The notes under the pieces: generated by a model | Databases searched by the model: none | What the model was told of the DNA's origin: nothing | The model's input: only the letters and a program-made list of their open reading frames with translations | In this document: positions 1 through 64,000 of the stretch, one piece after another | Layout: every line of letters begins with the position of its first letter | Numbering within the stretch: position 1 is the first letter of the stretch | Source of the DNA: Candidatus Tanganyikabacteria bacterium | GTDB taxonomy: Bacteria; Cyanobacteriota; Sericytochromatia; S15B-MN24; VGJW01 | Reading direction: 5' to 3' | Length of the DNA stretch: 64,000 nucleotides | NCBI GenBank assembly: GCA_016867265.1 | Contig: VGJW01000007.1 | Coordinates: forward strand, 1 to 64,000 | Made by a program: the position numbers and the translations under genes

Positions 1-158
1 TGCGTACACCACTTCGGGCTCGGGCGCAGGGGGCGGAGGCGGTGCGTACACCACTTCGGGCTCGGGCGCAGGGGGCGGAGGCGGTGCGTACACCACTTCG
101 GGCTCGGGCGCAGGAGGCGGAGGCGGTGCGTACACCACTTCGGGCTCGGGCGCAGGAG
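1..158. repeat. 42-bp tandem repeat, about four copies
   Basis: Copies begin at 1, 43, 85 and 127. They are almost identical at DNA level until the fourth diverges after about 158. The period is 14 codons, so copy-number changes keep the reading frame of the proline-rich protein. More copies may lie left of the window. Confidence 0.85.
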
Positions 159-474
159 GAGAGAATGACAGCTCGGGCGCCGATGGGGCAGCCGCAACGT
201 AAGGCTCGGGCTGGTCAACCGGGGACGCGCCAGGCTCCTGGAAGCTGCGGATCAGGGCTTCAATCTCGGCATCGACCGCGTCCACGGACGGGGCCCCGGG
301 CGGAACTTCCGGTGCGCCCGTGGCGAAGGGAGCAGGCACGGCATCCTCGGCCACGAATGGCGGGGGCGTTTCCTGACCCGTCTGATAGAACGACAAGAGG
401 TCGTTCAACGTCGCGTCATCCTGCCCAAGGCTGGTATCCCAGGTGGGATCTCCACCCTGTTCAAGGCTATCCAT
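1..474 (-). CDS. Proline-rich repeat protein, N-terminal part only
   Basis: The reading frame begins at ATG 474 and runs off the left edge, giving 158 visible codons. A TTG three codons earlier (483) lies 8 nt after GGAG and may be the true start. The first 105 residues are acidic and Pro/Ala-rich, with no signal peptide or membrane segment. The rest consists of copies of a 14-residue unit, roughly YAPPPPPAPEPEVV, encoded by 42-bp DNA repeats. It lies 65 bp downstream of lepA on the same strand. I do not recognise a family. Pro/Glu/Val repeats of this type usually form extended spacers or protein-binding linkers; a functional C-terminal domain would lie outside the window. Confidence 0.6.
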   Translation of the reverse strand, partial: MDSLEQGGDPTWDTSLGQDDATLNDLLSFYQTGQETPPPFVAEDAVPAPFATGAPEVPPGAPSVDAVDAEIEALIRSFQEPGASPVDQPEPYVAAAPSAPELSFSPPAPEPEVVYAPPPPPAPEPEVVYAPPPPPAPEPEVVYAPPPPPAPEPEVVYA

Positions 475-539
475 CAGGTCCAAGGCACGATCTCCGGTTC
501 AGACGGCACGGTTCGAGACAGGGGCAAGGCGTCGGGGGC

Positions 540-2354
540 TCAGGAATCACCCATCTTGAGCACCGCCATGAAGGCCTCTTGCGGAATCTCCACGCGCCCG
601 ACCTGTTTCATCCGCTTCTTACCCTCTTTTTGCTTTTCAAGCAGTTTGCGCTTGCGGCTGATGTCGCCGCCGTAGCACTTGGCAAGAACGTCCTTGCGCT
701 TGGCGCTGATCGTCTCGCGGGCGATGACCTTGGAACCGATTGCGGCCTGGATGGGCACCTCGAACATCTGCCGCGGGATGATTTCACGCAACTTCTCGGC
801 CAAGCCACGGCCGACGGATGCAGCTTTGTCGCGATGAACGATACAGGAGAGTGCATCTACCTGATCCCCTGCAAGCAGGATATCCATCTTGACGAGATTG
901 CCCTCCCGGTAGCCGATCAACTCGTAATCCATGGACGCATAGCCCTTGGTACGACTCTTGAGCGCATCGAAGTAGTCCGAGATCATCTCCGGCAGGGGCA
1001 TCTCGTAGATGAGCCGGGTTCGCTCGCTCGTCAGGTAGTCCATCTGCTTGAAGATCGCCCGCCTCGCCTGGGACAGCTCCATCACGGCCCCGACAAATTC
1101 GGTGGGCGACAGCACCGTGACCTTGACGTAGGGTTCCTCGATGCGCTCCACCGTTGCCGGCGGAGGCATGTGGGTCGGGTTGGAGACGACGACCATCTCG
1201 CCCTTGGAGGTGAAGACGTGATAGCTCACGGAAGGAGCGGTCGCCACAAGCGAGAGGCCGTAGTGACGCTCGAGTCGCTCCTGGACGACCTCCATGTGCA
1301 GGAGGCCAAGGAAGCCGCACCGGAAGCCAAACCCCAGGGCCACCGAGCTTTCAGGCTCGTAGACCAGCGAGGCATCGTTCAGCGAGAGCTTCTCGAGGGC
1401 ATCGCGGAGGCTCTGGTATTCATCCGAGGAAACGGGATAAAGACCGCAGAAGACCATCGGTACGGCGGGCTTGTAGCCCGGCACGGCCTCTGCGGCGGGG
1501 CGCGCCGAATGGGTGATGGTGTCCCCGACCCGCGCATCCTGCACGTTCTTGATGCTGGCCGCCAGGTAGCCCACCTCACCGGCAGCCAACTGGCGGACGG
1601 GCGTCTGCTTGGGGCTGAGCACTCCGACCTCGGTGACTTCGTAGCTGGCACCCGTGGCCATCATCCGGATGCGATCCCCGACCTTCAAGGTGCCGTTGAC
1701 CACGCGGAAGAAGATGATGACGCCACGGTAGCTCTCGAAGTACGAGTCGAAGACCAGCGCCTGCAGGGGCGCTTCCCGATCGCCGGAGGGGGGAGGCACG
1801 TGCTTGACGATGGCCTCGAGGATTTCCGGCACGCCCTTGCCTTCCTTGGCAGAGGCCATGATCGCCTGGGAGGCATCGAGGCCGATGTCATCCTCGATCT
1901 CTTGCCGAACCCGCTCGGGCTCGGCACCGGGCAGGTCTATCTTGTTGAGGACCGGCACGATCTCGAGATCGTGCTCGAGCGCCAGGTAGACATTGGCAAG
2001 GGTCTGGGCCTCGACGCCCTGCGACGCATCGACCACGAGCAAAGCACCCTCGCAGGCCTGCAAGGAACGGGAAACCTCATAGGTGAAGTCCACATGGCCG
2101 GGTGTGTCGATCAGATTGAGCACGTAATCCTGACCATCCACGGCGCGGTAATTCAGCCGGACGGCCTGAGCCTTGATCGTGATGCCCCGCTCACGTTCGA
2201 TGTCCATCGAGTCGAGCACCTGATCGGACATCTCGCGCTCCGAGAGGGTGCCCGTAACCTCGATCAGGCGATCCGCCAAGGTCGACTTACCATGGTCGAT
2301 GTGCGCAATGATGCAGAAGTTGCGGATGCGCTCCTGAGGATGGCTGGCGGTCAT
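540..2354 (-). CDS. lepA: Elongation factor 4 (LepA)
   Basis: This is a ribosome-associated GTPase of 604 residues, the normal size for EF4. The N-terminal GTPase domain shows the P-loop region [10 protein letters not shown], the G3 motif DTPGH and the G4 motif NKID. Domains II and III follow, then the LepA-specific C-terminal domain ending in a basic stretch ([14 protein letters not shown]) that contacts the ribosome. LepA is known to act on translating or stalled ribosomes and in 30S assembly. The start ATG is just after the divergent upstream intergenic region. The proline-rich repeat gene follows downstream on the same strand. Confidence 0.97.
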
Positions 2355-2436
2355 GAGGCTTCATGCTAGCACGGGCTTCCCCCCCCGGCAGACCGCGACC
2401 GTGCGGCAAACGCGGCCATACGGGTATGGAAAACGG

Positions 2437-3792
2437 GTGTTCAGCCGCGTGATGCGCGTCCTGCCAGCCCTTTGGCTGGTGGCTTGCACGTCCGTTGCCC
2501 AGGCGCCGGGTGCGAGCAGGGCGGTTCTGGACTCGGGCCTCGGCAACCTCGTCGTCAACCCGGCCAAGAACCTGCCGCAGGCCGGAGGGGACAGCCTCAA
2601 CAACACCCCCGCGCTGAATGCTTCGCCCGCACCCGGTGGCGTACCCGCCCTCAACAACTCCTCGGCCCTGAACAACACATCCGCCCTGGCTGGACCGCTG
2701 CTCATCGGCAGCCTGCGGATGGGGCCGGGCGTCAGCGCTGCGGACGCATTCCTGATGCTCTCGGGTGCCATGCCGCTCAACAACACCAGCGCACTCAACA
2801 ACACCTCCGCGTTGAACAACACGTCGGCCCTCAACAACACGTCGGCCCTGACGCCCCTTCCGGAGGGTGCCGTGAGGCCCCTGGACGGGGCTTCCCCCCT
2901 GACATGGGCCGAAGCCCTCAAGGTGCCGCTGAACAACACGAGCGCGCTCAACAACACTTCCGCGCTGAACAACACTTCGGCCCGACGCATCCAGACAGAG
3001 GCCACGCCGTCGGCAGTCCTGATTCTCGAGGTCATCGACCTGTCCGACGCGCGGATCCTGATCCGGCGCCAATGCAGTCTGGATGGCCGCTGGGCACTGC
3101 CTTGGGACCCGGCTGGCACGGCGACCCACAGCTTTGCCCTTCAAGCCACGATGGTCAAGGAAACGGGTGTCGTGAACTTCCTTGCCACGACCTTTTCCGG
3201 CAAGGAAGCCGTCTCCGGCACGGCCAACCTGGACCTATCACCCGGCAGCACCGTCCTCACGATGGCGTGCTCGGCATTGTCCGGCGTGCGTTCGCTCAAT
3301 CAGGCCACCGGGTTCCGGGGCTTCGTCGCCCCCGACCTTACGGCCATCACGACGGTCCAGCAGCAGGCCATCCTGCAAGCGGCCGGCAACCGGCTGATCC
3401 CCATCCTGCTGAAACATGCCGGCGAGGACAAGAACACGATGCAAGCGGCCATGGAGAGCGGATCGGATGCCATCGTCCACACCATCCTGACTCGCCTGAT
3501 TGCCCGATCCGGACGCTTCAACGACCTGACGGCCGTCGGCATCGGTGCCGCCGAGGTCCTGCTTCGACGCATCGTCGAAATTCCCGACAGTCACATTCCG
3601 GACGGTGTCGGCCGATCGGTGGGTTCCCTCGTCGACTACCTGGCCGACTTCACCACACGACCGCGCTTCGACCAGGAGGCCAACACCGACTGTCGTGCCG
3701 CGTCTGGATCCTGCAAGCCCATCATCACGCGCGAAGACATCCTCGAGGCGGCCGACCGGATACCTGCGGCCATCAGCCTGCCTGGAAGCTGA
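2437..3792 (+). CDS. Lipoprotein with Asn-rich hexapeptide repeats
   Basis: The protein is about 451 residues. I chose GTG 2437 because it gives a complete lipoprotein signal: an Arg-containing start, then LPALWLVAC with the lipobox Cys at residue 17. ATG 2452 would leave only 11 residues before the Cys. Roughly residues 48-185 carry three blocks of the hexapeptide NNTSAL (with NNSSAL and NNTPAL variants). The C-terminal part has a predicted mixed alpha/beta fold with few Cys. It contains the phrase TGFRGF, which recurs in the next gene as TGFRGL. The two genes are 2 nt apart, so they are co-transcribed. Function unknown; it is likely anchored in a membrane facing the periplasm or surface. 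Confidence 0.75.
   Translation: MFSRVMRVLPALWLVACTSVAQAPGASRAVLDSGLGNLVVNPAKNLPQAGGDSLNNTPALNASPAPGGVPALNNSSALNNTSALAGPLLIGSLRMGPGVSAADAFLMLSGAMPLNNTSALNNTSALNNTSALNNTSALTPLPEGAVRPLDGASPLTWAEALKVPLNNTSALNNTSALNNTSARRIQTEATPSAVLILEVIDLSDARILIRRQCSLDGRWALPWDPAGTATHSFALQATMVKETGVVNFLATTFSGKEAVSGTANLDLSPGSTVLTMACSALSGVRSLNQATGFRGFVAPDLTAITTVQQQAILQAAGNRLIPILLKHAGEDKNTMQAAMESGSDAIVHTILTRLIARSGRFNDLTAVGIGAAEVLLRRIVEIPDSHIPDGVGRSVGSLVDYLADFTTRPRFDQEANTDCRAASGSCKPIITREDILEAADRIPAAISLPGS
2596..2985 (+). repeat. 18-bp repeats coding for NNTSAL hexapeptides
   Basis: Three blocks of 18-bp units lie at about 2596-2690, 2773-2850 and 2929-2985. The Asn-Asn codons are constant (aacaac). The Thr, Ser, Ala and Leu codons vary synonymously from copy to copy (for example accagcgcactc against acgtcggccctg). 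Confidence 0.8.
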
Positions 3793-3794
3793 AG

Positions 3795-4937
3795 ATGCCT
3801 GGTGCTTGGCTGGTTCGTCGCGTGACGGTGACATGGGCCGCCGTCGGCCTCCTTGTCGCGTGCACCCCTGCCCCTCAGGTCCAGGCCGCCCGCACAGGCG
3901 CCACGCCGATTCCTGCCGTGCGCGCGGATGTCCAGCCAACCGCCGAACTGGAGGGCTGGATCCAGGCAGCAGAGGGCGCCACGGGCACGGAGACGATGGC
4001 CGTGTTCGGCCCCCCACTGGACGAGACGACGGCCTTGGCCGAGTTGCCCGTCCTGACGGCGGCGGCCCCCCGAGAGATCCCGGAACCCTTGGGCAACACG
4101 GTGGCGCTCGACTGGGCCGCCACGGGAGGAGCGAGGCCACGACGCACCGCCGGCACGGCGGAAGCCAGGCCTGCGGTGCGGGCTCTGGCCCAGCTCGTCG
4201 ATGCGGGTACGGGGAAGGTCCGGGGCCAGGCCGTCGTCGGGCCCCGCGGTGACTTCAAGATGGCCTGGCTGGTCCGGGAAGCCACCGCCAGCCTCGTCTT
4301 GCAGGTCACGGCGGTCCGGGAGGACAACCGCATCGCCGGTTGCTTGGCGGCAACCTTGCGGGCCCAGGACTTCCGCTCCAAGGGCCTGCCGCCGCTCGTC
4401 GTCTCGACCGGCACCACGGCGCAGGCCCTGGCCCTGCTGCACCTGGCCGGGGGCAGCGTATCCTGGCGCCCGGGGACCGGCTTCAGGGGGCTGGCCTCAC
4501 CCCGCCTCGTCAGCCTGATCGCGGATACCGACGCCACGGCAAGCTCACGACTGGGCAGCCTCTCGATGGCACCCGACGAGGTGCCTGGATGTGGCGAGGA
4601 CCTGCTTGGCCTCGCCATCGGGCACGCCGCGGCGCTGACACAGGCCATCGATGCCCTGGCTGGTAAACTGGACAGGACACGCCCCGCCCGGCGAGCGTTC
4701 GCCCGGGTACTTGCCGCAAGCCGCCGCCTCCGAAGCCTGCAGGAAGAACAGGCGATACCGCCTGACGCGCTCTTCGGTTTCCAAATGACAAGGAGGGCCT
4801 GCCCGGGAGATTCGGCGCCGGGAATACGGCCAGAGCGCGACACTGCCGCCAACCCACCCGCGTGGCGTGCCGTCAGAGTCCTCGAGGAAGCTGCGGCCGA
4901 ACTGGATCGGCTGCAGGACTCAGGCCTGCCCGACTGA
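3795..4937 (+). CDS. Lipoprotein, partial paralogue of the preceding gene
   Basis: The protein is 380 residues, starting 2 nt after the stop of the previous lipoprotein. Its signal ends in the lipobox GLLVAC, so it should be lipid-anchored. The middle part (about 130-250) resembles the C-terminal part of the preceding protein. Both have a beta-rich stretch, a variable segment and then TGFRG[FL] followed by helices. The C-terminal third is helical and rich in Arg, Ala and Glu. No known domain was recognised. The 3' end overlaps the convergent lpxB gene by 18 nt. Confidence 0.75.
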   Translation: MPGAWLVRRVTVTWAAVGLLVACTPAPQVQAARTGATPIPAVRADVQPTAELEGWIQAAEGATGTETMAVFGPPLDETTALAELPVLTAAAPREIPEPLGNTVALDWAATGGARPRRTAGTAEARPAVRALAQLVDAGTGKVRGQAVVGPRGDFKMAWLVREATASLVLQVTAVREDNRIAGCLAATLRAQDFRSKGLPPLVVSTGTTAQALALLHLAGGSVSWRPGTGFRGLASPRLVSLIADTDATASSRLGSLSMAPDEVPGCGEDLLGLAIGHAAALTQAIDALAGKLDRTRPARRAFARVLAASRRLRSLQEEQAIPPDALFGFQMTRRACPGDSAPGIRPERDTAANPPAWRAVRVLEEAAAELDRLQDSGLPD

Positions 4938-6113
4938 AGGCCGGGCAGCCAAGCCGGCACGCTGCAGAATACGTGCGGCAGCGCGGGCGACGGCACCTTG
5001 CTCGCCCAACTGGGTCCGGACCGCATCGAGCCCCTCCAGATGGGCGTTCCGCGGCAGTCCGGCATGCAACAGGGGAGCAACGGCATCGGCCAGGGCCGAG
5101 GGGGTCACGGCCTCCTGCAGCAACTCGGGGATGATGCCCCTCTGGGCGACGATGTTCGGCAGCGTGACGTAGGGTATCCGCAGCAGGCGCCGGGCCGCAA
5201 AGGCCGTCATGGCCGATACCTTGTAGGCCGCCACGACCGGCACGCGCATCACCGCCGCCTCGAGCGTCACCGTGCCGGAGGCGGCCAGCAGGGCGTCACA
5301 AGTCCCCATCACGGCCATGCCCGGCACGCCCGCGAAACGGAGCACCTTGCGTGGGCCGGGTTCCATCCCCACCTGCCAGCCCGCAGCACGCAGCGCCGCG
5401 TCGACCAGGTCCGTGACGTGGGGTGCCGCCACCGGAAGGACGACACCCAGCCCAGGGGTGCGTTCCTGCAGAAGCGCAGCGGCCTCGAGGAAAGGTGGCA
5501 GCAAGCGCTCCACCTCCTGGGCCCGGCTGCCCGGAAAGAGGCCAAGCACAGGCGAAGCCCCGCCGACGTGCCTGCGGATGTTCGCGATGGCCGCAGCATC
5601 GGGCTGCAGATCCAGCAACGGATGACCGACAAAGGTGACCTGCCCCCCGGCCTCCCGGTAGACTTCGGCTTCACGGGCAAAGATGGCCAATATCTCGTCG
5701 ACGCCCTCCGCCACCTTGCGAGGGCCGGACGCCAAGCCCCAGATCCATTCCTGTGGCGATATGTAATAGATGGTTGGCAGGCCAAGACCGCGGGCCATTC
5801 GGGCCAAGGCCATGTTGGCACCCTGGAAGTCAATCAGCACCACGGCAGCCGGCCGGACCTCGGCAAGCCGACGACGCGCGGCCCGAAGCGCACGCCACGA
5901 GGGAACGACGGAGGCCAGATTTTCCGTCAGGCCGACGGCAGCATGGGCCACCAGATCCGCCTCGAGGTCGACGCCGGCGTCGGCCATCCGGTGGCTGCCC
6001 CAGCCCATCAGCCTGAGGGAAGGCTCCTGGGCGAGCAAGGCCTTGGCCAGGGCCGCACCGTGCACGTCACCCGAGACCTCGCCCGCCGCCAGGAAAAGGA
6101 CCGGCGGGGTCAT
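4920..6113 (-). CDS. lpxB: Lipid-A-disaccharide synthase
   Basis: The protein is 397 residues. LpxB joins UDP-2,3-diacylglucosamine and lipid X to form the lipid A disaccharide at the inner face of the inner membrane. The N terminus has the family signature LAAGEVSGDVHGA. Later come the conserved VLIDFQGANMALA and YISPQEWIWG segments and the C-terminal GT-B half, with SGTVTLEA close to the nucleotide-binding loop and the downstream VVAAYK. It is the last gene of the operon, and its ATG overlaps the lpxA stop by 4 nt. Confidence 0.96.
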   Translation of the reverse strand: MTPPVLFLAAGEVSGDVHGAALAKALLAQEPSLRLMGWGSHRMADAGVDLEADLVAHAAVGLTENLASVVPSWRALRAARRRLAEVRPAAVVLIDFQGANMALARMARGLGLPTIYYISPQEWIWGLASGPRKVAEGVDEILAIFAREAEVYREAGGQVTFVGHPLLDLQPDAAAIANIRRHVGGASPVLGLFPGSRAQEVERLLPPFLEAAALLQERTPGLGVVLPVAAPHVTDLVDAALRAAGWQVGMEPGPRKVLRFAGVPGMAVMGTCDALLAASGTVTLEAAVMRVPVVAAYKVSAMTAFAARRLLRIPYVTLPNIVAQRGIIPELLQEAVTPSALADAVAPLLHAGLPRNAHLEGLDAVRTQLGEQGAVARAAARILQRAGLAARPSVGQA

Positions 6114-6925
6114 CCCTCGAATTCCGCTGCCCGTTGGCGACGGGCGATCCCGACGAGGCCACGCGTGCCACCCTTGAGGAAGGCCACCAGATGCCGGACC
6201 TCACCGTGCACCATCATCGACGCGTCGGCTTCGATGGCAAGGACGGTCTGGCTGACGTTCAGGCTTTGCCGATACAGCAGGCGATAAGCTTCCTTCAGGG
6301 CCGTCCGGACCTCGGCAGCGACACCTGCACGACGCAAGCCGACCACATTGGTGCCGGAAACTCGGGGCGGCGCGCCCTCTGCCAGCGCGTACGGCGGCAC
6401 ATCCTGCACGATGCGACTCATGGCGCCGATCATGGCGAGGGTCCCAATGCGACAGAACTGGTGCACGCCCACCAAGCCACCGACCACCGCGCCATCGCCC
6501 ACCGTTACATGGCCCGCCAGCGTCGCGGCATTAGCGAGCACGATCCCGTTGCCGACGACACAATCGTGCGCGACGTGCACGTAGGCCATCAGGAGGTTGT
6601 CGTCGCCCACGCGGGTCTCGCCCGAAGCCGCCGTCCCCCGGTTGATGGTGACGCACTCCCGGATGGTGTTGCGATCGCCGATGACGCAGCGCGTCCGCTC
6701 ACCGTCGAACTTGAGATCCTGAGGCACGGCGCCCACGACCGCGCCGGGAAAGATCCGGCAGTCCGCCCCGATCGTGGTGTAGGGCTCGACGACCGCATGG
6801 GGACCAAGAGTCGTCCGCGCCCCGACCTGGACATCCTCGCCGATGACGGCGTAGGGACCCACAACAACGCCTTCCGCCAATCGGGCAGAGGGATGGACGA
6901 CTGCCGTGGGATGCAGGTCGATCAT
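6110..6925 (-). CDS. lpxA: Acyl-ACP--UDP-GlcNAc O-acyltransferase
   Basis: The protein is 271 residues. LpxA performs the first step of lipid A synthesis, moving a 3-hydroxyacyl chain to UDP-GlcNAc. The N-terminal two thirds form a left-handed beta helix of hexapeptide repeats ([LIV]Gxxxx). The catalytic region VHVAHDCVVGN holds the conserved His of the AHD motif. The C-terminal helical domain begins after GLRRAGV. Its start overlaps the fabZ stop by 4 nt, which suggests translational coupling in the operon. Confidence 0.96.
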   Translation of the reverse strand: MIDLHPTAVVHPSARLAEGVVVGPYAVIGEDVQVGARTTLGPHAVVEPYTTIGADCRIFPGAVVGAVPQDLKFDGERTRCVIGDRNTIRECVTINRGTAASGETRVGDDNLLMAYVHVAHDCVVGNGIVLANAATLAGHVTVGDGAVVGGLVGVHQFCRIGTLAMIGAMSRIVQDVPPYALAEGAPPRVSGTNVVGLRRAGVAAEVRTALKEAYRLLYRQSLNVSQTVLAIEADASMMVHGEVRHLVAFLKGGTRGLVGIARRQRAAEFEG

Positions 6926-7371
6926 CGGTCCACCAGCGCGAACATCAGCTCGCCTTCCGTCACCAACTGGTCGTCAACGTGCGCCACGGCACGCGCCTTG
7001 CCAATGCCGGAGCGAAAACGCAGTACCTCGGTCTCGATGGTCAGCGTGTCTCCCGGACGAACCATACGGCGGAACCGGCAGCCATCGATGCCAACGAAGA
7101 CCGCGAGCCGTCCATGGTACTCGGGCATGGCCAGCATCGTCAGGCCCGAGACCTGTGCCAGCGCTTCGACCATCAGCACGCCGGGCATCAGCGACCGGCC
7201 CGGGAAATGGCCCTGAAAGTAGGGTTCGTTGATTGTGACATTCTTGACGGCCTTGGCTCGGACACCGGGCACCAGCTCCAGAACGCGGTCAACCAGCAGG
7301 AACGGATAGCGATGGGGCAGGAAGGCCATCAGGTCATCCGCCTCGAGGGGTCCGAGTATTTCAGGGGGCAT
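6922..7371 (-). CDS. fabZ: 3-hydroxyacyl-ACP dehydratase
   Basis: The protein is 149 residues with a single hot-dog fold. FabZ dehydrates 3-hydroxyacyl-ACP in fatty acid synthesis and so competes with LpxA for hydroxyacyl-ACP. The signature PHRYPFLLVDRV carries the catalytic His. The second catalytic region FPGRSLMPGVLMVEALAQ holds the Glu. ATG 7371 was chosen because homology begins there; it overlaps the end of lpxC by 11 nt. Upstream in-frame codons would extend the protein into lpxC without homology. Confidence 0.95.
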   Translation of the reverse strand: MPPEILGPLEADDLMAFLPHRYPFLLVDRVLELVPGVRAKAVKNVTINEPYFQGHFPGRSLMPGVLMVEALAQVSGLTMLAMPEYHGRLAVFVGIDGCRFRRMVRPGDTLTIETEVLRFRSGIGKARAVAHVDDQLVTEGELMFALVDR

Positions 7372-8266
7372 GCACGGCCTCCGGGGACGCGGCGCTGTCG
7401 GCATCTGCGACGACAGCCACATCGGCAGCCATCGCCTCGAGGCGCTCGGCGAGGGCGACGTGCAACGCGTGCCCGGCACGGGTTGCCGATACGGCGCCAA
7501 TCCAGCGACAGCCCGTCAAGGCCAGGTCACCCACCAGGTCGAGGATCTTGTGCCGGACGAACTCGTCCGGATGGCGCAGCGGCGTCGACGTGCCGTGGTC
7601 GTGCACGACGACGGCGTTCTCGGTGGAACCGCCACGGGCGAGGCCCATCGCACGCATCCGCTCGGCCTCGACCTCGAGGCAGAAGGTCCGCGCATCGAGG
7701 ACCTCGCGGACCAACACGTCCCGCTCCACCGGTACGCGCATCGCCTGTGGCCCGGCGAGCGGATGGCCGTAGTCAACCTGATAGCGGATCCACGGCGCAT
7801 CCGCGGGCTCGACCGCGACCCGCTTGTCGTCGCGAACCACCGAGACGGGCGTCACCACGCGCAGGATACGGACCGGGGCAGCCTGCAACGCAAGACCGAC
7901 GGCCTCGACGGCCCTTACGACCGGCATCGAAGAGCCGTCCAGCGCCGGCACTTCGGGCCCGTCCACCGCCAACAGGGCATTGGTGACGCCCAAGGCGTAC
8001 AACGCGGCCAATAGGTGCTCGACGGTCCTTACGGTTGCGTTGCCCCGGCCCAAGGTCGTCGAGAGGGTCGTCTCGGTCACGAAGGCGGTGCGGGCCGGAA
8101 TGCGCGGCCGGCCCGGAAGATCCTCGCGCAGGAAGACCAGGCCGTGATTGACCGGTGCAGGCAGGATGCGCACGTTCACGGGCTCGCCGGAGTGCAGGCC
8201 GACGCCGGGCAACAGGACCGGCCGGGCCAGCGTGGCCTGGCAGAACGAGGACAATGGGAACGACAT
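7361..8266 (-). CDS. lpxC: UDP-3-O-acyl-GlcNAc deacetylase
   Basis: The protein is 301 residues. LpxC is a zinc enzyme that removes the acetyl group, the committed step of lipid A synthesis. Zinc-ligand regions are visible: VEHLLAAL for the first His and RHKILDLVGD for the HKxxD pair. GVGLHSG near the N terminus is also typical. It is embedded between lpxD and fabZ in the same order as in cyanobacteria. Confidence 0.97.
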   Translation of the reverse strand: MSFPLSSFCQATLARPVLLPGVGLHSGEPVNVRILPAPVNHGLVFLREDLPGRPRIPARTAFVTETTLSTTLGRGNATVRTVEHLLAALYALGVTNALLAVDGPEVPALDGSSMPVVRAVEAVGLALQAAPVRILRVVTPVSVVRDDKRVAVEPADAPWIRYQVDYGHPLAGPQAMRVPVERDVLVREVLDARTFCLEVEAERMRAMGLARGGSTENAVVVHDHGTSTPLRHPDEFVRHKILDLVGDLALTGCRWIGAVSATRAGHALHVALAERLEAMAADVAVVADADSAASPEAVHAP

Positions 8267-8271
8267 GGCGG

Positions 8272-9309
8272 CTACTCCACGGACCCCGGGGAGCGCAGGC
8301 GCTCCTCGAGCTGGTCGAGACGTCTGGACAACTGCTGGGGAAGGGCCTGGCGCCGCAGCTCCTCCCGGTGAGGACGGGCCGGAAAGCCCGAATGCAAGCC
8401 GGGCGCGGCCGTGTCCTTCGTCAGGACGCCGCGGGCCGCTAGGACCACGCCGTCGCCGATGCGCACGTGGCCGACAATGCCGGTCTGGCCCCCCATCACC
8501 ACGCGATCGCCCAGCGTGGCGGAACCGGCCACGCCAGCCTGGGCCACGATCATCCCGTCACGGCCGATCCGGACGTTATGGGCCACGTGGACGAGGTTGT
8601 CGAGCTTGGTGCCGCGACCGATGCGCGTCTCGCCCAGCGTAGCTCTGTCGACCGTCGAATTGGCACCGATCTCGACATCGGCCTCGAGTACGACCCGCCC
8701 GAGTTGGGGGGTGCGCACGTTGCCTTCGGCGGTCGGCACGACCCCGAAACCGTCCGAGCCAACGACGGCACCCGGCTGCAAACAGACCCGATCCCCCAGG
8801 ACACAGCCTTCCCGCACCACGGCACCTGCATGCAGCACGGCATCTTCGCCGACCTCGACCCCGTCATACAGGACGACCCGGGCATGCAGGACGGTGCCGC
8901 GGCCAATCCGGACATCCGCCCCGACCACCCCGAACGGCCCGATCGAGACCGCCTCTCCGAGCGTGGCCGACGGGTCGACGAAGGCCGTCGGATGGATTCC
9001 AGGAGGCGGCAACGGCGGCGCAAAAAGCGCCATGACCCGCGCCATCGCCTCGCGGGGACGCGCGACGGCTACGCCGACGCGGCCTTCCGGCAAGGTCGCG
9101 GCCAGGACGAATCCGGCCGCAGAAGCCCGCACACGGGCGGCATGCCTATCCACCAGCAGGAAGACCAAGTCCCCGGGACCCGCCTGCTCGGGTTCGGCAA
9201 CGCCGACGACCACAGCCTCGGGGTCACCCACGGCAGTGCCGCCGACCACCTCGGCGAGCCTCGCAAGGCTGACGCCGGTCGCCGGTCCTGCCGCGAGCGC
9301 CTGCTTCAC
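8272..9309 (-). CDS. lpxD: UDP-3-O-(3-hydroxyacyl)glucosamine N-acyltransferase
   Basis: The protein is 345 residues. LpxD adds the N-linked hydroxyacyl chain in the third lipid A step. It has the LpxD N-terminal uridine-binding domain (about 1-100) and then a long hexapeptide beta helix. The catalytic segment [11 protein letters not shown] holds the conserved His. A C-terminal helix (about 310-345) probably packs in the trimer. Its start overlaps the skp stop by 4 nt; lpxC follows after 5 nt. Confidence 0.96.
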
Positions 9310-9782
9310 TTGGCGTTGAGCCTCGCCAGGACCTCATCCGTCAGGTCAAGACCACCGAACAGGACGATCTGGCGGTCGACCACGGTGACAATGCCCTTGC
9401 GCCGTGCCACGTCGGCAATCGCACGCTGGATCTTGCCCTTGATGCGCTCCGTCAGGCGACGATCGAGCGCCTCGACCGCTTCTTTCTTGGGACGCAGCAC
9501 CCGCTCGGCCTCCTTGGTCATCTTCTCGACCTCACCGGCGGGCTTGCTGGCCTTCTGGGCCTTCTGGATCTCGTCGTTGCGCCGCAACAACTCACGCTGA
9601 TAGGCCTCGGCCTTGCCGCGCAGCTCGCCCTGGGAGGAGAGCGCTTCCTTGTACTGGGCCAGCAGGCGCTGCGTATCGACGAAGGCCAATGTCGGACCTT
9701 CGGCTGCGACGGCAGGCAACGCCGGGGCCAAGGTAACCAAGGTGGCAGCCAGCGCGGCCCGGAAAAGGGTCAAGACGTGCAT
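9306..9782 (-). CDS. skp: OmpH/Skp-family periplasmic chaperone
   Basis: The protein is 158 residues with an N-terminal signal peptide ending near PAVAA. The mature part begins with the family phrase [16 protein letters not shown]. It continues as a long Lys/Glu/Arg-rich coiled coil (about 45-125), the 'tentacle' of Skp trimers, and ends in a short beta region ([13 protein letters not shown]). Skp holds unfolded outer-membrane proteins for BamA. The gene follows bamA with a 1-nt overlap, the classic pairing. Confidence 0.92.
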
Positions 9783-11800
9783 CAGAACTTCTGTCCGATC
9801 GAGAACTGGGGAATGATGGTCGGAAACGCCTGCTGGGCCGGGTCCCAGCTACGAATACCCAAATCCAGCCGCAACGGGCCGAAGGGCGTGATCAGGCGGA
9901 AGCCGAAGCCATAGCCCGAGCGCGTATTTTCCCATTTGAACGCCGCACTGCGATAGGACTCCGAACCATCGGCCAGGCGGATGGGCGTCTGATCCCAGAA
10001 GAGGCCCGTATCCCCGAACAGGACGCCCGAGAGGATGTTCCAGATGGGAAAGCGGTACTCGATGGCGCCAAGGGCGAGCGAATCCCCCTGGAAGGCGCTC
10101 GAAGGACGGCCCGCCGAGGCATCAAAGACGTTCTCGGCCCACCCGCGCACCAAATACGGGCCCATCGCGTAAAAGCGCTCGTAGATGGGCACCTTGCCGG
10201 AGGGACCCGCCAGCGTCGTCGCCCCCTTGAACCCCATGGCCAGGACCGTCCGCTCCGGCCACGCCGGCAAGTAGACGTTCCAGTCCCCTTGCAGCTTGAG
10301 CACGTCCACTTGGCCGAGCCCGAGGGCCCCGAGGTAGTACTCGGCAGTCACGCTCGACAGCACGCCGCGATTGGGATTCAGGACGAAGTCCCGGCTGTCA
10401 TGCGTCAGCGTCGCTCCCACGGAGCCGGCGAGGTCAAAGTCATTGCCCGACACGGAGTCGGCCCGGGAAGCCACCCACCGAGCCTCGGCCGGAACCTGCC
10501 TCGAGATCTGGACCCGCTCGCCCTTGACCGTGCCCGACACGCGCCACCGGGCCGTGACGGGATTATCGCCCAGCGGGACCCCGAATGAAAGCGAGCCGCC
10601 CTGGCGGTCGTCCTGGCTACCCTGTCCGCCCGGCACGGCGACGTTGAAGACGTTGAAGTAGCGCCGGTAATAAGCCTGGGTACCGAACGAAGCCTTCTGC
10701 TCGGTGAACCAGGGGTTGAAGTAGCTGATTTCCCCGAAGGGATTCTGGCTGACGCTGACGTCGACGGACATCGTCTGGCCGCGCCCCATAAGATTCTCCT
10801 TGCGGAAAGAGAGCATGCCGATGAGCCCGTCACGGGACGAGAAACCGGCGCTGGCCTGGAAGATGCCGGTCTGCTTTTCCTTGACGTTGACGACGATGAT
10901 GACCTTCTGGGGGGTCTCGCCGGGTTCGTAGCGAAGCCCCAGGTCTTCGAAGTAGTTGAGGTTGTAGAGGCGGCGCAGGTCGTCCTCCATCCGCTTGAAG
11001 TTGAAGACCTCACCCGGCTTGACCGTCAGTTCACGCCGTATGACGTACTCCTGCGTGTCCTCGTTGCCCGTGACGCGAATGGCCTGGACGATGCCCTCGG
11101 CCACCTTAAGTGCCAACACCCCGCCATCCTGAACCTGCATGTCGTACACGCGGGCCAGCACGTAACCTTGGTCGGCATAGCGCTTCTCGAGGTCCTTGAT
11201 GCGCTTCTGGACAACGCTCATGTTCAGGATGCGGCCCTTGAGGGGCTGGAAAGCCGCCAGCGCCTCGTCGACGGGCAGCAGGGTCATGCCCTCGATACGC
11301 ACCTCGTCGAGGACCGGATTCTCGACGACCCGCACCACCAGACGCTGCTGGCCGCCCTCGGCATCCTCGAGGCCGGCATTCACGTCCCGGAAGAGCCCGA
11401 GCCCGTAGACGCGCTGCAGGGCGTCGACCACCTGCTTCTTCGAGACCTCTTCGCCGCGGTGGACAGGCAGGGCCAGCAGGATCTGCTCGTCGGACACCCT
11501 GCGGTTGCCCTCGATGCGGATGTCCCCGACCCGAATTCGCGGCGAATCGTCCGGCACGACGGTCGAGGAGGTGGCAGGCGCCACGCTCTCGGTGGCGGGT
11601 GCCACGCTGTCCGTGGACACCGGCGCCTGATCCCCGGACACTGCTGCAGGAGCAGGCGAGGCATCCTCGCCGGCAGCCCAGGCGTTGCCGGGAGCCGTGA
11701 TGAGCCAGCAGCCCGTGACGGCAACCGCCACGCGCAGCGGCCCGGCAAGGACGCCAAGCGGACCCGAGGGCGCCGGTCGGGATGACGCGAGACGAAGCAT
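9782..11800 (-). CDS. bamA: Outer membrane assembly factor BamA (Omp85)
   Basis: The protein is 672 residues. After a signal peptide (about 1-43) and an Ala/Ser-rich linker there are three POTRA repeats, beginning IRVGDIRIEGN, VLDEVRIEGM and IVQAIRVTGN. The C-terminal half (about 330-672) is the 16-stranded barrel, with the conserved VRGW segment and a final Phe (IGQKF) as in BAM substrates. Three POTRA domains is the cyanobacterial number; Proteobacteria have five. It heads the lipid A operon, which links outer-membrane protein insertion to LPS synthesis. A good -10 element lies 37 bp upstream. Confidence 0.95.
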   Translation of the reverse strand: MLRLASSRPAPSGPLGVLAGPLRVAVAVTGCWLITAPGNAWAAGEDASPAPAAVSGDQAPVSTDSVAPATESVAPATSSTVVPDDSPRIRVGDIRIEGNRRVSDEQILLALPVHRGEEVSKKQVVDALQRVYGLGLFRDVNAGLEDAEGGQQRLVVRVVENPVLDEVRIEGMTLLPVDEALAAFQPLKGRILNMSVVQKRIKDLEKRYADQGYVLARVYDMQVQDGGVLALKVAEGIVQAIRVTGNEDTQEYVIRRELTVKPGEVFNFKRMEDDLRRLYNLNYFEDLGLRYEPGETPQKVIIVVNVKEKQTGIFQASAGFSSRDGLIGMLSFRKENLMGRGQTMSVDVSVSQNPFGEISYFNPWFTEQKASFGTQAYYRRYFNVFNVAVPGGQGSQDDRQGGSLSFGVPLGDNPVTARWRVSGTVKGERVQISRQVPAEARWVASRADSVSGNDFDLAGSVGATLTHDSRDFVLNPNRGVLSSVTAEYYLGALGLGQVDVLKLQGDWNVYLPAWPERTVLAMGFKGATTLAGPSGKVPIYERFYAMGPYLVRGWAENVFDASAGRPSSAFQGDSLALGAIEYRFPIWNILSGVLFGDTGLFWDQTPIRLADGSESYRSAAFKWENTRSGYGFGFRLITPFGPLRLDLGIRSWDPAQQAFPTIIPQFSIGQKF

Positions 11801-11836
11801 CCGCTAACTTTCAGTAAAGGAAGGTCGAATCTTTCC

Positions 11837-11842
11837 ATTATA
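11837..11842 (-). promoter_or_regulatory. -10 box, probable promoter of the bamA-lpx operon
   Basis: TATAAT reads perfectly on the minus strand 37 bp before the bamA start, within an AT-rich patch that stands out from the GC-rich surroundings. The -35 region is weak (TGACGG at 16 bp spacing). The predicted leader would be about 30 nt. Confidence 0.45.
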
Positions 11843-11890
11843 GGCGGGGTGCGTCACCCCGTCATCTCGCCAAAGGCCACCCCCCATCGC

Positions 11891-12979
11891 ATGGAACACA
11901 TCGTTCGCGCCCGGATCCTCGTCCTCCACCTCTTCGAGTTCGCCGAGGAGGTGGACCTCGGCAAACTGCGGGCGCTTTGGGCCGACAGCACCATCGGGGA
12001 GCTTGTCGGGCGCGGCCATCAGCCTGACGCCATCCGCTTCCGCGATCCACCTGTCGTGCTGCCCTTGGGGCATCGACCGCTGACCAACGAACACGCAGGC
12101 ACGGTGCGGGCCAAGGTCCACGACTTCGGCATCGTGAGCCTGGTCTGGACCCTGCCCTTCAGTGGCTCATGGGCCGAGTTGGTCGAGCAGAGCGCCCGGC
12201 TGCAGGCGGACATGGGGATCGAGTCGGTGGCGCGCCAGCTCCTCGGGGAGATCACGCCACGCCTCGAGGCCGCCGCCAAGGGCCCCATCGGCCGTTCCAA
12301 GCTGGTCGAGGACTACTTCATCACGTATGTGGAGGCCTTCGACACACCCGTCCGGGCCGACGACCTGCTGGCACGCAAGGGCGACGAATTGGCGCGCGTC
12401 CTGCGGGGCGAGCGCGGCGAGATGAGCCGCGACGAACGCAGCGACGCCCTGCGCCTCCACCACTCGTACCGCAGCGACGACCTCGTGATCGTGACGTGGA
12501 ACAGCGCCTTCGTGCTCGACCCCGAGCAAAGCACGGACCACCTAGACATCATCGAGTTCGCCAACGCCCAATTGCTCGACCTGCGGTACTACGACGAAAT
12601 GCTCGAGGCTGAGCTCGGGGCTGTCTACGACGGCTTCTCGGGATCGGCCGGAGGCAGCCGCCGCCGCCGACTGGCGCGCACCTCCAAGAAGCTGATGCAG
12701 CTGATGATCGAGATTTACGACGTGCAGGACAAGGTCCGCAATGCCATCAAGATCACAGGAGACGTCTACCTCGCCAGGATCTACCGGATGACGGGCGAGA
12801 GCCTGCGGCTGGGCCGCTGGGAAGAGATGGTCGACGCCAAGCTTCGCATCGTCCAGCAGGTGGCCCAATTGCTGCTCGAGGAGATGAACCAGAAGCGCTC
12901 GGTCCTGCTGGAGTTGATGGTCATTTTCCTGATTCTCATCGAGGTCATCATGGCCTTCGTAGGCCCCGGACACTCCTGA
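11891..12979 (+). CDS. Membrane-anchored helical protein, RMD1/DUF155-like C terminus
   Basis: The protein is 362 residues from ATG 11891; a GTG at 11849 would add 14 residues. The N-terminal 150 residues are alpha/beta. The middle and C-terminal parts are long helices rich in Glu, Arg and Leu, probably a coiled coil. The last 20 residues are one hydrophobic helix (LLELMVIFLILIEVIMAFV), so the protein is tail-anchored. The plan of a soluble body, a helix pair and a final LIxIEV-type membrane helix recalls RMD1/DUF155 proteins. I could not confirm this by eye, and the N-terminal region does not obviously match. Divergent from bamA. Function unknown. Confidence 0.75.
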   Translation: MEHIVRARILVLHLFEFAEEVDLGKLRALWADSTIGELVGRGHQPDAIRFRDPPVVLPLGHRPLTNEHAGTVRAKVHDFGIVSLVWTLPFSGSWAELVEQSARLQADMGIESVARQLLGEITPRLEAAAKGPIGRSKLVEDYFITYVEAFDTPVRADDLLARKGDELARVLRGERGEMSRDERSDALRLHHSYRSDDLVIVTWNSAFVLDPEQSTDHLDIIEFANAQLLDLRYYDEMLEAELGAVYDGFSGSAGGSRRRRLARTSKKLMQLMIEIYDVQDKVRNAIKITGDVYLARIYRMTGESLRLGRWEEMVDAKLRIVQQVAQLLLEEMNQKRSVLLELMVIFLILIEVIMAFVGPGHS

Positions 12980-13200
12980 AAAGGATTGGAAATATTTTCT
13001 TTGCCGTAGCAAGTCCAAACGTTAAGCTGCCGACAATCCCTCTGTCCCCCATAGAAACCAACACACATCGGGCCCAGCCCCAGGAGGTCGTCGCTTCCAC
13101 GAAGGTTCCCGTCCACCCCCCTCCTCACCGGACGCAGAACCGCCCCCGTCGTGGCTCCGACCGCCCCTGTACATTCGTTATCTGTTGTTCTTGACCTGAT
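12980..13200 (+). other. Non-coding stretch ending in a strong terminator; possible small RNA or long 3' UTR
   Basis: No convincing reading frame is present. The first 40 bases are AT-rich (aatattttcttt) and the rest is C-rich. An intrinsic terminator follows at 13201. The distance of over 200 nt between the preceding stop codon and this terminator is unusual in this compact window. It does not match tmRNA, SRP RNA or RNase P RNA motifs. Confidence 0.3.
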
Positions 13201-13222
13201 GGCCGCCGCAAGGCGGCCTTTT
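13201..13222 (+). terminator. Intrinsic terminator
   Basis: Seven perfect GC pairs (ggccgcc / ggcggcc) close a gcaa tetraloop and are followed by tttt. This is the best textbook terminator in the window, between convergent genes. Confidence 0.85.
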
Positions 13223-13242
13223 ACTTTGGGGCAGGGGGAGGG

Positions 13243-14148
13243 TCAGGCCCGCGGAGACGCAAGGCGAAGCAACGTCGCCCGGCGACCATTCGTCGCGAGG
13301 ACCCGGCATCGGACACTGGCGTCCGGAGAAAGCTGCACTTCATCACCCGGCTCGGGTGTCCGACCCAGCACTCCGAAGACCAGTCCAGCCAAGGTGTTGT
13401 AGTCCTCGCACGGCAGATCCAGGCCCAGGCGCTGGTTGACCTCCACGATCGAAACCAGACCACGGACCGACCAGGCACCTTCACCATCCCGCGCGAAGTC
13501 CGGCATCCCCGGCCGAAGCTCATCGTGGACCTCGCCAGCCAGTTGTTCGAGCAGGTCGTTGATCGTGACCATGCCGGCCGTTCCGCCAAACTCGTCAAGC
13601 ACGATGGCCACGTGCGTCCGCGTTGTCTGGAACTCATGGAGCATCTGGTGCACGGGCTTGTTGACCGGAACAGCCAGTATAGGCCGGATCAGGTCGCGGG
13701 CCACCAGGCCGTCCAGCGGGCCGCCGGCGACCCGCATCAGGTCCTTGGCATGGAGAAAGCCGATGATCTTGTCCAGATCGCCCTCATGGACCGGAATCCG
13801 GTTGTGCGCGCTGGTGCCGAAGGTCCTGAAAACCTGTGCCACGGGGGTATCTGCCGCCACGCAGACCATGTCCAGGCGGGGCACCATGAGGGCGCCGACC
13901 GTCTTGCCGGTAAAGCCCATCGCGTTGTGCACGATCTGGCGTTGGGCCGCGGTAGCGGCGTGAAGCGCCCCGGTGATCGCTCCCGACAGGACCTCGCTGC
14001 CTTCGGCCAGAAGGCGGCTGACCCGATGGGGCAACCATCGGACGATGGTATGCAGGCGCTCCGGCCTTGCGGCAAGCCACCCGGCCAGCAAAACGACGAA
14101 GAGGACATCCGCAACCATGAGGGCAGCGGACCCGAGGAAGGCAGCCAA
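13243..14148 (-). CDS. CorC/HlyC-family CBS-pair protein
   Basis: The protein is 301 residues. One N-terminal hydrophobic segment (about 5-27) replaces the four-helix DUF21 domain of full-length relatives. A CBS pair follows (about 85-210), with GALMVPRLDM at its start and VLDEFGGTAGMVTINDLLE in the second CBS. The last part is the CorC_HlyC domain (about 220-300), with LGLDLPCEDYNTLAG. Relatives are linked to magnesium/cobalt efflux or regulate transporters by binding adenosine nucleotides. It is the last gene of the tsaE-tsaB-rimI group, 16 nt after rimI. Confidence 0.88.
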   Translation of the reverse strand: MAAFLGSAALMVADVLFVVLLAGWLAARPERLHTIVRWLPHRVSRLLAEGSEVLSGAITGALHAATAAQRQIVHNAMGFTGKTVGALMVPRLDMVCVAADTPVAQVFRTFGTSAHNRIPVHEGDLDKIIGFLHAKDLMRVAGGPLDGLVARDLIRPILAVPVNKPVHQMLHEFQTTRTHVAIVLDEFGGTAGMVTINDLLEQLAGEVHDELRPGMPDFARDGEGAWSVRGLVSIVEVNQRLGLDLPCEDYNTLAGLVFGVLGRTPEPGDEVQLSPDASVRCRVLATNGRRATLLRLASPRA

Positions 14149-14164
14149 GCTCAGGGGATGGCCT

Positions 14165-14680
14165 TCAAGGCGCGAAGGGGGCTCTCAGCAGGGCCAATCG
14201 CTCCTGATACTCGGGCGAGCCCATGTGTTCGGTCCACATGACGAGGGCATCTTCACCATCATTCTGGTAATACCCACGTCGACGCCCCAGCGACTCGAAT
14301 CCGTACTTTTTGTAGAGAGCCTGCGCTCCGGTGTTCGAAACCCGGACCTCAAGCGTCATCCAGCGCGCCCCCCGCTCGAGCGCCGCATCGATCAGGCCAA
14401 TCAGCAACTGTTCGCCCAGGCCTTGGCCCTGTTGGTCCGGGTGGACGGCAACGGTGGTGACATGCGCCTCCTCGAGAATCAGCCAGAAGCCTGCGTATCC
14501 GACGATGACCCCGTCGAGCTCGAGGACGATATAGGTGCTGCAGGCCTGGTCAAGCTCGTCCTGAAAGGACTGCACGGTCCAGTGATCCCCAAAGCACAGG
14601 GCCTCGATGGGCAGAAGCGCGGGAATGTCGGCATAGGCCATGGGGCGCTGGATGCCCCGGCGCGGCGCGCATCGCGTCAA
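14165..14680 (-). CDS. rimI: Ribosomal protein S18 alanine N-acetyltransferase-like
   Basis: The protein is 171 residues with a GNAT fold. The acetyl-CoA loop is seen in VHPDQQGQGLGEQLL (the QxxGxG/A motif). The RimI-typical ending EVRVSNTGAQALYKKYGFE is followed by RRGYY. RimI acetylates the N terminus of S18. Its position directly after tsaB (4-nt overlap) is the common bacterial arrangement and strengthens the assignment. Other GNAT targets cannot be excluded. Confidence 0.9.
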   Translation of the reverse strand: MTRCAPRRGIQRPMAYADIPALLPIEALCFGDHWTVQSFQDELDQACSTYIVLELDGVIVGYAGFWLILEEAHVTTVAVHPDQQGQGLGEQLLIGLIDAALERGARWMTLEVRVSNTGAQALYKKYGFESLGRRRGYYQNDGEDALVMWTEHMGSPEYQERLALLRAPFAP

Positions 14681-15372
14681 GGGGCCCCTCCCTCCCGCAC
14701 GACCTCGCGCGCCATCGCCGGTTCCCGCAAGTAGCGCGGCAGCAGGGCGCCAGGCGCCTCCCCTCCCCTTCGGAGGGCCGGCAGGGCCAATTCGGCCACG
14801 ATGGCAGGGCGCAGCACATGGAGCAGGTCTGGCGGCACCCGGGCGTCGGTTCTGGCCGACAGCCGTTCCCGATGTGCCCGAGCTCCCTCGCCGACGAAGG
14901 CGAAATCGCCGGTATCGAGGGCCGCAAGCAGATCTTCCAGCGATTCAAGACAGGCGGGTCGCAGGAGCGTGGCACCTGCCGCCGCGAACTGCCACACCGC
15001 ACTGAAGACCATCCCGCGCCGCGCATCCAGCATGGCCACGACACGCCCATGGGCAGCCGACGAATGGGCCAGTGCCTCGAGCGCATCGACACCCACGATG
15101 GGCAGACCACGGACATGGGCCAAGGCCTTGGCGAAAACGACGCCGGCGCGGATGCCCGTGAAACCGCCCGGACCTGACACCACCGCCACGCCTTCCAGAT
15201 CCGCGACCGACCGACCGGCCTGGGCGAGCAGGCGCTCCACCATCGGCACGAGTGCCTCGGAGTGCCCGCGGCCGGCAGCCTGGGGGGGCGTGGTCCACTC
15301 ATGGCAGCCATCAGGACCGGCGATACCAATGCCCATGGCATCGGTCGCCGTGTTGATCGCGAGGACATTCAC
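14677..15372 (-). CDS. tsaB: tRNA t6A biosynthesis protein TsaB
   Basis: The protein is 231 residues with an ASKHA-like fold. It is a partner of TsaD and TsaE in making N6-threonylcarbamoyladenosine at position 37 of ANN-decoding tRNAs. The family signatures are AINTATDAMGIGI at the N terminus, then GRGHSEALVPMVERLL and VVSGPGGFTGIRAGVVFAKAL. It is flanked by tsaE (4-nt overlap) and rimI (4-nt overlap). Confidence 0.95.
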   Translation of the reverse strand: MNVLAINTATDAMGIGIAGPDGCHEWTTPPQAAGRGHSEALVPMVERLLAQAGRSVADLEGVAVVSGPGGFTGIRAGVVFAKALAHVRGLPIVGVDALEALAHSSAAHGRVVAMLDARRGMVFSAVWQFAAAGATLLRPACLESLEDLLAALDTGDFAFVGEGARAHRERLSARTDARVPPDLLHVLRPAIVAELALPALRRGGEAPGALLPRYLREPAMAREVVREGGAP

Positions 15373-15833
15373 GCGACAAGCCCTGCCTCATCCAGCCAAG
15401 CCGCTCCGCGCGACGTGCACGCCCGCAACCGGACCGCCCTCGCGCCCCCCTCGATGACGAGACGGCCTGCGACGTCAGGCGTGAAGGCATCCGACAGTCG
15501 ATCCGGCCATTCGACGACCACCACGGCCGTGTCTTCGAACCACTCCCAAGGCCCCAGCGGGGGGACCTCTTCCGGCTCGAGGCGATAAAGGTCGATATGG
15601 CGCAACAGAAGCCGCCCCTCGTGCTCCTGGACCAAGGCAAAAGTCGGGCTCGTCACCGCGCCCGCCACGTCCAGCGCGCGTCCGAGTCCCTGTACGAGCG
15701 TGGTCTTGCCCGCACCGAGATCTCCTTCCAACCAAAGGATGTCACCCGGATGGGCCACGCGCCCCAGAGCCTCGCCGAGAACCTGCGTGGCCGTGGCGTC
15801 GGCCAGCGTCAGGCGAACATCATGCATGGGCAT
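15369..15833 (-). CDS. tsaE: tRNA t6A biosynthesis ATPase TsaE
   Basis: The protein is 154 residues. The P-loop GDLGAGKTTL, followed by GLGRALDV, then TSPTFALVQEH and HIDLYRLE are diagnostic. The VVEWPDRL segment is also typical. TsaE hydrolyses ATP to reset the TsaB-TsaD complex. I chose ATG 15833; ATG 15827 is also possible. The open frame continues upstream but without homology. First gene of a four-gene operon with tsaB, rimI and the CBS-pair gene. Confidence 0.94.
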   Translation of the reverse strand: MPMHDVRLTLADATATQVLGEALGRVAHPGDILWLEGDLGAGKTTLVQGLGRALDVAGAVTSPTFALVQEHEGRLLLRHIDLYRLEPEEVPPLGPWEWFEDTAVVVVEWPDRLSDAFTPDVAGRLVIEGGARAVRLRACTSRGAAWLDEAGLVA

Positions 15834-16141
15834 ATCGGTGGCGCGCGGGGGACCCAGGGGGCCGGGGGTGCTTGAACCTGCACGAAGCAGGTGGGTGCCC
15901 TCCCGGTGAACGTCCGTTTCCGCCTGCTTGGACGGTCTACGTCGGTTCGCCGAAGCTGTCGGGTTCCCTTTTTGGAGATTGTAGCCCAAGCACGGGCCCG
16001 GGACCGAGGGGCCCCCGCGTCCGAGGGCGACTGTATCACGGGCCTGGAGGCGATACAAGGTGCGGGCGCTCCGGCCTAAAGTCCGGGTCAGTCCATCCGA
16101 CACAGGTGACATAAGGGCCCGCCCCGGAAGGAGTTCTCTAC
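15834..16141. other. Divergent intergenic region
   Basis: These 308 bp separate tsaE (minus) from the TPR-glycosyltransferase (plus). A small hairpin (acctgc / gcaggt, 15876-15892) is visible. TACAAT on the minus strand at 15978-15983 could be a -10 for tsaE, but no good -35 accompanies it. AAGGAG before 16142 serves as the plus-strand ribosome site. No gene seen. Confidence 0.4.
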
Positions 16142-18556
16142 ATGGCGCTGCGAATCGCAAAAGTTCAGCAGGTCCGCACACCGGCCATGCTCCAAGGCGA
16201 GGCCTACGCTGCGGTCGAGCGCGGCGATCGCGGCGAGGCAATCATGCGCCTTCTGGACCTCCTCGAGATGCGTCCGGACGATGCCGTTTCCTACCGGCAC
16301 CTCGCAGCACTCCTGGTCGAGGAGGGTGCACTGGACAGGGCACTGCTGGCCGCACGGGAGGCGCTTCGTCTGGATGCCGACCAAGCGGACACTTGCAATG
16401 TCCTCGGTGTCGTTCTCTTCGAGCTGGGCTGGACGCGCACGGCAGCCCTGGCCTTCAGACGCACGCTTGCGCTTCGGCCGGATCATCCTGGCGCCCGGGG
16501 CAACCTGCTCGCCTGCGCGGCCATGGAGCGGGACCAGGGTCCCGTCGACGAACCGATCGAGCTGGACACCATCCGGACGCTGCTCGACCAGCGGCCACCC
16601 CGGCTCTCCCTGTGCATGATTGTCAAGAACGAGGAAGAGGTCCTCGATGCCTGCCTGGCAAGCGTCAGGGGGTTCGTCGACGAGATCTGCATTGTCGATA
16701 CGGGCTCGACGGACGGAACCCTCAAGATCGCCGAGGCGCACGGCGCAAGAATCGACCACCATCCCTGGACGGGAGACTTCTCGGTGGCACGCAACAAGGC
16801 CTTGGAGATGGCGACCGGCGACTGGGTGCTCGTGCTGGATGCCGACGAGGAGCTGGCCCCGGGGGCCGGCCCGATACTGCGCGAGACGCTTCGCCGCAAT
16901 GACTACGGTGCCTTCGGGCTCGTGATCGACAATGCGCTGGGGGGCGGAAAGGAAATCCAGCGCGCAACCATCGTCCGCCTGTTCCGCAACGTCCCCGAGA
17001 TCCGGTATTCGGGTCGGGTCCACGAACAGGTCCTGCCTGCAGCCCACGCTGCCGGCATCAGGATCGGTACCGTACCGGTTCAACTGACGCACAAGGGTTA
17101 CACGGACGACATGATGGCGCGGCGCCAGAAGGACCAGCGGAACCTCGACCTGCTGCTGCAGCAGGAGCGTGAGTTGCCGGAGGCGCAAGCCTACAACCAG
17201 TTCAATCTGGGGCAGCAGTACAAGCGCATGGGGCAAGTCGACAAGGCCGAAAAGCACTATCGCCTCGCCATCGAACTCCTCCACGCCACGGATCCACGGA
17301 GCCAGGCTCCTTACCACGCCCCACTGCTGTACGGACTCGTCATCCTGTTGAAGGAAACGGGCCGGATTGCCGAGGCGACCGACTGGGCGGAGCGCGCAGC
17401 CACCATCTTCCCGGACGCGGCGAACTTGCTGCACCAGTTGGCCGTGCTGCGCCTCCTCGCTGGCGACGCCGATGCAAGCCTCGACCTGCTGGATCGCGTC
17501 TTGGCGCTTTCGGAAACACCGTTCGCGGGCGGCACCGATCTTGGCGTGTTCAGCTATCTGAATGATGCGGCGCGAGGCATATGCCTGGCACGCAAGGAAC
17601 GTTTGCAGGAAGCGCGCCAGATCTTCGGGCGGGCCCTCGAGACCTCACCCAAGCCGGATCCGGCCACGGAAGTCAACCTGGCCGTGGTCGAGCTGGCCGA
17701 GGGCCTCGATGCCGTGGCTACCGAGCGCCTGACACGCATCATCTCCGAATATCCCGAGGAAGCCAAGGCCTGGCTCGTGCTGGGACAGCACATGGCCAAG
17801 CAAGGCCACATCGCCGAGACCTTGGCGCTGTACGACCAGGCGTTGCGCCATCATCCAGACTTGGCCGACCTGCGGCACGAGAGGGCGGACCTGCTGCTTC
17901 GGAGCGGTGCCATTGATGATGCCCTCGAAGGCTTTGAAGACCTTCTGGCCCGGAAGCCGGATGATCGCCGAGCAGGCATCAGCCTGGCGGTGGCGAGGTT
18001 GCTGCGTGGCGACAGTGACGCGGGGCTGATTCTGGCCGATGCCGCAAGAACCGTGGATGCGGCGGAGACCCGCGAGGCCTGGCTGGCGACGGCCCACGTG
18101 CTGCGCTGTTGCGCCGGTGAGGACATCGCGCCGGAAGCCTTGCTGGACATGGGCTTCAGCCAACAGGAGATACGCGCCCAGTGGCAAGGCCTGATGCGCA
18201 CGCTGCTGGCCCACGGCCAGGCGGACGCCATCTCGCATCTGCTCAATGCGCAGGAAAGGCACGAAAGCTGTCTTCCCGGACTGGGGCGTGATCTGGCCGT
18301 GGTGCTCATAGGCGCAGGATTCGAGGATCCAGCCTTGGCCATCCTGCTGGCACACAGGGATGCACACCCCGAGGATGCGACGGCGTACCTGCATCTCGCC
18401 CGGATCTGCCTCTCCAGGAATCTCTACGAGGACGGAGTCGAGTTGCTTCAGGAGAGCGTCCGCCTTGACCCCACCCTGACCACGGCGCGCAGGATGCTCA
18501 TCAAGATGCGACAACTGGCTCGGGCAGCGGCCACGACTGCAGCATCCGCATCCTGA
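16142..18556 (+). CDS. TPR-containing family 2 glycosyltransferase
   Basis: The protein is 804 residues. Helical TPR-like repeats (about 15-130) precede a GT2 domain (about 155-330). The GT2 domain shows SLCMIVKNEEEVLDACL, DTGSTDGT and the metal-binding LDADEEL. More TPR repeats fill the region to the C terminus (about 355-790), for example NQFNLGQQYKRMGQVDKAE. This layout occurs in bacterial protein or surface glycan glycosyltransferases, including enzymes that modify flagellin. It has no membrane helix, so it acts in the cytoplasm. The flagellin gene is next on the same strand, which makes flagellin a plausible acceptor; this is inference from position. Confidence 0.88.
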   Translation: MALRIAKVQQVRTPAMLQGEAYAAVERGDRGEAIMRLLDLLEMRPDDAVSYRHLAALLVEEGALDRALLAAREALRLDADQADTCNVLGVVLFELGWTRTAALAFRRTLALRPDHPGARGNLLACAAMERDQGPVDEPIELDTIRTLLDQRPPRLSLCMIVKNEEEVLDACLASVRGFVDEICIVDTGSTDGTLKIAEAHGARIDHHPWTGDFSVARNKALEMATGDWVLVLDADEELAPGAGPILRETLRRNDYGAFGLVIDNALGGGKEIQRATIVRLFRNVPEIRYSGRVHEQVLPAAHAAGIRIGTVPVQLTHKGYTDDMMARRQKDQRNLDLLLQQERELPEAQAYNQFNLGQQYKRMGQVDKAEKHYRLAIELLHATDPRSQAPYHAPLLYGLVILLKETGRIAEATDWAERAATIFPDAANLLHQLAVLRLLAGDADASLDLLDRVLALSETPFAGGTDLGVFSYLNDAARGICLARKERLQEARQIFGRALETSPKPDPATEVNLAVVELAEGLDAVATERLTRIISEYPEEAKAWLVLGQHMAKQGHIAETLALYDQALRHHPDLADLRHERADLLLRSGAIDDALEGFEDLLARKPDDRRAGISLAVARLLRGDSDAGLILADAARTVDAAETREAWLATAHVLRCCAGEDIAPEALLDMGFSQQEIRAQWQGLMRTLLAHGQADAISHLLNAQERHESCLPGLGRDLAVVLIGAGFEDPALAILLAHRDAHPEDATAYLHLARICLSRNLYEDGVELLQESVRLDPTLTTARRMLIKMRQLARAAATTAASAS

Positions 18557-18571
18557 GCCCACACGACGGCC

Positions 18572-18613
18572 AAGCGCCGGCGCAGCGCCCCCAGGGACGC
18601 TACGCCGGCGCTT
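18572..18613 (+). terminator. Terminator-like hairpin
   Basis: An 11-bp perfect stem (aagcgccggcg / cgccggcgctt) with a 20-nt loop lies 15 nt after the glycosyltransferase stop. The tail gtgtctt is only weakly T-rich. Confidence 0.6.
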
Positions 18614-19144
18614 GTGTCTTAAGGCTCCCGCGAGGCACGACAGGATCATGGCCCGCCAAAGGGACAGAACCCTGCCGCGTCCTGCGCCTGCTGCGGGCGG
18701 CGAAAGGCACCCCCCCCACGCCACACGCCCCAAAGTAATCGGGCGAGGCACCTGACCGTCGGCTCCCTCGCCCGTCAATCCGGTGCCGGTTCAGGTCGGC
18801 ACCACCGCGTGAACACTGATTGCGACGCCCTTCGGACCCAGCTTAGCCAGAAGAAGCCTTGCGCTCACGGCAGTCCCGCGCCCGGGTCCCAGTCCGGTGC
18901 ACGGTGGATGGTCGGTTGATGGAGGTCCGAGCGGTGCAGGGGCCTCGCCATTTCGTCTTCCCGCAGGCGGGGCGACATGACACCATTCGGTCGTCCAGCC
19001 CCCCTCTTGAAGCGTTATGTTCGCAATGTTGTGCCTCGAGATGCCCGGAGAGGACATCGCCACGCAAATTGCCGGGAATGTCGGGTAACATAAAGATGGT
19101 ATCGGGGAGTTCAGGCCCCGAAGCCGAAACCGCGACAAGGTCCC
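18614..19144. other. Intergenic region before the flagellin leader
   Basis: No credible gene in about 530 bp. An 8-bp inverted repeat (cgggcgag / ctcgcccg) lies at 18740-18774. I looked for sigma-28 (TAAA-N15-GCCGATAA) and sigma-54 (GG-N10-GC type) promoters and found no convincing match. The AT-richest place, around 19085-19110 (taacataaag), is the likeliest promoter area. Confidence 0.4.
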
Positions 19145-19204
19145 GACCGTGTCGCACGGTCCCCTGACAGGGACCGGTCTCCCTGGTTCCGCCATGGATG
19201 GCGG
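19145..19204 (+). promoter_or_regulatory. Structured flagellin leader with competing hairpins
   Basis: Hairpin 1 (gaccgtg-tcg-cacggtc, 19145-19161) and hairpin 2 (cggtccc-ctgaca-gggaccg, 19157-19176) share bases 19157-19161, so only one can form at a time. A third inverted repeat (ccgccat / atggcgg) covers 19189-19204. All lie just before the flagellin ribosome site (aaggagg). This is consistent with post-transcriptional control of flagellin. Confidence 0.4.
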
Positions 19205-19228
19205 GATGTGTCCCAGCAAGGAGGTCTC

Positions 19229-20056
19229 ATGCCTATCGAGTTTCCCGTACCGCCCCCATCACGGGGCCTGATCCGCAGCTTGGCCAGCGCGGAAAGCAAT
19301 CTCAACCGCTCCATTCAGAGGCTGGCGAGCGGCCTGCGCATCAACTCCGCGGCGGATGACCCCGCCGGCGCTTCCATCGCGACACGGATGCGGGGGCGGG
19401 TCGTGAGCATCGACCGCGCCTCCCAGAACGTCGGCGAGGCGGCTTCGTTGCTCGCTACGGCTGACGGTGCCATGGAATCGACGTCGGAAGTTCTCATCCG
19501 GATGCGCGAGCTGACGGTCGCGGCAGCCAGCGACACGATGTCCTCATCCGATCGCACGGCCGTCAAGACTGAGCTCGACCTGCTGTCGGCCGAGCTGGAT
19601 CGCATCGGCAACCAGACCAGCTACAACGGCAAGGTCCTGCTCGACGGCAGCGCATCGTTCACGTTCCAGATAGGTGCCGATGCCTCGGCCACCACCAGCG
19701 TGGCCCTTGACGACGTGAGAGCGGCAAGCCTCGACGTCAAACCGGGCGATCTCGTCGTGAGCACGGCAGCCAACGCATCAACCACGCTCGGCAAGATTGA
19801 CGCGGCCATCGATGAGCTCGCGACCACGCGCAGCAAGGTCGGCGCGCGCATCAACCGACTCGCGTTCACGGCATCCGCCCTGAGTGTCGAATCGGAAAAC
19901 CTCAATGCGTCGGTCTCGCGCATTCGCGATGCTGACCAAGCCCAGGAGAGCACCCGTATGCTGCAGGCCAAACTGCTTCAGGAATCGGCCCGCGCCATGA
20001 TGGCGCAGGTCAATTCCGGAAACGACAGCCTGCTGCGTATGATCCGGGGAAGCTAG
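19229..20056 (+). CDS. fliC: Flagellin, minimal form
   Basis: The protein is 275 residues from ATG 19229, which has AAGGAGG 4 nt upstream; an upstream GTG (19208) is less likely. The N-terminal flagellin domain (about 10-140) contains LNRSIQRLASGLRINSAADD and MRELTVAAASDT. The C-terminal domain (about 195-275) contains SRIRDADQAQESTRMLQAK and ends LLRMIRGS. The variable surface domains D2/D3 are almost absent, so the filament would show little beyond the core. Export would be by the flagellar type III system. No other flagellar gene is in the window. Confidence 0.92.
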   Translation: MPIEFPVPPPSRGLIRSLASAESNLNRSIQRLASGLRINSAADDPAGASIATRMRGRVVSIDRASQNVGEAASLLATADGAMESTSEVLIRMRELTVAAASDTMSSSDRTAVKTELDLLSAELDRIGNQTSYNGKVLLDGSASFTFQIGADASATTSVALDDVRAASLDVKPGDLVVSTAANASTTLGKIDAAIDELATTRSKVGARINRLAFTASALSVESENLNASVSRIRDADQAQESTRMLQAKLLQESARAMMAQVNSGNDSLLRMIRGS

Positions 20057-20072
20057 CCTCCCCGGCTTGACA

Positions 20073-20120
20073 GGCCACGCGGTCCACCCCAGAATTGACG
20101 TTCTGGACGGCCGCGTGGCC
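20073..20120 (+). terminator. Terminator-like double hairpin after flagellin
   Basis: A 10-bp outer stem (ggccacgcgg / ccgcgtggcc) encloses a 6-bp inner stem (ccagaa / ttctgg). It ends 12 nt before tRNA-Ser and separates the flagellin transcript from the tRNA. Confidence 0.6.
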
Positions 20121-20131
20121 GTTCTGCTCCA

Positions 20132-20221
20132 GGGGAGATGCTGGAGTGGTTGAACAGGCAGTCCTGGAAAGACTGTAGGCGGCCAAAAGTCGTCTCCGGG
20201 GTTCGAATCCCCGTCTCCCCG
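20132..20221 (+). tRNA. tRNA-Ser (GGA anticodon)
   Basis: This 90-nt class II tRNA reads UCC/UCU codons. The acceptor stem is ggggaga / tctcccc and the anticodon stem is cagtc / gactg around ctGGAaa. A long variable arm typical of tRNA-Ser follows. The T arm is cgggg-ttcgaat-ccccg. The discriminator is G and the CCA end is not encoded. Confidence 0.97.
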
Positions 20222-20245
20222 CTCCCTCTGACGTCGAGGCTCGTC

Positions 20246-21100
20246 ATGTCCGCAACCGCGACCTTGAATCCCGCCATCGCGCAGCAGCGCGCCGCCATCG
20301 CCGAGGCTGCCGTTTGCCTGCACGACAAGGGTGTCGGTACGCCCCGAGTCGCCATGATTCTGGGCTCTGGCCTCGGGCCGCTTGCCGATGAGGTCGAGAA
20401 CCCCATCGTGATCCCTTATGGCGAGATTCCGGGCTTCCCCGTCTCTACGGCCCCCGGCCACGCCGGACGCCTTGTCGCGGGACGCCTGCAGGGTCAGGAC
20501 GTCCTGATGATGCAGGGTCGATTCCATACCTACGAGGGCTACAGCCAGCAGCAGGTCGCCTTCCCCGTCCGCGTGTTCGCGGCGCTCGGGGTCAAGGAAC
20601 TGATCGTGACGTGCGCGACGGGCGGCCTCAACCGGGCGTTCTCGGCCGGCGACATCATGGTGATCACGGACCACCTCAACCTTACGGGCGGCAACCCGCT
20701 GATTGGCCCCAATGACCCGGATATCGGCCCCCGCTTCCCCGTGATGTTCGAGGCCTACGAGCCGATGCTGCGCGCCAAGGCGGTCATGGCGGCACTGTCG
20801 CTGGGCTTCTCGCTTCAGGAAGGCGTTTATGCCGGCATCACCGGACCTGCCTACTTCACGCGCGCAGAGCTTCGCTACCTGCAAACCATCGGGGCCGACG
20901 CCATCGGCATGTCGACGGTGGCCGAGGTCATCACGGCCGTCCATGCGGGTCTGCGTGTGCTGGGCCTTGGCCTGATCAGCGACATGGCCCTGCCCGATGC
21001 CCAGCACCACGCCACCGAGCAACAGGTCCTCGACACGGTTGCAGACACGGCCGACCGCATGAAGCAACTGGTCCGGGCGCTCCTGTCCAGCCTGGACTGA
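20246..21100 (+). CDS. Purine nucleoside phosphorylase (trimeric class), altered base-binding residues
   Basis: The protein is 284 residues from ATG 20246, with GAGG 6 nt upstream; an earlier start would read into the tRNA. It has the trimeric PNP/MTAP fold with phosphate-site motifs LGSGLGPL and MQGRFHTYEGY, and the late motif GADAIGMSTVAEV. The enzyme splits purine nucleosides with phosphate. The two residues that hold 6-oxopurines in classical PNP are both changed. The Glu of GPxxET is Phe204 (GPAYFT), and the Asn of the LITN motif is Asp246 (LISD). Asp there is the state found in MTAP, so adenosine or another 6-aminopurine substrate is likely. Confidence 0.92.
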   Translation: MSATATLNPAIAQQRAAIAEAAVCLHDKGVGTPRVAMILGSGLGPLADEVENPIVIPYGEIPGFPVSTAPGHAGRLVAGRLQGQDVLMMQGRFHTYEGYSQQQVAFPVRVFAALGVKELIVTCATGGLNRAFSAGDIMVITDHLNLTGGNPLIGPNDPDIGPRFPVMFEAYEPMLRAKAVMAALSLGFSLQEGVYAGITGPAYFTRAELRYLQTIGADAIGMSTVAEVITAVHAGLRVLGLGLISDMALPDAQHHATEQQVLDTVADTADRMKQLVRALLSSLD

Positions 21101-21152
21101 CCCCCTTCGCGCCTTGACGCCCGCGCCCCGCGGGTCGTACCATCGACTCCCC

Positions 21153-21226
21153 GGCACCATAGCTCAGCCCGGTAGAGCAAGCGGTTCATACCCGCTGTGT
21201 CACTGGTTCAAATCCAGTTGGTGCCA
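21153..21226 (+). tRNA. tRNA with CAU anticodon (Met elongator or Ile2)
   Basis: This 74-nt cloverleaf has acceptor ggcacca / tggtgcc, anticodon stem agcgg / ccgct around ttCATac, T arm actgg-ttcaaat-ccagt and discriminator A; CCA is not encoded. It is not an initiator, because the first acceptor pair is matched. CAU can be elongator Met, or Ile2 whose C34 is changed to lysidine. It ends only 5 nt before tilS, the lysidine synthetase gene. Confidence 0.93.
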
Positions 21227-21231
21227 CTAGG

Positions 21232-22281
21232 ATGCCTCCCGCAAGCGACCTTCCCCAAGCGCTCAAGCATGCGGTGTCACATCCCGGTTGGCCGGGATGT
21301 GATGCGCCTCTTCTTGTCGCCGTCAGCGGAGGCCCCGACTCCTCGGCCCTTCTGCTGGCCCTGCTGCGCTTGACGGAACACCCGCTGCACGTCGCGCATG
21401 TCGACCATGGCATGCGGCCGGACGCGGCCGGGGACGCCGCGTGGGTTGCCGAGTTCGCGGCGTCGCTGAACCTGCCCTGCTCGATCATCCGCCTGCCGTC
21501 GCCGCCCCGGCAGGAAACCGAGGCGCGTACCGAACGCCATCAAGCGCTGGCGACCCTCGCCCGACGGCTGGGCGTCCCGGCCATCGCCCTTGGCCACCAT
21601 GCAGACGATCAGGCGGAAACCCTGCTGTTGCGAATGCTGCGGGGCACGACCCCCGACGGCCTTGCCGGCATGACGACCGTATCTGCCGGCATGGGGGGCG
21701 CCACCCTGCTAAGGCCACTGCTCGGCTGCACCCGGACCTCGATTGCCGTGTGGCTGGACACCCAGTCCATGCCCTCACCCCCACGCAAGGACCCGACCAA
21801 CGAAGATCCCGACCACACACCCCGCAACCGCCTGCGACTGGAATTGGCCACCGGACTCGAACGCATCCAACCCCGGTGGGTCGAAGCACTGTGTCGCCTG
21901 GCGGAACGCCTCGGTGACGACCGCGAGGCCCTCGAACGCCTGGCCGGCGAGGCCTTGGCAACCTTGCGAGGTCCCGACAGGGACGACCTTGACCTGAAGG
22001 GCCTGATGACACTGCCCCGCGCCATCCGGCGCCGGGCGCTGGCACTCGGCTTCCCCACGCTCGAGACGCTTGCACAGGAACGGATCCTCGCCTGGCTGGA
22101 CGATGGCCACGGTGGTCACCTGCATCTCCGGCAGCACGTGGCGTGGGTCCGGGACGGCCGCGTTGCCGTCCTGCCACCAATGGCCGAAACCCTTGCATCA
22201 TGCCGCCTTTGCTTGACGCCCCCACCGCCCCGGCCTAGCATGCCCGAGGGGCAATCCCCGCCCGATCTTCGGGTCTCCTGA
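21232..22281 (+). CDS. tilS: tRNA(Ile)-lysidine synthetase
   Basis: The protein is 349 residues. It is a PP-loop ATPase with SGGPDSSAL, then HVDHGMRPDA and LGHHADDQAETLLLR. The conserved RNRLR segment follows at about 200. It converts C34 of tRNA-Ile2 (CAU) to lysidine so that it reads AUA. The E. coli enzyme has larger C-terminal domains; this one has the short form. Its ATG is 5 nt after the CAU tRNA, and a strong hairpin lies within its first 25 codons. ftsH follows after 9 nt, a widespread pairing. Confidence 0.94.
   Translation: MPPASDLPQALKHAVSHPGWPGCDAPLLVAVSGGPDSSALLLALLRLTEHPLHVAHVDHGMRPDAAGDAAWVAEFAASLNLPCSIIRLPSPPRQETEARTERHQALATLARRLGVPAIALGHHADDQAETLLLRMLRGTTPDGLAGMTTVSAGMGGATLLRPLLGCTRTSIAVWLDTQSMPSPPRKDPTNEDPDHTPRNRLRLELATGLERIQPRWVEALCRLAERLGDDREALERLAGEALATLRGPDRDDLDLKGLMTLPRAIRRRALALGFPTLETLAQERILAWLDDGHGGHLHLRQHVAWVRDGRVAVLPPMAETLASCRLCLTPPPPRPSMPEGQSPPDLRVS
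21274..21305 (+). repeat. Strong hairpin inside the start of tilS
   Basis: Eleven perfect pairs (tcacatcccgg / ccgggatgtga) close a ttgg loop, with three more pairs (two G-U) at the base. It covers codons 15-25 of tilS, just downstream of the CAU tRNA gene. It could act as an attenuator or processing signal, or mark a later true start. Confidence 0.6.
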
Positions 22282-22290
22282 GGCTTTGAC

Positions 22291-24147
<1,857 letters not shown>

Positions 24148-24173
24148 AACCGTCGGCTCGGACCGAACAAGTC

Positions 24174-24212
24174 GACAAGGCCGCCCGCGTCCCGTACGCA
24201 GGCGGCCTTGTC
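24174..24212. terminator. Bidirectional terminator between ftsH and rlmB
   Basis: A 12-bp perfect stem (gacaaggccgcc / ggcggccttgtc) with a 15-nt loop lies between convergent genes. Confidence 0.75.
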
Positions 24213-24230
24213 CTTCGTTGGCGCCGTTCT

Positions 24231-25373
24231 TCAGGTGCGCTGCCGCACGGCCTCGAACAACAGGATGCCCCCGGCCACGGAAGCATTGAGCGAGGGTGTC
24301 TTGCCCGGCATGGGCAGGCGCACGACGTGGTCGCAGGTCTCGAGCAGATTGCGGGACAGACCACGCCCCTCACTCCCGACAAGCAGGGCGATCGGTCCCT
24401 TCATGTCGACCTGCCAAGGCAACTCTTCCCCGGCACCGTCAGCGGCGACCACCCAAAAGCCGGCAGCTTGCAGATCCCGGATCGCCTGCGCGAGGTTGAC
24501 GACCCGCGCCACCGGCACGAGATCCAGCGCACCGGCAGCAGCCTTGGCGACTGCCCCTGTCAGGCCCACGGCACGACGCTGCGGAATGACCACGCCCTGG
24601 GCGCCGGCTGCCTCTGCAGAGCGAATCAGCGCACCCAGGTTCCCCGGGTCCTCGATGCCTTCCAAGAGCAGCAGCAGAGGCCTCTCGGCCGCCCGCGCCA
24701 CCTCGAGAACCTTGGCGAAGGTCTGGTAAGCCACGGGCGCGAGCGAGGCCACGACCCCCTGGTGGGGACCCGCGACCAGGTTGTCCAGGCGCTGGCGCTC
24801 GACCTCGACAACCGCCACGCCCGCTTCGCGGGCCTGCATGCGGATTGCCGTCGCGAACTTCGCGTCCTCGAGGCTGCGCTGCAGCCAGACCTTGTTGACA
24901 GGGCGACCGCTGCGGACGGCAGCCATCACGGCGTGACGTCCCCAGACCATCTCGCTCTCGGGCTCGGGGCGATCCTCTTCCTCACCTTCGGGACGTGCTC
25001 CGATTCTGGGAGCGCGGCCACGCGGCGCGGTCTCGGCCACCTCGCGGCGGCGACCAGGACGCGGTGCACGCTCCTCGCCGGAGGCAACAGGACGCGCAGG
25101 ACCCTTGCCTTGGCCAGGACGGGTCCGACCGGGCCTCGGGCCATCCGGACGATTGCCCTCCGGACGGCCGCCACCCTCCGGCTTGCCGAAACGCCCCTCC
25201 TTGCCTGCAGGAGACGCACCCCGACCGGTCTTGCGCCCCCCGGGCGCATCGGGGACATCCATGCCCATCTTGCGAGCCATCGAGGCGGAAACGGGACCGA
25301 GTTTGCGCCCGCGTCCGGGTCCGCCCGACGCGGGGGGGCGGCCCTTAGGACCTGGCTTCTTGCCTGGCGGCAT
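24231..25373 (-). CDS. rlmB: TrmH/RlmB-family rRNA 2'-O-methyltransferase with basic N-terminal extension
   Basis: The protein is 380 residues. The C-terminal 245 residues form a complete SPOUT (TrmH) enzyme. A substrate-binding domain starts at VWGRHAVMAAVRSG. Motif 1 is LEGIEDPGNLGALIRSAEA, motif 2 LVGSEGRGLSR and motif 3 LPMPGKTPSLNASVAGGI. The family methylates ribose in 23S rRNA or tRNA. The first 130 residues are a low-complexity Pro/Gly/Arg/Lys tail, probably disordered and RNA-binding. ATG 25373 overlaps mrnC by 29 nt. The order cysS-mrnC-rlmB matches Bacillus. Confidence 0.92.
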   Translation of the reverse strand: MPPGKKPGPKGRPPASGGPGRGRKLGPVSASMARKMGMDVPDAPGGRKTGRGASPAGKEGRFGKPEGGGRPEGNRPDGPRPGRTRPGQGKGPARPVASGEERAPRPGRRREVAETAPRGRAPRIGARPEGEEEDRPEPESEMVWGRHAVMAAVRSGRPVNKVWLQRSLEDAKFATAIRMQAREAGVAVVEVERQRLDNLVAGPHQGVVASLAPVAYQTFAKVLEVARAAERPLLLLLEGIEDPGNLGALIRSAEAAGAQGVVIPQRRAVGLTGAVAKAAAGALDLVPVARVVNLAQAIRDLQAAGFWVVAADGAGEELPWQVDMKGPIALLVGSEGRGLSRNLLETCDHVVRLPMPGKTPSLNASVAGGILLFEAVRQRT

Positions 25374-25887
25374 CGTCGTCCTCCTCGGGACCATCCTGGC
25401 TGGGGGGTGGCAGGTCCACCATCTCCTCCGCACGGGCCAGGACCCACGCGAGTCGCTCGTGGCGTCCCAGAAGCCAAAGATAACCTATCCAGGCCTCGAA
25501 TGCCGTGGCCCAGCGGTATGTACCGGGATCAGCCGACCGCGTGACGAGGCGTTTCAAGGCGCGGGCACGCCGCACGACCTCGCGCTCGTCCGCCACCAGG
25601 TCGGGTTCGAGGGCACGCAACACGCAGGACTGGGCGACGGCACGGACCCGACGCACCGTCTCGCGATGCCGGGCATCGCCCTGAAGTGGCCTCGCGAGCC
25701 CGCGCCTGCGGACCTCCAGTTCGTGCACCGCATCGCCGAGGTAAGCAAGATCCCGGGGATGGATCTCGGCCAGCAAGCGCGCCGGGTGGCCAGCCTGCGC
25801 CTCCAGGAGGGCCTCGGGTCCCGGGACCTCAGGCAAGCGGCACACCTTCTGGGGCCCAGACCCACGCCCAAGCCTGCGCCTCGGCAT
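25345..25887 (-). CDS. mrnC: Mini-ribonuclease 3
   Basis: The protein is 180 residues: an RNase III catalytic domain without the dsRNA-binding domain. The motifs are LAYLGDAVHELEVR (catalytic Asp) and YRWATAFEAWIGYLWLLGR (catalytic Glu). The B. subtilis enzyme matures 23S rRNA ends. ATG 25887 is preceded by GAGG at 6 nt, so the 59-nt overlap with cysS looks real; GTG 25845 is a fallback. The acidic tail (about 160-180) is unusual but short. Confidence 0.92.
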   Translation of the reverse strand: MPRRRLGRGSGPQKVCRLPEVPGPEALLEAQAGHPARLLAEIHPRDLAYLGDAVHELEVRRRGLARPLQGDARHRETVRRVRAVAQSCVLRALEPDLVADEREVVRRARALKRLVTRSADPGTYRWATAFEAWIGYLWLLGRHERLAWVLARAEEMVDLPPPSQDGPEEDDDAARQEARS

Positions 25888-27343
25888 GCGTCACCTCGAC
25901 AGAACCGTCCTTGCGGTCGGCCAGCACGAAGCCCGCGCCGGTCAGGTGGCCACGCATCGCGTCAGCCCGGGCAAAGTCCCGAGCGATGCGCGCAGCCCGA
26001 CGGGCCTCGAGCCAATGTGCCAATTGCGCTTCCGGCTGGTCTGCGGCAGCCAGGCCGTGGTCCGGTACGTCACGCAACCGGGCAGCCGCCTCGGCAGCAA
26101 CGACCGGCCAGTCGCCCCCCCCCGCATCGCCCGCCGCCAGATCGAGGCCGAGCACGGCCGCGAGGCGACGCACCTCGGCCACGGCGTGTCCGGCCGCCTC
26201 GGCATCGGCATCCTCGAGTCCGGCGATCTCGGCCCGGGCATCCCACAAGGCCGCGAGGGCGCGCGGCGTATTGAAGTCCTCGTCCATGGCCTCGGCAAAG
26301 GCACGCGCGACCTTGGCGCCCAACGCCTCGACGAGAGGCGTGCTGGGCGCAAGAGCTGCCTCGCGGGCCGCCAGCGAGCGACGCAGGCGCACCAAGGCAC
26401 GCGTGGCGCCTTCGAGGGCCTCCTCTGTGAAGGACAGGTCCTGCCGATAGTGTGTCTGCAACAGGAAGTAGCGCACGGCCATCGGATCGTGGACCTCGAG
26501 CAGTTCCCGGACCGTCCGGAAGTTCCCGAGGCTCTTGGACATCTTCTCGGCATCGATGTTGACGAACCCGTTGTGGAGCCAGCAGGTCACGAAAGGTGCG
26601 TCGTGCAGGGCTTCGGACTGGGCGACCTCGTTCTCATGGTGGGGAAACAGCAGATCGATGCCGCCCACGTGCAGGTCGAGTGTCTTGCCCAGCAACTCCG
26701 CGGCCATCGCGGAGCATTCGAGATGCCAACCGGGCCGCCCCTCGCCCCAGGGGCTGGTCCACGAAGGTTCGCCCGGCTTGGCCGCCTTCCAGAGGGCAAA
26801 GTCCGCCGGCCCACGCTTGTTGGGATCCGGCTCGTCGAGACGGGTCCGCTGGCCCAGATCCTCGGCGGAACGGCCCGATAGACGGCCATAGTCCGGAAAA
26901 CTGGCGACGTCGAAATAGACGCTGCCGTCCGGCACTGCGTAGGCGTGGCCCTTGGCCATCAGACCCTCGATGAAGCGAAGCATGGCCGCGACATACTCGG
27001 TGGCGCGGGGGTAATCCGTGGCCCTCAGGATACCCAGGCGGTCCATGTCGGCGAAGTAGGCCGCTTCCCAGCGACGCGTCAGCTCCGCCGGCTCCTCGCC
27101 CCGCTCGGCGGCCCGAAGGATGATCTTGTCATCGATGTCGGTGAAGTTCTGGACATGCCGGACCTCGTAGCCGACGTGCTCGAGATAACGCCGGACGATG
27201 TCCCACGCGACATAAGCACGGGCATGGCCCAAGTGGCACGCGTCGTAGACCGTGACCCCGCAGGCGTACATCGTGACCTCTGGCGGATTCGCGGGGGCGA
27301 ACGGCTCCAGCCGCCGGGTCAGGTCGTTATGGACCCTCAACAT
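25829..27343 (-). CDS. cysS: Cysteinyl-tRNA synthetase
   Basis: The protein is 504 residues, a class I synthetase. Motifs include YACGVTVYDACHLGHAR (first zinc Cys and HxGH-type signature), NFTDIDDKI, GWHLECSAM (zinc Cys), GGIDLLFPHHENE (zinc His) and KMSKS. The DALR-like helical domain follows from about 330. It heads the cysS-mrnC-rlmB operon. The C-terminal end overlaps mrnC. Confidence 0.97.
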   Translation of the reverse strand: MLRVHNDLTRRLEPFAPANPPEVTMYACGVTVYDACHLGHARAYVAWDIVRRYLEHVGYEVRHVQNFTDIDDKIILRAAERGEEPAELTRRWEAAYFADMDRLGILRATDYPRATEYVAAMLRFIEGLMAKGHAYAVPDGSVYFDVASFPDYGRLSGRSAEDLGQRTRLDEPDPNKRGPADFALWKAAKPGEPSWTSPWGEGRPGWHLECSAMAAELLGKTLDLHVGGIDLLFPHHENEVAQSEALHDAPFVTCWLHNGFVNIDAEKMSKSLGNFRTVRELLEVHDPMAVRYFLLQTHYRQDLSFTEEALEGATRALVRLRRSLAAREAALAPSTPLVEALGAKVARAFAEAMDEDFNTPRALAALWDARAEIAGLEDADAEAAGHAVAEVRRLAAVLGLDLAAGDAGGGDWPVVAAEAAARLRDVPDHGLAAADQPEAQLAHWLEARRAARIARDFARADAMRGHLTGAGFVLADRKDGSVEVTHAEAQAWAWVWAPEGVPLA

Positions 27344-27437
27344 CCCACAAGTTTAGCAGAGAGCGACCCGACACCCCTTGTCCGGGCTCTCCCGGGGGAC
27401 ACCATGACCCCGCCCCCCAGAGGCCGAGGAGAGAACC

Positions 27438-27746
27438 ATGCGCGTCCGAGACCTGATGAATCCCCACGTCCACGCCTGTGATCCCGAGACCACGGTGCAG
27501 GAGGTGGCCAAGCTGATAAAACGTGAGGATGTCGGCCTGATACCGATCCTTGAGGGTGGACGCATCATGGCCGTCGTCACCGATCGGGACCTGGCACTTG
27601 AAGCCGTCACGGCCGACGCCCTGCACCTGCCCATCCGGAACCTCGTGCATCACGGGCCGGTCTGCGTGGACCCGGATGCCTCGCTCGACGAAGCGGCCGA
27701 CCAGATGATCCGTCACCGGGTCCGCCGCCTGTGCGTCAGCAGTTAA
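27438..27746 (+). CDS. CBS-domain protein cut by an in-frame stop
   Basis: 102 residues are encoded from ATG 27438, with GAGGAGAG upstream. The protein holds a first CBS motif (about 1-58: VRDLMNPHVHACDP to VVTDRDLALEAV) and most of a second (about 65-102). It stops at TAA 27744 just after VRRLCVSS. The same frame continues with residues that look like the missing end of the second CBS (NGTLQGTVNLDDLAS, then helices) to about 27890. A CAA to TAA change would explain this. A full CBS pair needs that tail to bind nucleotides, so the gene is either decayed, read through or a sequencing error. No natural stop is seen in that frame before the convergent HD gene. Confidence 0.7.
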   Translation: MRVRDLMNPHVHACDPETTVQEVAKLIKREDVGLIPILEGGRIMAVVTDRDLALEAVTADALHLPIRNLVHHGPVCVDPDASLDEAADQMIRHRVRRLCVSS

Positions 27747-27884
27747 CCCGCAAACGGCACGCTTCAGGGCACCGTCAATCTTGACGACCTCGCGAGCCTG
27801 CCCGATCCGTCACTGGCTGCCCGTGTCCTGTGCGAGTTGCACCCCCGCCTGCGGAAAACGCCTGAACCGCAACCTGCGGCCGCG

Positions 27885-28649
27885 TCAGAGGGTGAAGGTC
27901 TGGACGTGCTGGCGTTCCGCCTCACCCTCGACGCGGATCCTGACTTCGAAGTGCTCGGCGATGCCGCTGTGGCGGATCTTGTGCTTGAGCAGGTTGTCGA
28001 CCTGGAAGATGCCTGCGCTGTTGTTCATCGTGACCTCGACTCGGACGGGCCGAGTCTCGCCCTTGGAGATGGCCACCTTGTCGATGGCGGCGGCCGAGAG
28101 CGAGTGGATGCTCACCCGGCCGCCCTTGATGATGGCGCGGGAACGCCACTTCGACATGTCGAGGGCATCAGCGACCTTGACGACGCCGGCCTCGACCGTG
28201 AGGCAACGCTGCATCGAGTTGTGCCCGATCATCGCGTGCAGGGTCTCATGCACGATCGTGACGGCCTCGACCGGGCTGTATATCCCCTCGACGAGGCGCG
28301 GCAGGGCCTGATGTACGAGGAAAAGGGAGTGCGACTCGTGGCTGTCACGATGCACGGTCATACCCACGTCGTGCAACAGGCCGGCCAGGACGACGACGAC
28401 CTCGGCATCCGCGAAGGTCAGGCCCTGCGCGGCGACGACACCGGGAACCACGCCGGCCTCACCCAGCAGGCGCAATATCTTGAGGCCGTTGTGGGCGACG
28501 ATTTTCACGTGGGTAGGGCCGTGATCATTGACGCCTGCCCGCTGTGAGTTGACGACAGCCACCTGCCACATACGGGGCAGGACGGCAGCATCCTCGATGC
28601 GCTCCAGGATGGAAGTAAGCCGAGGATTGTCGGAAACAGGAAGGATCAT
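27885..28649 (-). CDS. HD-domain phosphohydrolase
   Basis: The protein is 254 residues. The HD signature is clear: first His in DHGPTHVKIVAHN, the HD pair in LAGLLHDVGM, and later conserved His and Asp in TIVHETLHAMIGHN and VKVADALDMSKWR. The C-terminal 80 residues form an alpha/beta domain (EVTMNNSAGIFQVDNLL). HD enzymes are metal-dependent phosphohydrolases, usually of nucleotides or cyclic dinucleotides. This subgroup has no assigned substrate that I know. It stands alone, convergent with the broken CBS gene. Confidence 0.88.
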   Translation of the reverse strand: MILPVSDNPRLTSILERIEDAAVLPRMWQVAVVNSQRAGVNDHGPTHVKIVAHNGLKILRLLGEAGVVPGVVAAQGLTFADAEVVVVLAGLLHDVGMTVHRDSHESHSLFLVHQALPRLVEGIYSPVEAVTIVHETLHAMIGHNSMQRCLTVEAGVVKVADALDMSKWRSRAIIKGGRVSIHSLSAAAIDKVAISKGETRPVRVEVTMNNSAGIFQVDNLLKHKIRHSGIAEHFEVRIRVEGEAERQHVQTFTL

Positions 28650-28696
28650 GCCCCTTCCTCATACCCCAGCCCGGGGACGGTGCGCACCGGTCAAGG

Positions 28697-29233
28697 TTAC
28701 CGGGAGGCTTGGAAATCCAGCAGTTGCCCGGTGACCGGGTCGACAGACCACGTCGCGGCAAGCCTGCCGGCGGTCGCCACCGTAAGCAGGGCATGACCCT
28801 CCGAGACCCGCCAGGACCATGTCGCCGGCTGCGCCCCCGGCACCCCCCGGGCCACCATATCGGTCGCCAGTTGCGCGGAGTCAAGCAAGCCCCGAGCCGA
28901 AAGCTCGGGAGCCGGTTGTCCCCGATCCTGCCAGACCTTGAAGTGGTGCTTGCCCATCCGGACTTCACATGTGCGGATGGTCGGGCCCGCATCCATGTAG
29001 GTGTAGACCCACCCCCCCTTGTCTCCCGAGCGCCCACGGACCAGGTCCCTGCCCTCGATGCCGACCAGGATGGCCCTGGGTGACCATGCGGCAACCCGGC
29101 GCGTGGCAATCGGCATGGTTTCGGCCAGCGATCCCGTCCCGCCTTCGGACCGCAAGCTGCGCTCCATCCACCAGCCCCCGGCCCAGACGGCAACCGAGAT
29201 ACCGCCCAGAAGCCACAACGTGCGCTCGTCCAA
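28697..29233 (-). CDS. Membrane-anchored protein of unknown function
   Basis: The protein is 178 residues. One N-terminal hydrophobic segment (about 6-23: LWLLGGISVAVWAGGWWM) serves as anchor or uncleaved signal, and the rest is expected in the periplasm. The soluble part is beta-rich with many Trp (for example GGWVYTYMDAG and ATWSWRVSEGH), suggesting one small domain with repeated strand pairs. I do not recognise a family. It follows the HD gene's start region on the same strand with a 47-nt gap, and precedes a 274-bp intergenic region with no visible gene. Confidence 0.65.
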   Translation of the reverse strand: MDERTLWLLGGISVAVWAGGWWMERSLRSEGGTGSLAETMPIATRRVAAWSPRAILVGIEGRDLVRGRSGDKGGWVYTYMDAGPTIRTCEVRMGKHHFKVWQDRGQPAPELSARGLLDSAQLATDMVARGVPGAQPATWSWRVSEGHALLTVATAGRLAATWSVDPVTGQLLDFQASR

Positions 29234-29507
29234 GGCCAGCCCCCCGACTGTTCATCCTAACAGGATGCATGGGGCCTTCCGACGGTTAGTTCGAAACGGG
29301 CGGATGCTAGCGTGAGAGCGTCACAGGTCCGGGAAAATCCCGGATCCTGCAGCGACCCACGTCCTGACGTCGAATCCCCGTGGCCGAGCAGCGGCACTGC
29401 CGCCGTTCACCTGCCCTGACGCCGCCGACCCATGCGCGACATCGCGTTCCCCGCCCTGAACCAGGGTCGGAGCCTCACGTCCGGTTGGTTGTCCGAGAGG
29501 AGACTTC

Positions 29508-30707
29508 ATGGCGCGTTTGAACCTGGCGACACGCTGTATGCTCGGTGGCCTCATGGCCGCCACCGTCTTCGGTTGTGCTTCATCCCCGACCCAACAGCCC
29601 CCGACCGGACAACCGGCCGCCGGACAGGTTACCGTCCCGGTGGCCTCGGAGCTGGGCGGTGGCGGCAACCCCACCCGTCCCTCGTCGGGCGGCGCCGTGG
29701 CGCCCGCGGTCCCCGTCCCCGGGCTGTCGATTGGCGCGGCACCCACGGTGTTGCCTTTCGTCTCGGTCATCGGCGGCGAGAAGCAGCTCTTCGTGTATGA
29801 CCGCACGATCAGCGACAACCGTGCCCTGGTGGGCGCCGGCATCGGTGTGAACAACCCCGAGGTCTTCAGCAGCGGCAGGGTGGTCTTCGACCGCCAGCAG
29901 GGCCGCCGTTCGCAGATCTTCATTTACGACGTGGTGGCCGAGCTGCTCGTCGCGCTGAACGACGTCAACGGCCCGGGGTCGGTCCGCCGTCCGAGCATGA
30001 GGTTCGACGGCACGGCCATGACCTTCGTGCTGGAAGGCGAGCGGCGCCAGCTGCCCAAGGCCATGCCGTGGCTCAACGGGGTCGTGGCCGACCTCGCCAA
30101 GGTCAACGCCCAGGCCTCCTGCGAGGGCGGCGTCAACTGGATCCGGATCTCCTGCGACGCGCGCTGGGCGGTCTTCACGATGGTGGCAGGCCGGATCTAC
30201 GTCTATGACCTGTTGAACCCGATGGTCCACGAGCTCACCCAGGCACGCCTGTACGGGCAGATCTCGCACCCCGCGATCAGCTCCGACGGTACGCAGATCG
30301 CCTTCGCGGCGAGCGATGGCAACGTGTATCGATATGACCGCATGGCAAACCTGGTCGACCCGATGCCGTTCCTGAACCAGACCTTCACGAACTACGACGT
30401 CACCGATCCCAAGTTCGTCTGCTTCGACAACGCCCACATCTACACGGAAATGCTGACCCGCGGCGGCGACATCCTGACCAACCATTTGCCGGATCCCAAG
30501 TGTGATTCTGAGGATTGCGGTGAGGACCACGATGATGATCGGGACCGCGGCCACCGCCCGCCCCGTACCCTGGTCCGCCGGGTGACGGAGTACAACTGGA
30601 TCACCGAGACCCTGGCCACGCTGACGGTGCTCAACAACGTCGCCGCTGAAGGCGACCAGCAGATCAGCGACCTCGAGGACGATGACGACCACGACGGCGG
30701 CCGCTAG
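29508..30707 (+). CDS. Lipoprotein with TolB-like beta-propeller repeats
   Basis: The protein is 399 residues with GGAG before ATG 29508. The lipobox is TVFGC (Cys at about 23). A Pro/Gly linker leads to repeated strand blocks ending in short aromatic phrases such as QLFVYDRT, QIFIYDVV, RIYVYDLL and NVYRYDRM. The SSDGTQIAFAASDG phrase is typical of TolB/WD40-like propeller blades. The C terminus has an Asp/His-rich stretch (about 335-350, and again at the end: LEDDDDHDGGR) that could bind metal ions. Function unknown; likely periplasmic or outer-membrane anchored. Confidence 0.8.
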   Translation: MARLNLATRCMLGGLMAATVFGCASSPTQQPPTGQPAAGQVTVPVASELGGGGNPTRPSSGGAVAPAVPVPGLSIGAAPTVLPFVSVIGGEKQLFVYDRTISDNRALVGAGIGVNNPEVFSSGRVVFDRQQGRRSQIFIYDVVAELLVALNDVNGPGSVRRPSMRFDGTAMTFVLEGERRQLPKAMPWLNGVVADLAKVNAQASCEGGVNWIRISCDARWAVFTMVAGRIYVYDLLNPMVHELTQARLYGQISHPAISSDGTQIAFAASDGNVYRYDRMANLVDPMPFLNQTFTNYDVTDPKFVCFDNAHIYTEMLTRGGDILTNHLPDPKCDSEDCGEDHDDDRDRGHRPPRTLVRRVTEYNWITETLATLTVLNNVAAEGDQQISDLEDDDDHDGGR

Positions 30708-30725
30708 GTCACGAGCCCGCGGCCA

Positions 30726-30760
30726 GGCGGGGCTTCCGGACTGCGGTCCGGGGCCCCGCC
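30726..30760. terminator. Bidirectional terminator hairpin
   Basis: An 8-bp stem (ggcggggc / gccccgcc) extends over a 6-bp inner stem (ccggac / gtccgg) between two convergent genes. No T tract. Confidence 0.65.
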
Positions 30761-30766
30761 CCTGCC

Positions 30767-31507
30767 TTATGGGGCGTCGCGCCGACTGGTGAACTCGAAC
30801 TCGGGGCGCCGAGTCTGTGCACGCCAATATGGGCCATCCGTGCGGGTCAGCGTGTCCCTCAGACCCGTTACGACGGAGGGCAAGGCCGTGGCCTGCGCCC
30901 AATCCCAGAACCACGCCGGCATGAAGGCGAAGTCGGGATCAATGCGTGCGCTGTAGAGCATCACCGAGCGACGCCCCGACCACGGCAGCATCTGCAATCG
31001 GCCGTCATAGGTCTTGACCGTACCGGACTCCTTTTGCCAGGAACACACCCGGCGCTCCGCGTCGAGCACGGCCCGGGTCGTCACCCACCGCTGGGGCAGG
31101 GGCCAAGGCAACCTGAGCACATAGGTCCCCACGACCTCCCGGGGTGCCTCGGAAACGATGCGCGCCTCGGAGATGCCCGTGTAGATGCGGTCATAGTTCC
31201 GGAAGTCCGTTGCGAGCGCCCACGCGTCGCGGGCGCTCGCCGGCAACAGACCGGCAGAGGCCACCATGCGATTGGGCCCGGAGGATTCGTCCCAGCGTGT
31301 CAGTACCTCGCCGTCCTCGAGGCGTCGCAGCTCGTCGGCTGTCAGCTCTCTGCCGGCCAGCACCACGGAGGTCGCGGGTGCGGCCATCGCGCGGCCCGGA
31401 GAGGACAAGGCAAGCAAGGCAAGAGCGACGCCCGGCAGGACCGGGCCCGCGGCGCGGCCGATGGCCTCCATGACCCTCCGATACCCTTTCGTGACGCTTT
31501 GCAACAA
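30767..31507 (-). CDS. Secreted START/SRPBCC-fold protein
   Basis: The protein is 246 residues, possibly starting at the second Met (31471). A signal peptide with a long hydrophobic core ends near GRAMA-AP. The mature part has the START-like pattern SARDAWALATDFRNYDRIYTGISEARIVSE. A beta grip follows (TYVLRLPWPLPQRWVTTRAVLD), then a C-terminal helix (PSVVTGLRDTL). Such domains bind lipids or other hydrophobic ligands. Periplasmic location is likely. It is divergent from the endonuclease gene. Confidence 0.8.
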   Translation of the reverse strand: MLQSVTKGYRRVMEAIGRAAGPVLPGVALALLALSSPGRAMAAPATSVVLAGRELTADELRRLEDGEVLTRWDESSGPNRMVASAGLLPASARDAWALATDFRNYDRIYTGISEARIVSEAPREVVGTYVLRLPWPLPQRWVTTRAVLDAERRVCSWQKESGTVKTYDGRLQMLPWSGRRSVMLYSARIDPDFAFMPAWFWDWAQATALPSVVTGLRDTLTRTDGPYWRAQTRRPEFEFTSRRDAP

Positions 31508-31549
31508 CTTCCCTCATTCTTGACAAGTTCTTAACCTGCCTGAGGCATA

Positions 31550-32446
31550 ATGAGTCAGACACCGAGAGGATCCGACGCCGTGCGCCAATCCCGTTTCGTC
31601 CTCAACCTGCTGCTCGCAGGTGCCGTCCTGGCCTCGGTGTCCGCTTGCGGCACCCAGCCTACGCTGCGGCCCGCATCCCAGTCAGCGGCCCCGATGGCCC
31701 GCATGGTCAAAGTGCGCGGCCTGCCCACCGACTACTACAAGGGCACCGAAGGCCTTACGGGCATGCCCTTGGTGCAGGCACTCAACGGTGCCGTCGCCAA
31801 GCATACGGACCTGGGTTACGACACCGCCCGCGACCACCTGTTCGCCGACGTCGCCGACACGAACGATGACAACATCGTCGAAGACATCTACACCGGCGAG
31901 GCCTTTACCGGCGTCCGTGACCGGGGAACGGCTTCCAAGCACAATCTCAACACCGAACACACGTGGCCACAGAGTTTGGGCGCCAAGGGTGCGGCGAGGT
32001 CCGATCTCCATCACCTCCAGTCCTCGGATGCCGGCATCAATGGTAGCCGTGGGTCTTTCGCCTTCGGGACGGTTGCAGGGTCACCCACGTTCCAGTTCCC
32101 TGCGATAGACGGCAAGACGTGCATCGGCGAGGATGCCCGTGGAAACACGGTCTGCGAACCGCGCCCGAGTGTCCGGGGCGACATCGCCCGGGGCCTGCTG
32201 TACTTCTACGTGGTTTATGGGGGCTACGACTCGACCTCGCTCAAGAACTTCGTCAACGAAGTCCGGACGCTCGTTGCGTGGCACGATATGGATCCCGTGG
32301 ATGCCGCCGAACGCGAGCGGAACGAAAGGGTCTGGCAGGTACAGGGCAACCGCAACCCGTTCATCGACGAGCCGTCCTTCGTGGCGCGCGCAGCCTTCAA
32401 CCGGATGGACCTGAGCCGCCCCAGCCGCCCCAGCCGCCCCCGCTGA
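31550..32446 (+). CDS. Lipid-anchored endonuclease I family nuclease
   Basis: The protein is 298 residues. The signal ends in VLASVSAC, a lipobox. The start could be ATG 31550 (GAGG at 4 nt) or GTG 31580 (GAGAGGA at 9 nt), which gives a more usual signal length. The nuclease domain of the EndA/NucM type (PF04231) shows NTEHTWPQS (His-Me core), SDLHHLQSSDAGINGSRG, RGDIARGLLYFYV and QGNRNPFIDEP. These enzymes cut DNA and RNA with magnesium. Surface or periplasmic placement suggests nutrient scavenging. The C terminus is a short Pro/Ser/Arg repeat. Confidence 0.92.
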   Translation: MSQTPRGSDAVRQSRFVLNLLLAGAVLASVSACGTQPTLRPASQSAAPMARMVKVRGLPTDYYKGTEGLTGMPLVQALNGAVAKHTDLGYDTARDHLFADVADTNDDNIVEDIYTGEAFTGVRDRGTASKHNLNTEHTWPQSLGAKGAARSDLHHLQSSDAGINGSRGSFAFGTVAGSPTFQFPAIDGKTCIGEDARGNTVCEPRPSVRGDIARGLLYFYVVYGGYDSTSLKNFVNEVRTLVAWHDMDPVDAAERERNERVWQVQGNRNPFIDEPSFVARAAFNRMDLSRPSRPSRPR

Positions 32447-32515
32447 CGGGCGGACCTTGCCGCCCGGGGACGCCACGGGCATCGTGCCCCCGCGAGACGC
32501 TCGCGGGAGGTGCCC

Positions 32516-33175
32516 TTGGATGCGATCGCGATGGCCTGGGCCGCGCTGGGGGCCAGCGGCGCACTGGGCCTTGTTCTGGGCCGCGGGCGCCGGATCGGGC
32601 TCGCCACGCGGGACCACGCCCTGCTGCTCGGCCATCTTGTCGCACCAGGGCATCCCGAGGCACCGAGGCACGGCCTGCTGCTCCTGCACCTGCGCGGCTT
32701 CCTGCTCACGGCCTTTCTCGCCTGGGTCTGGCGCATGACGGAACTGGCCCCGGGCCCTTTTCTGGGTAGTGCACTCGGCGGCGTCTTGGGTCTCTATCTC
32801 GGCTTGCTGCAACGTCCCGCCTTCATGCTGGCGCGCTGGCTCGAACCCGCCGCGACCCGCCCGATGGTCGAGGCCATCAGCCTGCTCGAAGGTCCGGACG
32901 GCCTGCTGGAACGAACCTGGCGCATCCCGGCCCAGATGCCGGCGGGCGCCTCCTGCGGCGCCTTCCTGGGACTTGGCGCCACCCCCGGTGTCGTCTCCGT
33001 GGCCCTGGTTCTGGGCCTCGCCGGAGCCTACCTGACGCTGACCTCCGCTCGGCCCCGGACAGCACGCCACGGACAGGTACTGTTTCTCCGAGAGGATCCG
33101 GAGGAACAAGCCGCGTTGCTCCGCTGGTCTGGCGAAAGTCCCGCCTCGGCGAGCTCCGGGGAGCAGGACGGCTAG
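32516..33175 (+). CDS. Multi-pass membrane protein of unknown function
   Basis: The protein is about 219 residues from TTG 32516, placed 5 nt after GGGAGG; GTG 32510 is alternative. Three or four hydrophobic segments (about 4-22, 54-75, 85-100 and 140-165) alternate with basic loops. One loop after the third segment carries LARWLEPAATRPMVEAI. The 50-residue C-terminal tail is polar and acidic. I do not recognise a family. It precedes mutS2 by 27 nt and may be co-transcribed. Confidence 0.65.
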   Translation: MDAIAMAWAALGASGALGLVLGRGRRIGLATRDHALLLGHLVAPGHPEAPRHGLLLLHLRGFLLTAFLAWVWRMTELAPGPFLGSALGGVLGLYLGLLQRPAFMLARWLEPAATRPMVEAISLLEGPDGLLERTWRIPAQMPAGASCGAFLGLGATPGVVSVALVLGLAGAYLTLTSARPRTARHGQVLFLREDPEEQAALLRWSGESPASASSGEQDG

Positions 33176-33202
33176 GCCTGTTCACGGTGCTACGATGGGG
33201 CC

Positions 33203-35566
33203 ATGCTCGGCTTTGGCGCACGGACGCTCTCGGCCCTCGACTGGGACGCGCTCAGGGCCTGTCTCGCCGCGGAGACGGAGGGCGTGGCCGCAGGACGCGA
33301 GGCACTGACCGTGACACCGAGCGCGGATGCAGCCGAGGTGGCGTGGCTGCTGGACCTGACGGAAGCCCTGGATGAGGCCCTCGAAGGCGCCCGCGCGGCT
33401 ACGGGCGACCTGGACGAGCCCGACCTGCTGATTCGCCGGACCGAGCAAGGGGGCAGCCTGTCCGGGCAGGAGCTTCGCCAGATGGCGCGCTGGGCAGGCC
33501 TCGCCGAGGCTTGGCAAGCGCGCACGCGCCGCTTTGCCCGCCTTGGCGCCGTCCTCGCCGCACGGTCCTTGTTCTGGCCGGACGTCGCCCGGGTCAGGCA
33601 GATCATCGAAGCCGTCATCGCCGAGGACGGAACCCTCGAGGATGGCGCATCCCCGGAACTGGGACCGATGCGCCGCGAAGCCCTCGAGGCAGGCAGAGCC
33701 GCCCGCCGCAAGGCCGAGGGGCTGGCCCGCCGCCATGCCGAGGCACTCGGCGAAGACCATGTGCTTCTGCGGCACGAGCGATGGGTCCTGCCCATCCGGG
33801 CAGATCGACGTGGCGAGGTGCCCGGGTTGGTGATCGACCGCTCCATGAGCGGCAGGACCCTGCACATCGAACCGCCCGACCTCCTCGAGGCCAACGAGTG
33901 GTGGGCGGCTGCCGACGCCGCGGTCAGGCGCGAGGAGGCTCGCATCCTCGAGGCGCTATGCCGCGAAGTGGGACGCTACGGCACGGCGCTGCGCGAGGCG
34001 ACGACCCTGTTGATCCGGATGGATCTGGCCCAGGCGCGCGTGCGATTGGGCTGGCGCTGGCAAGGACGTCGGCCCGATGTCGGGGACGCGCCAGAGCTGC
34101 GGGATGCGCGACACGCCCTGCTCTGGCTTCGGCTCGAGGAAGCGGCGGTCCCCATCGACCTCCACCTGGGCACCGGGGGCCTGCTGATCACGGGACCCAA
34201 CACCGGCGGCAAGACGGCAGCCCTCAAGACCTTGGGCACGACGGTACTCCTGCACCAGTCCGGCATCCTGCCACCAGTGGGTCCGGGCACGCGACTGCCC
34301 CACCTCACGGGCCTGCACGCGGAGATCGGCGACCCGCAATCCCTCGATGGCGACCTGTCGACCTTCAGCGGCCACGTCAAGGCCCTTTCCCGGCTGTTGC
34401 CCGACCTGCGGCCCGGCCACCTCGTCCTGCTGGACGAGGTCGGATCGGGTACGGACCCGGAGGAAGGCGCAGCCCTTGCCCGCGCCATTCTGGAGGCCGT
34501 GCTCGACTCAGGCGCCTGGGTCGTGGCCACCACGCATCTGGGCCAACTCAAGACCTTGCCCTTCGAGGACAATCGGCTCGGGCTGGCCACGACGCGATTC
34601 GACCTGGACCGCATGGAGCCGCGCTACCGGCTCTCCCATGGACAACCCGGAGCCTCGCTCGGCATCGCCGTGGCCGGTCGCCTCGGGCTGCCCGCCCACG
34701 TGCTGGGTCGGGCCCGGGCGTTGCATGATGCGCGGCAGGACACCAAGGATCGCCTTGTTGCGGAGCTCGACCGGGCGCGCGCCGAGGCCGAGGACCACGG
34801 TCGGGCCCTCGCGGCCTCGCGCCAGAAGGCCGAGGCCCTGCAGACGGAGCTGGAGACGCGACTCGCGGGCTGGCGCCAGGAGGAACGGGACCTCCGGCGC
34901 AAGGCGCGTGCCTCGCTCGATACGGAATTGGACGAGGCGAGAAGCCAGGTCCGGGAAGCCATCGCCATCCTGAAGGGCAGGCCTACCGGCGCCCAGATCC
35001 AGCAAGCCAAGGAACGCCTCGAGGCCTCGGCACGGGGACGACTCGCCCCACCCCAGCCTCCTCCCGCGGTAACCCCGCTCGAGACCGGCCAGCCCGTCTG
35101 GTTGGTCCGCCTCGAGCGCTGGGGCACGGTGGCGCGTGCTCCCGACGAACGCGGCCTGCTTCAGGCGGACGTAGGCGGACTCAAGCTGACGGTTCGCCTG
35201 TCCGAGGTCGCCTCGGGTCCGGAGAAGGGAGTGCGCCCCCCTGCAGTCTTGCCCAAGGCGCCTCCGCCATCGCAGCGGAAGCGGACCGGCGGGCCCATCG
35301 AGGCGTGGGATCCCCCACACGCTGCCCGAACGGTCGATCTACGCGGCAAACAGGTCCTCGAGGCCCTGCCCGCGCTGGAGCGTTGGCTGGCCGCCGCCTG
35401 GCTCGCCGGACACGAGACCGGGGTCGTCATCCACGGCCACGGCACGGGCGCCCTGCTGCAGGCGGTCCGGCAGCACCTCGACGGCCAACCCGGAGTCGCA
35501 GGATGGCGCCCGGGCCAGTCCGGAGAGGGAGGTGACGGGGTGACGATCGTCACGTTCTTGTCATGA
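33203..35566 (+). CDS. mutS2: Endonuclease MutS2
   Basis: The protein is 787 residues. The N-terminal lever/core region includes RWVLPIRADRRGEVPGLVIDRSMSG. The ATPase has the Walker A motif GPNTGGKTAALKT, Walker B VLLDEVGSGTDPEEGAAL and the ABC-like THLGQLKTL. A coiled coil (about 510-610) follows, and the C-terminal Smr domain starts at TVDLRG and has VIHGHGTGALLQAVR. MutS2 acts on recombination intermediates or collided ribosomes, not on mismatches. The Smr loop reads GHGTG where GKGTG is more usual. Confidence 0.95.
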   Translation: MLGFGARTLSALDWDALRACLAAETEGVAAGREALTVTPSADAAEVAWLLDLTEALDEALEGARAATGDLDEPDLLIRRTEQGGSLSGQELRQMARWAGLAEAWQARTRRFARLGAVLAARSLFWPDVARVRQIIEAVIAEDGTLEDGASPELGPMRREALEAGRAARRKAEGLARRHAEALGEDHVLLRHERWVLPIRADRRGEVPGLVIDRSMSGRTLHIEPPDLLEANEWWAAADAAVRREEARILEALCREVGRYGTALREATTLLIRMDLAQARVRLGWRWQGRRPDVGDAPELRDARHALLWLRLEEAAVPIDLHLGTGGLLITGPNTGGKTAALKTLGTTVLLHQSGILPPVGPGTRLPHLTGLHAEIGDPQSLDGDLSTFSGHVKALSRLLPDLRPGHLVLLDEVGSGTDPEEGAALARAILEAVLDSGAWVVATTHLGQLKTLPFEDNRLGLATTRFDLDRMEPRYRLSHGQPGASLGIAVAGRLGLPAHVLGRARALHDARQDTKDRLVAELDRARAEAEDHGRALAASRQKAEALQTELETRLAGWRQEERDLRRKARASLDTELDEARSQVREAIAILKGRPTGAQIQQAKERLEASARGRLAPPQPPPAVTPLETGQPVWLVRLERWGTVARAPDERGLLQADVGGLKLTVRLSEVASGPEKGVRPPAVLPKAPPPSQRKRTGGPIEAWDPPHAARTVDLRGKQVLEALPALERWLAAAWLAGHETGVVIHGHGTGALLQAVRQHLDGQPGVAGWRPGQSGEGGDGVTIVTFLS

Positions 35567-35602
35567 CGCTCATTTGCCACCCAAAGGCGCATGGCTGGCG
35601 AC

Positions 35603-35631
35603 TTGACGCCTCCATCAAATCAAAGTTAAAT
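35603..35631 (+). promoter_or_regulatory. Sigma-70-type promoter of the recombinase-like gene
   Basis: TTGACG (35603-35608) and TTAAAT (35626-35631) are separated by exactly 17 bp, in the AT-richest stretch of the window. The predicted start lies near 35638, leaving a leader of about 120 nt. Confidence 0.5.
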
Positions 35632-35644
35632 TCATCTTACTTGC

Positions 35645-35705
35645 TTCTTAAGTGCGCCTTAACGTCTATCTGACATAGTAGTTGCATTGGTGTTTCTTAA
35701 GAAAC
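35645..35705 (+). promoter_or_regulatory. Paired CTTAAG operator-like sites
   Basis: TTCTTAAG occurs at 35645-35652 and again at 35694-35701, 49 bp apart. The second lies in a perfect 14-bp palindrome GTTTCTTAAGAAAC (35692-35705). Both are downstream of the predicted promoter and before the gene, a natural position for a repressor or autoregulator. Confidence 0.45.
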
Positions 35706-35761
35706 TTTTAGAATACGTCGGAGAGCCCACCGTGCGGCTCACGGCGCCAGGAGAAAACCCC

Positions 35762-36550
35762 ATGAATCACACCTTCCACGGTTACGTCTGGCTCAGCCCT
35801 GAGGATGCCTCGCGCCCCGAGCGCGTCACGGCAGCCCGCAGCACCCTCGAGGCCTACTGCGATGCAAACGGCCTCAAGCTGACGGACGTTCACATCGAGA
35901 CCGGCCACTTCGGGTCGGCGCTCGAACGCCCCATCCTCGGCAGCCTCATCGCCGAACCCAATACCGTTCTCGTGATGCCCAGCCTGAACAGCCTCGGTCG
36001 GCGCTTCCACGATGTCGCCACGGTCCTCTCAGAGTTCGCCCATCGCGAAGTGCGCCTCGTGTCCATCGCCGAAGGTGTCGACACGAGCAAGCCGGAAGGC
36101 ATGCAGCTGATCCGGGTCCTCGTCCGCATTCCCCAGGTGGCGGGCTGGATCAAGCCCATCAAGGCCCCCGCGACCTCCAAGGTCTACGTTCGGGCCCGCG
36201 AGGTGCTGCACAACGGCGGCACCTGCCCCTTCGGCTACACCCTCGACGAGAGCACCAACCAGTTCGTCATCAACGAACGGGAAGCCCCCGTGGTCCAACG
36301 CATCTTCCGCGAGCGTTCCGCCGGTCGTAGCCTGCGCCAGATCGCCGGCGACCTGAGCCGGGACGGTATAGCGACCAAGCGTGGCGGACGCTGGCAGGCC
36401 AACACCGTCAAGACCATCCTCGAGAACATCTTCTACACCGGCGACTACCAGTGCCAGAGCAAGGTCTTCGAGCGTGACCACGAAGCCATCATCGCGAAGG
36501 AACTCTTCACCGAGGTCAACAACGGCAAGGCCGTACTACAGGTCATCTGA
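35762..36550 (+). CDS. Serine-recombinase relative with degenerate catalytic site
   Basis: The protein is 262 residues from ATG 35762 (AGGAG at 8 nt). The N-terminal resolvase fold (about 5-120) is followed by a 'Recombinase' DNA-binding domain (about 148-235), with CPFGYTLDESTNQFVINE to NTVKTILENIFYTGDY. Key residues of the family are altered. The YxRxS motif is YVWLS, keeping Ser but losing Arg. The DRLxR motif is NSLGR. The ExxRI..R segment is AGWIKPIK. The zinc and coiled-coil region of large serine recombinases is missing (262 against about 500 residues). It probably binds DNA without recombining it. No attachment site or prophage genes are nearby. Confidence 0.85.
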   Translation: MNHTFHGYVWLSPEDASRPERVTAARSTLEAYCDANGLKLTDVHIETGHFGSALERPILGSLIAEPNTVLVMPSLNSLGRRFHDVATVLSEFAHREVRLVSIAEGVDTSKPEGMQLIRVLVRIPQVAGWIKPIKAPATSKVYVRAREVLHNGGTCPFGYTLDESTNQFVINEREAPVVQRIFRERSAGRSLRQIAGDLSRDGIATKRGGRWQANTVKTILENIFYTGDYQCQSKVFERDHEAIIAKELFTEVNNGKAVLQVI

Positions 36551-36562
36551 CCCTGCTTGGCG

Positions 36563-36602
36563 CAATCGCCCGGTCATCCCTTGCAGGATGGCCGGGCGAT
36601 TG
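36563..36602. terminator. Bidirectional terminator hairpin
   Basis: An 11-bp perfect stem (caatcgcccgg / ccgggcgattg) encloses a 5-bp inner stem (catcc / ggatg), between convergent genes. Confidence 0.7.
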
Positions 36603-36617
36603 ACTTGACACGGTGCC

Positions 36618-37181
36618 CTAGAGCAAGGGCGTTATAGCCTTGTTGAAGTTGGCCAGGATCTCGTCGTGTTCCTCGCCAGGCGGCCCGATCCACTTCTGGC
36701 GAATCACGCCCTTGCGGTCGATGAGGAAGGTCGTCGGAATGCCCCGGATGCCTCCGAAGCCACGCGCGAGGTCCTCGGAACCCACGAGCAGGGGGTAGTT
36801 GAACCGGGTACCCTGCCGCTCGACAAACTCCCTCGCAAAGATCGGCACGGCTATCTTGGGCTCGTCATCAAGCGACACACCGAGCACCGTGAAGCCCTTG
36901 CCTTTGAGTTCCCGCTGCAGGCGGATCAGATCGGGGATTTCATGCCGACAGGGCGGGCACCACGTCGCCCAGAAGTTCAAGAGGATGACCTTGCCCTTCA
37001 GGGAAACCAGGCTGACGCGCTTGGGCGACGCCTTGCCTTCGATGGGAATCACCGTCAAGTCGAAGGCCGGGGCCTGCTTGTCCGCCGACAGGGCGGGTTG
37101 GGCAGAGAACACGGGCAGCAGAGCCGCGCCAAGCAGAAGCGGCAACAGGCGCGGCAGCAGACGCGGACACATCGCCATCAC
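36618..37181 (-). CDS. TlpA/ResA-like thiol-disulfide oxidoreductase
   Basis: The protein is 187 residues. The signal peptide (about 1-32) ends PALSA. The mature thioredoxin fold has the active site FWATWCPPC and cis-Pro in GIPTTFLIDRKG, and an inserted strand-helix as in ResA/TlpA. Such proteins reduce disulfides in the periplasm, for example during cytochrome c maturation. Its start overlaps the stop of the FHA gene by 4 nt, so it shares an operon with the signalling genes upstream. Confidence 0.92.
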   Translation of the reverse strand: MMAMCPRLLPRLLPLLLGAALLPVFSAQPALSADKQAPAFDLTVIPIEGKASPKRVSLVSLKGKVILLNFWATWCPPCRHEIPDLIRLQRELKGKGFTVLGVSLDDEPKIAVPIFAREFVERQGTRFNYPLLVGSEDLARGFGGIRGIPTTFLIDRKGVIRQKWIGPPGEEHDEILANFNKAITPLL

Positions 37182-37564
37182 GCCGGGTCCAGGATGAACG
37201 TGCAGAAGGTCTTGCCCAAGAGAACCTCATCCCCGTCCTTGATGCCCACAGGTTGTCCGGGCAGGAGCCGCGCGCCACGGTTGAGGAAGGTGCCATTCAG
37301 CGAGCCCAGGTCTTCCAGGAAGTAGGCTCCCTCCTCCACGAAAAAGCGCGCGTGTTTCCGTGAGATCTTGGCCTCGGGATCGTCCTCCGTCAGGTCGATC
37401 TCGGGGAAGGCCCCCCCGTCGGGATCCCACCGACCCACGTGGGTCTCGCCCTTGCGCTCGAGCGAGAAAGCCTGGTTGACACGACCGCCGCGCTTGACGA
37501 CCAGGCGCCCGGGCGGAGCCATCGAAGCGTTGTCGGTGGACTGGGGCTGTTCGGCAAAAGTCAT
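37178..37564 (-). CDS. FHA-domain protein
   Basis: The protein is 128 residues, essentially one forkhead-associated domain. The motif order is complete: HVGRWDP (GR), then ISRKHARF (SxxH) and EDLGSLNGTFLN (NG). FHA domains bind phosphothreonine peptides. With a kinase and a PP2C phosphatase just upstream on the same strand, it is the natural reader of their signal. It lies 82 bp after the phosphatase gene and overlaps the TlpA-like gene. Confidence 0.95.
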   Translation of the reverse strand: MTFAEQPQSTDNASMAPPGRLVVKRGGRVNQAFSLERKGETHVGRWDPDGGAFPEIDLTEDDPEAKISRKHARFFVEEGAYFLEDLGSLNGTFLNRGARLLPGQPVGIKDGDEVLLGKTFCTFILDPA

Positions 37565-37646
37565 CTGGGTCGTCCTCCGGGAGCCGTGCGTCGCGACGTT
37601 ACCATCCTACCCTCCGGACGACGCCGCGCGTCCAGGGTTCCATAAC

Positions 37647-39293
37647 CTACCGATACTCCGACATCTGCACCAGCACGACGGTGATGTTGTCCTCGCCCCC
37701 GCGCTGGTTTGCGAGGTTGACGAGCCGCTGGGCGGCGACGACGGGATCGATCGCATCGGTGACAATCTGGTGCAACTCGGGGTCGGTCACATGCCCCGTC
37801 AGGCCATCACTGCAAAGCAGCAGCCAGTCACCCGTCCGCAAGGGACGCTGGTACAGGTCGACCTCGACATTGGGGTAGGTCCCCAGCGAGCGGTAGATCA
37901 GATTGCGTTGCGGGTGGACCAGAGCCTCCACAGGCGTGATCTGGCCCAGTTCGACCAAGCGTCCGACAAGGCTATGGTCCCGCGATACCTTCTCAATGCC
38001 CTGCCGGTTGATCAGGTAGCAGCACGAGTCGCCGACATGGGCGACGTAGACAGTGTGACCGAATACCAAGGCCGTGGTGGCCGTGGTCCCCATGCCCTGC
38101 ATCGCGGGATTGGCGCGCCCGGTGTCGTAGACCCGGGCGTTGGCGAGCTTGACTGCTTGCTGCAGATGCAGCTTGACCTGGCTGGACGGATCTTCACCGT
38201 CTCCGAGCGAGGCCAAGGCATTCTGGACATAGCTCGTGACCTCGTCGACCGTGATAGCCGAGGCAATCTCGCCGGCATTCACGCCCCCCATGCCGTCCGC
38301 ACAGATGTAAAGCCCGAGACCGCTGCTCTGGCCTTGCGCCGTGAAGGTCAACTCGAACACGCCAAGGGCGTCCTCATTGCCCGTCCGCAGCATCCCCACG
38401 TCCGAACAGGTGCCGACCCGCCTGATGGGATTCTGGACCAGCTCGTGAATCTCGGCCCGAAGCTCCGCGCAAGACGAGAAGCGATCGAGCGGGTCTATCG
38501 CCACCAGCTTTCGTACGAGTCGTTCGATGTGCGGATGAATCGCGGGCAAGTAATGGCTGACATCGGTGAAGACGAAGCGGTCTTCCTCGTGTTGCCAGAT
38601 TTCCTCCGGACTGACGGTCGTGAGCAGCTGATGCCAGATCGCCCCCAGCGCAAACAGGTCGGACCGCTCGGTCACACGACCTTCGAGAAAACCGAACTGT
38701 TCGGGTGGAGAGTAGCCCGGCGTGGCATCGACCACATTCTGGACCGGCACCATCGTGGCGCGATGGAAGCCCGTCAGGCGCAATTGGCCGCGGTCCGGCG
38801 ACACCACCAGGTACCGGGGCTGCAAATCGAGGTGAAGGATGCCCGACGCGTGGAGCTGCCCCAATGCGTCACAAATCTGGGCCACCCAGTCGATGGTCTG
38901 CTGGACCGGGATGTCCTCGCCACCGGCCAGGAAGTAGGCCAGATCGCGACCCTCGAGTTGCTCGAGCACCAGATAGGCCCGGTCGTCTTCACGAAACAGA
39001 TCCAGAGCCTTGACCACCGCCGTGGAACGCACGGACCGTAGAATCAGAAATTCGTCCTGGAAGGGATGGCCCGCGGCATCCTCGGCCCACTCGCTGTCTG
39101 CCAAGGCTTCAGGGATGGGCCCCGGCTGCACGGCCCCCCGCTCCTTCACGATGACGGGCAGTTCTGTCATCGTGTCGAGCGCCCGGTACAGGTTGGCCTC
39201 GTGCTTGCTCTCGAGGAATCGGTCGATGCGGTAGCGCCCCCTCAGGAGCACGTCGGGCCCCAAGGGCTCCGGCACGTTCCGTGGCGGACTCAC
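37647..39293 (-). CDS. Pseudokinase-PP2C phosphatase fusion
   Basis: The protein is 548 residues from GTG 39293. This GTG overlaps the kinase stop (GTGA) and has GGAGG 6 nt upstream. The N-terminal half (about 15-280) has a protein-kinase fold but lacks catalytic residues. HRD is HLD and lacks KxxN (HLDLQPRYL), DFG is TGF, and the Gly-rich loop is absent. The C-terminal half (about 300-548) is a complete PP2C: TGNEDALGVF, CADGMGG, AHVGDSCCYL, CSDGLTGHV and GGEDNITVV. It should dephosphorylate Ser/Thr proteins. The pseudokinase part may sense a ligand or hold the partner kinase. Confidence 0.92.
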   Translation of the reverse strand: MSPPRNVPEPLGPDVLLRGRYRIDRFLESKHEANLYRALDTMTELPVIVKERGAVQPGPIPEALADSEWAEDAAGHPFQDEFLILRSVRSTAVVKALDLFREDDRAYLVLEQLEGRDLAYFLAGGEDIPVQQTIDWVAQICDALGQLHASGILHLDLQPRYLVVSPDRGQLRLTGFHRATMVPVQNVVDATPGYSPPEQFGFLEGRVTERSDLFALGAIWHQLLTTVSPEEIWQHEEDRFVFTDVSHYLPAIHPHIERLVRKLVAIDPLDRFSSCAELRAEIHELVQNPIRRVGTCSDVGMLRTGNEDALGVFELTFTAQGQSSGLGLYICADGMGGVNAGEIASAITVDEVTSYVQNALASLGDGEDPSSQVKLHLQQAVKLANARVYDTGRANPAMQGMGTTATTALVFGHTVYVAHVGDSCCYLINRQGIEKVSRDHSLVGRLVELGQITPVEALVHPQRNLIYRSLGTYPNVEVDLYQRPLRTGDWLLLCSDGLTGHVTDPELHQIVTDAIDPVVAAQRLVNLANQRGGEDNITVVLVQMSEYR

Positions 39294-40549
39294 GCCGCAC
39301 CTCCCCGCATGAACAGCCACATGAGCAAGGCACCCAGGGCCATCGACACGGGCACCAAGCTGGCCACGAACCAAGGCTGCTGCCAGACCGCGCCGCCGTG
39401 CCGGCCATCCAGGCCATCGGCAAGGGAAGGATCGAGGTTGCGCGCCGTAAGGGCCTTGGCGTGGATCTTGTCGTAGGTCGACGTGTGGTGAGCGGCTATG
39501 TAGCCCTTGCAGCTGGGGCAGAACTGACGCCCCCGCGAGATGCGGACCCCGCAGTGGGGACAGTTCCGAACGGCCCCTGTCTCGTGGCCGCCAAGCAGGA
39601 TGAGTTCGGCGAGCAGCTCGTCACATGTCTGGTAGCGACGTTCGAGCTCGGGCTCCAGCATCTTGGTGATGATGCTCTCCAGAGCCTCGCTGACCTCGTT
39701 GTTCAGCTGACGCACCGGCGGAAAACTGAAGGGCGCCTCGTTCTGCGGGTCACGATTGGTAAGCAGGTAGTGCATCGTGGCACCCAGCGCATAGATGTCG
39801 GTCCGTTGCTCGACCTGACCGCGGTACTGCTCGGGGGGCGCGTAGCCTTGCGTGCCAATCATCGTGCCGCGCGCCTGCGGATTGAAGAATCGAGCGATGC
39901 CGAAGTCGACGAGGTAAATCTTGCCGAAGTGGGTGAGTATCAAGTTGGCCGGTTTCATATCCCGGTAGATGATGGGCGGCTTCTGGTGGTGCAGGTAGGA
40001 CAGCACGTCGCAGCACTGGATCGCCCAGCCAATCACGCTCTTCTCATCGAAGGGGGCCATGCTCTCGTGCATCCGTTGCTCGAGATCCGTGCCCTGGATG
40101 TACTCCATCACCAGGTAATGGCGATTGGCCTCAGTGAAGCGGTCGTAGACCTCGGGGATCGCGTTGTGATCGAGGTTGGCCAGCAGATCGGCCTCACGAT
40201 AGAAATTTTGCGTCGCAATCTCGCGCTGCTCGGGGTCCGTGAAGTGGTCCAGCATCTCCTTGACGATGCAGACCTTGGAACTGAAGCGCGTGTCATTGGC
40301 CAGGTAGATGGCACCCATGCCACCCTGACCCACCAGTTGGGTGATGCGGTACCGCTCCTGCAGAAGCGTCGAGGGGGCAAGAAGGGTGCTGGGCGGCGCA
40401 TACCCCGAGGCCGGTTGCGTCACGGCACCCATGGGCTGGACCGTCACCGCCGCTTTGAGGGGCTTGCCGCAGTCGCAGCAGAACCGGTTTTCCTCGTCGT
40501 TCGGCGTATGGCAGGAAGGGCAGTTTATCTGAGGCACGAGCTCTGGCAC
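39290..40549 (-). CDS. Membrane-anchored Ser/Thr protein kinase with zinc ribbons
   Basis: The protein is 419 residues. An N-terminal zinc ribbon (C10, C13, C24/25, C27) is followed by the kinase domain (about 67-320). The kinase motifs are GQGGMGAIYLA, the Lys in CIVKEM, YRDMKPANL (HRD-type), VDFGIARFF and GTQGYAPPEQY. A second zinc ribbon (CPHCGVRISRGRQFCPSCKG) and one membrane helix near the C terminus (about 392-413) complete it. All catalytic residues are present. The downstream pseudokinase-phosphatase starts within its stop codon, so the two are made together. Confidence 0.94.
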   Translation of the reverse strand: MPELVPQINCPSCHTPNDEENRFCCDCGKPLKAAVTVQPMGAVTQPASGYAPPSTLLAPSTLLQERYRITQLVGQGGMGAIYLANDTRFSSKVCIVKEMLDHFTDPEQREIATQNFYREADLLANLDHNAIPEVYDRFTEANRHYLVMEYIQGTDLEQRMHESMAPFDEKSVIGWAIQCCDVLSYLHHQKPPIIYRDMKPANLILTHFGKIYLVDFGIARFFNPQARGTMIGTQGYAPPEQYRGQVEQRTDIYALGATMHYLLTNRDPQNEAPFSFPPVRQLNNEVSEALESIITKMLEPELERRYQTCDELLAELILLGGHETGAVRNCPHCGVRISRGRQFCPSCKGYIAAHHTSTYDKIHAKALTARNLDPSLADGLDGRHGGAVWQQPWFVASLVPVSMALGALLMWLFMRGGAA

Positions 40550-40682
40550 GGAGGGTCCGGACCTCGGCCATGTACCACGCCGGTCGTCCGTTCAACCCCA
40601 AGGCCTTCTCACCGGGCGACGTCTCGACGCGACTTCGGTCCGGATCAACGGCCGAGTTGCGGCTGCTTCCCAAGCATGGCCC

Positions 40683-42231
40683 TCAGGCCTTGTCCACTTC
40701 GACTCCCACGACGTTACGCTCGGCCTTGCTGAACTCGATGCCCACCAACTTGACGGTGATGCCGGGCGCGCGGCACTTGGCTGCGTAGCCTCGCTCCCGG
40801 ATTTGGGCGAGCGCCTTGCCCTCGGCGGGGCCGTCCACCACCTTGAACTCGAGGATGTAGACCCTGCCGGGCACCCGCAGCACAAGGTCGATACGGCCCT
40901 TGCTCGTCGTGTCCTCGGCCCGCAGGTCGAGGGCGAGCGCCGCGAGGTGACTGTAGAAGACGCTGGCGTAGTAGCCCTCGTACTGCGCGATGGCGTTGTT
41001 GCGGTACCCATCGTGCGGGATGCTCGAAAACATCCGGCGGATGGTTGCCTCGACGGCGGTCAGGTCCCCGGCAAGCAGTGCCTCGGTCAGCAGAATCGTG
41101 ACATCACTGGCGACGCCCGGTGCTTGGCCAAGTGCCGGAAGCAGACTCAGGTTCAAGCTGGCCTCGACCTCGCGGTTGGGGTAGCCCAGCGTGTAGACCC
41201 AGCTGCCGGTCGCGACCTCACGGATATCGTGGATGGTCAGGTAACCCGTCTGCCACAGCAGGGCCTCGGGCTCGATGTGGTCGACATCAAAGGCCGACAT
41301 GATCTCGGCGCGGGTTCGCAGCTTGACGAGATCGGGTGAGAAAAACCCCGCCGGGCCAACAGTTCGACAAGAAAAGTCGGGGTCCCCGTCTCGAACCAGT
41401 AGGGTCGGAAGACCCGCTGCTCGAGGTAAAGCAAGACGTCAAAAGGGTTGTAGACGGCTTCCCCGCCCCAGTTGTAGCCGTTGTACCAGAGACGCACCGT
41501 CTTGAGGTCCACGCCGTCCAGTTCGGGGGCAAATACCGTCTCGAGGTCCCTCTGGGTGTAGCCGCACAGGGCCGACCAGCGGGCATCGAGCGTGATGTCC
41601 CGCGCTGGTTCAGGCCCGAGAAGAGGCTCACCTTGCTGAACTTGCTGACACCCGTCAGGAAGACGAACTTGAGGTGGGCGTCCAAGGCCTTCAGGACACC
41701 GTACAGACTGCGCAAGGCATCACGCATCTGCCGTGCCAGAGCAGGCTGGGCCAGGTTGTCGAGGATAGGCTTGTCGTACTCGTCGACCAGGACCACCACG
41801 CGCTGGCCCATGTGGCCGTGCAGGGCCTGAATCAGATGGGCCAGGCGACGGGGCACGGTGGGCCGCGGCTGGTATCCGGGCAGGCCTGCCTCGATGGTCA
41901 GCAACTGGTCTTCGACCATCCCGTGGACGTCCTCCGGCGACTTGCAGAGGCCACGTCCCAAGCTGATCCGAATCACCGGATACTTCACCGACCAGTCCCA
42001 GCGGTCCTCGGCCGCGAGGCCCGTGAACAGGTCCCGGCTGCCCGCGAAGAGCTCCTTGAGCGTGTCGAGGAACAGGCTCTTCCCGAAGCGACGCGGGCGG
42101 GACGAGAAGAACGTCTTGCCCGTCCGCACCAAGTCCACGGCGAACCCCGTTTTGTCGACGTAGTAATGCCCTTCCTCGCGAATCTCGCGGAAGGTCTGGA
42201 TGCCGATGGGCCACCGCTGGGGGGTGACCAT
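40683..42231 (-). pseudogene. AAA-ATPase-like/PD-(D/E)XK protein, two frameshifts
   Basis: Read from ATG 42231, the gene codes for the AAA-ATPase-like domain (PF09820 type). Visible parts include YYVDKTGF, FFSSRPRRFGKSLFLDTL (Walker A region) and VVVLVDEYDKPILDN. After LFSGLNQ the frame breaks near 41600-41604, where one base is missing. The next frame gives DLKTVRLWYNGYNWGG and the middle domain, then breaks again in an A5 run at 41341-41345. The third frame gives the PD-(D/E)XK nuclease part (GRIDLVLRVPGRVYILEFKV). Repairing two single bases restores one protein of about 515 residues. It is either a recent pseudogene or carries sequencing errors, especially at the homopolymer. Confidence 0.88.
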
Positions 42232-42662
42232 GGCCCCATCGTGGCGGATAGGAGAGAGGGTGCGCATGCGTTCGGGCTGGCAACCCCGGCGAAGCGCCAC
42301 AGATGGGCCTTCCGGGCTCTGCCAATCTTACCCGTCGCGGGCCACGGCGGCGTCTCACGAACCGCCAAAGTCCGTCGGCCCCTGAACCGTCCGCGACTTT
42401 CAAAACCCCGGCAATCGGCCCTTGAAGTCCCTCACGGCCCTGATTGCAGGCCATTGCGCCCTGGCCGTAGCCCTGAGCCTGGCTCGCCCAGCGGGCAGGG
42501 CGGACGGCAGGTTTGTCTCCTTGTCCGGTGCTTCGACGAGCGCACACGCGAAAGCCAACACGCCCACGGCAGGCGAACTTTCTAGCCCGGAAGGTCACCC
42601 GCATTGGCATGCTACGCTTGCCAGGGCCGATTTCCACCCCGGGCCCGCATCAAGGATTGAAG
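42232..42662. other. Intergenic region upstream of the ubiquitin-domain gene
   Basis: About 430 bp between divergent genes. No reading frame resembles a protein, and I saw no clear -10/-35 pair. AAGGA at the end serves the ubiquitin-domain gene. Confidence 0.4.
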
Positions 42663-43730
42663 ATGAGAAGCGCCCTTTCCAAGCTCGCATGGGCGTCCAT
42701 GATCTGGGCTTGCCTCACTTTGGTACCGCTCACCGCCGAGGCCATGCAGATCTTCGTCAAGCCCCTGACCGGCCAGGTCCTGACTCTCGACGTCGAGCCA
42801 TCAGACAGCATCGAGACCATCAAGGGCAAGATCCAGGAAAAAGAGGGCATCCCTCCGGATGAACAGCGTCTGATCTTCGCGGGCAAGACCCTCGAGGATG
42901 GTCGAGCGCTCCAAGACTACAACATCCAGAGGGAAAGCACCCTACACCTGGTCATCCGCAAGGTCGAGGCCAGCTTCACGGTGCGCACCTATGCCCCGGC
43001 AACCCTTGCCAGCGGCCCCTTCCCCCTCGATGCCGCCGTCCCGCTGATTCGTCTCGAGGCGGAAGCCTCCGGCTCAGGCCCGGACCTACCCGTGACAGCC
43101 ATGACGATCGTGTTGGCAGCTTCCGCCAGTCCCGGAGACGTGCCGATGCCCGACCCCCTGGTGTCGGTGTACAGAGACGCGGATGGTGACGGCGCGATTG
43201 GGCCAGCGGACGCCGTGATTGCGACAACCGTGACGCCCGCGACGGACAGTGGCACGTTCCAGATAGCCTTCGCGGATCTCGTGCTGCCTGCATCAGGCTC
43301 CCGCTTGATTCTCGCGGCCCGCGTGGATAAGCCGGCTCCCCTCGCCGCCGTTCCGCTGGCTGGTGCCGTGGGCTTCGTGGCCCTTCTGCCGTTTGCGATC
43401 CGGCGCCGGAAGTGGCAGGTAGCGACCTTGTTCCTGATGTCGGGAACCGCCCTGCTCGGCATGTCCGCCTGCTATTACGTGCCACTGGGTGATCTCCGTG
43501 CCGTCACGCTGCCGACGAGCAGCCCGCTCACGGCACATGCGACGCAACCCGAAGCTTCACACCCACCGACCCTGCCCGCCCCCGTCCCGACGCAGGCTCC
43601 CGAGGACGTCCTGCAACCCAAGGCGCTGCGCATCGACCTCACGGGCAGCCTGACGTCGATTGAGGCGACGGGATCATTCACCGGACTGCCGTTGCAAGGT
43701 GTTCCCGTCAGCTTGACCGGGGTGCTCTGA
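42663..43730 (+). CDS. Exported protein with an N-terminal ubiquitin domain
   Basis: The protein is 355 residues from ATG 42663 (AGGA 7 nt upstream). Residues 1-27 form a signal peptide ending TAEA. Residues 28-103 align without gaps to eukaryotic ubiquitin, matching 56 of 76 positions by my count. The Ile44 patch (Leu8, Ile44, His68, Val70) and Lys6, 27, 29, 33 and 48 are kept; Lys11 is Gln and Lys63 is Arg. The C-terminal Gly-Gly is replaced by Glu-Ala, so it cannot be conjugated. Residues 105-222 look like a beta-sandwich with a calcium-loop motif [12 protein letters not shown] (172-183). A helical hairpin (about 226-271) and a Pro-rich tail follow. Secreted or periplasmic; function unknown. 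Confidence 0.93.
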
Positions 43731-43752
43731 ACCGGAGATCCCCGGCTCCGGT
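43731..43752 (+). terminator. Hairpin directly after the ubiquitin-domain gene
   Basis: A 7-bp stem (accggag / ctccggt) with an 8-nt loop begins at the base after the stop codon. No T tract, so terminator function is uncertain. Confidence 0.4.
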
Positions 43753-43838
43753 GAGCGTCCGGTGAGCAGGTCTTCGGATGACCCTTTCGTGAGGCAGGTG
43801 GTCGGGGGACCGCCTGGCACGACAAGGAGGAGTCCAAG

Positions 43839-44072
43839 ATGAAGATCGGCCAGTTCACCCAGAACATCTCGTCCCGCATCCAGGCCGGCAAGAAGGACGG
43901 CAGCCTGTCTCTCGACGAGGCCAAGGGCCTGCGAACCGACCTCCAGGGGATTCGTGGCAACACCGCGGTAGACCGTCTGGACGGGGGCAGCTTCACGAAG
44001 GTCGAGAAGTTGCAGTCCCGCATGAGCCTGGATGACCTGTCCGGCGAGGTCCGCAAGGCCCGGCGCGGCTAA
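43839..44072 (+). CDS. Small helical protein
   Basis: The protein is 77 residues with a strong AAGGAGGAG ribosome site. It is all-helical and charged. The pattern RIQAGKKDGSLSLDEAKGL, then a run to LDGGSFTKVEKLQSRM, resembles the repeated helix-loop units (IxxGxxxGxLTxxEAxxL) of small proteobacterial envelope proteins. No signal peptide is present. It lies 108 bp after the ubiquitin-domain gene and is followed by a terminator hairpin. Function unknown. Confidence 0.75.
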   Translation: MKIGQFTQNISSRIQAGKKDGSLSLDEAKGLRTDLQGIRGNTAVDRLDGGSFTKVEKLQSRMSLDDLSGEVRKARRG

Positions 44073-44094
44073 GGTCCACGCTTCCGTTGCACGG

Positions 44095-44120
44095 GGGCGC
44101 CTTCCGCAAGGGGGGCGCCC
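44095..44120. terminator. Terminator-like hairpin between convergent genes
   Basis: A 7-bp stem gggcgcc / ggcgccc with a 12-nt loop lies between the small helical gene and the convergent helical-protein gene. Confidence 0.5.
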
Positions 44121-44169
44121 TGCGCCGCAGGGAGCCGGCCAGAGACACACCCGGGGAGCGTGCGGGCGA

Positions 44170-45177
44170 CTAGCCTTCGTCGTCCCGGCTGGCCACCTTG
44201 TCCCCGATGTCCGTCGCGCTCTGGAGCTTGCCGGACGCACCGGACACGAAATCATCCACCTTGTTCACACTGCCAAGGGCGTCATCCGCGGAACCCGCGA
44301 GGCCGCCGGCCTGTCGGAACCCATCATCGGCCGCCCCGAGGATCTTGTGGCCGACCGTCGCGACATCGGAGACGGCATCCAGGGTCTTGGCAGACTTGGT
44401 CGCTGCGCCCCCGCCGCCAGTCCCCACCACGGAAACGACATCGAGCGTCAGTCGCCCCAGGGCCTCGGCATACCGGCCCTGTTGCCACGACTCGCTGTAG
44501 TTCGAAATCAAGCCCTTGCCGACAGCCTGGAAGAACGCTCCGTCGTCCTTGATCGCCTGGTCCGGGTCCAGGGCGTAGGCGACAGCCGCACGGACATCAC
44601 CGCCTGCCTGGCGAGCCCGGAAGACCTCTTGGGCAAGGCGGACCGGGTTGCCTGGAACCGGCAGGTGCGCAGCCAGATCCACCAGGCCCAGGGCCGTCTT
44701 TCTCGGCGTCGTCGCCGCGGCGACCAGACCGCCGACGTTGCTGCCGACGCCCTTGATGACCCCCTGGCTGAACTCGTTGAGCATCGCGAAGTTCCTGACC
44801 TGATGATCGACCACCCTGCGGGCAACGCCGCCGACAACCGGCAAGGTACCCGCCAACTGCACGGCACGTGCACCGGCATCCTTCACGAACTTTTCCTGGG
44901 CAGCCAGGAAGCCATTGCCGGTCCGGCCGACCTGATCCAGAAGGTTGAGGACGGTCTTCTGGACAGGGTTGTGACGCTCGGGCGCAACGTCCCTCATCCG
45001 GGCTTGCTGCTGGTCCTTGCGGACCTGCGCGTGCGAGGCCAATGCCGACGCTCGGACGGCGCTTCCCTTCGCAACGACCTCGGAAACCGTCTTCGTTGCC
45101 TTGTCCACGACAGGCTTGGCAGCCTTCGAGGTCTGCTTCCAGAGCCAACGCGCCTCATTAAGCAAGTTGATGCCCAT
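44170..45177 (-). CDS. Helical protein with a pre-toxin-like stretch
   Basis: The protein is 335 residues from ATG 45177 (GGGGAGGA upstream; the A is shared with the TPR gene stop). The N-terminal 70 residues are basic and helical. Then come hydrophobic Gly/Val/Ala segments (LAGTLPVVGGVARRVV and VGSNVGGLVAAATT). The segment GRYAEALGRLTLDVVSVVGTG resembles the region that precedes toxin domains in polymorphic toxins. The short remainder shows no known nuclease or other toxin motif. There is no signal peptide. It could be a secretion-system substrate or a structural protein; function not assigned. Translationally coupled to the TPR gene. Confidence 0.65.
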   Translation of the reverse strand: MGINLLNEARWLWKQTSKAAKPVVDKATKTVSEVVAKGSAVRASALASHAQVRKDQQQARMRDVAPERHNPVQKTVLNLLDQVGRTGNGFLAAQEKFVKDAGARAVQLAGTLPVVGGVARRVVDHQVRNFAMLNEFSQGVIKGVGSNVGGLVAAATTPRKTALGLVDLAAHLPVPGNPVRLAQEVFRARQAGGDVRAAVAYALDPDQAIKDDGAFFQAVGKGLISNYSESWQQGRYAEALGRLTLDVVSVVGTGGGGAATKSAKTLDAVSDVATVGHKILGAADDGFRQAGGLAGSADDALGSVNKVDDFVSGASGKLQSATDIGDKVASRDDEG

Positions 45178-46184
45178 CAATCCTCCCCGACAGCCACGGC
45201 CAACCACCTGCCCAATACCAATTCGGCTTCCTGTTCCCTGCCCTGGCGGGCCAGGGCACCTGCCCTGAGCAGGAAACCATCAGCGGCCTCCGGCGCCTCC
45301 ATCAGCATCAAATCAGCGTGTCGCAGGCTCTCGACGGCGTCACCGCGGCGATGGGCAATCAGCGCCAGCAGGCGATGCGCCTCCAAGTGATGGGGATCGA
45401 GGGCCGTCGCAAGGCGCAGGCTGGCTTCCGAGGCCTCGATCTGTCCCGCATTCCAGGCGAGGGTAGCCAAGCAAACCCAGGGATCCGGCCAATCGGGTTG
45501 AATCTCAGCGGCGCGTTCGTGCGCCTTCATGACGGCGGGCCAGTCACCTGCAGCGGCCTCGACCTGCCCCAGATGGAGCCAAGCCTTCGCATCGGTCGGA
45601 TCATCCCGGAGGATGAACGCAAGCTCTGCCCGGGCCTCGGAGAGTTGGCCTTCCTCGAGCAGCAACAGCGCCAGCTGCTGCCGCGCAGACCCATTCGCCG
45701 GCTCGAGCGCCAGGGCTTCGGACAAGGCCTCGCGCGCACCTTGCCGATCGCCCGCTTCCCAGCGCGCCTGACCCAGCGCGGACCACGCCAGCGAAGCCCC
45801 GGGCTCGCAAGCCACGGCCTTCTCCAGAGCCTCGACCGCCTCGCCTGCGCGCCCGCGTTCGAGCGCCAGCAAGCCCCTCAAGTACCAGCCACGTGCCGAT
45901 GCCCCGTCTCGCTCGAGGACCCTGCCATACAAGGCGTCCGCTTCCTCCGGGCGACCGCTCTCCTGCAGCGTCAGAGCACAGGCGAGGCCCAGCCCGGTCG
46001 AGGCGTAATCGACATCCCTACCGTCGACCCAGAAGGCCAGTGCCCGCTCCAGGTCCCCTTCCCGCAGCAGTTGCCAGGCATCCTCAACCGTCACAGGGTC
46101 GGGCCACGACGCCATCTCCACGGCGGGACCCTCGGACTGCCGAAGGGAATCGCCTCCCCTCAGCGCCCGCCAGTCATCGCCCAT
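45177..46184 (-). CDS. TPR-repeat protein
   Basis: The protein is about 335 residues from ATG 46184; earlier Met codons exist but lie within or close to the upstream gene. Seven or more TPR units run from about residue 25 to 310, for example GRAGEAVEALEKAVACEPG and AWSALGQARWEAGDRQGA. There is no signal peptide and no catalytic domain, so it is likely a cytoplasmic scaffold. Its stop overlaps the start of the helical protein gene by 1 nt, which suggests they work together. 91 bp separate it from the lipoprotein upstream. Confidence 0.82.
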   Translation of the reverse strand: MGDDWRALRGGDSLRQSEGPAVEMASWPDPVTVEDAWQLLREGDLERALAFWVDGRDVDYASTGLGLACALTLQESGRPEEADALYGRVLERDGASARGWYLRGLLALERGRAGEAVEALEKAVACEPGASLAWSALGQARWEAGDRQGAREALSEALALEPANGSARQQLALLLLEEGQLSEARAELAFILRDDPTDAKAWLHLGQVEAAAGDWPAVMKAHERAAEIQPDWPDPWVCLATLAWNAGQIEASEASLRLATALDPHHLEAHRLLALIAHRRGDAVESLRHADLMLMEAPEAADGFLLRAGALARQGREQEAELVLGRWLAVAVGED

Positions 46185-46275
46185 CTCCCCAAGGTTCAAG
46201 GCCCACCCCGCAGCCGGAGACCCCGGCACGGCATGCATACCCGCAACTGCGGCCCTACCTCCGGGCGCGCGTTCC

Positions 46276-47130
46276 CTAAAGGCCACGCACCTCGGACGTG
46301 TAGCCCTTGAGCGTGCAGTCGGCGACATCGACCCCGGAAGGCACGTTGATCGGGAACAGGGCGCCGACGTGCGGCGCGTCCTTGCGGTCCACGGGGCTGG
46401 CCTTGCTCACGGACAAGGCGAAGTAACCGTTGTCGAGCAGGTTCCATTGGTCGATCTTGTAACCCGCACGTTCGGTGGTGGCACCGATCGAGGTGTCCTC
46501 GAGCGGCGGGGCCGCCTGGACCACGAGGTTGGCCTGCACCTGCGTCGGATTGAGCGCCGTCAGGTCACGTCCGAAGAGCGAGAACGGAATCGTCAGTTCG
46601 AGCACGTCCTGGGGAACGCCGGGCGCGGTACCCCGCGAACTCGTGACGCGCCAATCCTGGTTCTCGATAAGGGGGGGGCGCGCCGCGATGACGGGCAGCA
46701 CGACCCGGGCATTGGTGTCGGGATCGTAGGTTTGCTCCCAATGTTCGAGCCGCCTGCCGCCTGCCGTCGTGTAGACGAAGGCGTTGGTCCACGAATTGGG
46801 CTCGAGCGCCTGCTTGAAGAGCGTGCCCGGTGGCACCGAGAGCGAGGCCATGTCGCTGCCGAGATAGACGGGGAAATCCGCACCGATGATGGGGCGGTCC
46901 CGCAGCCAGGGGCCAAAGGTCTTGGGGCCCTGGCCCGCCTGGCCCGAGGCATCCACGACGAAGAAGATGCGCACCCTGGGATCATCCGGGACCTTGCCCT
47001 GCATCTGGATACGGAAGATCAGGTTGTTGCGGGAGGCGGGGTTGATTGCCCGGTTGGCACAACCGGCAAGGACGAGTCCCAGCAGGGCCGCGATCTGCCA
47101 TGCGGGCAGCCGGTGCGTGAACGTGCTCAA
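46276..47130 (-). CDS. Lipoprotein translationally coupled to lptD
   Basis: The protein is 284 residues. The lipobox is LVLAGC (Cys at about 24). The mature part is beta-rich with phrases such as RIFFVVDASGQAGQGPKTF and GYKIDQWNLLDNGYFALSVSK; one Cys lies near the C terminus. No family recognised, though the layout resembles periplasmic beta-sandwich lipoproteins. Its ATG overlaps the lptD stop by 4 nt, so it is made with LptD. A role beside LptD, as LptE has in Proteobacteria, is a possibility from position only; it does not look like LptE. Confidence 0.75.
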   Translation of the reverse strand: MSTFTHRLPAWQIAALLGLVLAGCANRAINPASRNNLIFRIQMQGKVPDDPRVRIFFVVDASGQAGQGPKTFGPWLRDRPIIGADFPVYLGSDMASLSVPPGTLFKQALEPNSWTNAFVYTTAGGRRLEHWEQTYDPDTNARVVLPVIAARPPLIENQDWRVTSSRGTAPGVPQDVLELTIPFSLFGRDLTALNPTQVQANLVVQAAPPLEDTSIGATTERAGYKIDQWNLLDNGYFALSVSKASPVDRKDAPHVGALFPINVPSGVDVADCTLKGYTSEVRGL

Positions 47131-50111
47131 GGCAGGATGCCTCCTCCGCCACCAAGGGCCGATCCAAGCGAGCCCAGGCCACCGCCGACGCCGAGCCCCT
47201 GGTTCGAGAAACTGAAAATGTCGGTGTTGAATGCCGTCATGCGCAAGCGCACCATGAACGATTCGAATTGGCGGTCGTATTCGAAGGACAGGATGAAATC
47301 GTGAAGATCCCGCGAGAGGCCGAACCTGCGGATGCGGTAGGTACGGGCATCAGGGTCGCCAGGCACGGGCACAGCACCGGGAATCGAGGTCACGAGGTCG
47401 AACGAACCGCCGGCAAAGAGCTCCCAATGGCTGTCCCACGCCGTCCCGAAGGAGGCCACGAGGTCGTTCGTCAGGCTGGCAAGCTTGCCCTTCTCGGGAT
47501 CGAAATTGAGCTGGGTCACCAACTGCAGGCCCTCGTTGAGTTGCTCACGTCCCCAGCCTCCGCCGAAGGCCTCGGGCGTCGACCGCAGCGTCAGGCCAAG
47601 CGCGGTGTTGCCCCATTTCCCACCCGTGGGTTCGAAGTACTCCATCTCGCGAAAGCGATAGCTGCTCGTCAAGGTCCCCGTGATGCGGGGATCGGGCGTC
47701 AGGTTGAGCGTGCTGACGTAGTCACCGTAGCGGCGACGCTGGTAGTCGTAGGAGAGACGATGCGTCCAGTCCATCTTGCCCGTAAGGGCCAGACGCTCCT
47801 CGATGTCGAGTTGGCTGAGCTGCGTGAGCGCGAGGGCGTCGAACTGGAATGGCGTGGTGGAGCGGCGGTTTTCGTCCGGGTCATCGGCACCACCCGGCGC
47901 AATGCGCTTGTAGGTCAGCGTCTGCCGCAGGGCCTCGCCCACCTGCGAGACCATCACGGCATTGACATTGAGCACGAAGGCCGCGTCCCCCGTGCTGTAG
48001 AAGCGCTGGTTGAAGCCCGTCCCACCCATGTCGACCGTGGTACCGGGCCATATGCCGTGTGCCTTGGAACCCAATGACAGTGAAGGATTGAATCGGGCGA
48101 TGGCGCCCAGGTAGGGCTTGAGGGCTGCGGCCTGCTCGGCCGTACTCCGGGACACCGTGGGGTACTGGTTCCATTCGAAGTAGCGGCCGGCGTCAAGGCC
48201 TAGGGTGACGGGCTGGATGTCCGCGAACAGGGGCTTCAGGTTGAGGTCCAGTTCGGGCAGCTTGTCGACGTAGTTCCTGGCCTTGATGTTCTTCGCCTCG
48301 AGGCCATTGGGCTGGAACAGCAGCAGCTTGCCCACGCTGACCCGGCTGCTCGCCCAACCCAGGTCCTGGTTCAGATCCAGCTTCTCCTCGAGCTCCTCGA
48401 CCTCGGTCGGCAAGGTCGATCCGAAGGCGGCTGGTGCGCGCGTCCGACGGTAGCGCTGGCTCCACGAGGCCCGTGCGCCCGTGCCGAACTGCTGATCAAT
48501 CTGCAGGCTCCCGTCGAGGTTGGTGTTCTCGAGCTTGGCCGGATCCGTCGTGGTGGGCGCGAAGATGCCCGTGGCACCGGGACGCGGGCGCGGCAGATTG
48601 GTCTGGGAATTGGTCTGGAATCGCACCGAAGTCCCGTCCCTGGCCCACGATGCATTGGCACCATAAGACGTCGAGACCTGGAACAGCTGTCCCCTCGTGC
48701 CCCGCTCGTCGCGGAACTGACGCGACAACCCCCAGTTGATGCCATTGCGCTGGTCGTTGAGTTGAAGTGTATGGGCGGCATGGTCCTGCCTGTAGTCCTT
48801 GGTCGCCAGCACCTCCTCGGTCAGGCCGGTGCGCTGCAGGTTGTTGCCCACGACGGCCTGGGCATTGGCAAGCGTGTAGAGATTCCAGTCCTCGAAGGAC
48901 AGGTCCAGCGTCATCGTGTCCAGCAGCCGCTGCTGGTGACGTATCTTCCACATGCGATCGTCGAAGGGCCGACGGTTGCCCGCATCCAAGCCGTGAATGG
49001 CAACCGAGCCCGAAGGCGCAGCGTCGGGCAGCAGCAGGCCGAACGCATCCAGTTGGGTCATCGACCGGCTGCCGTTGGCGATCTGGTGCGTCAAGCCGAT
49101 GCCGGGCCCCTTCTTCTGCAACATGTGCAGGAAAATCGTGCCGGACTGGCTCTGGTCCAACTGGTAGCCGAAGCCCGTCTTCGCGAAGAGTCCCTCGATC
49201 TCGTTCTGGCCGAACTCGGCCCTGCTCTCGCGCTTCTTGAGCGGCAACCAGAACGACGGCAACCAGATGCTGCGCGTGTTGTTGACATTGACCCAGGCGT
49301 TCCAGCCGACCACATAGTCGTCAGGTACCAGTTCGATCCGCTCGGCCTGGATGTGATAGTGCGGCGTGATCTCCTGCTGGACTTCCTCGCAGGTGCTGAC
49401 CACGCCCCGCTTCAGGAAGAAGCGCGCTCGACCTTGGGTTTCCAGCTCGTCCGCCGTGACGTACAGGATCTGGCCGGACTGCGGCGCCGGAACCGTCAGG
49501 TACGCGTGGCGGACCGTGGCATCCCGACTGTCGAGGTGGAACGACAGGCCCTTGCCGGTAATGCGCTGGGTCCCCCCCGATGCGGCCTGCAAGAGGGTGA
49601 AGGGTCGATCGGTACGCACGACCTTCTTGTCCTGGTCGTATTCAAGCCAATCGGTCTCGAGGCTGATGTCCTGGTACTGCAGGGCCACGTGTCCCTCGGC
49701 GCGCCCCATCTTCGCCGCGCGGTCCTGGCGCAGCACGTCGGCCTTGAGACGGACTGTCGACGAACCTGTCGCCGGGGCAGGCAGGGGCTTGGCCTCGAGG
49801 GGGATGTCCCCCGTGGCCTCGTCCTCGTCAGGATTCGGCAGGGCCGAACGGCTTGCCGTGGCACCCGGGATGAACGGGGGGGCTGTCGGTTCGGGCCGCG
49901 CCGCCGCCGGGGGGCGGATGGATCCGGCTGCCGGCGAGGGCGCAGGGACGCCCGGCCTGACGGGTGGAGGCCCGACCGGCACGGCAACGGGACCTCCGCC
50001 GGCAGGCGCCAGCGGTGGAACCGTCGTGGCCTCTGCCCTTGCCGGCAAGGGCAGGGCCAGGCCATGGAGCACAGCCAGCAGGGTCGCCACCTTGCCAAGA
50101 TTGCCCCTCAC
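47127..50111 (-). CDS. lptD: LPS-assembly protein LptD
   Basis: The protein is 994 residues from GTG 50111, which overlaps the lptG stop (GTGA). A signal peptide (about 1-26, ending LPARA) precedes a Pro/Ala-rich linker to about residue 100. The periplasmic OstA/LptA-like jellyroll (about 115-260) includes GRAEGHVALQYQDISLETDWLEYD split by strands. The remainder is a long beta barrel with aromatic-rich strands. The tail after FMVRLRMTAFNTDIFSF is Gly-rich. LptD inserts LPS into the outer leaflet. It is longer than E. coli LptD (784). Confidence 0.88.
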   Translation of the reverse strand: MRGNLGKVATLLAVLHGLALPLPARAEATTVPPLAPAGGGPVAVPVGPPPVRPGVPAPSPAAGSIRPPAAARPEPTAPPFIPGATASRSALPNPDEDEATGDIPLEAKPLPAPATGSSTVRLKADVLRQDRAAKMGRAEGHVALQYQDISLETDWLEYDQDKKVVRTDRPFTLLQAASGGTQRITGKGLSFHLDSRDATVRHAYLTVPAPQSGQILYVTADELETQGRARFFLKRGVVSTCEEVQQEITPHYHIQAERIELVPDDYVVGWNAWVNVNNTRSIWLPSFWLPLKKRESRAEFGQNEIEGLFAKTGFGYQLDQSQSGTIFLHMLQKKGPGIGLTHQIANGSRSMTQLDAFGLLLPDAAPSGSVAIHGLDAGNRRPFDDRMWKIRHQQRLLDTMTLDLSFEDWNLYTLANAQAVVGNNLQRTGLTEEVLATKDYRQDHAAHTLQLNDQRNGINWGLSRQFRDERGTRGQLFQVSTSYGANASWARDGTSVRFQTNSQTNLPRPRPGATGIFAPTTTDPAKLENTNLDGSLQIDQQFGTGARASWSQRYRRTRAPAAFGSTLPTEVEELEEKLDLNQDLGWASSRVSVGKLLLFQPNGLEAKNIKARNYVDKLPELDLNLKPLFADIQPVTLGLDAGRYFEWNQYPTVSRSTAEQAAALKPYLGAIARFNPSLSLGSKAHGIWPGTTVDMGGTGFNQRFYSTGDAAFVLNVNAVMVSQVGEALRQTLTYKRIAPGGADDPDENRRSTTPFQFDALALTQLSQLDIEERLALTGKMDWTHRLSYDYQRRRYGDYVSTLNLTPDPRITGTLTSSYRFREMEYFEPTGGKWGNTALGLTLRSTPEAFGGGWGREQLNEGLQLVTQLNFDPEKGKLASLTNDLVASFGTAWDSHWELFAGGSFDLVTSIPGAVPVPGDPDARTYRIRRFGLSRDLHDFILSFEYDRQFESFMVRLRMTAFNTDIFSFSNQGLGVGGGLGSLGSALGGGGGILP

Positions 50112-51193
50112 CGTCGGTCCACCCGCCACAGGAGGCCCGTGCCCACCACCGCATAGAGGACGTTCTGGCTCCACGCTGCCCAGTGCGGCGGCAGCATGCC
50201 CGCGTTGCCCATCGACCGGGATATGGACATCACGACGTAGTAGACAGCCACGAGGGCGATGGTCAGCGAAACACCGATGAAAATGCCCAGGCGCCCGAAC
50301 CGGAACCCGAGAGGTGCGGCCAGCAGGGCAACCACCACCGCCGCGAGGGGCAGGCTGAACTTGAGGTGATAGTCGACCTCGGCCGACTTCGTGTCGACGC
50401 CGGCAGCCTTGAGCGTACGGATCTGCTGGCCCAGTTCGGCCGAGGTCTGCTCCTGCGGGGACAGTTCGCCATTGCGGTAATAAGCCTGGGGATCCTGCCC
50501 GACCTCGACGGTCCGGACGGAGAAAGGCGTCTCCTCGACGACGAAGGCGCCATCCGGACCATAGCGATGTTCCACGCCATCCTGCAGATCCCAGCGGGTA
50601 CCATTCCACGTCCCGTTCCGGGCCGTCAGCACGACACCGTAAGGGCCTTTGCGGTCGATCACGATGGCGTCGTAAAGCATGTTGGTGCGCTCGTCGACCT
50701 GGCGGACGTAGAAGGTACGGTCCCCGTCGCCGCGGAAGAAGACGTTGTCCTTGAAGACGGCCTTGGTCTGCTTGAGCATCAGCGTCCGGACCAGGTCCAC
50801 CACCTGCCTGTTGGACCACGGCACCAATTGGTCATTGCAGACGAAGCCCGCCCCCGCGACAAGAACGGCACCCGCAAGCACCGGCGCGCAAAGGCGCCGG
50901 AAACTGACCCCGCAGGCGCGCAGGGCCACGATTTCGAAGTCCCTGCTTAACCGCCCCACCGCAATCAGCGTCGCGAAGAGGTAAGCCACCGGGAACGTGA
51001 TCACCAGGATGGCCGGCAGGTTGAAGAGCAGCAGGCGCGCGACGACGTCCACGGGCACGCCGCTCTGCACGATCAGCGAGGCGTAGATGTAGAGCAGGTT
51101 GATGAGGTTCATCACCAGGAAGCCGCCCACACCTGCGAGGAACGGCCGAATGAGTTCCCGAAGGATGTAGCGGTCGGCGATGGCCGGCATCAT
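50108..51193 (-). CDS. lptG: LPS export permease, LptF/LptG family (second copy)
   Basis: The protein is 361 residues of the YjgP/YjgQ family. Three N-terminal membrane helices (about 13-115) are followed by a periplasmic beta-jellyroll (about 130-260) and three C-terminal helices. The RPFLAGVGGF start, the FPVAYLFATLIAVGRLSRDFEIVALRACGVS coupling helix region (to the ATPase LptB) and PLAAVVVALLAAPLGFRFGR are typical. Its ATG overlaps the lptF stop by 4 nt. It forms the inner-membrane LPS extractor with LptF. Confidence 0.93.
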   Translation of the reverse strand: MMPAIADRYILRELIRPFLAGVGGFLVMNLINLLYIYASLIVQSGVPVDVVARLLLFNLPAILVITFPVAYLFATLIAVGRLSRDFEIVALRACGVSFRRLCAPVLAGAVLVAGAGFVCNDQLVPWSNRQVVDLVRTLMLKQTKAVFKDNVFFRGDGDRTFYVRQVDERTNMLYDAIVIDRKGPYGVVLTARNGTWNGTRWDLQDGVEHRYGPDGAFVVEETPFSVRTVEVGQDPQAYYRNGELSPQEQTSAELGQQIRTLKAAGVDTKSAEVDYHLKFSLPLAAVVVALLAAPLGFRFGRLGIFIGVSLTIALVAVYYVVMSISRSMGNAGMLPPHWAAWSQNVLYAVVGTGLLWRVDRR

Positions 51194-52275
51194 CGTCGGT
51201 CCACCCGGGACATGAGGACCAGACCCACGACCCCGAAGACCAGGTTCTGCATCCAGGCCGCCAATACCGGATGCAGGTAGCCCGCCTGGCCCATCGCCTG
51301 GAAGGTCTGCATGGCCGTGTAGTAAAGGAACACCAAAATGACCGACAAGGCGACGCCGATGTAGGGACCGAGGCGCGAGAAGATCATCCCGAGCGGGGCC
51401 GAGATCAGCGCTGCCGCGAAGGTCGCCAGCGGGACGCTGAACTTCATGTGGTAGGCCACCTCGAGCGCGTGGGTGTCCCCGCCCTGCTTCTTGAGCTGGG
51501 AGATCTGCTTGTCGAGGTTCGAGGCGTTCAGGCCCGCCGGGTCCAGGTCAGAGCCCAGCATCGGGTTGTCCATCCGGAATTGGATGCGCAGCTTGCGAAA
51601 CCGGATTTCGTGGTCGACATGTCCGGTGTCACCAAACTTGCGAACCTCGCCGTCCTCGAGCACCCAGACCCCGGTATCCGCAGAGGAGAGCCAGCGCCCC
51701 CTGCGGGCGGTAATCAACTGGGGCCAACCGGGCCGCCCCTGGTCCAGAATCAGGATGTCCTGCATCTCGCTGGTCCGCGGGTCGATGGCCTTGACGTAGA
51801 AGCTGCGGTTCTCGGTGCCCTTGAAGAACACGTTTGGCCGGATGACCGGCCGCAGCGACGCCTTCATCAACGAGGCCTTGGTCTCCTTGATGCGCTGGTT
51901 GCTCCAGGGCACGACGACGTCGTTGAAAACGAAATTGGCCATGGAGACCAGGGCCGCTCCCAGCAAGATCGGGGCCAGGATACGCTTGACCGAGACGCCG
52001 CCGCTCCGCAGCGCGATGATCTCGAAGTCCCGGGCCATACGCCCGATGCCCAGGAGGCTCGAGAAGAGGTAGGCCACGGGAAAGGCCAGCACCATCACGC
52101 TGGGCAGCGTGTAAAGCAGCAGCATCATCACGGGGCCAGGCGAAGCACCCGCCGTGAAGATCAGGTCCGTGAAGCTCGACAGCGTGAAGCTGAGCATCAG
52201 GACGATGAAGCCGAGCACTCCGACGAAGAACGGTCGGAAGAGCTCGGCCATGACGTAGCGATCGAGCGTCCGCAT
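51190..52275 (-). CDS. lptF: LPS export permease, LptF/LptG family (first copy)
   Basis: The protein is 361 residues from ATG 52275. It has the same architecture as its neighbour, with RPFFVGVLGFIVLML, then FPVAYLFSSLLGIGRMARD, FEIIALRSGGVS and PLATFAAALISAPLGMIFSRLG. The two proteins share about the same lengths and helix positions, so the naming as F and G is by order only. The cytoplasmic ATPase LptB is not in the window. The promoter must lie in the 100-bp gap shared with the divergent lnt gene. Confidence 0.92.
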   Translation of the reverse strand: MRTLDRYVMAELFRPFFVGVLGFIVLMLSFTLSSFTDLIFTAGASPGPVMMLLLYTLPSVMVLAFPVAYLFSSLLGIGRMARDFEIIALRSGGVSVKRILAPILLGAALVSMANFVFNDVVVPWSNQRIKETKASLMKASLRPVIRPNVFFKGTENRSFYVKAIDPRTSEMQDILILDQGRPGWPQLITARRGRWLSSADTGVWVLEDGEVRKFGDTGHVDHEIRFRKLRIQFRMDNPMLGSDLDPAGLNASNLDKQISQLKKQGGDTHALEVAYHMKFSVPLATFAAALISAPLGMIFSRLGPYIGVALSVILVFLYYTAMQTFQAMGQAGYLHPVLAAWMQNLVFGVVGLVLMSRVDRR

Positions 52276-52375
52276 GCGGGGGTCGGACCCGGCCGGGGGT
52301 CTGGACCCCATCATATACCTTGGCGCCTGCGGGACCGAATCCGCAGCGGCAGGGGGCGGGGCGGCCCGTGCTAAC

Positions 52376-54052
52376 ATGACCCTCCCCATGGAGACCGTTC
52401 CCCCGACATCCGAGCTGACGTCCACCGTCCCGGCAGCACCGGTCCCGCAGGGGCGCCGGGGTTGGATCCTTGCCGCGCTCGGGGGGCTCTTGCTGGGCCT
52501 CTCGTTCCCTGGCCTCATCGCGCCGGGCACCCCTGCGGCGATCGCGCCGGGCCTCGTCGCGTGGGTCGCCCTCGTGCCGCTGCTCGCGGTGCTGGGCGGC
52601 GAGTCCGGCTGGCGGGCCGACCTCAAGGCGGGCCTGGCCTTCGGGGTGGCTTTCCAGGCCGTCCTGAACCATTGGCTGCTCGCCATGCACCCCCTCACGT
52701 GGCTGGGCATCCCGTATGACCTGTCCCTGTTCGTGGTCGGCGTCTGCCTCGTGGGCGTCGCCGCCATCATCGGCTTCGGGTCGGCCGTCTTCGGCGTGCT
52801 CTACGGTCATCTCGTCCGACGCTGGCGCGCCGGTGGGCTGCCCACCGGGGGCATCCCCCTTCTTGCCGCCTGCGCCTGGATGGTCTTCGAGTGGCTGCAG
52901 GCGCAGGGCGATCTCGCCTATCCGTGGGGTCCCCTCGCCCTGACGCAGGTCGAGACGCCCCAGGTCCTGCAAGCCATCTCGCTCGTCGGGCCCTATCCCC
53001 TCGGGGGCCTGATCGCCTTTGCCGCCGCAGCCATCGTCGAGCGCTGGCGGTCCAATCATGCCGTCGTCAAGGTCGTCCCCTGGCTGTTTCTGGCCTGGAT
53101 CGGCATCGGCCATCTCAGCCGCCCCGCCGAGACCACGGAAGGTGCCGTCACGGCTGCCGTGATCCAGGGAAACTTCCCTTCCGACCAGAAGTGGGATCCT
53201 GCCCGCCTCGACAAGATGGTCGACCGATACGTGGCACTGTCGCGTTCGGCCGGTACCCGAGTGGTCGTCTGGCCCGAATCGGCCCTCCCTATCCTCTGGA
53301 ATGCCCCCGACCGACCCGACACGAGGGCCGTCCTGGCGCGGGTCCGGGACCAGTTTCCCGCCGGCGGCGAGAGACGGCTCGTCACGGGTGCGTTCTTCGC
53401 CAGGTCCGATTCCGAAGGACAATCCCCGGCCCTGATGAACGCCGCGACCGTACTGGGGGGGGCACCGGGTCCGTGGATCTGGGAAGCCAAGCGACACCTT
53501 GTGCCCTTCGGGGAATTCCTGCCCTTCCGGGGCATCTTGCCAGACGTGCTGTCCAAGCTGAACATCCTGTCGCGAGACCTCGCGCGGGGCGAGGGCCCCG
53601 TCCCCCTGGACCTGGGGGACGCCGGCGGCAAGATCGGCACGGGCATCTGCTTCGACTCGATCTTCCCCGCGGCGCTCGGAGCCGATGCGGCAGCAGGGGC
53701 CAACGTCCTCGCGATCGTCACCAATGATGCCTGGTACAAGGACACCAACGCACCCCACCAGCACTTTGCCCACGCCATCCTGCGCGCCGTCGAGACCCGC
53801 CGGTGGGTGCTGCGCGCCGCAAACACCGGGGTTTCAGGCATCATCGGTCCCGACGGACGCGTCCACGCCCGTACGGCAACCTTCAAGGAGGCCGTCGCGA
53901 CCGCATCATTCGTCCCCATGACCGCCGTGACACCCTACAGCGCGCACGGTGATTGGTCCATCGGCCTCGCAGGAGTCTTTCTGGTCCTCGCCTGGTTTGC
54001 GGCCTACGGTCGTGCGCCGGCGTCCGGGCCCTTGGCGGAGCCCCGGGGGTGA
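52376..54052 (+). CDS. lnt: Apolipoprotein N-acyltransferase
   Basis: The protein is 558 residues from ATG 52376; a second ATG lies at 52388. Several membrane helices (about 27-240) precede a nitrilase domain (about 260-510). The catalytic triad is visible: Glu in VVWPESALP, Lys in AKRHLVPFGEF and Cys in GTGICFDSIFP. A last membrane helix lies near the C terminus. Lnt adds the third acyl chain to lipoproteins, which fits the many lipobox proteins in this window. Confidence 0.95.
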   Translation: MTLPMETVPPTSELTSTVPAAPVPQGRRGWILAALGGLLLGLSFPGLIAPGTPAAIAPGLVAWVALVPLLAVLGGESGWRADLKAGLAFGVAFQAVLNHWLLAMHPLTWLGIPYDLSLFVVGVCLVGVAAIIGFGSAVFGVLYGHLVRRWRAGGLPTGGIPLLAACAWMVFEWLQAQGDLAYPWGPLALTQVETPQVLQAISLVGPYPLGGLIAFAAAAIVERWRSNHAVVKVVPWLFLAWIGIGHLSRPAETTEGAVTAAVIQGNFPSDQKWDPARLDKMVDRYVALSRSAGTRVVVWPESALPILWNAPDRPDTRAVLARVRDQFPAGGERRLVTGAFFARSDSEGQSPALMNAATVLGGAPGPWIWEAKRHLVPFGEFLPFRGILPDVLSKLNILSRDLARGEGPVPLDLGDAGGKIGTGICFDSIFPAALGADAAAGANVLAIVTNDAWYKDTNAPHQHFAHAILRAVETRRWVLRAANTGVSGIIGPDGRVHARTATFKEAVATASFVPMTAVTPYSAHGDWSIGLAGVFLVLAWFAAYGRAPASGPLAEPRG

Positions 54053-54744
54053 ATCGCCTTGCGGCGCTGGGCCGCGTGCCCGGGCGATGGCGGCAAGGCC
54101 TGATGGCCGCGCTGGCCATGGCTGTCGTCGTCGTGCCGTGCGTCATCTGGTTGCGCCGCCCCGAGATTCCCCGCAACACCCTGCTGAAGCCGGTCGAAGC
54201 CGCGATGCGCCCCGAGATTGAACTGCAGTTCGAGCAGGTCGAGGTGCGTGGCCGGGACAAAGGCCTGGCGCGCTGGGACATCCAGGTGCCCGAGATGACG
54301 GCAGGCCAGAACCAGCGTGTCATCCAGTTCGTGGGCAAGCCCAAGGGCCGGTTCGTCAACCTGAAAGACTGGAAAGCCGACCCCGCCGCGACCTTGCCAC
54401 CTGCCGCCGTTGCCGTGGGACCGACGCCGCGGCCGGCGCCGTCCCCCGAGGTCCGGACCTTGCGCTGGGCAGCGCGGGAAGCGGAGTATGACAACGACTA
54501 CGAGGAGCTGACCATTCGTGGGGCTGCGACGTTCACGACGGATGACAAGGACACCCTGACCACCGAAGAGGCACGCTACAAGGTCCGCGAGCACCGTATG
54601 AACCTGCCCCGCAGGCTGCGCCTCAAGAGTCACGACGGCAAGATGCTGGTGCAGGCCGACAAGGCGTCGGCGGACACCCAGCTCGAGATCCTCGAACTGG
54701 CGGGGCGTGTGCGCATCGACTCCGCGGGCGAGATCGGCCGGTGA
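54049..54744 (+). CDS. lptC: LptC-like LPS export protein
   Basis: The protein is 231 residues from GTG 54049 (GTGA overlap with the lnt stop). An N-terminal membrane helix (about 20-37: ALAMAVVVVPCVIWLRRP) anchors a periplasmic beta-jellyroll. That jellyroll includes MRPEIELQFEQVEVRGRDKG and EEARYKVREHRMNLPRRLRL, in the LptC/OstA style. It passes LPS from LptFG to LptA. Position between lnt and lptA supports the call; sequence conservation in LptC is low. Confidence 0.85.
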   Translation: MNRLAALGRVPGRWRQGLMAALAMAVVVVPCVIWLRRPEIPRNTLLKPVEAAMRPEIELQFEQVEVRGRDKGLARWDIQVPEMTAGQNQRVIQFVGKPKGRFVNLKDWKADPAATLPPAAVAVGPTPRPAPSPEVRTLRWAAREAEYDNDYEELTIRGAATFTTDDKDTLTTEEARYKVREHRMNLPRRLRLKSHDGKMLVQADKASADTQLEILELAGRVRIDSAGEIGR

Positions 54745-56141
54745 AGGCACGCACGATCCTGCACCTCTCGTTGCGACTGGGCCTCGCCACGCTCATCGTG
54801 CCGTTCGCTCCCGGGCCGGACACGCGCGATGGCAGGGCCCTTGCCCACGACCTGCCGGATGCCCCGGAGGCCCCGCGTCGGCCTGCGCCACTGGTCCCTG
54901 CGACGGGTTCGGCGATGCCCGTGCCGGCATCCCGTTACACGCCGCAGGCAACAGGACCCGTGCCGACCCCGTCGGCACGCCCCGCCTCCGTGCCCGCTGC
55001 TGCGCCACCCGGCAGGCCGACGAGCCCGGAGCCGACCCTGCGTCCCCGAATCCTGCCCCCCGCTGTGCCGGCGCCACGCAATCTGCCACCGGCGATGGCG
55101 GCCTCGCCGCTGCCCCTGCCCCCGGCGCTGCCGGCCTTGCCGGGCGGAACCGTGCCGCTGTCGCCGCCGATGCCGGTCGTCTCCTACCCTCCCCTGCCTC
55201 CCATCCGAGCACTCAAGGTTCGGCCTCCCGGCGATCCGCTGCCCGAAGGCACGGTCCGAATCCTCTCGAATCAGGTCCGCTATGATCGGGCGACCCGCCT
55301 TGCCCTGGTCAAGGGCAACGTACGCATCCACCAGTCGGACAGCGTCATCGCGACCAGTGAGGCCCGTTACGACCAGAAGGCCCGGGTCACGACCATCGAC
55401 GTGCCCTTCGAACTGGTGCAGGACCAGAAGGGTGAACCGCGCACGACGGTACAAGGCCTGCGGATGCGTAACGAGCACGATCGCCGGCTCATCACCGTCG
55501 ACGGCGACGTCGAGCTGGTCCGGGTCGGCAATCCGGCAGCCCGCCCGGACGACCCGAGTCGCAAGTCCAAGCTGCGCAACGCCTTCCGCAAGGAGGACAT
55601 GGTCATCCGGGCCGATCACATGGATTACCAGGCCCGGACGAAGGACGCGGCCTTCACGGGCAAGGTCCGCTTCATCCAGCGCGAGAAGCATGCCACGGGA
55701 GATCGGGCGCGGGTGGACCACGCGAAGCAGACTGTCACCCTCGACGATCGTGTGGTCCTGACACAAATCAAGGGTGACTGGCTGTCGCGGGAAGGCATCG
55801 TCGACACCAGCCAACCCGATGCGGACCGGGACAAGGCCCTTGGCGAGCGCACCGTCATCATCGGCGACCATCTCATCGTCGACCAGCGCACCAGCGACGC
55901 GACGATGACCGGCAGCGTGGTGACCGTCGCCCAGAAGGGAAGGCGCGTCACGGGCCGGCGGGCCGACTACAAGGACAGCGACCAGACCATCACGATCACG
56001 CAGGACGTCCTTGTCCAGCGGGACGACGGCAGTTTCATGAAAGCCCAGAAGGCCATCTTCCACACGGAACAGGACCGGTTCGAGGCCTTTGGCGCAGCCG
56101 GCACACAGGTCGAGACGGAGTTCGACCTCGACAGCAACTGA
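54741..56141 (+). CDS. lptA: LptA/OstA-like periplasmic LPS carrier with long Pro-rich N terminus
   Basis: The protein is 466 residues with a GTG start overlapping the lptC stop. Signal peptide (about 1-36, ending ALAHD or nearby). About 120 residues of Pro/Ala/Leu-rich sequence follow. The C-terminal 290 residues contain two OstA jellyrolls, as in NQVRYDRATRLALVKGNVRI and RADYKDSDQTITITQDVLV. Usual LptA is about 180 residues, so both the linker and the doubled OstA unit are extra. It bridges the periplasm between LptC and LptD. Confidence 0.87.
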   Translation: MKARTILHLSLRLGLATLIVPFAPGPDTRDGRALAHDLPDAPEAPRRPAPLVPATGSAMPVPASRYTPQATGPVPTPSARPASVPAAAPPGRPTSPEPTLRPRILPPAVPAPRNLPPAMAASPLPLPPALPALPGGTVPLSPPMPVVSYPPLPPIRALKVRPPGDPLPEGTVRILSNQVRYDRATRLALVKGNVRIHQSDSVIATSEARYDQKARVTTIDVPFELVQDQKGEPRTTVQGLRMRNEHDRRLITVDGDVELVRVGNPAARPDDPSRKSKLRNAFRKEDMVIRADHMDYQARTKDAAFTGKVRFIQREKHATGDRARVDHAKQTVTLDDRVVLTQIKGDWLSREGIVDTSQPDADRDKALGERTVIIGDHLIVDQRTSDATMTGSVVTVAQKGRRVTGRRADYKDSDQTITITQDVLVQRDDGSFMKAQKAIFHTEQDRFEAFGAAGTQVETEFDLDSN

Positions 56142-56157
56142 TCCCTTCGCGAGGGAT
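56141..56157. terminator. Hairpin at a convergent junction
   Basis: atccct / agggat with a 5-nt loop spans the 15-bp gap between lptA and the convergent lipoprotein gene. Short stem, so only a weak terminator candidate. Confidence 0.35.
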
Positions 56158-57215
56158 TATGGGGCGGCGACCGGGGTCTTCTCCGGTGCGCGGACGACCC
56201 GGATGGGGATGTTGCGCACGAGCGACTGCCCGTCGGCGCCCCGAAGCGCCGAGCCATCATCCTTGAGGAAAACGATTTCGGCGATGACAAGCGAAGGGTT
56301 GCCTTCCCTGCCGAGTTCCTTGATGGCGAGGTCTGCCGTCACCTGGGCCAGGGCGCTGCTGCGGCTGACTTCGCCATTGTCGAGCAGGACCGAATCAACC
56401 GGCTGCGTCGTCCGGACCACTAACTGCCTGTCCAGCGTCCAGACCTCGACCTGAATGCGGTTGATGATGGCCGCCTTGCCGCCTGGCAGATTTCGCAGGC
56501 CGAAGGCCACGCGCGAACCCGTCACGGGGAACGTAGGCTCGGACTTCCCTTCGACGACGCACGCGAGCGACTCGGGGGCGTAAAGCGATACCCGAGCGGC
56601 CTCGGCCCCGCCACTCTGGACGGGCAACGCCAGAGGAAGCCTGATGTCGCCCTGCAGGGCCGGGATGCCGAAGGGCACCGGGACAGGTTGGAAGGCCCCC
56701 TCGACCGTCACCGAGGCACTGGCCGGGATATCCGCCGAGAAGGTCGCCGTTCGGACTTCGGCCTGGCGCGTGACGAGCACCTCGTCGAAGGTAAAGGACA
56801 ACGTGACGCTACCGAGGCCTGATTCAGGCAAGGGCAGTCCGGCCAGAACGAACTGGCCCTTGGCCGGCGTCACCTTGTTGCGGACAATCGGGTCCGAGGC
56901 CGAGTTCTGGCGCGGCTTGCCGTCTGCCTTCAAGCCCATGTCGAAGGTCGTGGCGTCCACGCCATTGCCGGTGTAGGTGAACACAGAGCCGTTTGAGACC
57001 TTGACGCCCGCGATGGGATTGCCGTTGACATCTTTGACAAAGCCGGTGACAACGCCCGTACGGCCTGATGGCGCCGGGAAGGGTACGGCCTCGGGGATGC
57101 GCTCGGGGAAGAGGAAAGGATCGAGAAACGCGGTCTGGGTCGCCAACTGGTCGCAACCCATGACGGCCAGCAGGGTGGCGGTGCCCAAGGCCCCCCGCAC
57201 GCGCGGACCGAACAT
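56157..57215 (-). CDS. Lipoprotein with a carboxypeptidase-regulatory-like domain
   Basis: The protein is 352 residues. The lipobox is LLAVMGC (Cys at about 21). After a Phe/Pro-rich linker the sequence GVVTGFVKDVNGNPIAGVKVSNG starts a transthyretin-like beta-sandwich of the CarboxypepD_reg type (about 52-150). A second and third beta-rich region follow (about 150-330). There is no catalytic motif. Such domains occur in surface or cargo-binding lipoproteins. It overlaps the stop/start of the upstream Gly-Ala lipoprotein by 1 nt, so the two form an operon. Confidence 0.8.
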   Translation of the reverse strand: MFGPRVRGALGTATLLAVMGCDQLATQTAFLDPFLFPERIPEAVPFPAPSGRTGVVTGFVKDVNGNPIAGVKVSNGSVFTYTGNGVDATTFDMGLKADGKPRQNSASDPIVRNKVTPAKGQFVLAGLPLPESGLGSVTLSFTFDEVLVTRQAEVRTATFSADIPASASVTVEGAFQPVPVPFGIPALQGDIRLPLALPVQSGGAEAARVSLYAPESLACVVEGKSEPTFPVTGSRVAFGLRNLPGGKAAIINRIQVEVWTLDRQLVVRTTQPVDSVLLDNGEVSRSSALAQVTADLAIKELGREGNPSLVIAEIVFLKDDGSALRGADGQSLVRNIPIRVVRAPEKTPVAAP

Positions 57216-58054
57216 CAGTTGCCTCCCGCGGGGGCTGCGTTATCCCCTTGCATCCCGGCGACGAAACGGACCGCCAGTCGGGCCGAGAGGTCCGACAGTG
57301 GATAGCCATTGTCATCGCGCCCCGAGAACGAAATCTGGGCCGTCAGGTTCTGAGACCACGCGTCGAGCTTGGGTACCAGCCGTCCCGACAACGAGTTGAC
57401 GCGATACCCGTTGTCCACGCCGAACTTGACGACATCGCTGCGTACCAGCGGAATCTCGAGCGTCTGTCCGCCTGCCGCTGCACCTGCCGCACCACCGGCT
57501 GCGCCGCCCGCAGCACCGCCGACTGCGCCGCCCGCAGCATCGCCGGCTGCGCCGCCCGCAGCACCGCCGGCGGCACCACCCGCAGCCCCGCCAGCGGCAC
57601 CACCCGCAGCCCCGCCAGCGGCGCCACCGGCGCCTCCGGCAAGACCGGGCCGTTGCATGTAGAGGGAGAGCCCCTGGCTCCACGGCTGGACCACCAACGG
57701 GTCAATGGGCGACGCCGCACTGTCGAACCAGCTGATCGAGAAGGCGTTGAGGCGCACCCCGGGAATGGCATCTCCGGGAAACGGCGATACGACGACCTGG
57801 ATGGTCTCGGGCTGGCTGAGGAAGGTGAACTGGGGTTCGCTGACGGTCGACGCCGGGTCCATCGTGATTCGCACCGTCACGACTTGCGTCTGCGCGACGG
57901 CCAGCAGGCGGGCCTTGGGCAGGGCGGGATTGCCGATGCGGAAGGCCTCGCACCCGGCCAGAAGCGCGCAACCGACGGCCACGGGCAGGATTAGCCCCGT
58001 CTTCCGGGTACGCCGCTCGACCCGCTGCACCACGCGTCCCTCCACTGCGGCCAC
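57215..58054 (-). CDS. Lipoprotein with long Gly-Ala repeat
   Basis: The protein is 279 residues. The signal ends in CALLAGC (Cys at about 35). A beta-rich domain (about 40-130) is followed by about 55 residues of GGAA repeats, then a second short beta region with ISFSGRDDNGYPLSDLSARLA. Start choice is uncertain, since several Met/Val codons lie near the N terminus. No family recognised. The Gly-Ala stretch is likely a flexible spacer. Confidence 0.72.
   Translation of the reverse strand: MAAVEGRVVQRVERRTRKTGLILPVAVGCALLAGCEAFRIGNPALPKARLLAVAQTQVVTVRITMDPASTVSEPQFTFLSQPETIQVVVSPFPGDAIPGVRLNAFSISWFDSAASPIDPLVVQPWSQGLSLYMQRPGLAGGAGGAAGGAAGGAAGGAAGGAAGGAAGGAAGDAAGGAVGGAAGGAAGGAAGAAAGGQTLEIPLVRSDVVKFGVDNGYRVNSLSGRLVPKLDAWSQNLTAQISFSGRDDNGYPLSDLSARLAVRFVAGMQGDNAAPAGGN
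57471..57646. repeat. Degenerate 24-bp (12-bp) repeat coding for Gly-Gly-Ala-Ala
   Basis: About seven 24-bp units, each giving two GGAA tetrapeptides. Copies differ by single bases, some changing residues (GDAA, GGAV). Confidence 0.8.
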
Positions 58055-58258
58055 GCCACGTTGCCGCGCATCGCACTATACCCTTGCCCGGCCCAACGTA
58101 TCCCGGCCGGCCGGGCGCGCCGACTGGCACGCAAGCATCATCCCCGGATTCCTGTCGACAGGGTTGTGAGCCGCGTCACGACTAGATTTTCAGGCTCGCC
58201 AGCATGTGACGAAGTTTACTTACGCGCGCCACAGCGACTCCCTAACATCACCACAGCA

Positions 58259-58275
58259 ACACCCATGCAGGGTGT
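58259..58275. promoter_or_regulatory. Inverted repeat upstream of the ribbon-helix-helix gene
   Basis: ACACCC / GGGTGT with a 5-bp centre, 34 bp before the start codon. TATAGT with an upstream TG (extended -10) lies between them at 58290-58298. RHH proteins often bind such repeats before their own gene. Confidence 0.35.
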
Positions 58276-58309
58276 CCTTGGCAACAGCTTGGTATAGTAA
58301 GGAAATCCC

Positions 58310-58606
58310 ATGAACAAGGCCCGCAAGAACTCCCTAGGCGCGGCTGGCGACCCCGAGGAGGGTGCCGGCGGCCCCGGGGAGAGTGCGGAGTTCAACCAAC
58401 GCGCCACGTTCTACTTCTCCGAGGAGCAGTTGACGAAGCTCGACATCATCATGCTCGAACTGCGCATCGGCAAGAACGGCTACAAGGAAAAGATCGGCAA
58501 GTCCGAGCTGATGCGTGCCGCCCTCGACATGCTTATCGAGGACTACAATGCCCTGGGCGCCAAGTGCTGGCTCATCGAGCAGCGCAAGGCTGCCAGCAAG
58601 AATTGA
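58310..58606 (+). CDS. Ribbon-helix-helix-like DNA-binding protein
   Basis: The protein is 98 residues with AAGGA before the ATG. The first 25 residues are Gly/Glu-rich and flexible. ATFYFSEEQLTKLDIIMLEL gives a strand plus helix. After a short turn, IGKSELMRAALDMLIEDYN gives the second helix, with the conserved Ser/Met/Arg positions of the MetJ/Arc/CopG fold. It is probably a transcription or partition-type regulator acting as a dimer. The next gene encodes a small lipoprotein; no toxin partner is apparent. Confidence 0.75.
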   Translation: MNKARKNSLGAAGDPEEGAGGPGESAEFNQRATFYFSEEQLTKLDIIMLELRIGKNGYKEKIGKSELMRAALDMLIEDYNALGAKCWLIEQRKAASKN

Positions 58607-58700
58607 TCGAACTTTCGTCATGACCGCCTCGCGCACGGGTCGTGAACCCGTCAGCATGGCACATCCACTGTCTCCCCCCCCACCCCGAAAGGAAGTTCCC

Positions 58701-59018
58701 ATGTTCCAGAAGACGCTGCGCGCGGGCCTGATGGCCCTGGCCCTCTTCGCCGTCAGCGGCTGCGAGAAGAAGGCCGAAGAAGCCGGCGAGACCGGCGCCG
58801 CCACCGAGACCACCGAGATGGCCACCGGCAGCGAGACGACCACCGAGGCCGCCAGCGGTGCCGACATGAACACCCAGTCGGCCACCGGCGAAGCCGAAGC
58901 CCCTGCGGCCGATGCCTCTGGCGCCGCGGCTCCTGCGGATCACGATCATGCCGCCGGCACGCCCGAGCACAGCCATGACAGCAAGGATGCCGGTCACGGC
59001 GAAAAGAAGGACCACTAG
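58701..59018 (+). CDS. Small acidic lipoprotein with His-rich tail
   Basis: The protein is 105 residues from ATG 58701 (AAAGGAAG upstream). Lipobox LFAVSGC, Cys at about 21. The rest has no predicted fold: Thr/Glu/Ala/Ser in the middle, and the last 30 residues rich in His, Asp and Lys (DHDHAAGTPEHSHDS, then GHGEKKDH). The His cluster may bind metal ions such as zinc, copper or nickel. No relatives recognised. Confidence 0.75.
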   Translation: MFQKTLRAGLMALALFAVSGCEKKAEEAGETGAATETTEMATGSETTTEAASGADMNTQSATGEAEAPAADASGAAAPADHDHAAGTPEHSHDSKDAGHGEKKDH

Positions 59019-59045
59019 GCCTTCGGTCCCGGACGCCCAATCCAA

Positions 59046-59080
59046 CCGGCCCGGTTCCCCTTCGCGGGGAGCCGGGCCGG
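59046..59080 (+). terminator. Very strong terminator-like hairpin
   Basis: A 15-bp stem with one G-U pair (ccggcccggttcccc / ggggagccgggccgg) and a ttcgc loop, 28 nt after the small lipoprotein and before the dprA ribosome site. No T tract. Confidence 0.65.
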
Positions 59081-59098
59081 TCCACGCAAGGAGGCAAA

Positions 59099-60241
59099 TT
59101 GACAAACGCTGATGCTGGCAACACGCCGGCCGAGGACCGAGCCCGCGAGGTCGCTGCCGCGTGCACCCTCGCCGCTATCGAGGGCCTGGGCAACCGGACG
59201 CTCGCTCGTCTTCGCAAGACCCTGGGGAGTGCACGGGCCATCCTCGAGGCTTCCTCGGACATCCTGATGCAGGTCCCGGGCGTCCGGCCCGGCCCCATCC
59301 GCGATCTTGCCCGCGCCAGAGCCGTGCATCGGCCCGGAGCCGTCCTCGACGAGCTGCTGAGACATGGCATATGGCCGACGATGGCCGGTATGCCCGGCTA
59401 CCCCGCAGGTTGGCAACGCCTCGCCGATCCCCCGCTCGTCGCATTCGGTCGCGGCCAACCGCGACCCGACGGAAATCCTACGATCGCCATCGTGGGCACC
59501 CGCCGCGCGACACGCCACGGGTGCTCGCGCACCCGGCTGCTGGCAAGCACGCTGGCCGATCTCGGCATCACGATTGTTTCCGGCCTGGCAGAGGGTATCG
59601 ACGGGGCAGCGCATCAAGGCGCGCTCGATGCCCACGGCCACACGGTTGCGGTATTCGGCACGCCCATTGACGCGCCCTGGCCACCCACCAACCGCTGGCT
59701 GGCTCGTTGCATCCTCGAGGCCGGCGGCATGTGGCTTTCCGAACGTGCGCCCGGACGCGGGATGGGTCAGGGCGGCTTCCTCGCGCGCAATCGGTTGGTC
59801 GCGGCGATGGCCGACGCCGTCGTGGTCACGGAGGCACCCGCGCGAAGCGGAGCCCTGCACACCCTGGGTCTCGCGGCCGAGCTGGGCGTACCCGCCTTCG
59901 TTCTCGAGGGCCCCGCGGACTTCCCCAGCTATGCCGGCAGCCGACGGGCCGCCGAGGATGGTGCTCCCGTCATCGCGGACGCACGGGACCTCCTTGAGGC
60001 ATTGGGCTGGCAAGTCGCTGCGCCCGGCACACCGTGCACGAGGGTCCACGCGCAAGCCGAAGCCAGCCACCGCCTGCTCGCGGCACTGGGCCACGACCTG
60101 CTGGCACCGGCCGCCCTGGCCGCTCGCCTCGGCTGGAGCGAGGATCGAACGAACGACGTGCTGGCATCCCTCCTGCTCGTCGGCACCCTCCGATGGGAGG
60201 GCCGTTGCGTGCTCGCTGGCACCGCAACCACGCGTCGATAG
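59099..60241 (+). CDS. dprA: DNA-processing protein DprA
   Basis: The protein is 380 residues with a TTG start (AAGGAGG 4 nt upstream). An N-terminal helix-hairpin-helix/SAM-like part (about 20-80) precedes the Rossmann core. The core shows IAIVGTRRATRHG, then SGLAEGIDGAAHQGAL, RNRLVAAMADAVVVTEA and GALHT. A C-terminal winged helix (about 315-375) follows. DprA loads RecA on incoming single-stranded DNA in natural transformation. Position next to topA and trmFO matches Bacillus. Confidence 0.94.
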   Translation: MTNADAGNTPAEDRAREVAAACTLAAIEGLGNRTLARLRKTLGSARAILEASSDILMQVPGVRPGPIRDLARARAVHRPGAVLDELLRHGIWPTMAGMPGYPAGWQRLADPPLVAFGRGQPRPDGNPTIAIVGTRRATRHGCSRTRLLASTLADLGITIVSGLAEGIDGAAHQGALDAHGHTVAVFGTPIDAPWPPTNRWLARCILEAGGMWLSERAPGRGMGQGGFLARNRLVAAMADAVVVTEAPARSGALHTLGLAAELGVPAFVLEGPADFPSYAGSRRAAEDGAPVIADARDLLEALGWQVAAPGTPCTRVHAQAEASHRLLAALGHDLLAPAALAARLGWSEDRTNDVLASLLLVGTLRWEGRCVLAGTATTRR

Positions 60242-60255
60242 GGTATCTTTGCCCC

Positions 60256-62418
60256 ATGGTCAGATCGCTCGTCATCGTGGAGTCGCCCGCCAAAGCGAAG
60301 ACCATCGGCAAGATCCTCGGCAAGGACTTTGTCGTGAAGGCCTCGGCCGGACACGTCCGGGACCTGCCCAAGAAGGGCCTGGGCGTCGAAGTCCGACGCA
60401 AGACCTTCATGCCCGAGTACGTCGTCTTGGACGACAAGGAGAAGGTGGTTCGCGAGCTGCAGGAAGCCGCCCAGAGCGTCGGCAAGATCTTTCTGGCCCC
60501 TGACCCGGACCGGGAGGGCGAAGCGATTGCCTGGCACCTTTCCGAAATCCTGAAGGGTACGCCCGAGGCCAGCGAGCTGCCCATCCACCGGATCGAGTTC
60601 AACGAGATCACCGCCGACGCCATCAAGCGTGCCGTGAAGAACCCGCGCGCCATCGACCTGCATCGGGTCGACGCCCAGCAGGCGCGGCGCGTGCTCGACA
60701 GGCTTGTGGGCTACAAGATCTCGCCCCTGCTGTGGCAAAAGGTCCAGCGGGGCCTGTCCGCCGGCCGCGTCCAGAGCGTGGCGGTGCGCCTGATCTGCGA
60801 CCGCGAGCGCGAGGTCCGGGCCTTCGTACCCGTCGAATACTGGACCCTGACGGCAACGCTGCTCAAAGGCAAGGAAACCTTCGAGGCCGAGTTGTTCCGG
60901 TGGAAGGGCGAAAAGCCCGTCATCGGCGACGCGGCCACGGCCGAGGCCATCGTCGCGGCGGTCCGGCCCGGTCCCTTCACCGTCGGCAAGCTTGCGACCA
61001 AGCCCAGCACCCGCAAGCCGGCGGCACCCTTCACGACCTCGACACTTCAGCAGGAAGCTTCACGCCGCCTCGGCTTCACGGTCAAGCGCACGATGAACAT
61101 CGCGCAGGGCCTTTATGAAGGCGTCGAGCTGGGCTCCGACGGACCGGTCGGTCTGATCACCTACATGCGTACGGACTCGGTCCGTGTCGCCCAGGAGGCT
61201 CAGGTCGAAGCCAAGGAGTTCATCACGGCCACCTACGGCGCTGACCATCTGCCGGCCAAGGCCCGGGTCTACACCAGCCGCAAGTCGGCCCAAGAAGCCC
61301 ATGAGGCGATTCGCCCCACCAGCATCCACCGTCGGCCGGACACGCTGAAGGGCATCCTGACGGCGGACCAGATGAAGCTCTACAAGGTAGTCTGGGAACG
61401 TTTCTGCGCCTCGCAGATGGCCGACGCGCGACTCGAAACTCTGGCGGTCGACATCACGTCCGGCGAGGGCACGTTCCGGGCGACGGACACCCGCGTGCTC
61501 TTCGCGGGCTACCAAGCAGCCTACAAGGACACGGCAGAGGAAGATGCCGTGACAGAAAAGCTGGTAAAGCTCCCCGTGCTCGCCGAAGGCGAGGTCCTGA
61601 CATGCCAGAAGCTGGATCCGATCCAGCACTTCACGCAGCCGCCACCGCGCTTCACCGAAGCCACCCTGGTGCGGACGCTCGAGGAGCAGGGGATCGGCCG
61701 GCCCTCGACCTATGCCGCGACAATCACGACCATCCAGGACCGCAAGTACGTCGAGCGGGAGGGGAAGTCCCTGCATCCGACGGACCTCGGCTTCCGGGTC
61801 AATGACCAGCTGGTCGCCCATTTCCCCGACATCGTCGACGTCTCGTTCACGTCGCGGATGGAACAGGACCTCGACGCCATCGAGGATGGCGAGCGGGAAT
61901 GGATCGCGCTCATCCGCGACTTTTACGAGCCTTTCATGGCGACGCTCAAGAAGGCCGAGAAGGAGATGGAAGCCGTCGTCGTGCCGTCCGGTGAAACCTG
62001 TCCGAACTGCGGGCGCCAGATGCTGATCAAGAGCACGTGGCGTGGGTCCTTCCTCGGGTGCGAGGGCTACCCCGAATGCAAGACGACCGCGCCCATCATC
62101 AAGCGCACCGGCCAACGCTGCAAGCGCGAGGGCTGCACCGGCGAGGTCATCGAGCGGACCAGCCGCACGGGCAAGGTGTTCTTCGGTTGCGATACCTACC
62201 CGGCCTGCAACTGGACCAGTTGGGGCGAGCCTCAGGACACGCCCTGCCCCAAGTGCGGGGCCACGTGGATGGTCAAGAAGTTCCCGCGGGCCAAGGGTCG
62301 GCGGCCTTACCTGCAGTGTGCCGTCGTCGAGTGCAAGCAGATCGTCAACATGCCCTCCACGCCCAAGAAGGACGATGCGGCTGGCGACGAGGACGGGGAA
62401 GTTCCGGCGAAGGCATGA
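60256..62418 (+). CDS. topA: DNA topoisomerase I
   Basis: The protein is 720 residues from ATG 60256. Type IA enzyme: Toprim domain with VIVESPAKAKTIGKIL and DPDREGEAIAWHL, and the active-site Tyr in LITYMRTDSVRV. Three C4 zinc fingers follow at the C terminus (starting CPNCGRQM, CKREGCTG and CPKCGATW). It removes negative supercoils. It lies 14 nt after dprA, and its stop overlaps the trmFO start by 4 nt. Confidence 0.97.
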   Translation: MVRSLVIVESPAKAKTIGKILGKDFVVKASAGHVRDLPKKGLGVEVRRKTFMPEYVVLDDKEKVVRELQEAAQSVGKIFLAPDPDREGEAIAWHLSEILKGTPEASELPIHRIEFNEITADAIKRAVKNPRAIDLHRVDAQQARRVLDRLVGYKISPLLWQKVQRGLSAGRVQSVAVRLICDREREVRAFVPVEYWTLTATLLKGKETFEAELFRWKGEKPVIGDAATAEAIVAAVRPGPFTVGKLATKPSTRKPAAPFTTSTLQQEASRRLGFTVKRTMNIAQGLYEGVELGSDGPVGLITYMRTDSVRVAQEAQVEAKEFITATYGADHLPAKARVYTSRKSAQEAHEAIRPTSIHRRPDTLKGILTADQMKLYKVVWERFCASQMADARLETLAVDITSGEGTFRATDTRVLFAGYQAAYKDTAEEDAVTEKLVKLPVLAEGEVLTCQKLDPIQHFTQPPPRFTEATLVRTLEEQGIGRPSTYAATITTIQDRKYVEREGKSLHPTDLGFRVNDQLVAHFPDIVDVSFTSRMEQDLDAIEDGEREWIALIRDFYEPFMATLKKAEKEMEAVVVPSGETCPNCGRQMLIKSTWRGSFLGCEGYPECKTTAPIIKRTGQRCKREGCTGEVIERTSRTGKVFFGCDTYPACNWTSWGEPQDTPCPKCGATWMVKKFPRAKGRRPYLQCAVVECKQIVNMPSTPKKDDAAGDEDGEVPAKA

Positions 62419-63731
62419 CGACCGTCCACGTCGTCGGGGGCGGCCTTGCCGGCAGCGAGGCTGCCTGGCAACTTGCACGCCAAGGCCTGGACGTGGTGCT
62501 GCATGAGATGCGGCCCACGCGACCGACACCGGCGCACAAGGGAGATGGCCTCGCGGAGCTGGTCTGCTCTAACTCGCTCGGGTCGGACACCACCGGCAGC
62601 GCGCCTGCCTTGCTCAAGGCCGAGATGCGTCACCTCGGGTCCGTCATCCTCGATGCGGCCGCGGAAGCCCGCGTACCGGCCGGTGCGGCACTCGCCGTGG
62701 ACCGGGACGTGTTCTCGGTCGCCGTGACACGTCGCCTTGCCTCCCTGCCGAACCTGCGCCTCTCGCGTGACGAGGTCGTCTGCCTCGACGGTCCCGTCGT
62801 CGTCGCCAGCGGGCCCCTCACCTCGCCTGATCTTGCCGCGCACCTGCAGGCTCAACTGGGCGTGGACCAGCTGCACTTCTTCGACGCGGCCGCGCCCGTG
62901 GTGACGCGCGAATCGCTCGACATGGACCGGCTCTTCGTCGCCTCGCGCTGGGACAAGGGAGAGGCTGCCTACCTCAATGCCCCGATGAACCGCGAGGAAT
63001 ATGCCGCCTTCCATGCCGCCCTCGTGGAGGCCGAGAATACCGTCCTGCACCTCGAGGAGGAGAAGGATGTCGCGTTCTTCGAGGGCTGCCTGCCCGTCGA
63101 GGTCCTGGCCCGCCGGGGCGTGGACACCCTTCGCTACGGCCCCATGAAGCCCGTGGGCCTGACGGACCCCCGTACGGGCCGCTGGCCCTATGCCTGCGTG
63201 CAGTTGCGGCAGGACACCGTGACCGGCGACATGTTCAACTTGGTCGGCTTCCAGACCCAACTCAAGTGGGGTGACCAGAAGCGGGTGTTCTCGATGATTC
63301 CGGGGCTGGCCGAGGCCGAGTTCGTCCGGCTGGGCGTGATGCACCGCAACACGTATCTCGCAAGCCCGGCCTTCCTCGAGCCGACCATGCTGCGCCGCGG
63401 CCGTGCGGACCAGGCGTTTGCCGGCACCCTCATCGGGGTCGAGGGCTATACGGAAGCCGCCGCCACCGGTCTGCTCGCCGGCATCAACCTAGGCCGGGCC
63501 CTGCGAGGACACGCACCTCTTGTCCTGCCCACCACCACGATGCTGGGAGCCTTGGCCCGCTACGTGGCGTCGGCCGACCCCGCGAACTTCCAACCCATGA
63601 ATGCCAACTGGGGTCTTGTCGATCCATGGCCGGAACGCATGCGGGACAAGTCAGAACGCCGTCGGCGCCAAGGCGAGCGTGCCCTGTCGGACCTGAGCGC
63701 CATCGTCGACCCGATCACGGCAAGGGCCTGA
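62415..63731 (+). CDS. trmFO: Methylenetetrahydrofolate-tRNA-(uracil-5)-methyltransferase
   Basis: The protein is 438 residues. FAD-binding start VHVVGGGLAGSEAAWQLA, then LHEMRP and LVCSNSLGSD, are diagnostic of TrmFO (Gid). Also seen are FFDAAAPVV, the catalytic-Cys region FFEGCLPVEV and LRYGPMKPVGL. The enzyme makes 5-methyluridine at position 54 of tRNA using folate and FADH2. It is found in Gram-positives, cyanobacteria and some others instead of TrmA. Confidence 0.96.
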   Translation: MTTVHVVGGGLAGSEAAWQLARQGLDVVLHEMRPTRPTPAHKGDGLAELVCSNSLGSDTTGSAPALLKAEMRHLGSVILDAAAEARVPAGAALAVDRDVFSVAVTRRLASLPNLRLSRDEVVCLDGPVVVASGPLTSPDLAAHLQAQLGVDQLHFFDAAAPVVTRESLDMDRLFVASRWDKGEAAYLNAPMNREEYAAFHAALVEAENTVLHLEEEKDVAFFEGCLPVEVLARRGVDTLRYGPMKPVGLTDPRTGRWPYACVQLRQDTVTGDMFNLVGFQTQLKWGDQKRVFSMIPGLAEAEFVRLGVMHRNTYLASPAFLEPTMLRRGRADQAFAGTLIGVEGYTEAAATGLLAGINLGRALRGHAPLVLPTTTMLGALARYVASADPANFQPMNANWGLVDPWPERMRDKSERRRRQGERALSDLSAIVDPITARA

Positions 63732-63795
63732 CGGCCAGCAGGTTGCGGCCGGGCGGTCCAAGCCACCGGTGCCGGCCTTCGGCTGCCCTGAAGCC

Positions 63796-64000
63796 ATGCC
63801 AGCCGACTCGTCGCGCCTGAGTTCCGGTATCCCGGGCCTCGACCCCTTGCTGGATGGTGGCGACCTTCCCCATCGCAGCATGCTCGTCGAAGGTCGCGCC
63901 GGTTCTGGCAAGACCTCGGTGGGCCTGCATTTCCCGGCTGCCGGCTGCAGGGAAGGGCAGCGTTGTCTCCTGATCTCGCTGGGCGAGCACACGGGGCAGA
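63796..64000 (+). CDS. KaiC/RecA-like ATPase, start only
   Basis: 68 residues are visible before the right edge. SGIPGLDPLLDGG is the usual start of KaiC-like domains. GRAGSGKTSVGL is the Walker A, and CLLISLGEH matches the strand and Glu that follow. The family includes the cyanobacterial clock protein KaiC and many relatives in signalling. The rest lies outside the window, so the subgroup cannot be told. It follows trmFO by 64 bp. Confidence 0.8.
   Translation, partial: MPADSSRLSSGIPGLDPLLDGGDLPHRSMLVEGRAGSGKTSVGLHFPAAGCREGQRCLLISLGEHTGQ

What the first reader, a model, noticed from the sequence alone, without database searches (positions are those of the whole stretch)
35762..36550. Serine recombinase relative that has lost catalytic residues
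The nucleophile Ser of the YxRxS motif remains. The Arg of that motif is Trp, the first Arg of DRLxR is Ser, the Asp is Asn, and the ExxR segment is replaced by AGWIKPIK. The DNA-binding 'Recombinase' domain is intact, and the C-terminal part of large recombinases is absent. With its own promoter and no att site or prophage, it looks like a domesticated DNA-binding regulator.
Basis: partly seen in the sequence, partly recalled or inferred. Interest (0 to 1): 0.66.

Follow-up and report, generated by a model that had tools for sequence, protein, structure and literature searches.

The report
Dead recombinase kept as DNA-binding protein
A gene that once cut and rejoined DNA has lost its cutting chemistry but has been kept, one copy per genome, across a whole class of non-photosynthetic relatives of cyanobacteria, with its DNA-gripping half hardly changed, so it probably now works as a regulator or organiser of DNA.

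Summary
The 262-aa protein at 35762-36550 is a resolvase-fold domain plus a 'Recombinase' DNA-binding domain. Orthologues occur in 15 of 18 genomes of its class (9 of 9 of good quality), one each, and in 0 of 368 other genomes of the phylum. The class is inferred to be Sericytochromatia from matching public contigs.

All 15 carry Trp for the active-site Arg, lack the DRLxR Asp, lack the helix-E Glu-Arg pair, and carry an invariant Ile-Pro-Gln there. The copies form one clade (100/100) that follows taxonomy. dN/dS is 0.05-0.34. The DNA-binding domain is more conserved (0.71 mean column identity) than in active relatives (0.35). This is a vertically inherited pseudo-recombinase, not a decaying integrase.

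In 12 of 14 readable genomes it lies behind an element of 11-bp-spaced YTTAAC units, CAAG and CGATA, which recurs class-wide before pilin, lipoprotein and secreted-protease genes.

Most likely it is a non-catalytic DNA-binding regulator or architectural protein. Target DNA and function are inferred, not shown.

The parts
35762..36550 (+). gene for the catalytically dead serine-recombinase relative (262 aa)
   Evidence: orthologues; alignment
35762..36127 (+). resolvase-fold N-terminal domain (residues 1-122) with W10, S12, P13, R56, N76, S77, R80
   Evidence: Pfam; residue table; model; structure matches
36128..36211 (+). altered helix E / linker (residues 123-150), invariant IPQ at 123-125, pLDDT under 50 at 124-139
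36212..36529 (+). 'Recombinase' DNA-binding domain (residues 151-256), the most conserved part across the class
35625..35668 (+). upstream array of four units in 11-bp register (GTTAA, CTTAC, CTTAA, CTTAAC)
   Evidence: pattern hit at 35648-35663
35674..35678 (+). CATAG at the place where relatives have the -35-like CAAG (16 nt after the start of the last unit)
33203..35566 (+). mutS2 (MutS domain V + Smr), upstream neighbour in seven genomes of three families

Best explanation
A serine recombinase of the short large-recombinase type (resolvase domain plus RD) was captured before the last common ancestor of the sampled members of this class, lost its strand-exchange chemistry, and was kept as a non-catalytic DNA-binding protein. 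Shown here: loss of catalytic residues in all orthologues, one vertical clade, purifying selection, a conserved DNA-binding domain, and membership of a class-wide promoter set. Inferred: the RD still grips DNA; the resolvase-fold domain now serves folding or dimer contact through changed surfaces (invariant W10, P13, F82, IPQ); and the protein acts as a regulator or local DNA organiser, itself switched on together with surface and secreted proteins.
For: 15 of 18 class genomes carry it, 9 of 9 with at least 90% completeness and at most 5% contamination, one copy each; 0 of 368 other genomes of the phylum at E 1e-30. W10 15/15, Asp76 0/15, Arg77 1/15, Ser12 4/15, helix-E Glu-Arg pair 0/15, new invariant IPQ 15/15, against R10, S12, D76, R77, R80 in 16/16 and Glu-Arg in 15/16 active relatives. 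One clade, 100/100, inner order follows families. dN/dS 0.054 (dS 0.35) for the closest pair and 0.19-0.34 for five others; RD mean column identity 0.71 against 0.35 in active relatives, N-domain 0.41 against 0.42. RD of the model fits large-serine-recombinase RDs (9iu9 Z 13.4, rmsd 2.3 over 110; 4kis Z 11.9, rmsd 2.7 over 107). Upstream element in 12 of 14 readable genomes, recurring class-wide 150 times against 23 for the reversed pattern in 16 genomes without family f6.
Against: No DNA target was found and none could be tested. In a published integrase structure the RD contacts only 3 bp directly in the major groove (PMC3783163, passages read), so alone it may lack the specificity of a regulator. 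pTM is 0.46 and domain arrangement is not predicted. Three class genomes lack a detectable copy (64, 74 and 87% complete), two of them one family (f6), so it is dispensable or lost there. The element was found by eye from these same promoters, and the window copy matches the CAAG/GATA half poorly (4 mismatches of 16; 11 of 1000 shuffles as good).
Confidence: 0.66

Rival explanations
1. Architectural (nucleoid-type) protein of low sequence specificity rather than a gene-specific regulator: the RD coats or bends AT-rich DNA and the altered N-domain joins copies.
For: RD without zinc domain; published RD contacts only 3 bp in the major groove, A-T pairs (PMC3783163); single monocistronic-looking gene with no conserved operon across families.
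Against: The RD is more conserved than expected for unspecific binding (0.71 against 0.35 column identity); co-placement in a specific promoter set suggests a defined programme.
Confidence: 0.22
2. Dominant-negative or decoy partner that blocks active serine recombinases of mobile elements by mixed dimers or by occupying their sites.
For: Active short recombinases of the same type occur in genomes G002-G004, some beside terminase-like genes; the N-domain fold is kept.
Against: In 11 of the 15 carrier genomes no second relative was found at E 1e-10, so no partner of this type is needed; helix E, the usual partner interface (recalled), is altered in all copies.
Confidence: 0.07
3. Still an active recombinase using an unusual active site.
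For: R56 kept 15/15, R80 kept 14/15, Ser kept in the window copy.
Against: Nucleophile lost in 11 of 15, R10 in 15 of 15, D76 in 15 of 15, Glu-Arg pair in 15 of 15; no mobile element recognised nearby.
Confidence: 0.02
4. Decaying pseudogene of an old integrase.
For: Catalytic residues lost.
Against: No stop inside any of the 14 full-length frames, dN/dS well under 1, same neighbour in seven genomes, one copy in every good-quality genome.
Confidence: 0.01

Closest known systems
Large serine recombinases (SPbeta integrase 9dxh, Bxb1 9iu2, Listeria LI integrase 4kis)
   Same: Resolvase-fold N-domain followed by RD; best sequence and fold matches
   Different: Catalytic residues lost, helix E changed to IPQ, no zinc-ribbon or coiled-coil; vertical, one per genome, not in an element
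Short resolvase-plus-RD recombinases of the same class and of Picosynechococcus plasmids
   Same: Same domain order and similar length (about 230-270 aa); 30-35% identity
   Different: Those have YxRVS, DRLxR and WERE.I.ERT intact; they lie outside the dead clade
Transposon resolvases that also repress transcription (recalled: Tn3 TnpR)
   Same: Resolvase fold used for regulation
   Different: TnpR is still an active recombinase and binds through a different C-terminal helix-turn-helix (recalled)
Cyanobacterial Pho box (SphR: tandem CTTAACCT with 3-bp linkers, PMC1906773)
   Same: 11-bp register of CTTAAC-like units in front of the gene
   Different: PstS model TIGR02136 absent from 10 of 10 order genomes; followed by CAAG and CGATA rather than a plain -10

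Membership tests
Serine recombinase superfamily (fold) | Resolvase N-terminal domain | tested here: met
   Pfam PF00239 E 1.4e-12; TP901-1 N-domain Z 14.6 rmsd 3.2 over 121
Serine recombinase superfamily (enzyme) | Nucleophilic Ser with Arg two before it | tested here: not met
   Arg absent 15/15; Ser absent 11/15, present in the window copy
Serine recombinase superfamily (enzyme) | DRLxR motif | tested here: not met
   Asp absent 15/15, first Arg absent 14/15, last Arg kept 14/15
Serine recombinase superfamily (enzyme) | Long helix E with Glu-Arg at the active site | tested here: not met
   Glu-Arg pair absent 15/15 (a lone Arg in G007); IPQ 15/15; low-confidence stretch 124-139 in the model. 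The control model of active relatives has a helix at 135-154 but is itself low confidence
Large serine recombinases | Recombinase domain (RD) | tested here: met
   PF07508 E 5.6e-20; RD fit to 4kis, Bxb1 and PhiC31
Large serine recombinases | Zinc-ribbon domain with coiled coil | tested here: not met
   No such family reported by Pfam at E 1; protein ends at residue 262
Large serine recombinases | Lies in a mobile element, with att sites | tested here: not met
   Chromosomal neighbours; no relative above about 33% identity in phage or plasmid records; att sites were not sought directly
Transcription regulator | Binds specific DNA and changes transcription | not testable with these tools
   Only the conserved RD supports it
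Pho regulon (promoter) | Tandem CTTAAC-type units in 11-bp register | tested here: met
   motif described in PMC1906773
Pho regulon (promoter) | Shared with pst/phosphate genes | tested here: inconclusive
   TIGR02136 PstS 0 of 10 order genomes; other phosphate genes not sought
Sigma-28 type promoter | -35 TAAA and -10 GCCGATAA (recalled) | tested here: inconclusive
   CGATA at +21 from CAAG in 13 of 52 sites, GATA at +22 in 20 of 52; -35 differs; element also seen in G012, which lacks FliA over the cut-off

The most novel reading that the evidence does not exclude
A class-defining pseudo-recombinase: an integrase-type protein exapted at the root of the Sericytochromatia into a sequence-specific regulator that sits one tier below a two-component regulator and alternative-sigma programme for surface proteins (Flp pilin, lipoproteins, secreted subtilases), the first vertically inherited catalytically dead serine recombinase used as a core regulator.
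Probability: 0.3. Interest if true: 0.76.

Novelty: new variant of a known kind. Interest (0 to 1): 0.6.

Why it matters
Recruited mobile-element proteins that keep recombining DNA are well known. A review of such recruitment (PMC8987985, passages shown) names serine invertases and resolvases, and helix-turn-helix regulators, in the passages I saw, not a dead serine recombinase. A dead one kept one per genome at the base of the cyanobacterial phylum, with the DNA-binding half held constant, gives a clean case of an integrase becoming a DNA-binding protein, and a natural test of what an RD alone can recognise. It also opens what looks like an undescribed promoter programme in an almost unstudied class.

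Tried and rejected
Rejected: sequencing error (same losses in 15 assemblies); pseudogene; integrase of a prophage; member of NCBIfam CcrA/B/C (best scores 67 bits or less against cut-offs of 700-900). PHROG integrase family match E 7.2e-38 reflects shared ancestry only.

Led nowhere: scan of viral contigs with the 14-row alignment gave no relative. Classical phosphate regulon as explanation of the array: no PstS hit. Second structure model (active relatives) was too uncertain (mean pLDDT 65.7) to prove that helix E is shortened in the dead family. Lipoprotein enrichment among array genes: 12 of 29 downstream genes have a lipobox against 6 of 55 window genes (Fisher p 0.002), but 36 of 136 ORFs in the same fetched stretches do too, so the enrichment is not firm. 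The idea that the dead protein itself binds the array is not excluded; against it, G012 (87% complete, no copy found) still has exact copies of the front of the element.

Literature: eight searches bear on precedent or on this class; one search returned nothing and one search was for the Pho box. From the listings I saw no report of a catalytically dead, vertically inherited serine recombinase and none on recombinases of Sericytochromatia. Only open-licence PMC papers are held. Papers read: passages of PMC8987985, PMC1906773 and PMC3783163; everything else listing and start of abstract only.

Limits: the scan of 84,980 species used two peptide patterns only and would miss divergent members; other phyla were not searched with the profile. 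Catalytic roles of residues, and Tn3 TnpR as a repressor, are recalled knowledge.

Full report
WHAT IS THERE. The ORF at 35762-36550 (+) encodes 262 aa with Pfam Resolvase (E 1.4e-12) and Recombinase (E 5.6e-20) domains and nothing after them. It is the only such gene in its 2.85-Mb genome, which is 98.2% complete.

ORTHOLOGUES. In the same family 3 of 4 other genomes have a 63-65% identical copy. In the class 14 of 18 genomes have one full-length copy. A 15th, cut by a contig end, appears at a looser threshold (G017). Among good-quality genomes the count is 9 of 9. The three without are 64, 74 and 87% complete. In the phylum, 14 of 386 genomes match at E 1e-30, all in this class. Public contigs of the same lengths as the unnamed ones carry the names Candidatus Sericytochromatia S15B-MN24 CBMW_12, RYN_339 and UBA8530, so the class is taken to be Sericytochromatia; this is an inference from names and contig lengths.

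RESIDUES. On one alignment of 15 orthologues and 16 active relatives: position 10 Trp 15/15 against Arg 16/16; position 12 Ser 4/15 (else Asn 3, His 4, Thr 1, Pro 3) against 16/16; position 76 Asp 0/15 against 16/16; position 77 Arg 1/15 (G005) against 16/16; position 80 Arg 14/15 against 16/16; position 56 Arg 15/15 against 16/16; Glu-Arg at 127-128 0/15 (a lone Arg in G007) against 15/16. New invariants are W10, P13, F82 and I-P-Q at 123-125. So the family is dead as a recombinase by every residue rule except two retained arginines, and the window copy's Ser is a leftover, not a sign of activity.

HISTORY. A maximum-likelihood tree of 31 proteins puts the 15 in one clade (100/100) whose inner order follows the genome families: a single vertical lineage. 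dN/dS is 0.054 for G002-G003 (dS 0.35) and 0.19 to 0.34 for five more distant pairs; one further pair (G014-G015) is saturated. Across copies the RD has mean column identity 0.71, twice the 0.35 of the active set, while the N-domain has 0.41 against 0.42. The active set is more varied in origin, so this comparison shows strong constraint but is not a matched control. The gene lies next to mutS2 in seven genomes of families f1, f3 and f4, and elsewhere in f2, f5 and f7. Window neighbours are MutS2, a thioredoxin-like protein, FHA, kinase-phosphatase and kinase genes.

STRUCTURE. AlphaFold2 with the 14-row alignment gives mean pLDDT 81.9 but pTM 0.46: both domains are well formed, residues 124-139 are under 50, and the helix that should run on as helix E stops at 122. 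Matches are all serine recombinases at the top: SPbeta integrase and Bxb1 over the whole length (large rmsd, domain arrangement not reliable), the TP901-1 N-domain (Z 14.6, 3.2 A over 121), and Bxb1, LI and PhiC31 RDs at 2.2-2.7 A for the best rows (Foldseek). The control model of active relatives has a helix at 135-154 in that place but low confidence, so the broken helix rests mainly on sequence.

PROMOTER. The 13 upstream regions long enough to read were inspected. In the order, units of YTTAA repeat in exact 11-bp register, followed at 16 nt by CAAG. Searching TTAA-N6-CTTAAC in 10 order genomes gave 122 hits against 13 for the reversed pattern. Among 52 sites from fetched loci chosen by the TTAA/TTAAC/CAAG pattern, an element not searched for appeared at fixed distance: GATA at +22 in 20 and CGATA at +21 in 13. 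The full composite, up to 2 mismatches, gives 190 hits against 67 reversed in all 18 genomes, and 150 against 23 without the AT-rich family f6, where hits do not exceed the control in G011 and exceed it only modestly in G012. Before the dead gene it is found in 12 of 13 such upstreams with 0-4 mismatches of 16, each matched by at most 11 of 1000 single-base shuffles; G016 fails (641 of 1000), G017, looked at separately, also lacks it, and G007 ends too early to read. The window copy is among the weakest: its array is intact but CAAG reads CATAG. Genes behind such elements include, in the window's own genome, a Flp/Fap pilin and two subtilase lipoproteins (the two subtilases have the array but were not scored for the full composite), and elsewhere NHL-repeat lipoproteins and a glycine-rich family without Pfam match. 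The array looks like the cyanobacterial Pho box (CTTAACCT units with 3-bp linkers; PMC1906773), but PstS (TIGR02136) is absent from 10 of 10 order genomes, so an OmpR/PhoB-type regulator with another signal is more likely. FliA over the cut-off is present in 16 of 18 genomes and missing only in f6, which also lacks the dead gene; this is one clade and thus one event at most.

MECHANISM. Best reading: non-catalytic DNA-binding regulator or organiser, expressed with surface and secreted proteins. Against a sharp regulator: the RD of LI integrase contacts only 3 bp directly in the major groove (PMC3783163, passages). The specificity, oligomeric state and targets are open. Novelty: the parts are of known kinds; the combination (dead, vertical, class-wide, RD-constrained) was not seen in the listings of the searches named under Tried and rejected.

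Noticed in passing
35625-35678 and sites in G000-G017: Class-wide composite promoter element: YTTAAC units in 11-bp register, CAAG 16 nt after the start of the last unit, CGATA 21 nt later; upstream of pilin, lipoprotein, subtilase and glycine-rich protein genes.
   Followed up: partly
L138, L153, L154, L155, L157, L165, L171 (families f6, f7): Family of glycine-rich small proteins (GGNVAADTVGG...) without Pfam match for the two tested, in clusters, each gene behind the composite element.
   Followed up: partly
G011, G012 (family f6): Both genomes lack FliA over its cut-off and the dead recombinase.
   Followed up: no
order genomes: No PstS (TIGR02136) match in 10 of 10 genomes, though 13 of 14 control genomes have one.
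   Followed up: no
L108, L112, L010, L014 (G002, G003): Short active serine recombinases next to terminase-like genes (by eye), probably prophage remnants.
   Followed up: no
37178-40549: FHA, kinase-PP2C and kinase genes downstream, with the same order after the dead recombinase in G008 (family f3).
   Followed up: partly
31550-32446: Endonuclease I family protein with a lipoprotein-like start, upstream of mutS2.
   Followed up: no

What the first reader, a model, noticed from the sequence alone, without database searches (positions are those of the whole stretch)
42663..43730. A bacterial, exported protein carrying a near-perfect ubiquitin
Residues 28-103 align without gaps to eukaryotic ubiquitin with 56 of 76 identities by hand count. 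The hydrophobic patch (Leu8, Ile44, His68, Val70) and Lys48 are intact. Ubiquitin this close to the eukaryotic form is rare in bacteria. A known parallel is the secreted ubiquitin of Bacteroides fragilis, which also lacks the terminal Gly-Gly. Here the ubiquitin is the first domain of a larger exported protein, which to my knowledge is a different design. A role in interacting with eukaryotic hosts, predators or prey is plausible.
Basis: partly seen in the sequence, partly recalled or inferred. Interest (0 to 1): 0.92.

Follow-up and report, generated by a model that had tools for sequence, protein, structure and literature searches.

The report
Exported ubiquitin in a non-photosynthetic cyanobacterium
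This bacterium makes an exported, membrane-anchored protein whose front end is an almost complete copy of the eukaryotic protein ubiquitin; the search here shows that it is not a one-off, but one member of a scattered, poorly described group of such proteins found in many bacterial phyla.

Summary
Window 42663-43730 (+) encodes 355 aa: a signal peptide ending A-E-A, then a ubiquitin starting exactly at its Met1 (56/76 identical to human; Pfam PF00240 E=9.5e-26; predicted pLDDT about 97-98; 1ubq 0.5 A). Gly75-Gly76 are lost, so it should not be conjugated. A beta-rich region, a membrane segment with RRRK and a Pro-rich tail follow; these have no detectable relatives. The gene lies inside a 138-kb contig with host-like GC3.

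One scan of about 85,000 species genomes gave 48 hits across many phyla; 40 of 45 usable loci have an A-x-A-type signal-peptide end exactly before ubiquitin Met1. Many continue into surface modules: IPTL-CTERM, autotransporter barrels, S-layer domains. Carriage is sparse: 4 of 399 genomes in one order; in 386 genomes of this phylum, only this one and an apparent contaminant. I found no paper on the group beyond Bacteroides fragilis BfUbb (open papers only).

The best reading is a conjugation-dead ubiquitin shown outside the cytoplasm at the free tip of an anchored protein. A eukaryote-binding role is unproven: across the group the hydrophobic patch is not more conserved than other surface residues.

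The parts
42652..42656 (+). AAGGA, likely ribosome-binding site, 6 nt before the ATG
   Evidence: sequence read directly
42663..43730 (+). whole gene, 355 aa
   Evidence: GC3 0.775, like its neighbours (0.75-0.82)
42663..42743 (+). signal peptide, residues 1-27, ending A-E-A directly before ubiquitin Met1
   Evidence: by the (-3,-1) rule and hydropathy; same position in 40 of 45 related loci; no SignalP run
42744..42971 (+). ubiquitin domain, residues 28-103 (fold ends at about residue 99; positions 73-76 are KVEA instead of LRGG)
42972..43343 (+). beta-rich, probably extracytoplasmic domain of unknown family, residues 104-227
   Evidence: no Pfam/NCBIfam/PDB match; low-confidence beta model, pLDDT 54; no relative in 18 genomes of the class
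43344..43415 (+). transmembrane segment (residues 228-246) followed by RRRKW (247-251): likely membrane anchor
   Evidence: Kyte-Doolittle 2.15; no IPTL/PEP/SLH/autotransporter model matches; no exosortase in the genome
43416..43472 (+). second, weaker hydrophobic segment (residues 252-270, ending GMSAC)
   Evidence: read from the translation; below the 1.6 hydropathy threshold; topology uncertain
43473..43730 (+). Pro/Thr-rich C-terminal tail
   Evidence: AF2 pLDDT mostly under 50

Best explanation
A eukaryote-type ubiquitin, probably taken up from a pool already circulating among bacteria, that serves as an exported display module. The Sec pathway exports the protein and signal peptidase I cuts at A-E-A|M, so the mature protein begins with ubiquitin's own Met1. 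The ubiquitin should not be activated by E1 because its GG is lost and the chain continues into a beta-rich stalk and a membrane anchor. It therefore sits folded on the outer side of the cytoplasmic membrane, and most likely works as a non-covalent ligand for another molecule or cell. Shown computationally: the ubiquitin fold, loss of GG, continuous gene, shared architecture. Inferred: signal peptide cleavage, membrane anchoring, ligand role. Not determined: the partner, and whether this member reaches the cell surface or stays periplasmic.
For: Ubiquitin fold and identity. A-x-A exactly before ubiquitin Met1 in 40 of 45 related loci, as reported for mature BfUbb (PMC5705921). GG absent here and in 43 of the 45 loci. 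Related proteins put the ubiquitin at the N-terminal tip with known surface or anchor modules behind it: IPTL-CTERM 10, autotransporter 8, SLH 5, choice-of-anchor U 7 of 40. Sporadic presence, and absence from the syntenic interval of a family relative, fit horizontal gain. D16 in 37/42 and S22 in 39/42 bacterial rows, against E16 and T22 or N22 in the eukaryotic references used.
Against: The window protein has no recognised surface anchor; an inner-membrane segment would leave the ubiquitin in the periplasm. The signal peptide and membrane segments rest on simple rules, not SignalP or TMHMM. The tree has only 73 columns and is mostly unresolved; the AU test rejects neither window plus eukaryotes (p=0.133) nor all bacterial rows as one clade (p=0.471), so one bacterial origin is not proven. 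No functional data exist.
Confidence: 0.55

Rival explanations
1. Eukaryote-directed mimic: the displayed ubiquitin binds ubiquitin-binding proteins of protists or other eukaryotes, for example after uptake, acting as decoy or adhesin.
For: 56/76 identity with L8, I44, H68, V70 and K48 intact in this member. Several carriers come from host-associated or protist-rich habitats by their record titles (rumen and gut MAGs, plant-associated genera, freshwater).
Against: Across the related loci the canonical patch (8,44,68,70) changes at least as often as other surface sites (mean 6.75 against 4.78 changes, P for slower 0.88), and the wider patch even faster. Ubiquitin-binding proteins are mostly intracellular, and no injection system is linked to this gene.
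Confidence: 0.25
2. Antibacterial ligand: like BfUbb, the ubiquitin acts on neighbouring bacteria, here by contact because it is anchored.
For: BfUbb, with the same signal peptide position and no GG, mediates intraspecies antagonism (PMC5705921). A patchy distribution is typical of such genes.
Against: BfUbb is free and diffusible, this one is tethered. Its target is unknown, so transfer of function is analogy only.
Confidence: 0.2
3. Neutral or structural cap: ubiquitin was recruited only as a very stable fold at the end of a surface protein.
For: Core sites are the slowest (mean 1.4 changes) while the binding patch is not specially constrained; the partner domains vary freely.
Against: Identity to human ubiquitin stays at 47-68 of 72 for nearly all members, more than fold alone should need. 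Some non-patch surface sites (D58 patch, F4 patch) look slower than average, though tested post hoc (P 0.02 and 0.05).
Confidence: 0.2
4. Assembly artefact or eukaryotic contamination.
For: Ubiquitin is a classic contaminant; another genome of the phylum (G341) carries it on 3-kb contigs, one with an intron-like break and RLRGG.
Against: Here the gene is in the middle of a 138-kb contig, has a bacterial-type signal peptide, continues in frame, and both halves have host-like GC3 (0.79 and 0.77).
Confidence: 0.02
5. It is the modifier used by the genome's own E1-Ubl-E2-JAB operon.
For: Such an operon exists on contig C13.
Against: That operon has its own YukD-like Ubl; this protein is predicted to be exported, lacks GG and lies on another contig.
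Confidence: 0.02

Closest known systems
BfUbb (ubb, BF3883), Bacteroides fragilis
   Same: Eukaryote-like ubiquitin, bacterial signal peptide cut so that the mature protein starts at ubiquitin Met1, no terminal Gly-Gly (PMC3352274, PMC5705921)
   Different: BfUbb is a free small secreted protein, 63% identical to human; this one is 56/76 (74%) and is the first part of an anchored 355-aa protein
Exported ubiquitin fusions found here in other bacteria (L006-L053, e.g. Paracidovorax, Acidovorax, Methylotenera, Saccharibacillus, Cohnella, Pseudovibrio, Chlorobiaceae)
   Same: Signal peptide ending A-x-A at Met1, N-terminal ubiquitin, variable C-terminal part, mostly no GG
   Different: Many carry IPTL-CTERM, autotransporter, SLH or Ig-like modules; the window has an unmatched beta-rich domain and a plain membrane segment
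Secreted ubiquitin extension proteins of cyst nematodes (Globodera rostochiensis)
   Same: Signal peptide in front of ubiquitin (as cited in PMC5705921)
   Different: Eukaryotic; a 12-aa extension is cleaved off; a plant effector
Bacterial E1-E2-Ubl-JAB operons
   Same: Ubiquitin-related, and one occurs in the same genome
   Different: Conjugation-type systems with their own Ubl; not linked to this gene

Membership tests
Ubiquitin (PF00240) | Sequence and beta-grasp fold of ubiquitin | tested here: met
Ubiquitin (PF00240) | C-terminal Arg-Gly-Gly for activation and conjugation | tested here: not met
   positions 73-76 are KVEA and the chain continues
BfUbb-type exported bacterial ubiquitin | Signal peptide whose cut exposes ubiquitin Met1 | tested here: met
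   A-E-A before Met1 by rule and by the related loci; cleavage itself not tested
BfUbb-type exported bacterial ubiquitin | No terminal Gly-Gly | tested here: met
BfUbb-type exported bacterial ubiquitin | Free-standing small secreted protein | tested here: not met
   252 further residues follow
BfUbb-type exported bacterial ubiquitin | Antagonism of related strains | not testable with these tools
   needs cultures
IPTL-CTERM / exosortase substrates | IPTL-CTERM motif and an exosortase in the genome | tested here: not met
   no model match for the window member; no PF09721 in the genome
Autotransporter passengers | C-terminal beta-barrel (PF03797) | tested here: not met
   no match for the window member
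S-layer (SLH) anchored proteins | SLH repeats (PF00395) | tested here: not met
   no match for the window member
Bacterial E1-E2-Ubl-JAB systems | Ubl encoded beside E1, E2 and JAB | tested here: not met
   the operon is on C13 with its own YukD-like Ubl

The most novel reading that the evidence does not exclude
Bacteria of many phyla share an undescribed class of display proteins in which a eukaryote-derived, conjugation-dead ubiquitin is a mobile tip domain exchanged between different surface anchors; the window is its only clean case found in Cyanobacteriota, with a new stalk and anchor.
Probability: 0.45. Interest if true: 0.75.

Novelty: new variant of a known kind. Interest (0 to 1): 0.58.

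Why it matters
As far as I could find, exported bacterial ubiquitin has been studied experimentally in one species, where it antagonises sister strains by an unknown mechanism. The loci collected here suggest that exported ubiquitin arose or spread in many phyla, usually with its N-terminus set exactly at Met1 and often at the tip of an anchored protein. That makes a testable question: what does ubiquitin do outside a bacterial cell, and is its target bacterial or eukaryotic?

Tried and rejected
Contamination: rejected from contig length, GC3 and the in-frame signal peptide. A C-terminal family: Pfam, NCBIfam, PDB, class-wide searches and two AF2 models gave nothing firm; the 124-residue model was too poor for a fold search. 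A shared membrane tail in class relatives: matches at E 0.01-1 looked unrelated where I read them; three fetched regions were not read. Exosortase sorting: none in the genome. Origin by tree: 73 columns, unresolved; AU tests inconclusive. Phage carriage: no hit in annotated phage records; one IMG/VR contig (L093) carries a signal peptide-ubiquitin ORF near a DNA-methyltransferase/ParB-like ORF. Three plasmid records have matches, including Ruminococcus albus 7 'ubiquitin family protein'.

Full report
Observation. The ORF at 42663-43730 (+) encodes 355 aa. Pfam PF00240 scores E=9.5e-26 and the PDB search aligns residues 28-99 to ubiquitin at about 108 bits per domain. AF2 on the alignment of related proteins gives pLDDT of about 96-98 over the first 70 residues of the mature chain, and Foldseek matches 1ubq at TMt 0.95, 0.5 A. 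The last four positions are KVEA instead of LRGG, so there is no conjugation site. It is the only PF00240 gene in the genome.

The gene is genuine. It lies in a 138-kb contig of a 2.85-Mb, 98%-complete genome. An AAGGA lies 6 nt before the ATG. GC3 is 0.79 in the ubiquitin part and 0.77 in the rest, against 0.75-0.82 in the larger neighbouring genes.

Host. PsaA/B occurs in 20 of 59 genomes of the phylum and in none of the 18 of its own class; the positive control genome is Synechococcus elongatus. The host therefore belongs to a non-photosynthetic class of, most likely, Cyanobacteriota.

Anatomy. Signal peptide 1-27 ends A-E-A directly before ubiquitin Met1. Residues 104-227 are beta-rich in a low-confidence model but match no family. 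Residues 228-246 are a membrane segment followed by RRRKW. A weaker hydrophobic stretch and a Pro-rich tail follow. If only the first segment spans the membrane, the ubiquitin is on the periplasmic side and the tail is cytoplasmic; the topology is not settled.

Related loci. One scan of genome contigs found 48, including cultured strains with large contigs (Saccharibacillus sacchari, Conexibacter, Cohnella, Pseudovibrio, several Paracidovorax). Of 45 with enough sequence, 40 have an A-x-A-type signal peptide end exactly at ubiquitin Met1 and 43 lack the GG. Carriage is sparse: in 386 genomes of the phylum only this one and G341 exceed the cut-off, and the G341 copies sit on 3-kb contigs, one with an intron-like break and an RLRGG end; in an order sampled around Paracidovorax 4 of 399.

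Origin. The ubiquitin tree is short and poorly resolved. The window sits among bacterial rows (91/90 for a 13-row group) but no starred clade holds it, and AU tests reject neither window-with-eukaryotes (p=0.133) nor all bacterial rows together (p=0.471). D16 and S22 mark most bacterial rows (37 and 39 of 42), against E16 and T22 or N22 in the four eukaryotic references, which I wrote from memory (the human one agrees). In a relative of the same family the interval between the conserved kinase block and the next conserved block holds subtilase-like ORFs and no ubiquitin (the subtilase reading is by eye). All this fits horizontal gain, perhaps from other bacteria.

Function. I counted substitutions per site on a bacterial tree. 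Core sites change least (1.4). The canonical patch (8,44,68,70) averages 6.75 against 4.78 for all non-core sites (P for slower 0.88); a wider patch including 42, 47, 48, 49 and 72 is faster than other surface sites (8.0 against 4.15, P 0.0035), driven partly by positions 49 and 72. The group as a whole therefore gives no sign of selection to keep the eukaryotic binding patch, although this member has it intact. The D58 and F4 patches look slower (P 0.02 and 0.05), but these were chosen post hoc and are uncorrected. Core and patch lists are from my own knowledge of ubiquitin.

What is known. BfUbb of B. fragilis has a signal peptide cut at the same place, lacks GG, inhibits ubiquitination in vitro and mediates antagonism between B. 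fragilis strains (PMC3352274, PMC5705921). Searches of the open-paper library found no description of anchored ubiquitin fusions; subscription papers are not held, so this is weak evidence of absence. Database annotation of at least one as 'ubiquitin family protein' exists.

Verdict. A true, unusual exported ubiquitin; a new variant of a known kind. Its architecture is shared with other bacteria, its own stalk and anchor are new to the searches made, and its partner is unknown.

Noticed in passing
L055 636-3189 (-), genome contig C13: The same genome holds an operon with ThiF-like E1, YukD-like Ubl, E2 (UQ_con, E=1.3e-8) and JAB peptidase, a bacterial ubiquitin-like conjugation system on another contig.
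   Followed up: partly
window 40683-42300 (-): AAA-ATPase_like (PF09820) and PDDEXK_9 (PF08011) domains lie in different frames of what looks like one gene, so the neighbour appears frameshifted.
   Followed up: no
window 43839-44072 (+): A 77-aa ORF just downstream has three further copies in this genome (96%, 79%, 37% identity) and none in the other genomes of its class; two of them lie at contig ends, suggesting a lineage-specific repeat.
   Followed up: partly
L093 2878-3819 (+): A contig of the IMG/VR viral collection carries signal peptide-ubiquitin with a long C-terminal part, near an ORF that looks like a ParB/DNA-methyltransferase; possible prophage carriage.
   Followed up: no
L024, L030, L045: Three loci, from records named Bifidobacterium breve MAG (L024), Actinomycetota (L030) and Actinobacteria (L045), lack a visible signal peptide before the ubiquitin.
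   Followed up: no
window 37647-39374 (-): Protein kinase fused to a PP2C phosphatase domain next to a zinc-ribbon kinase; the pair is conserved in family relatives.
   Followed up: partly
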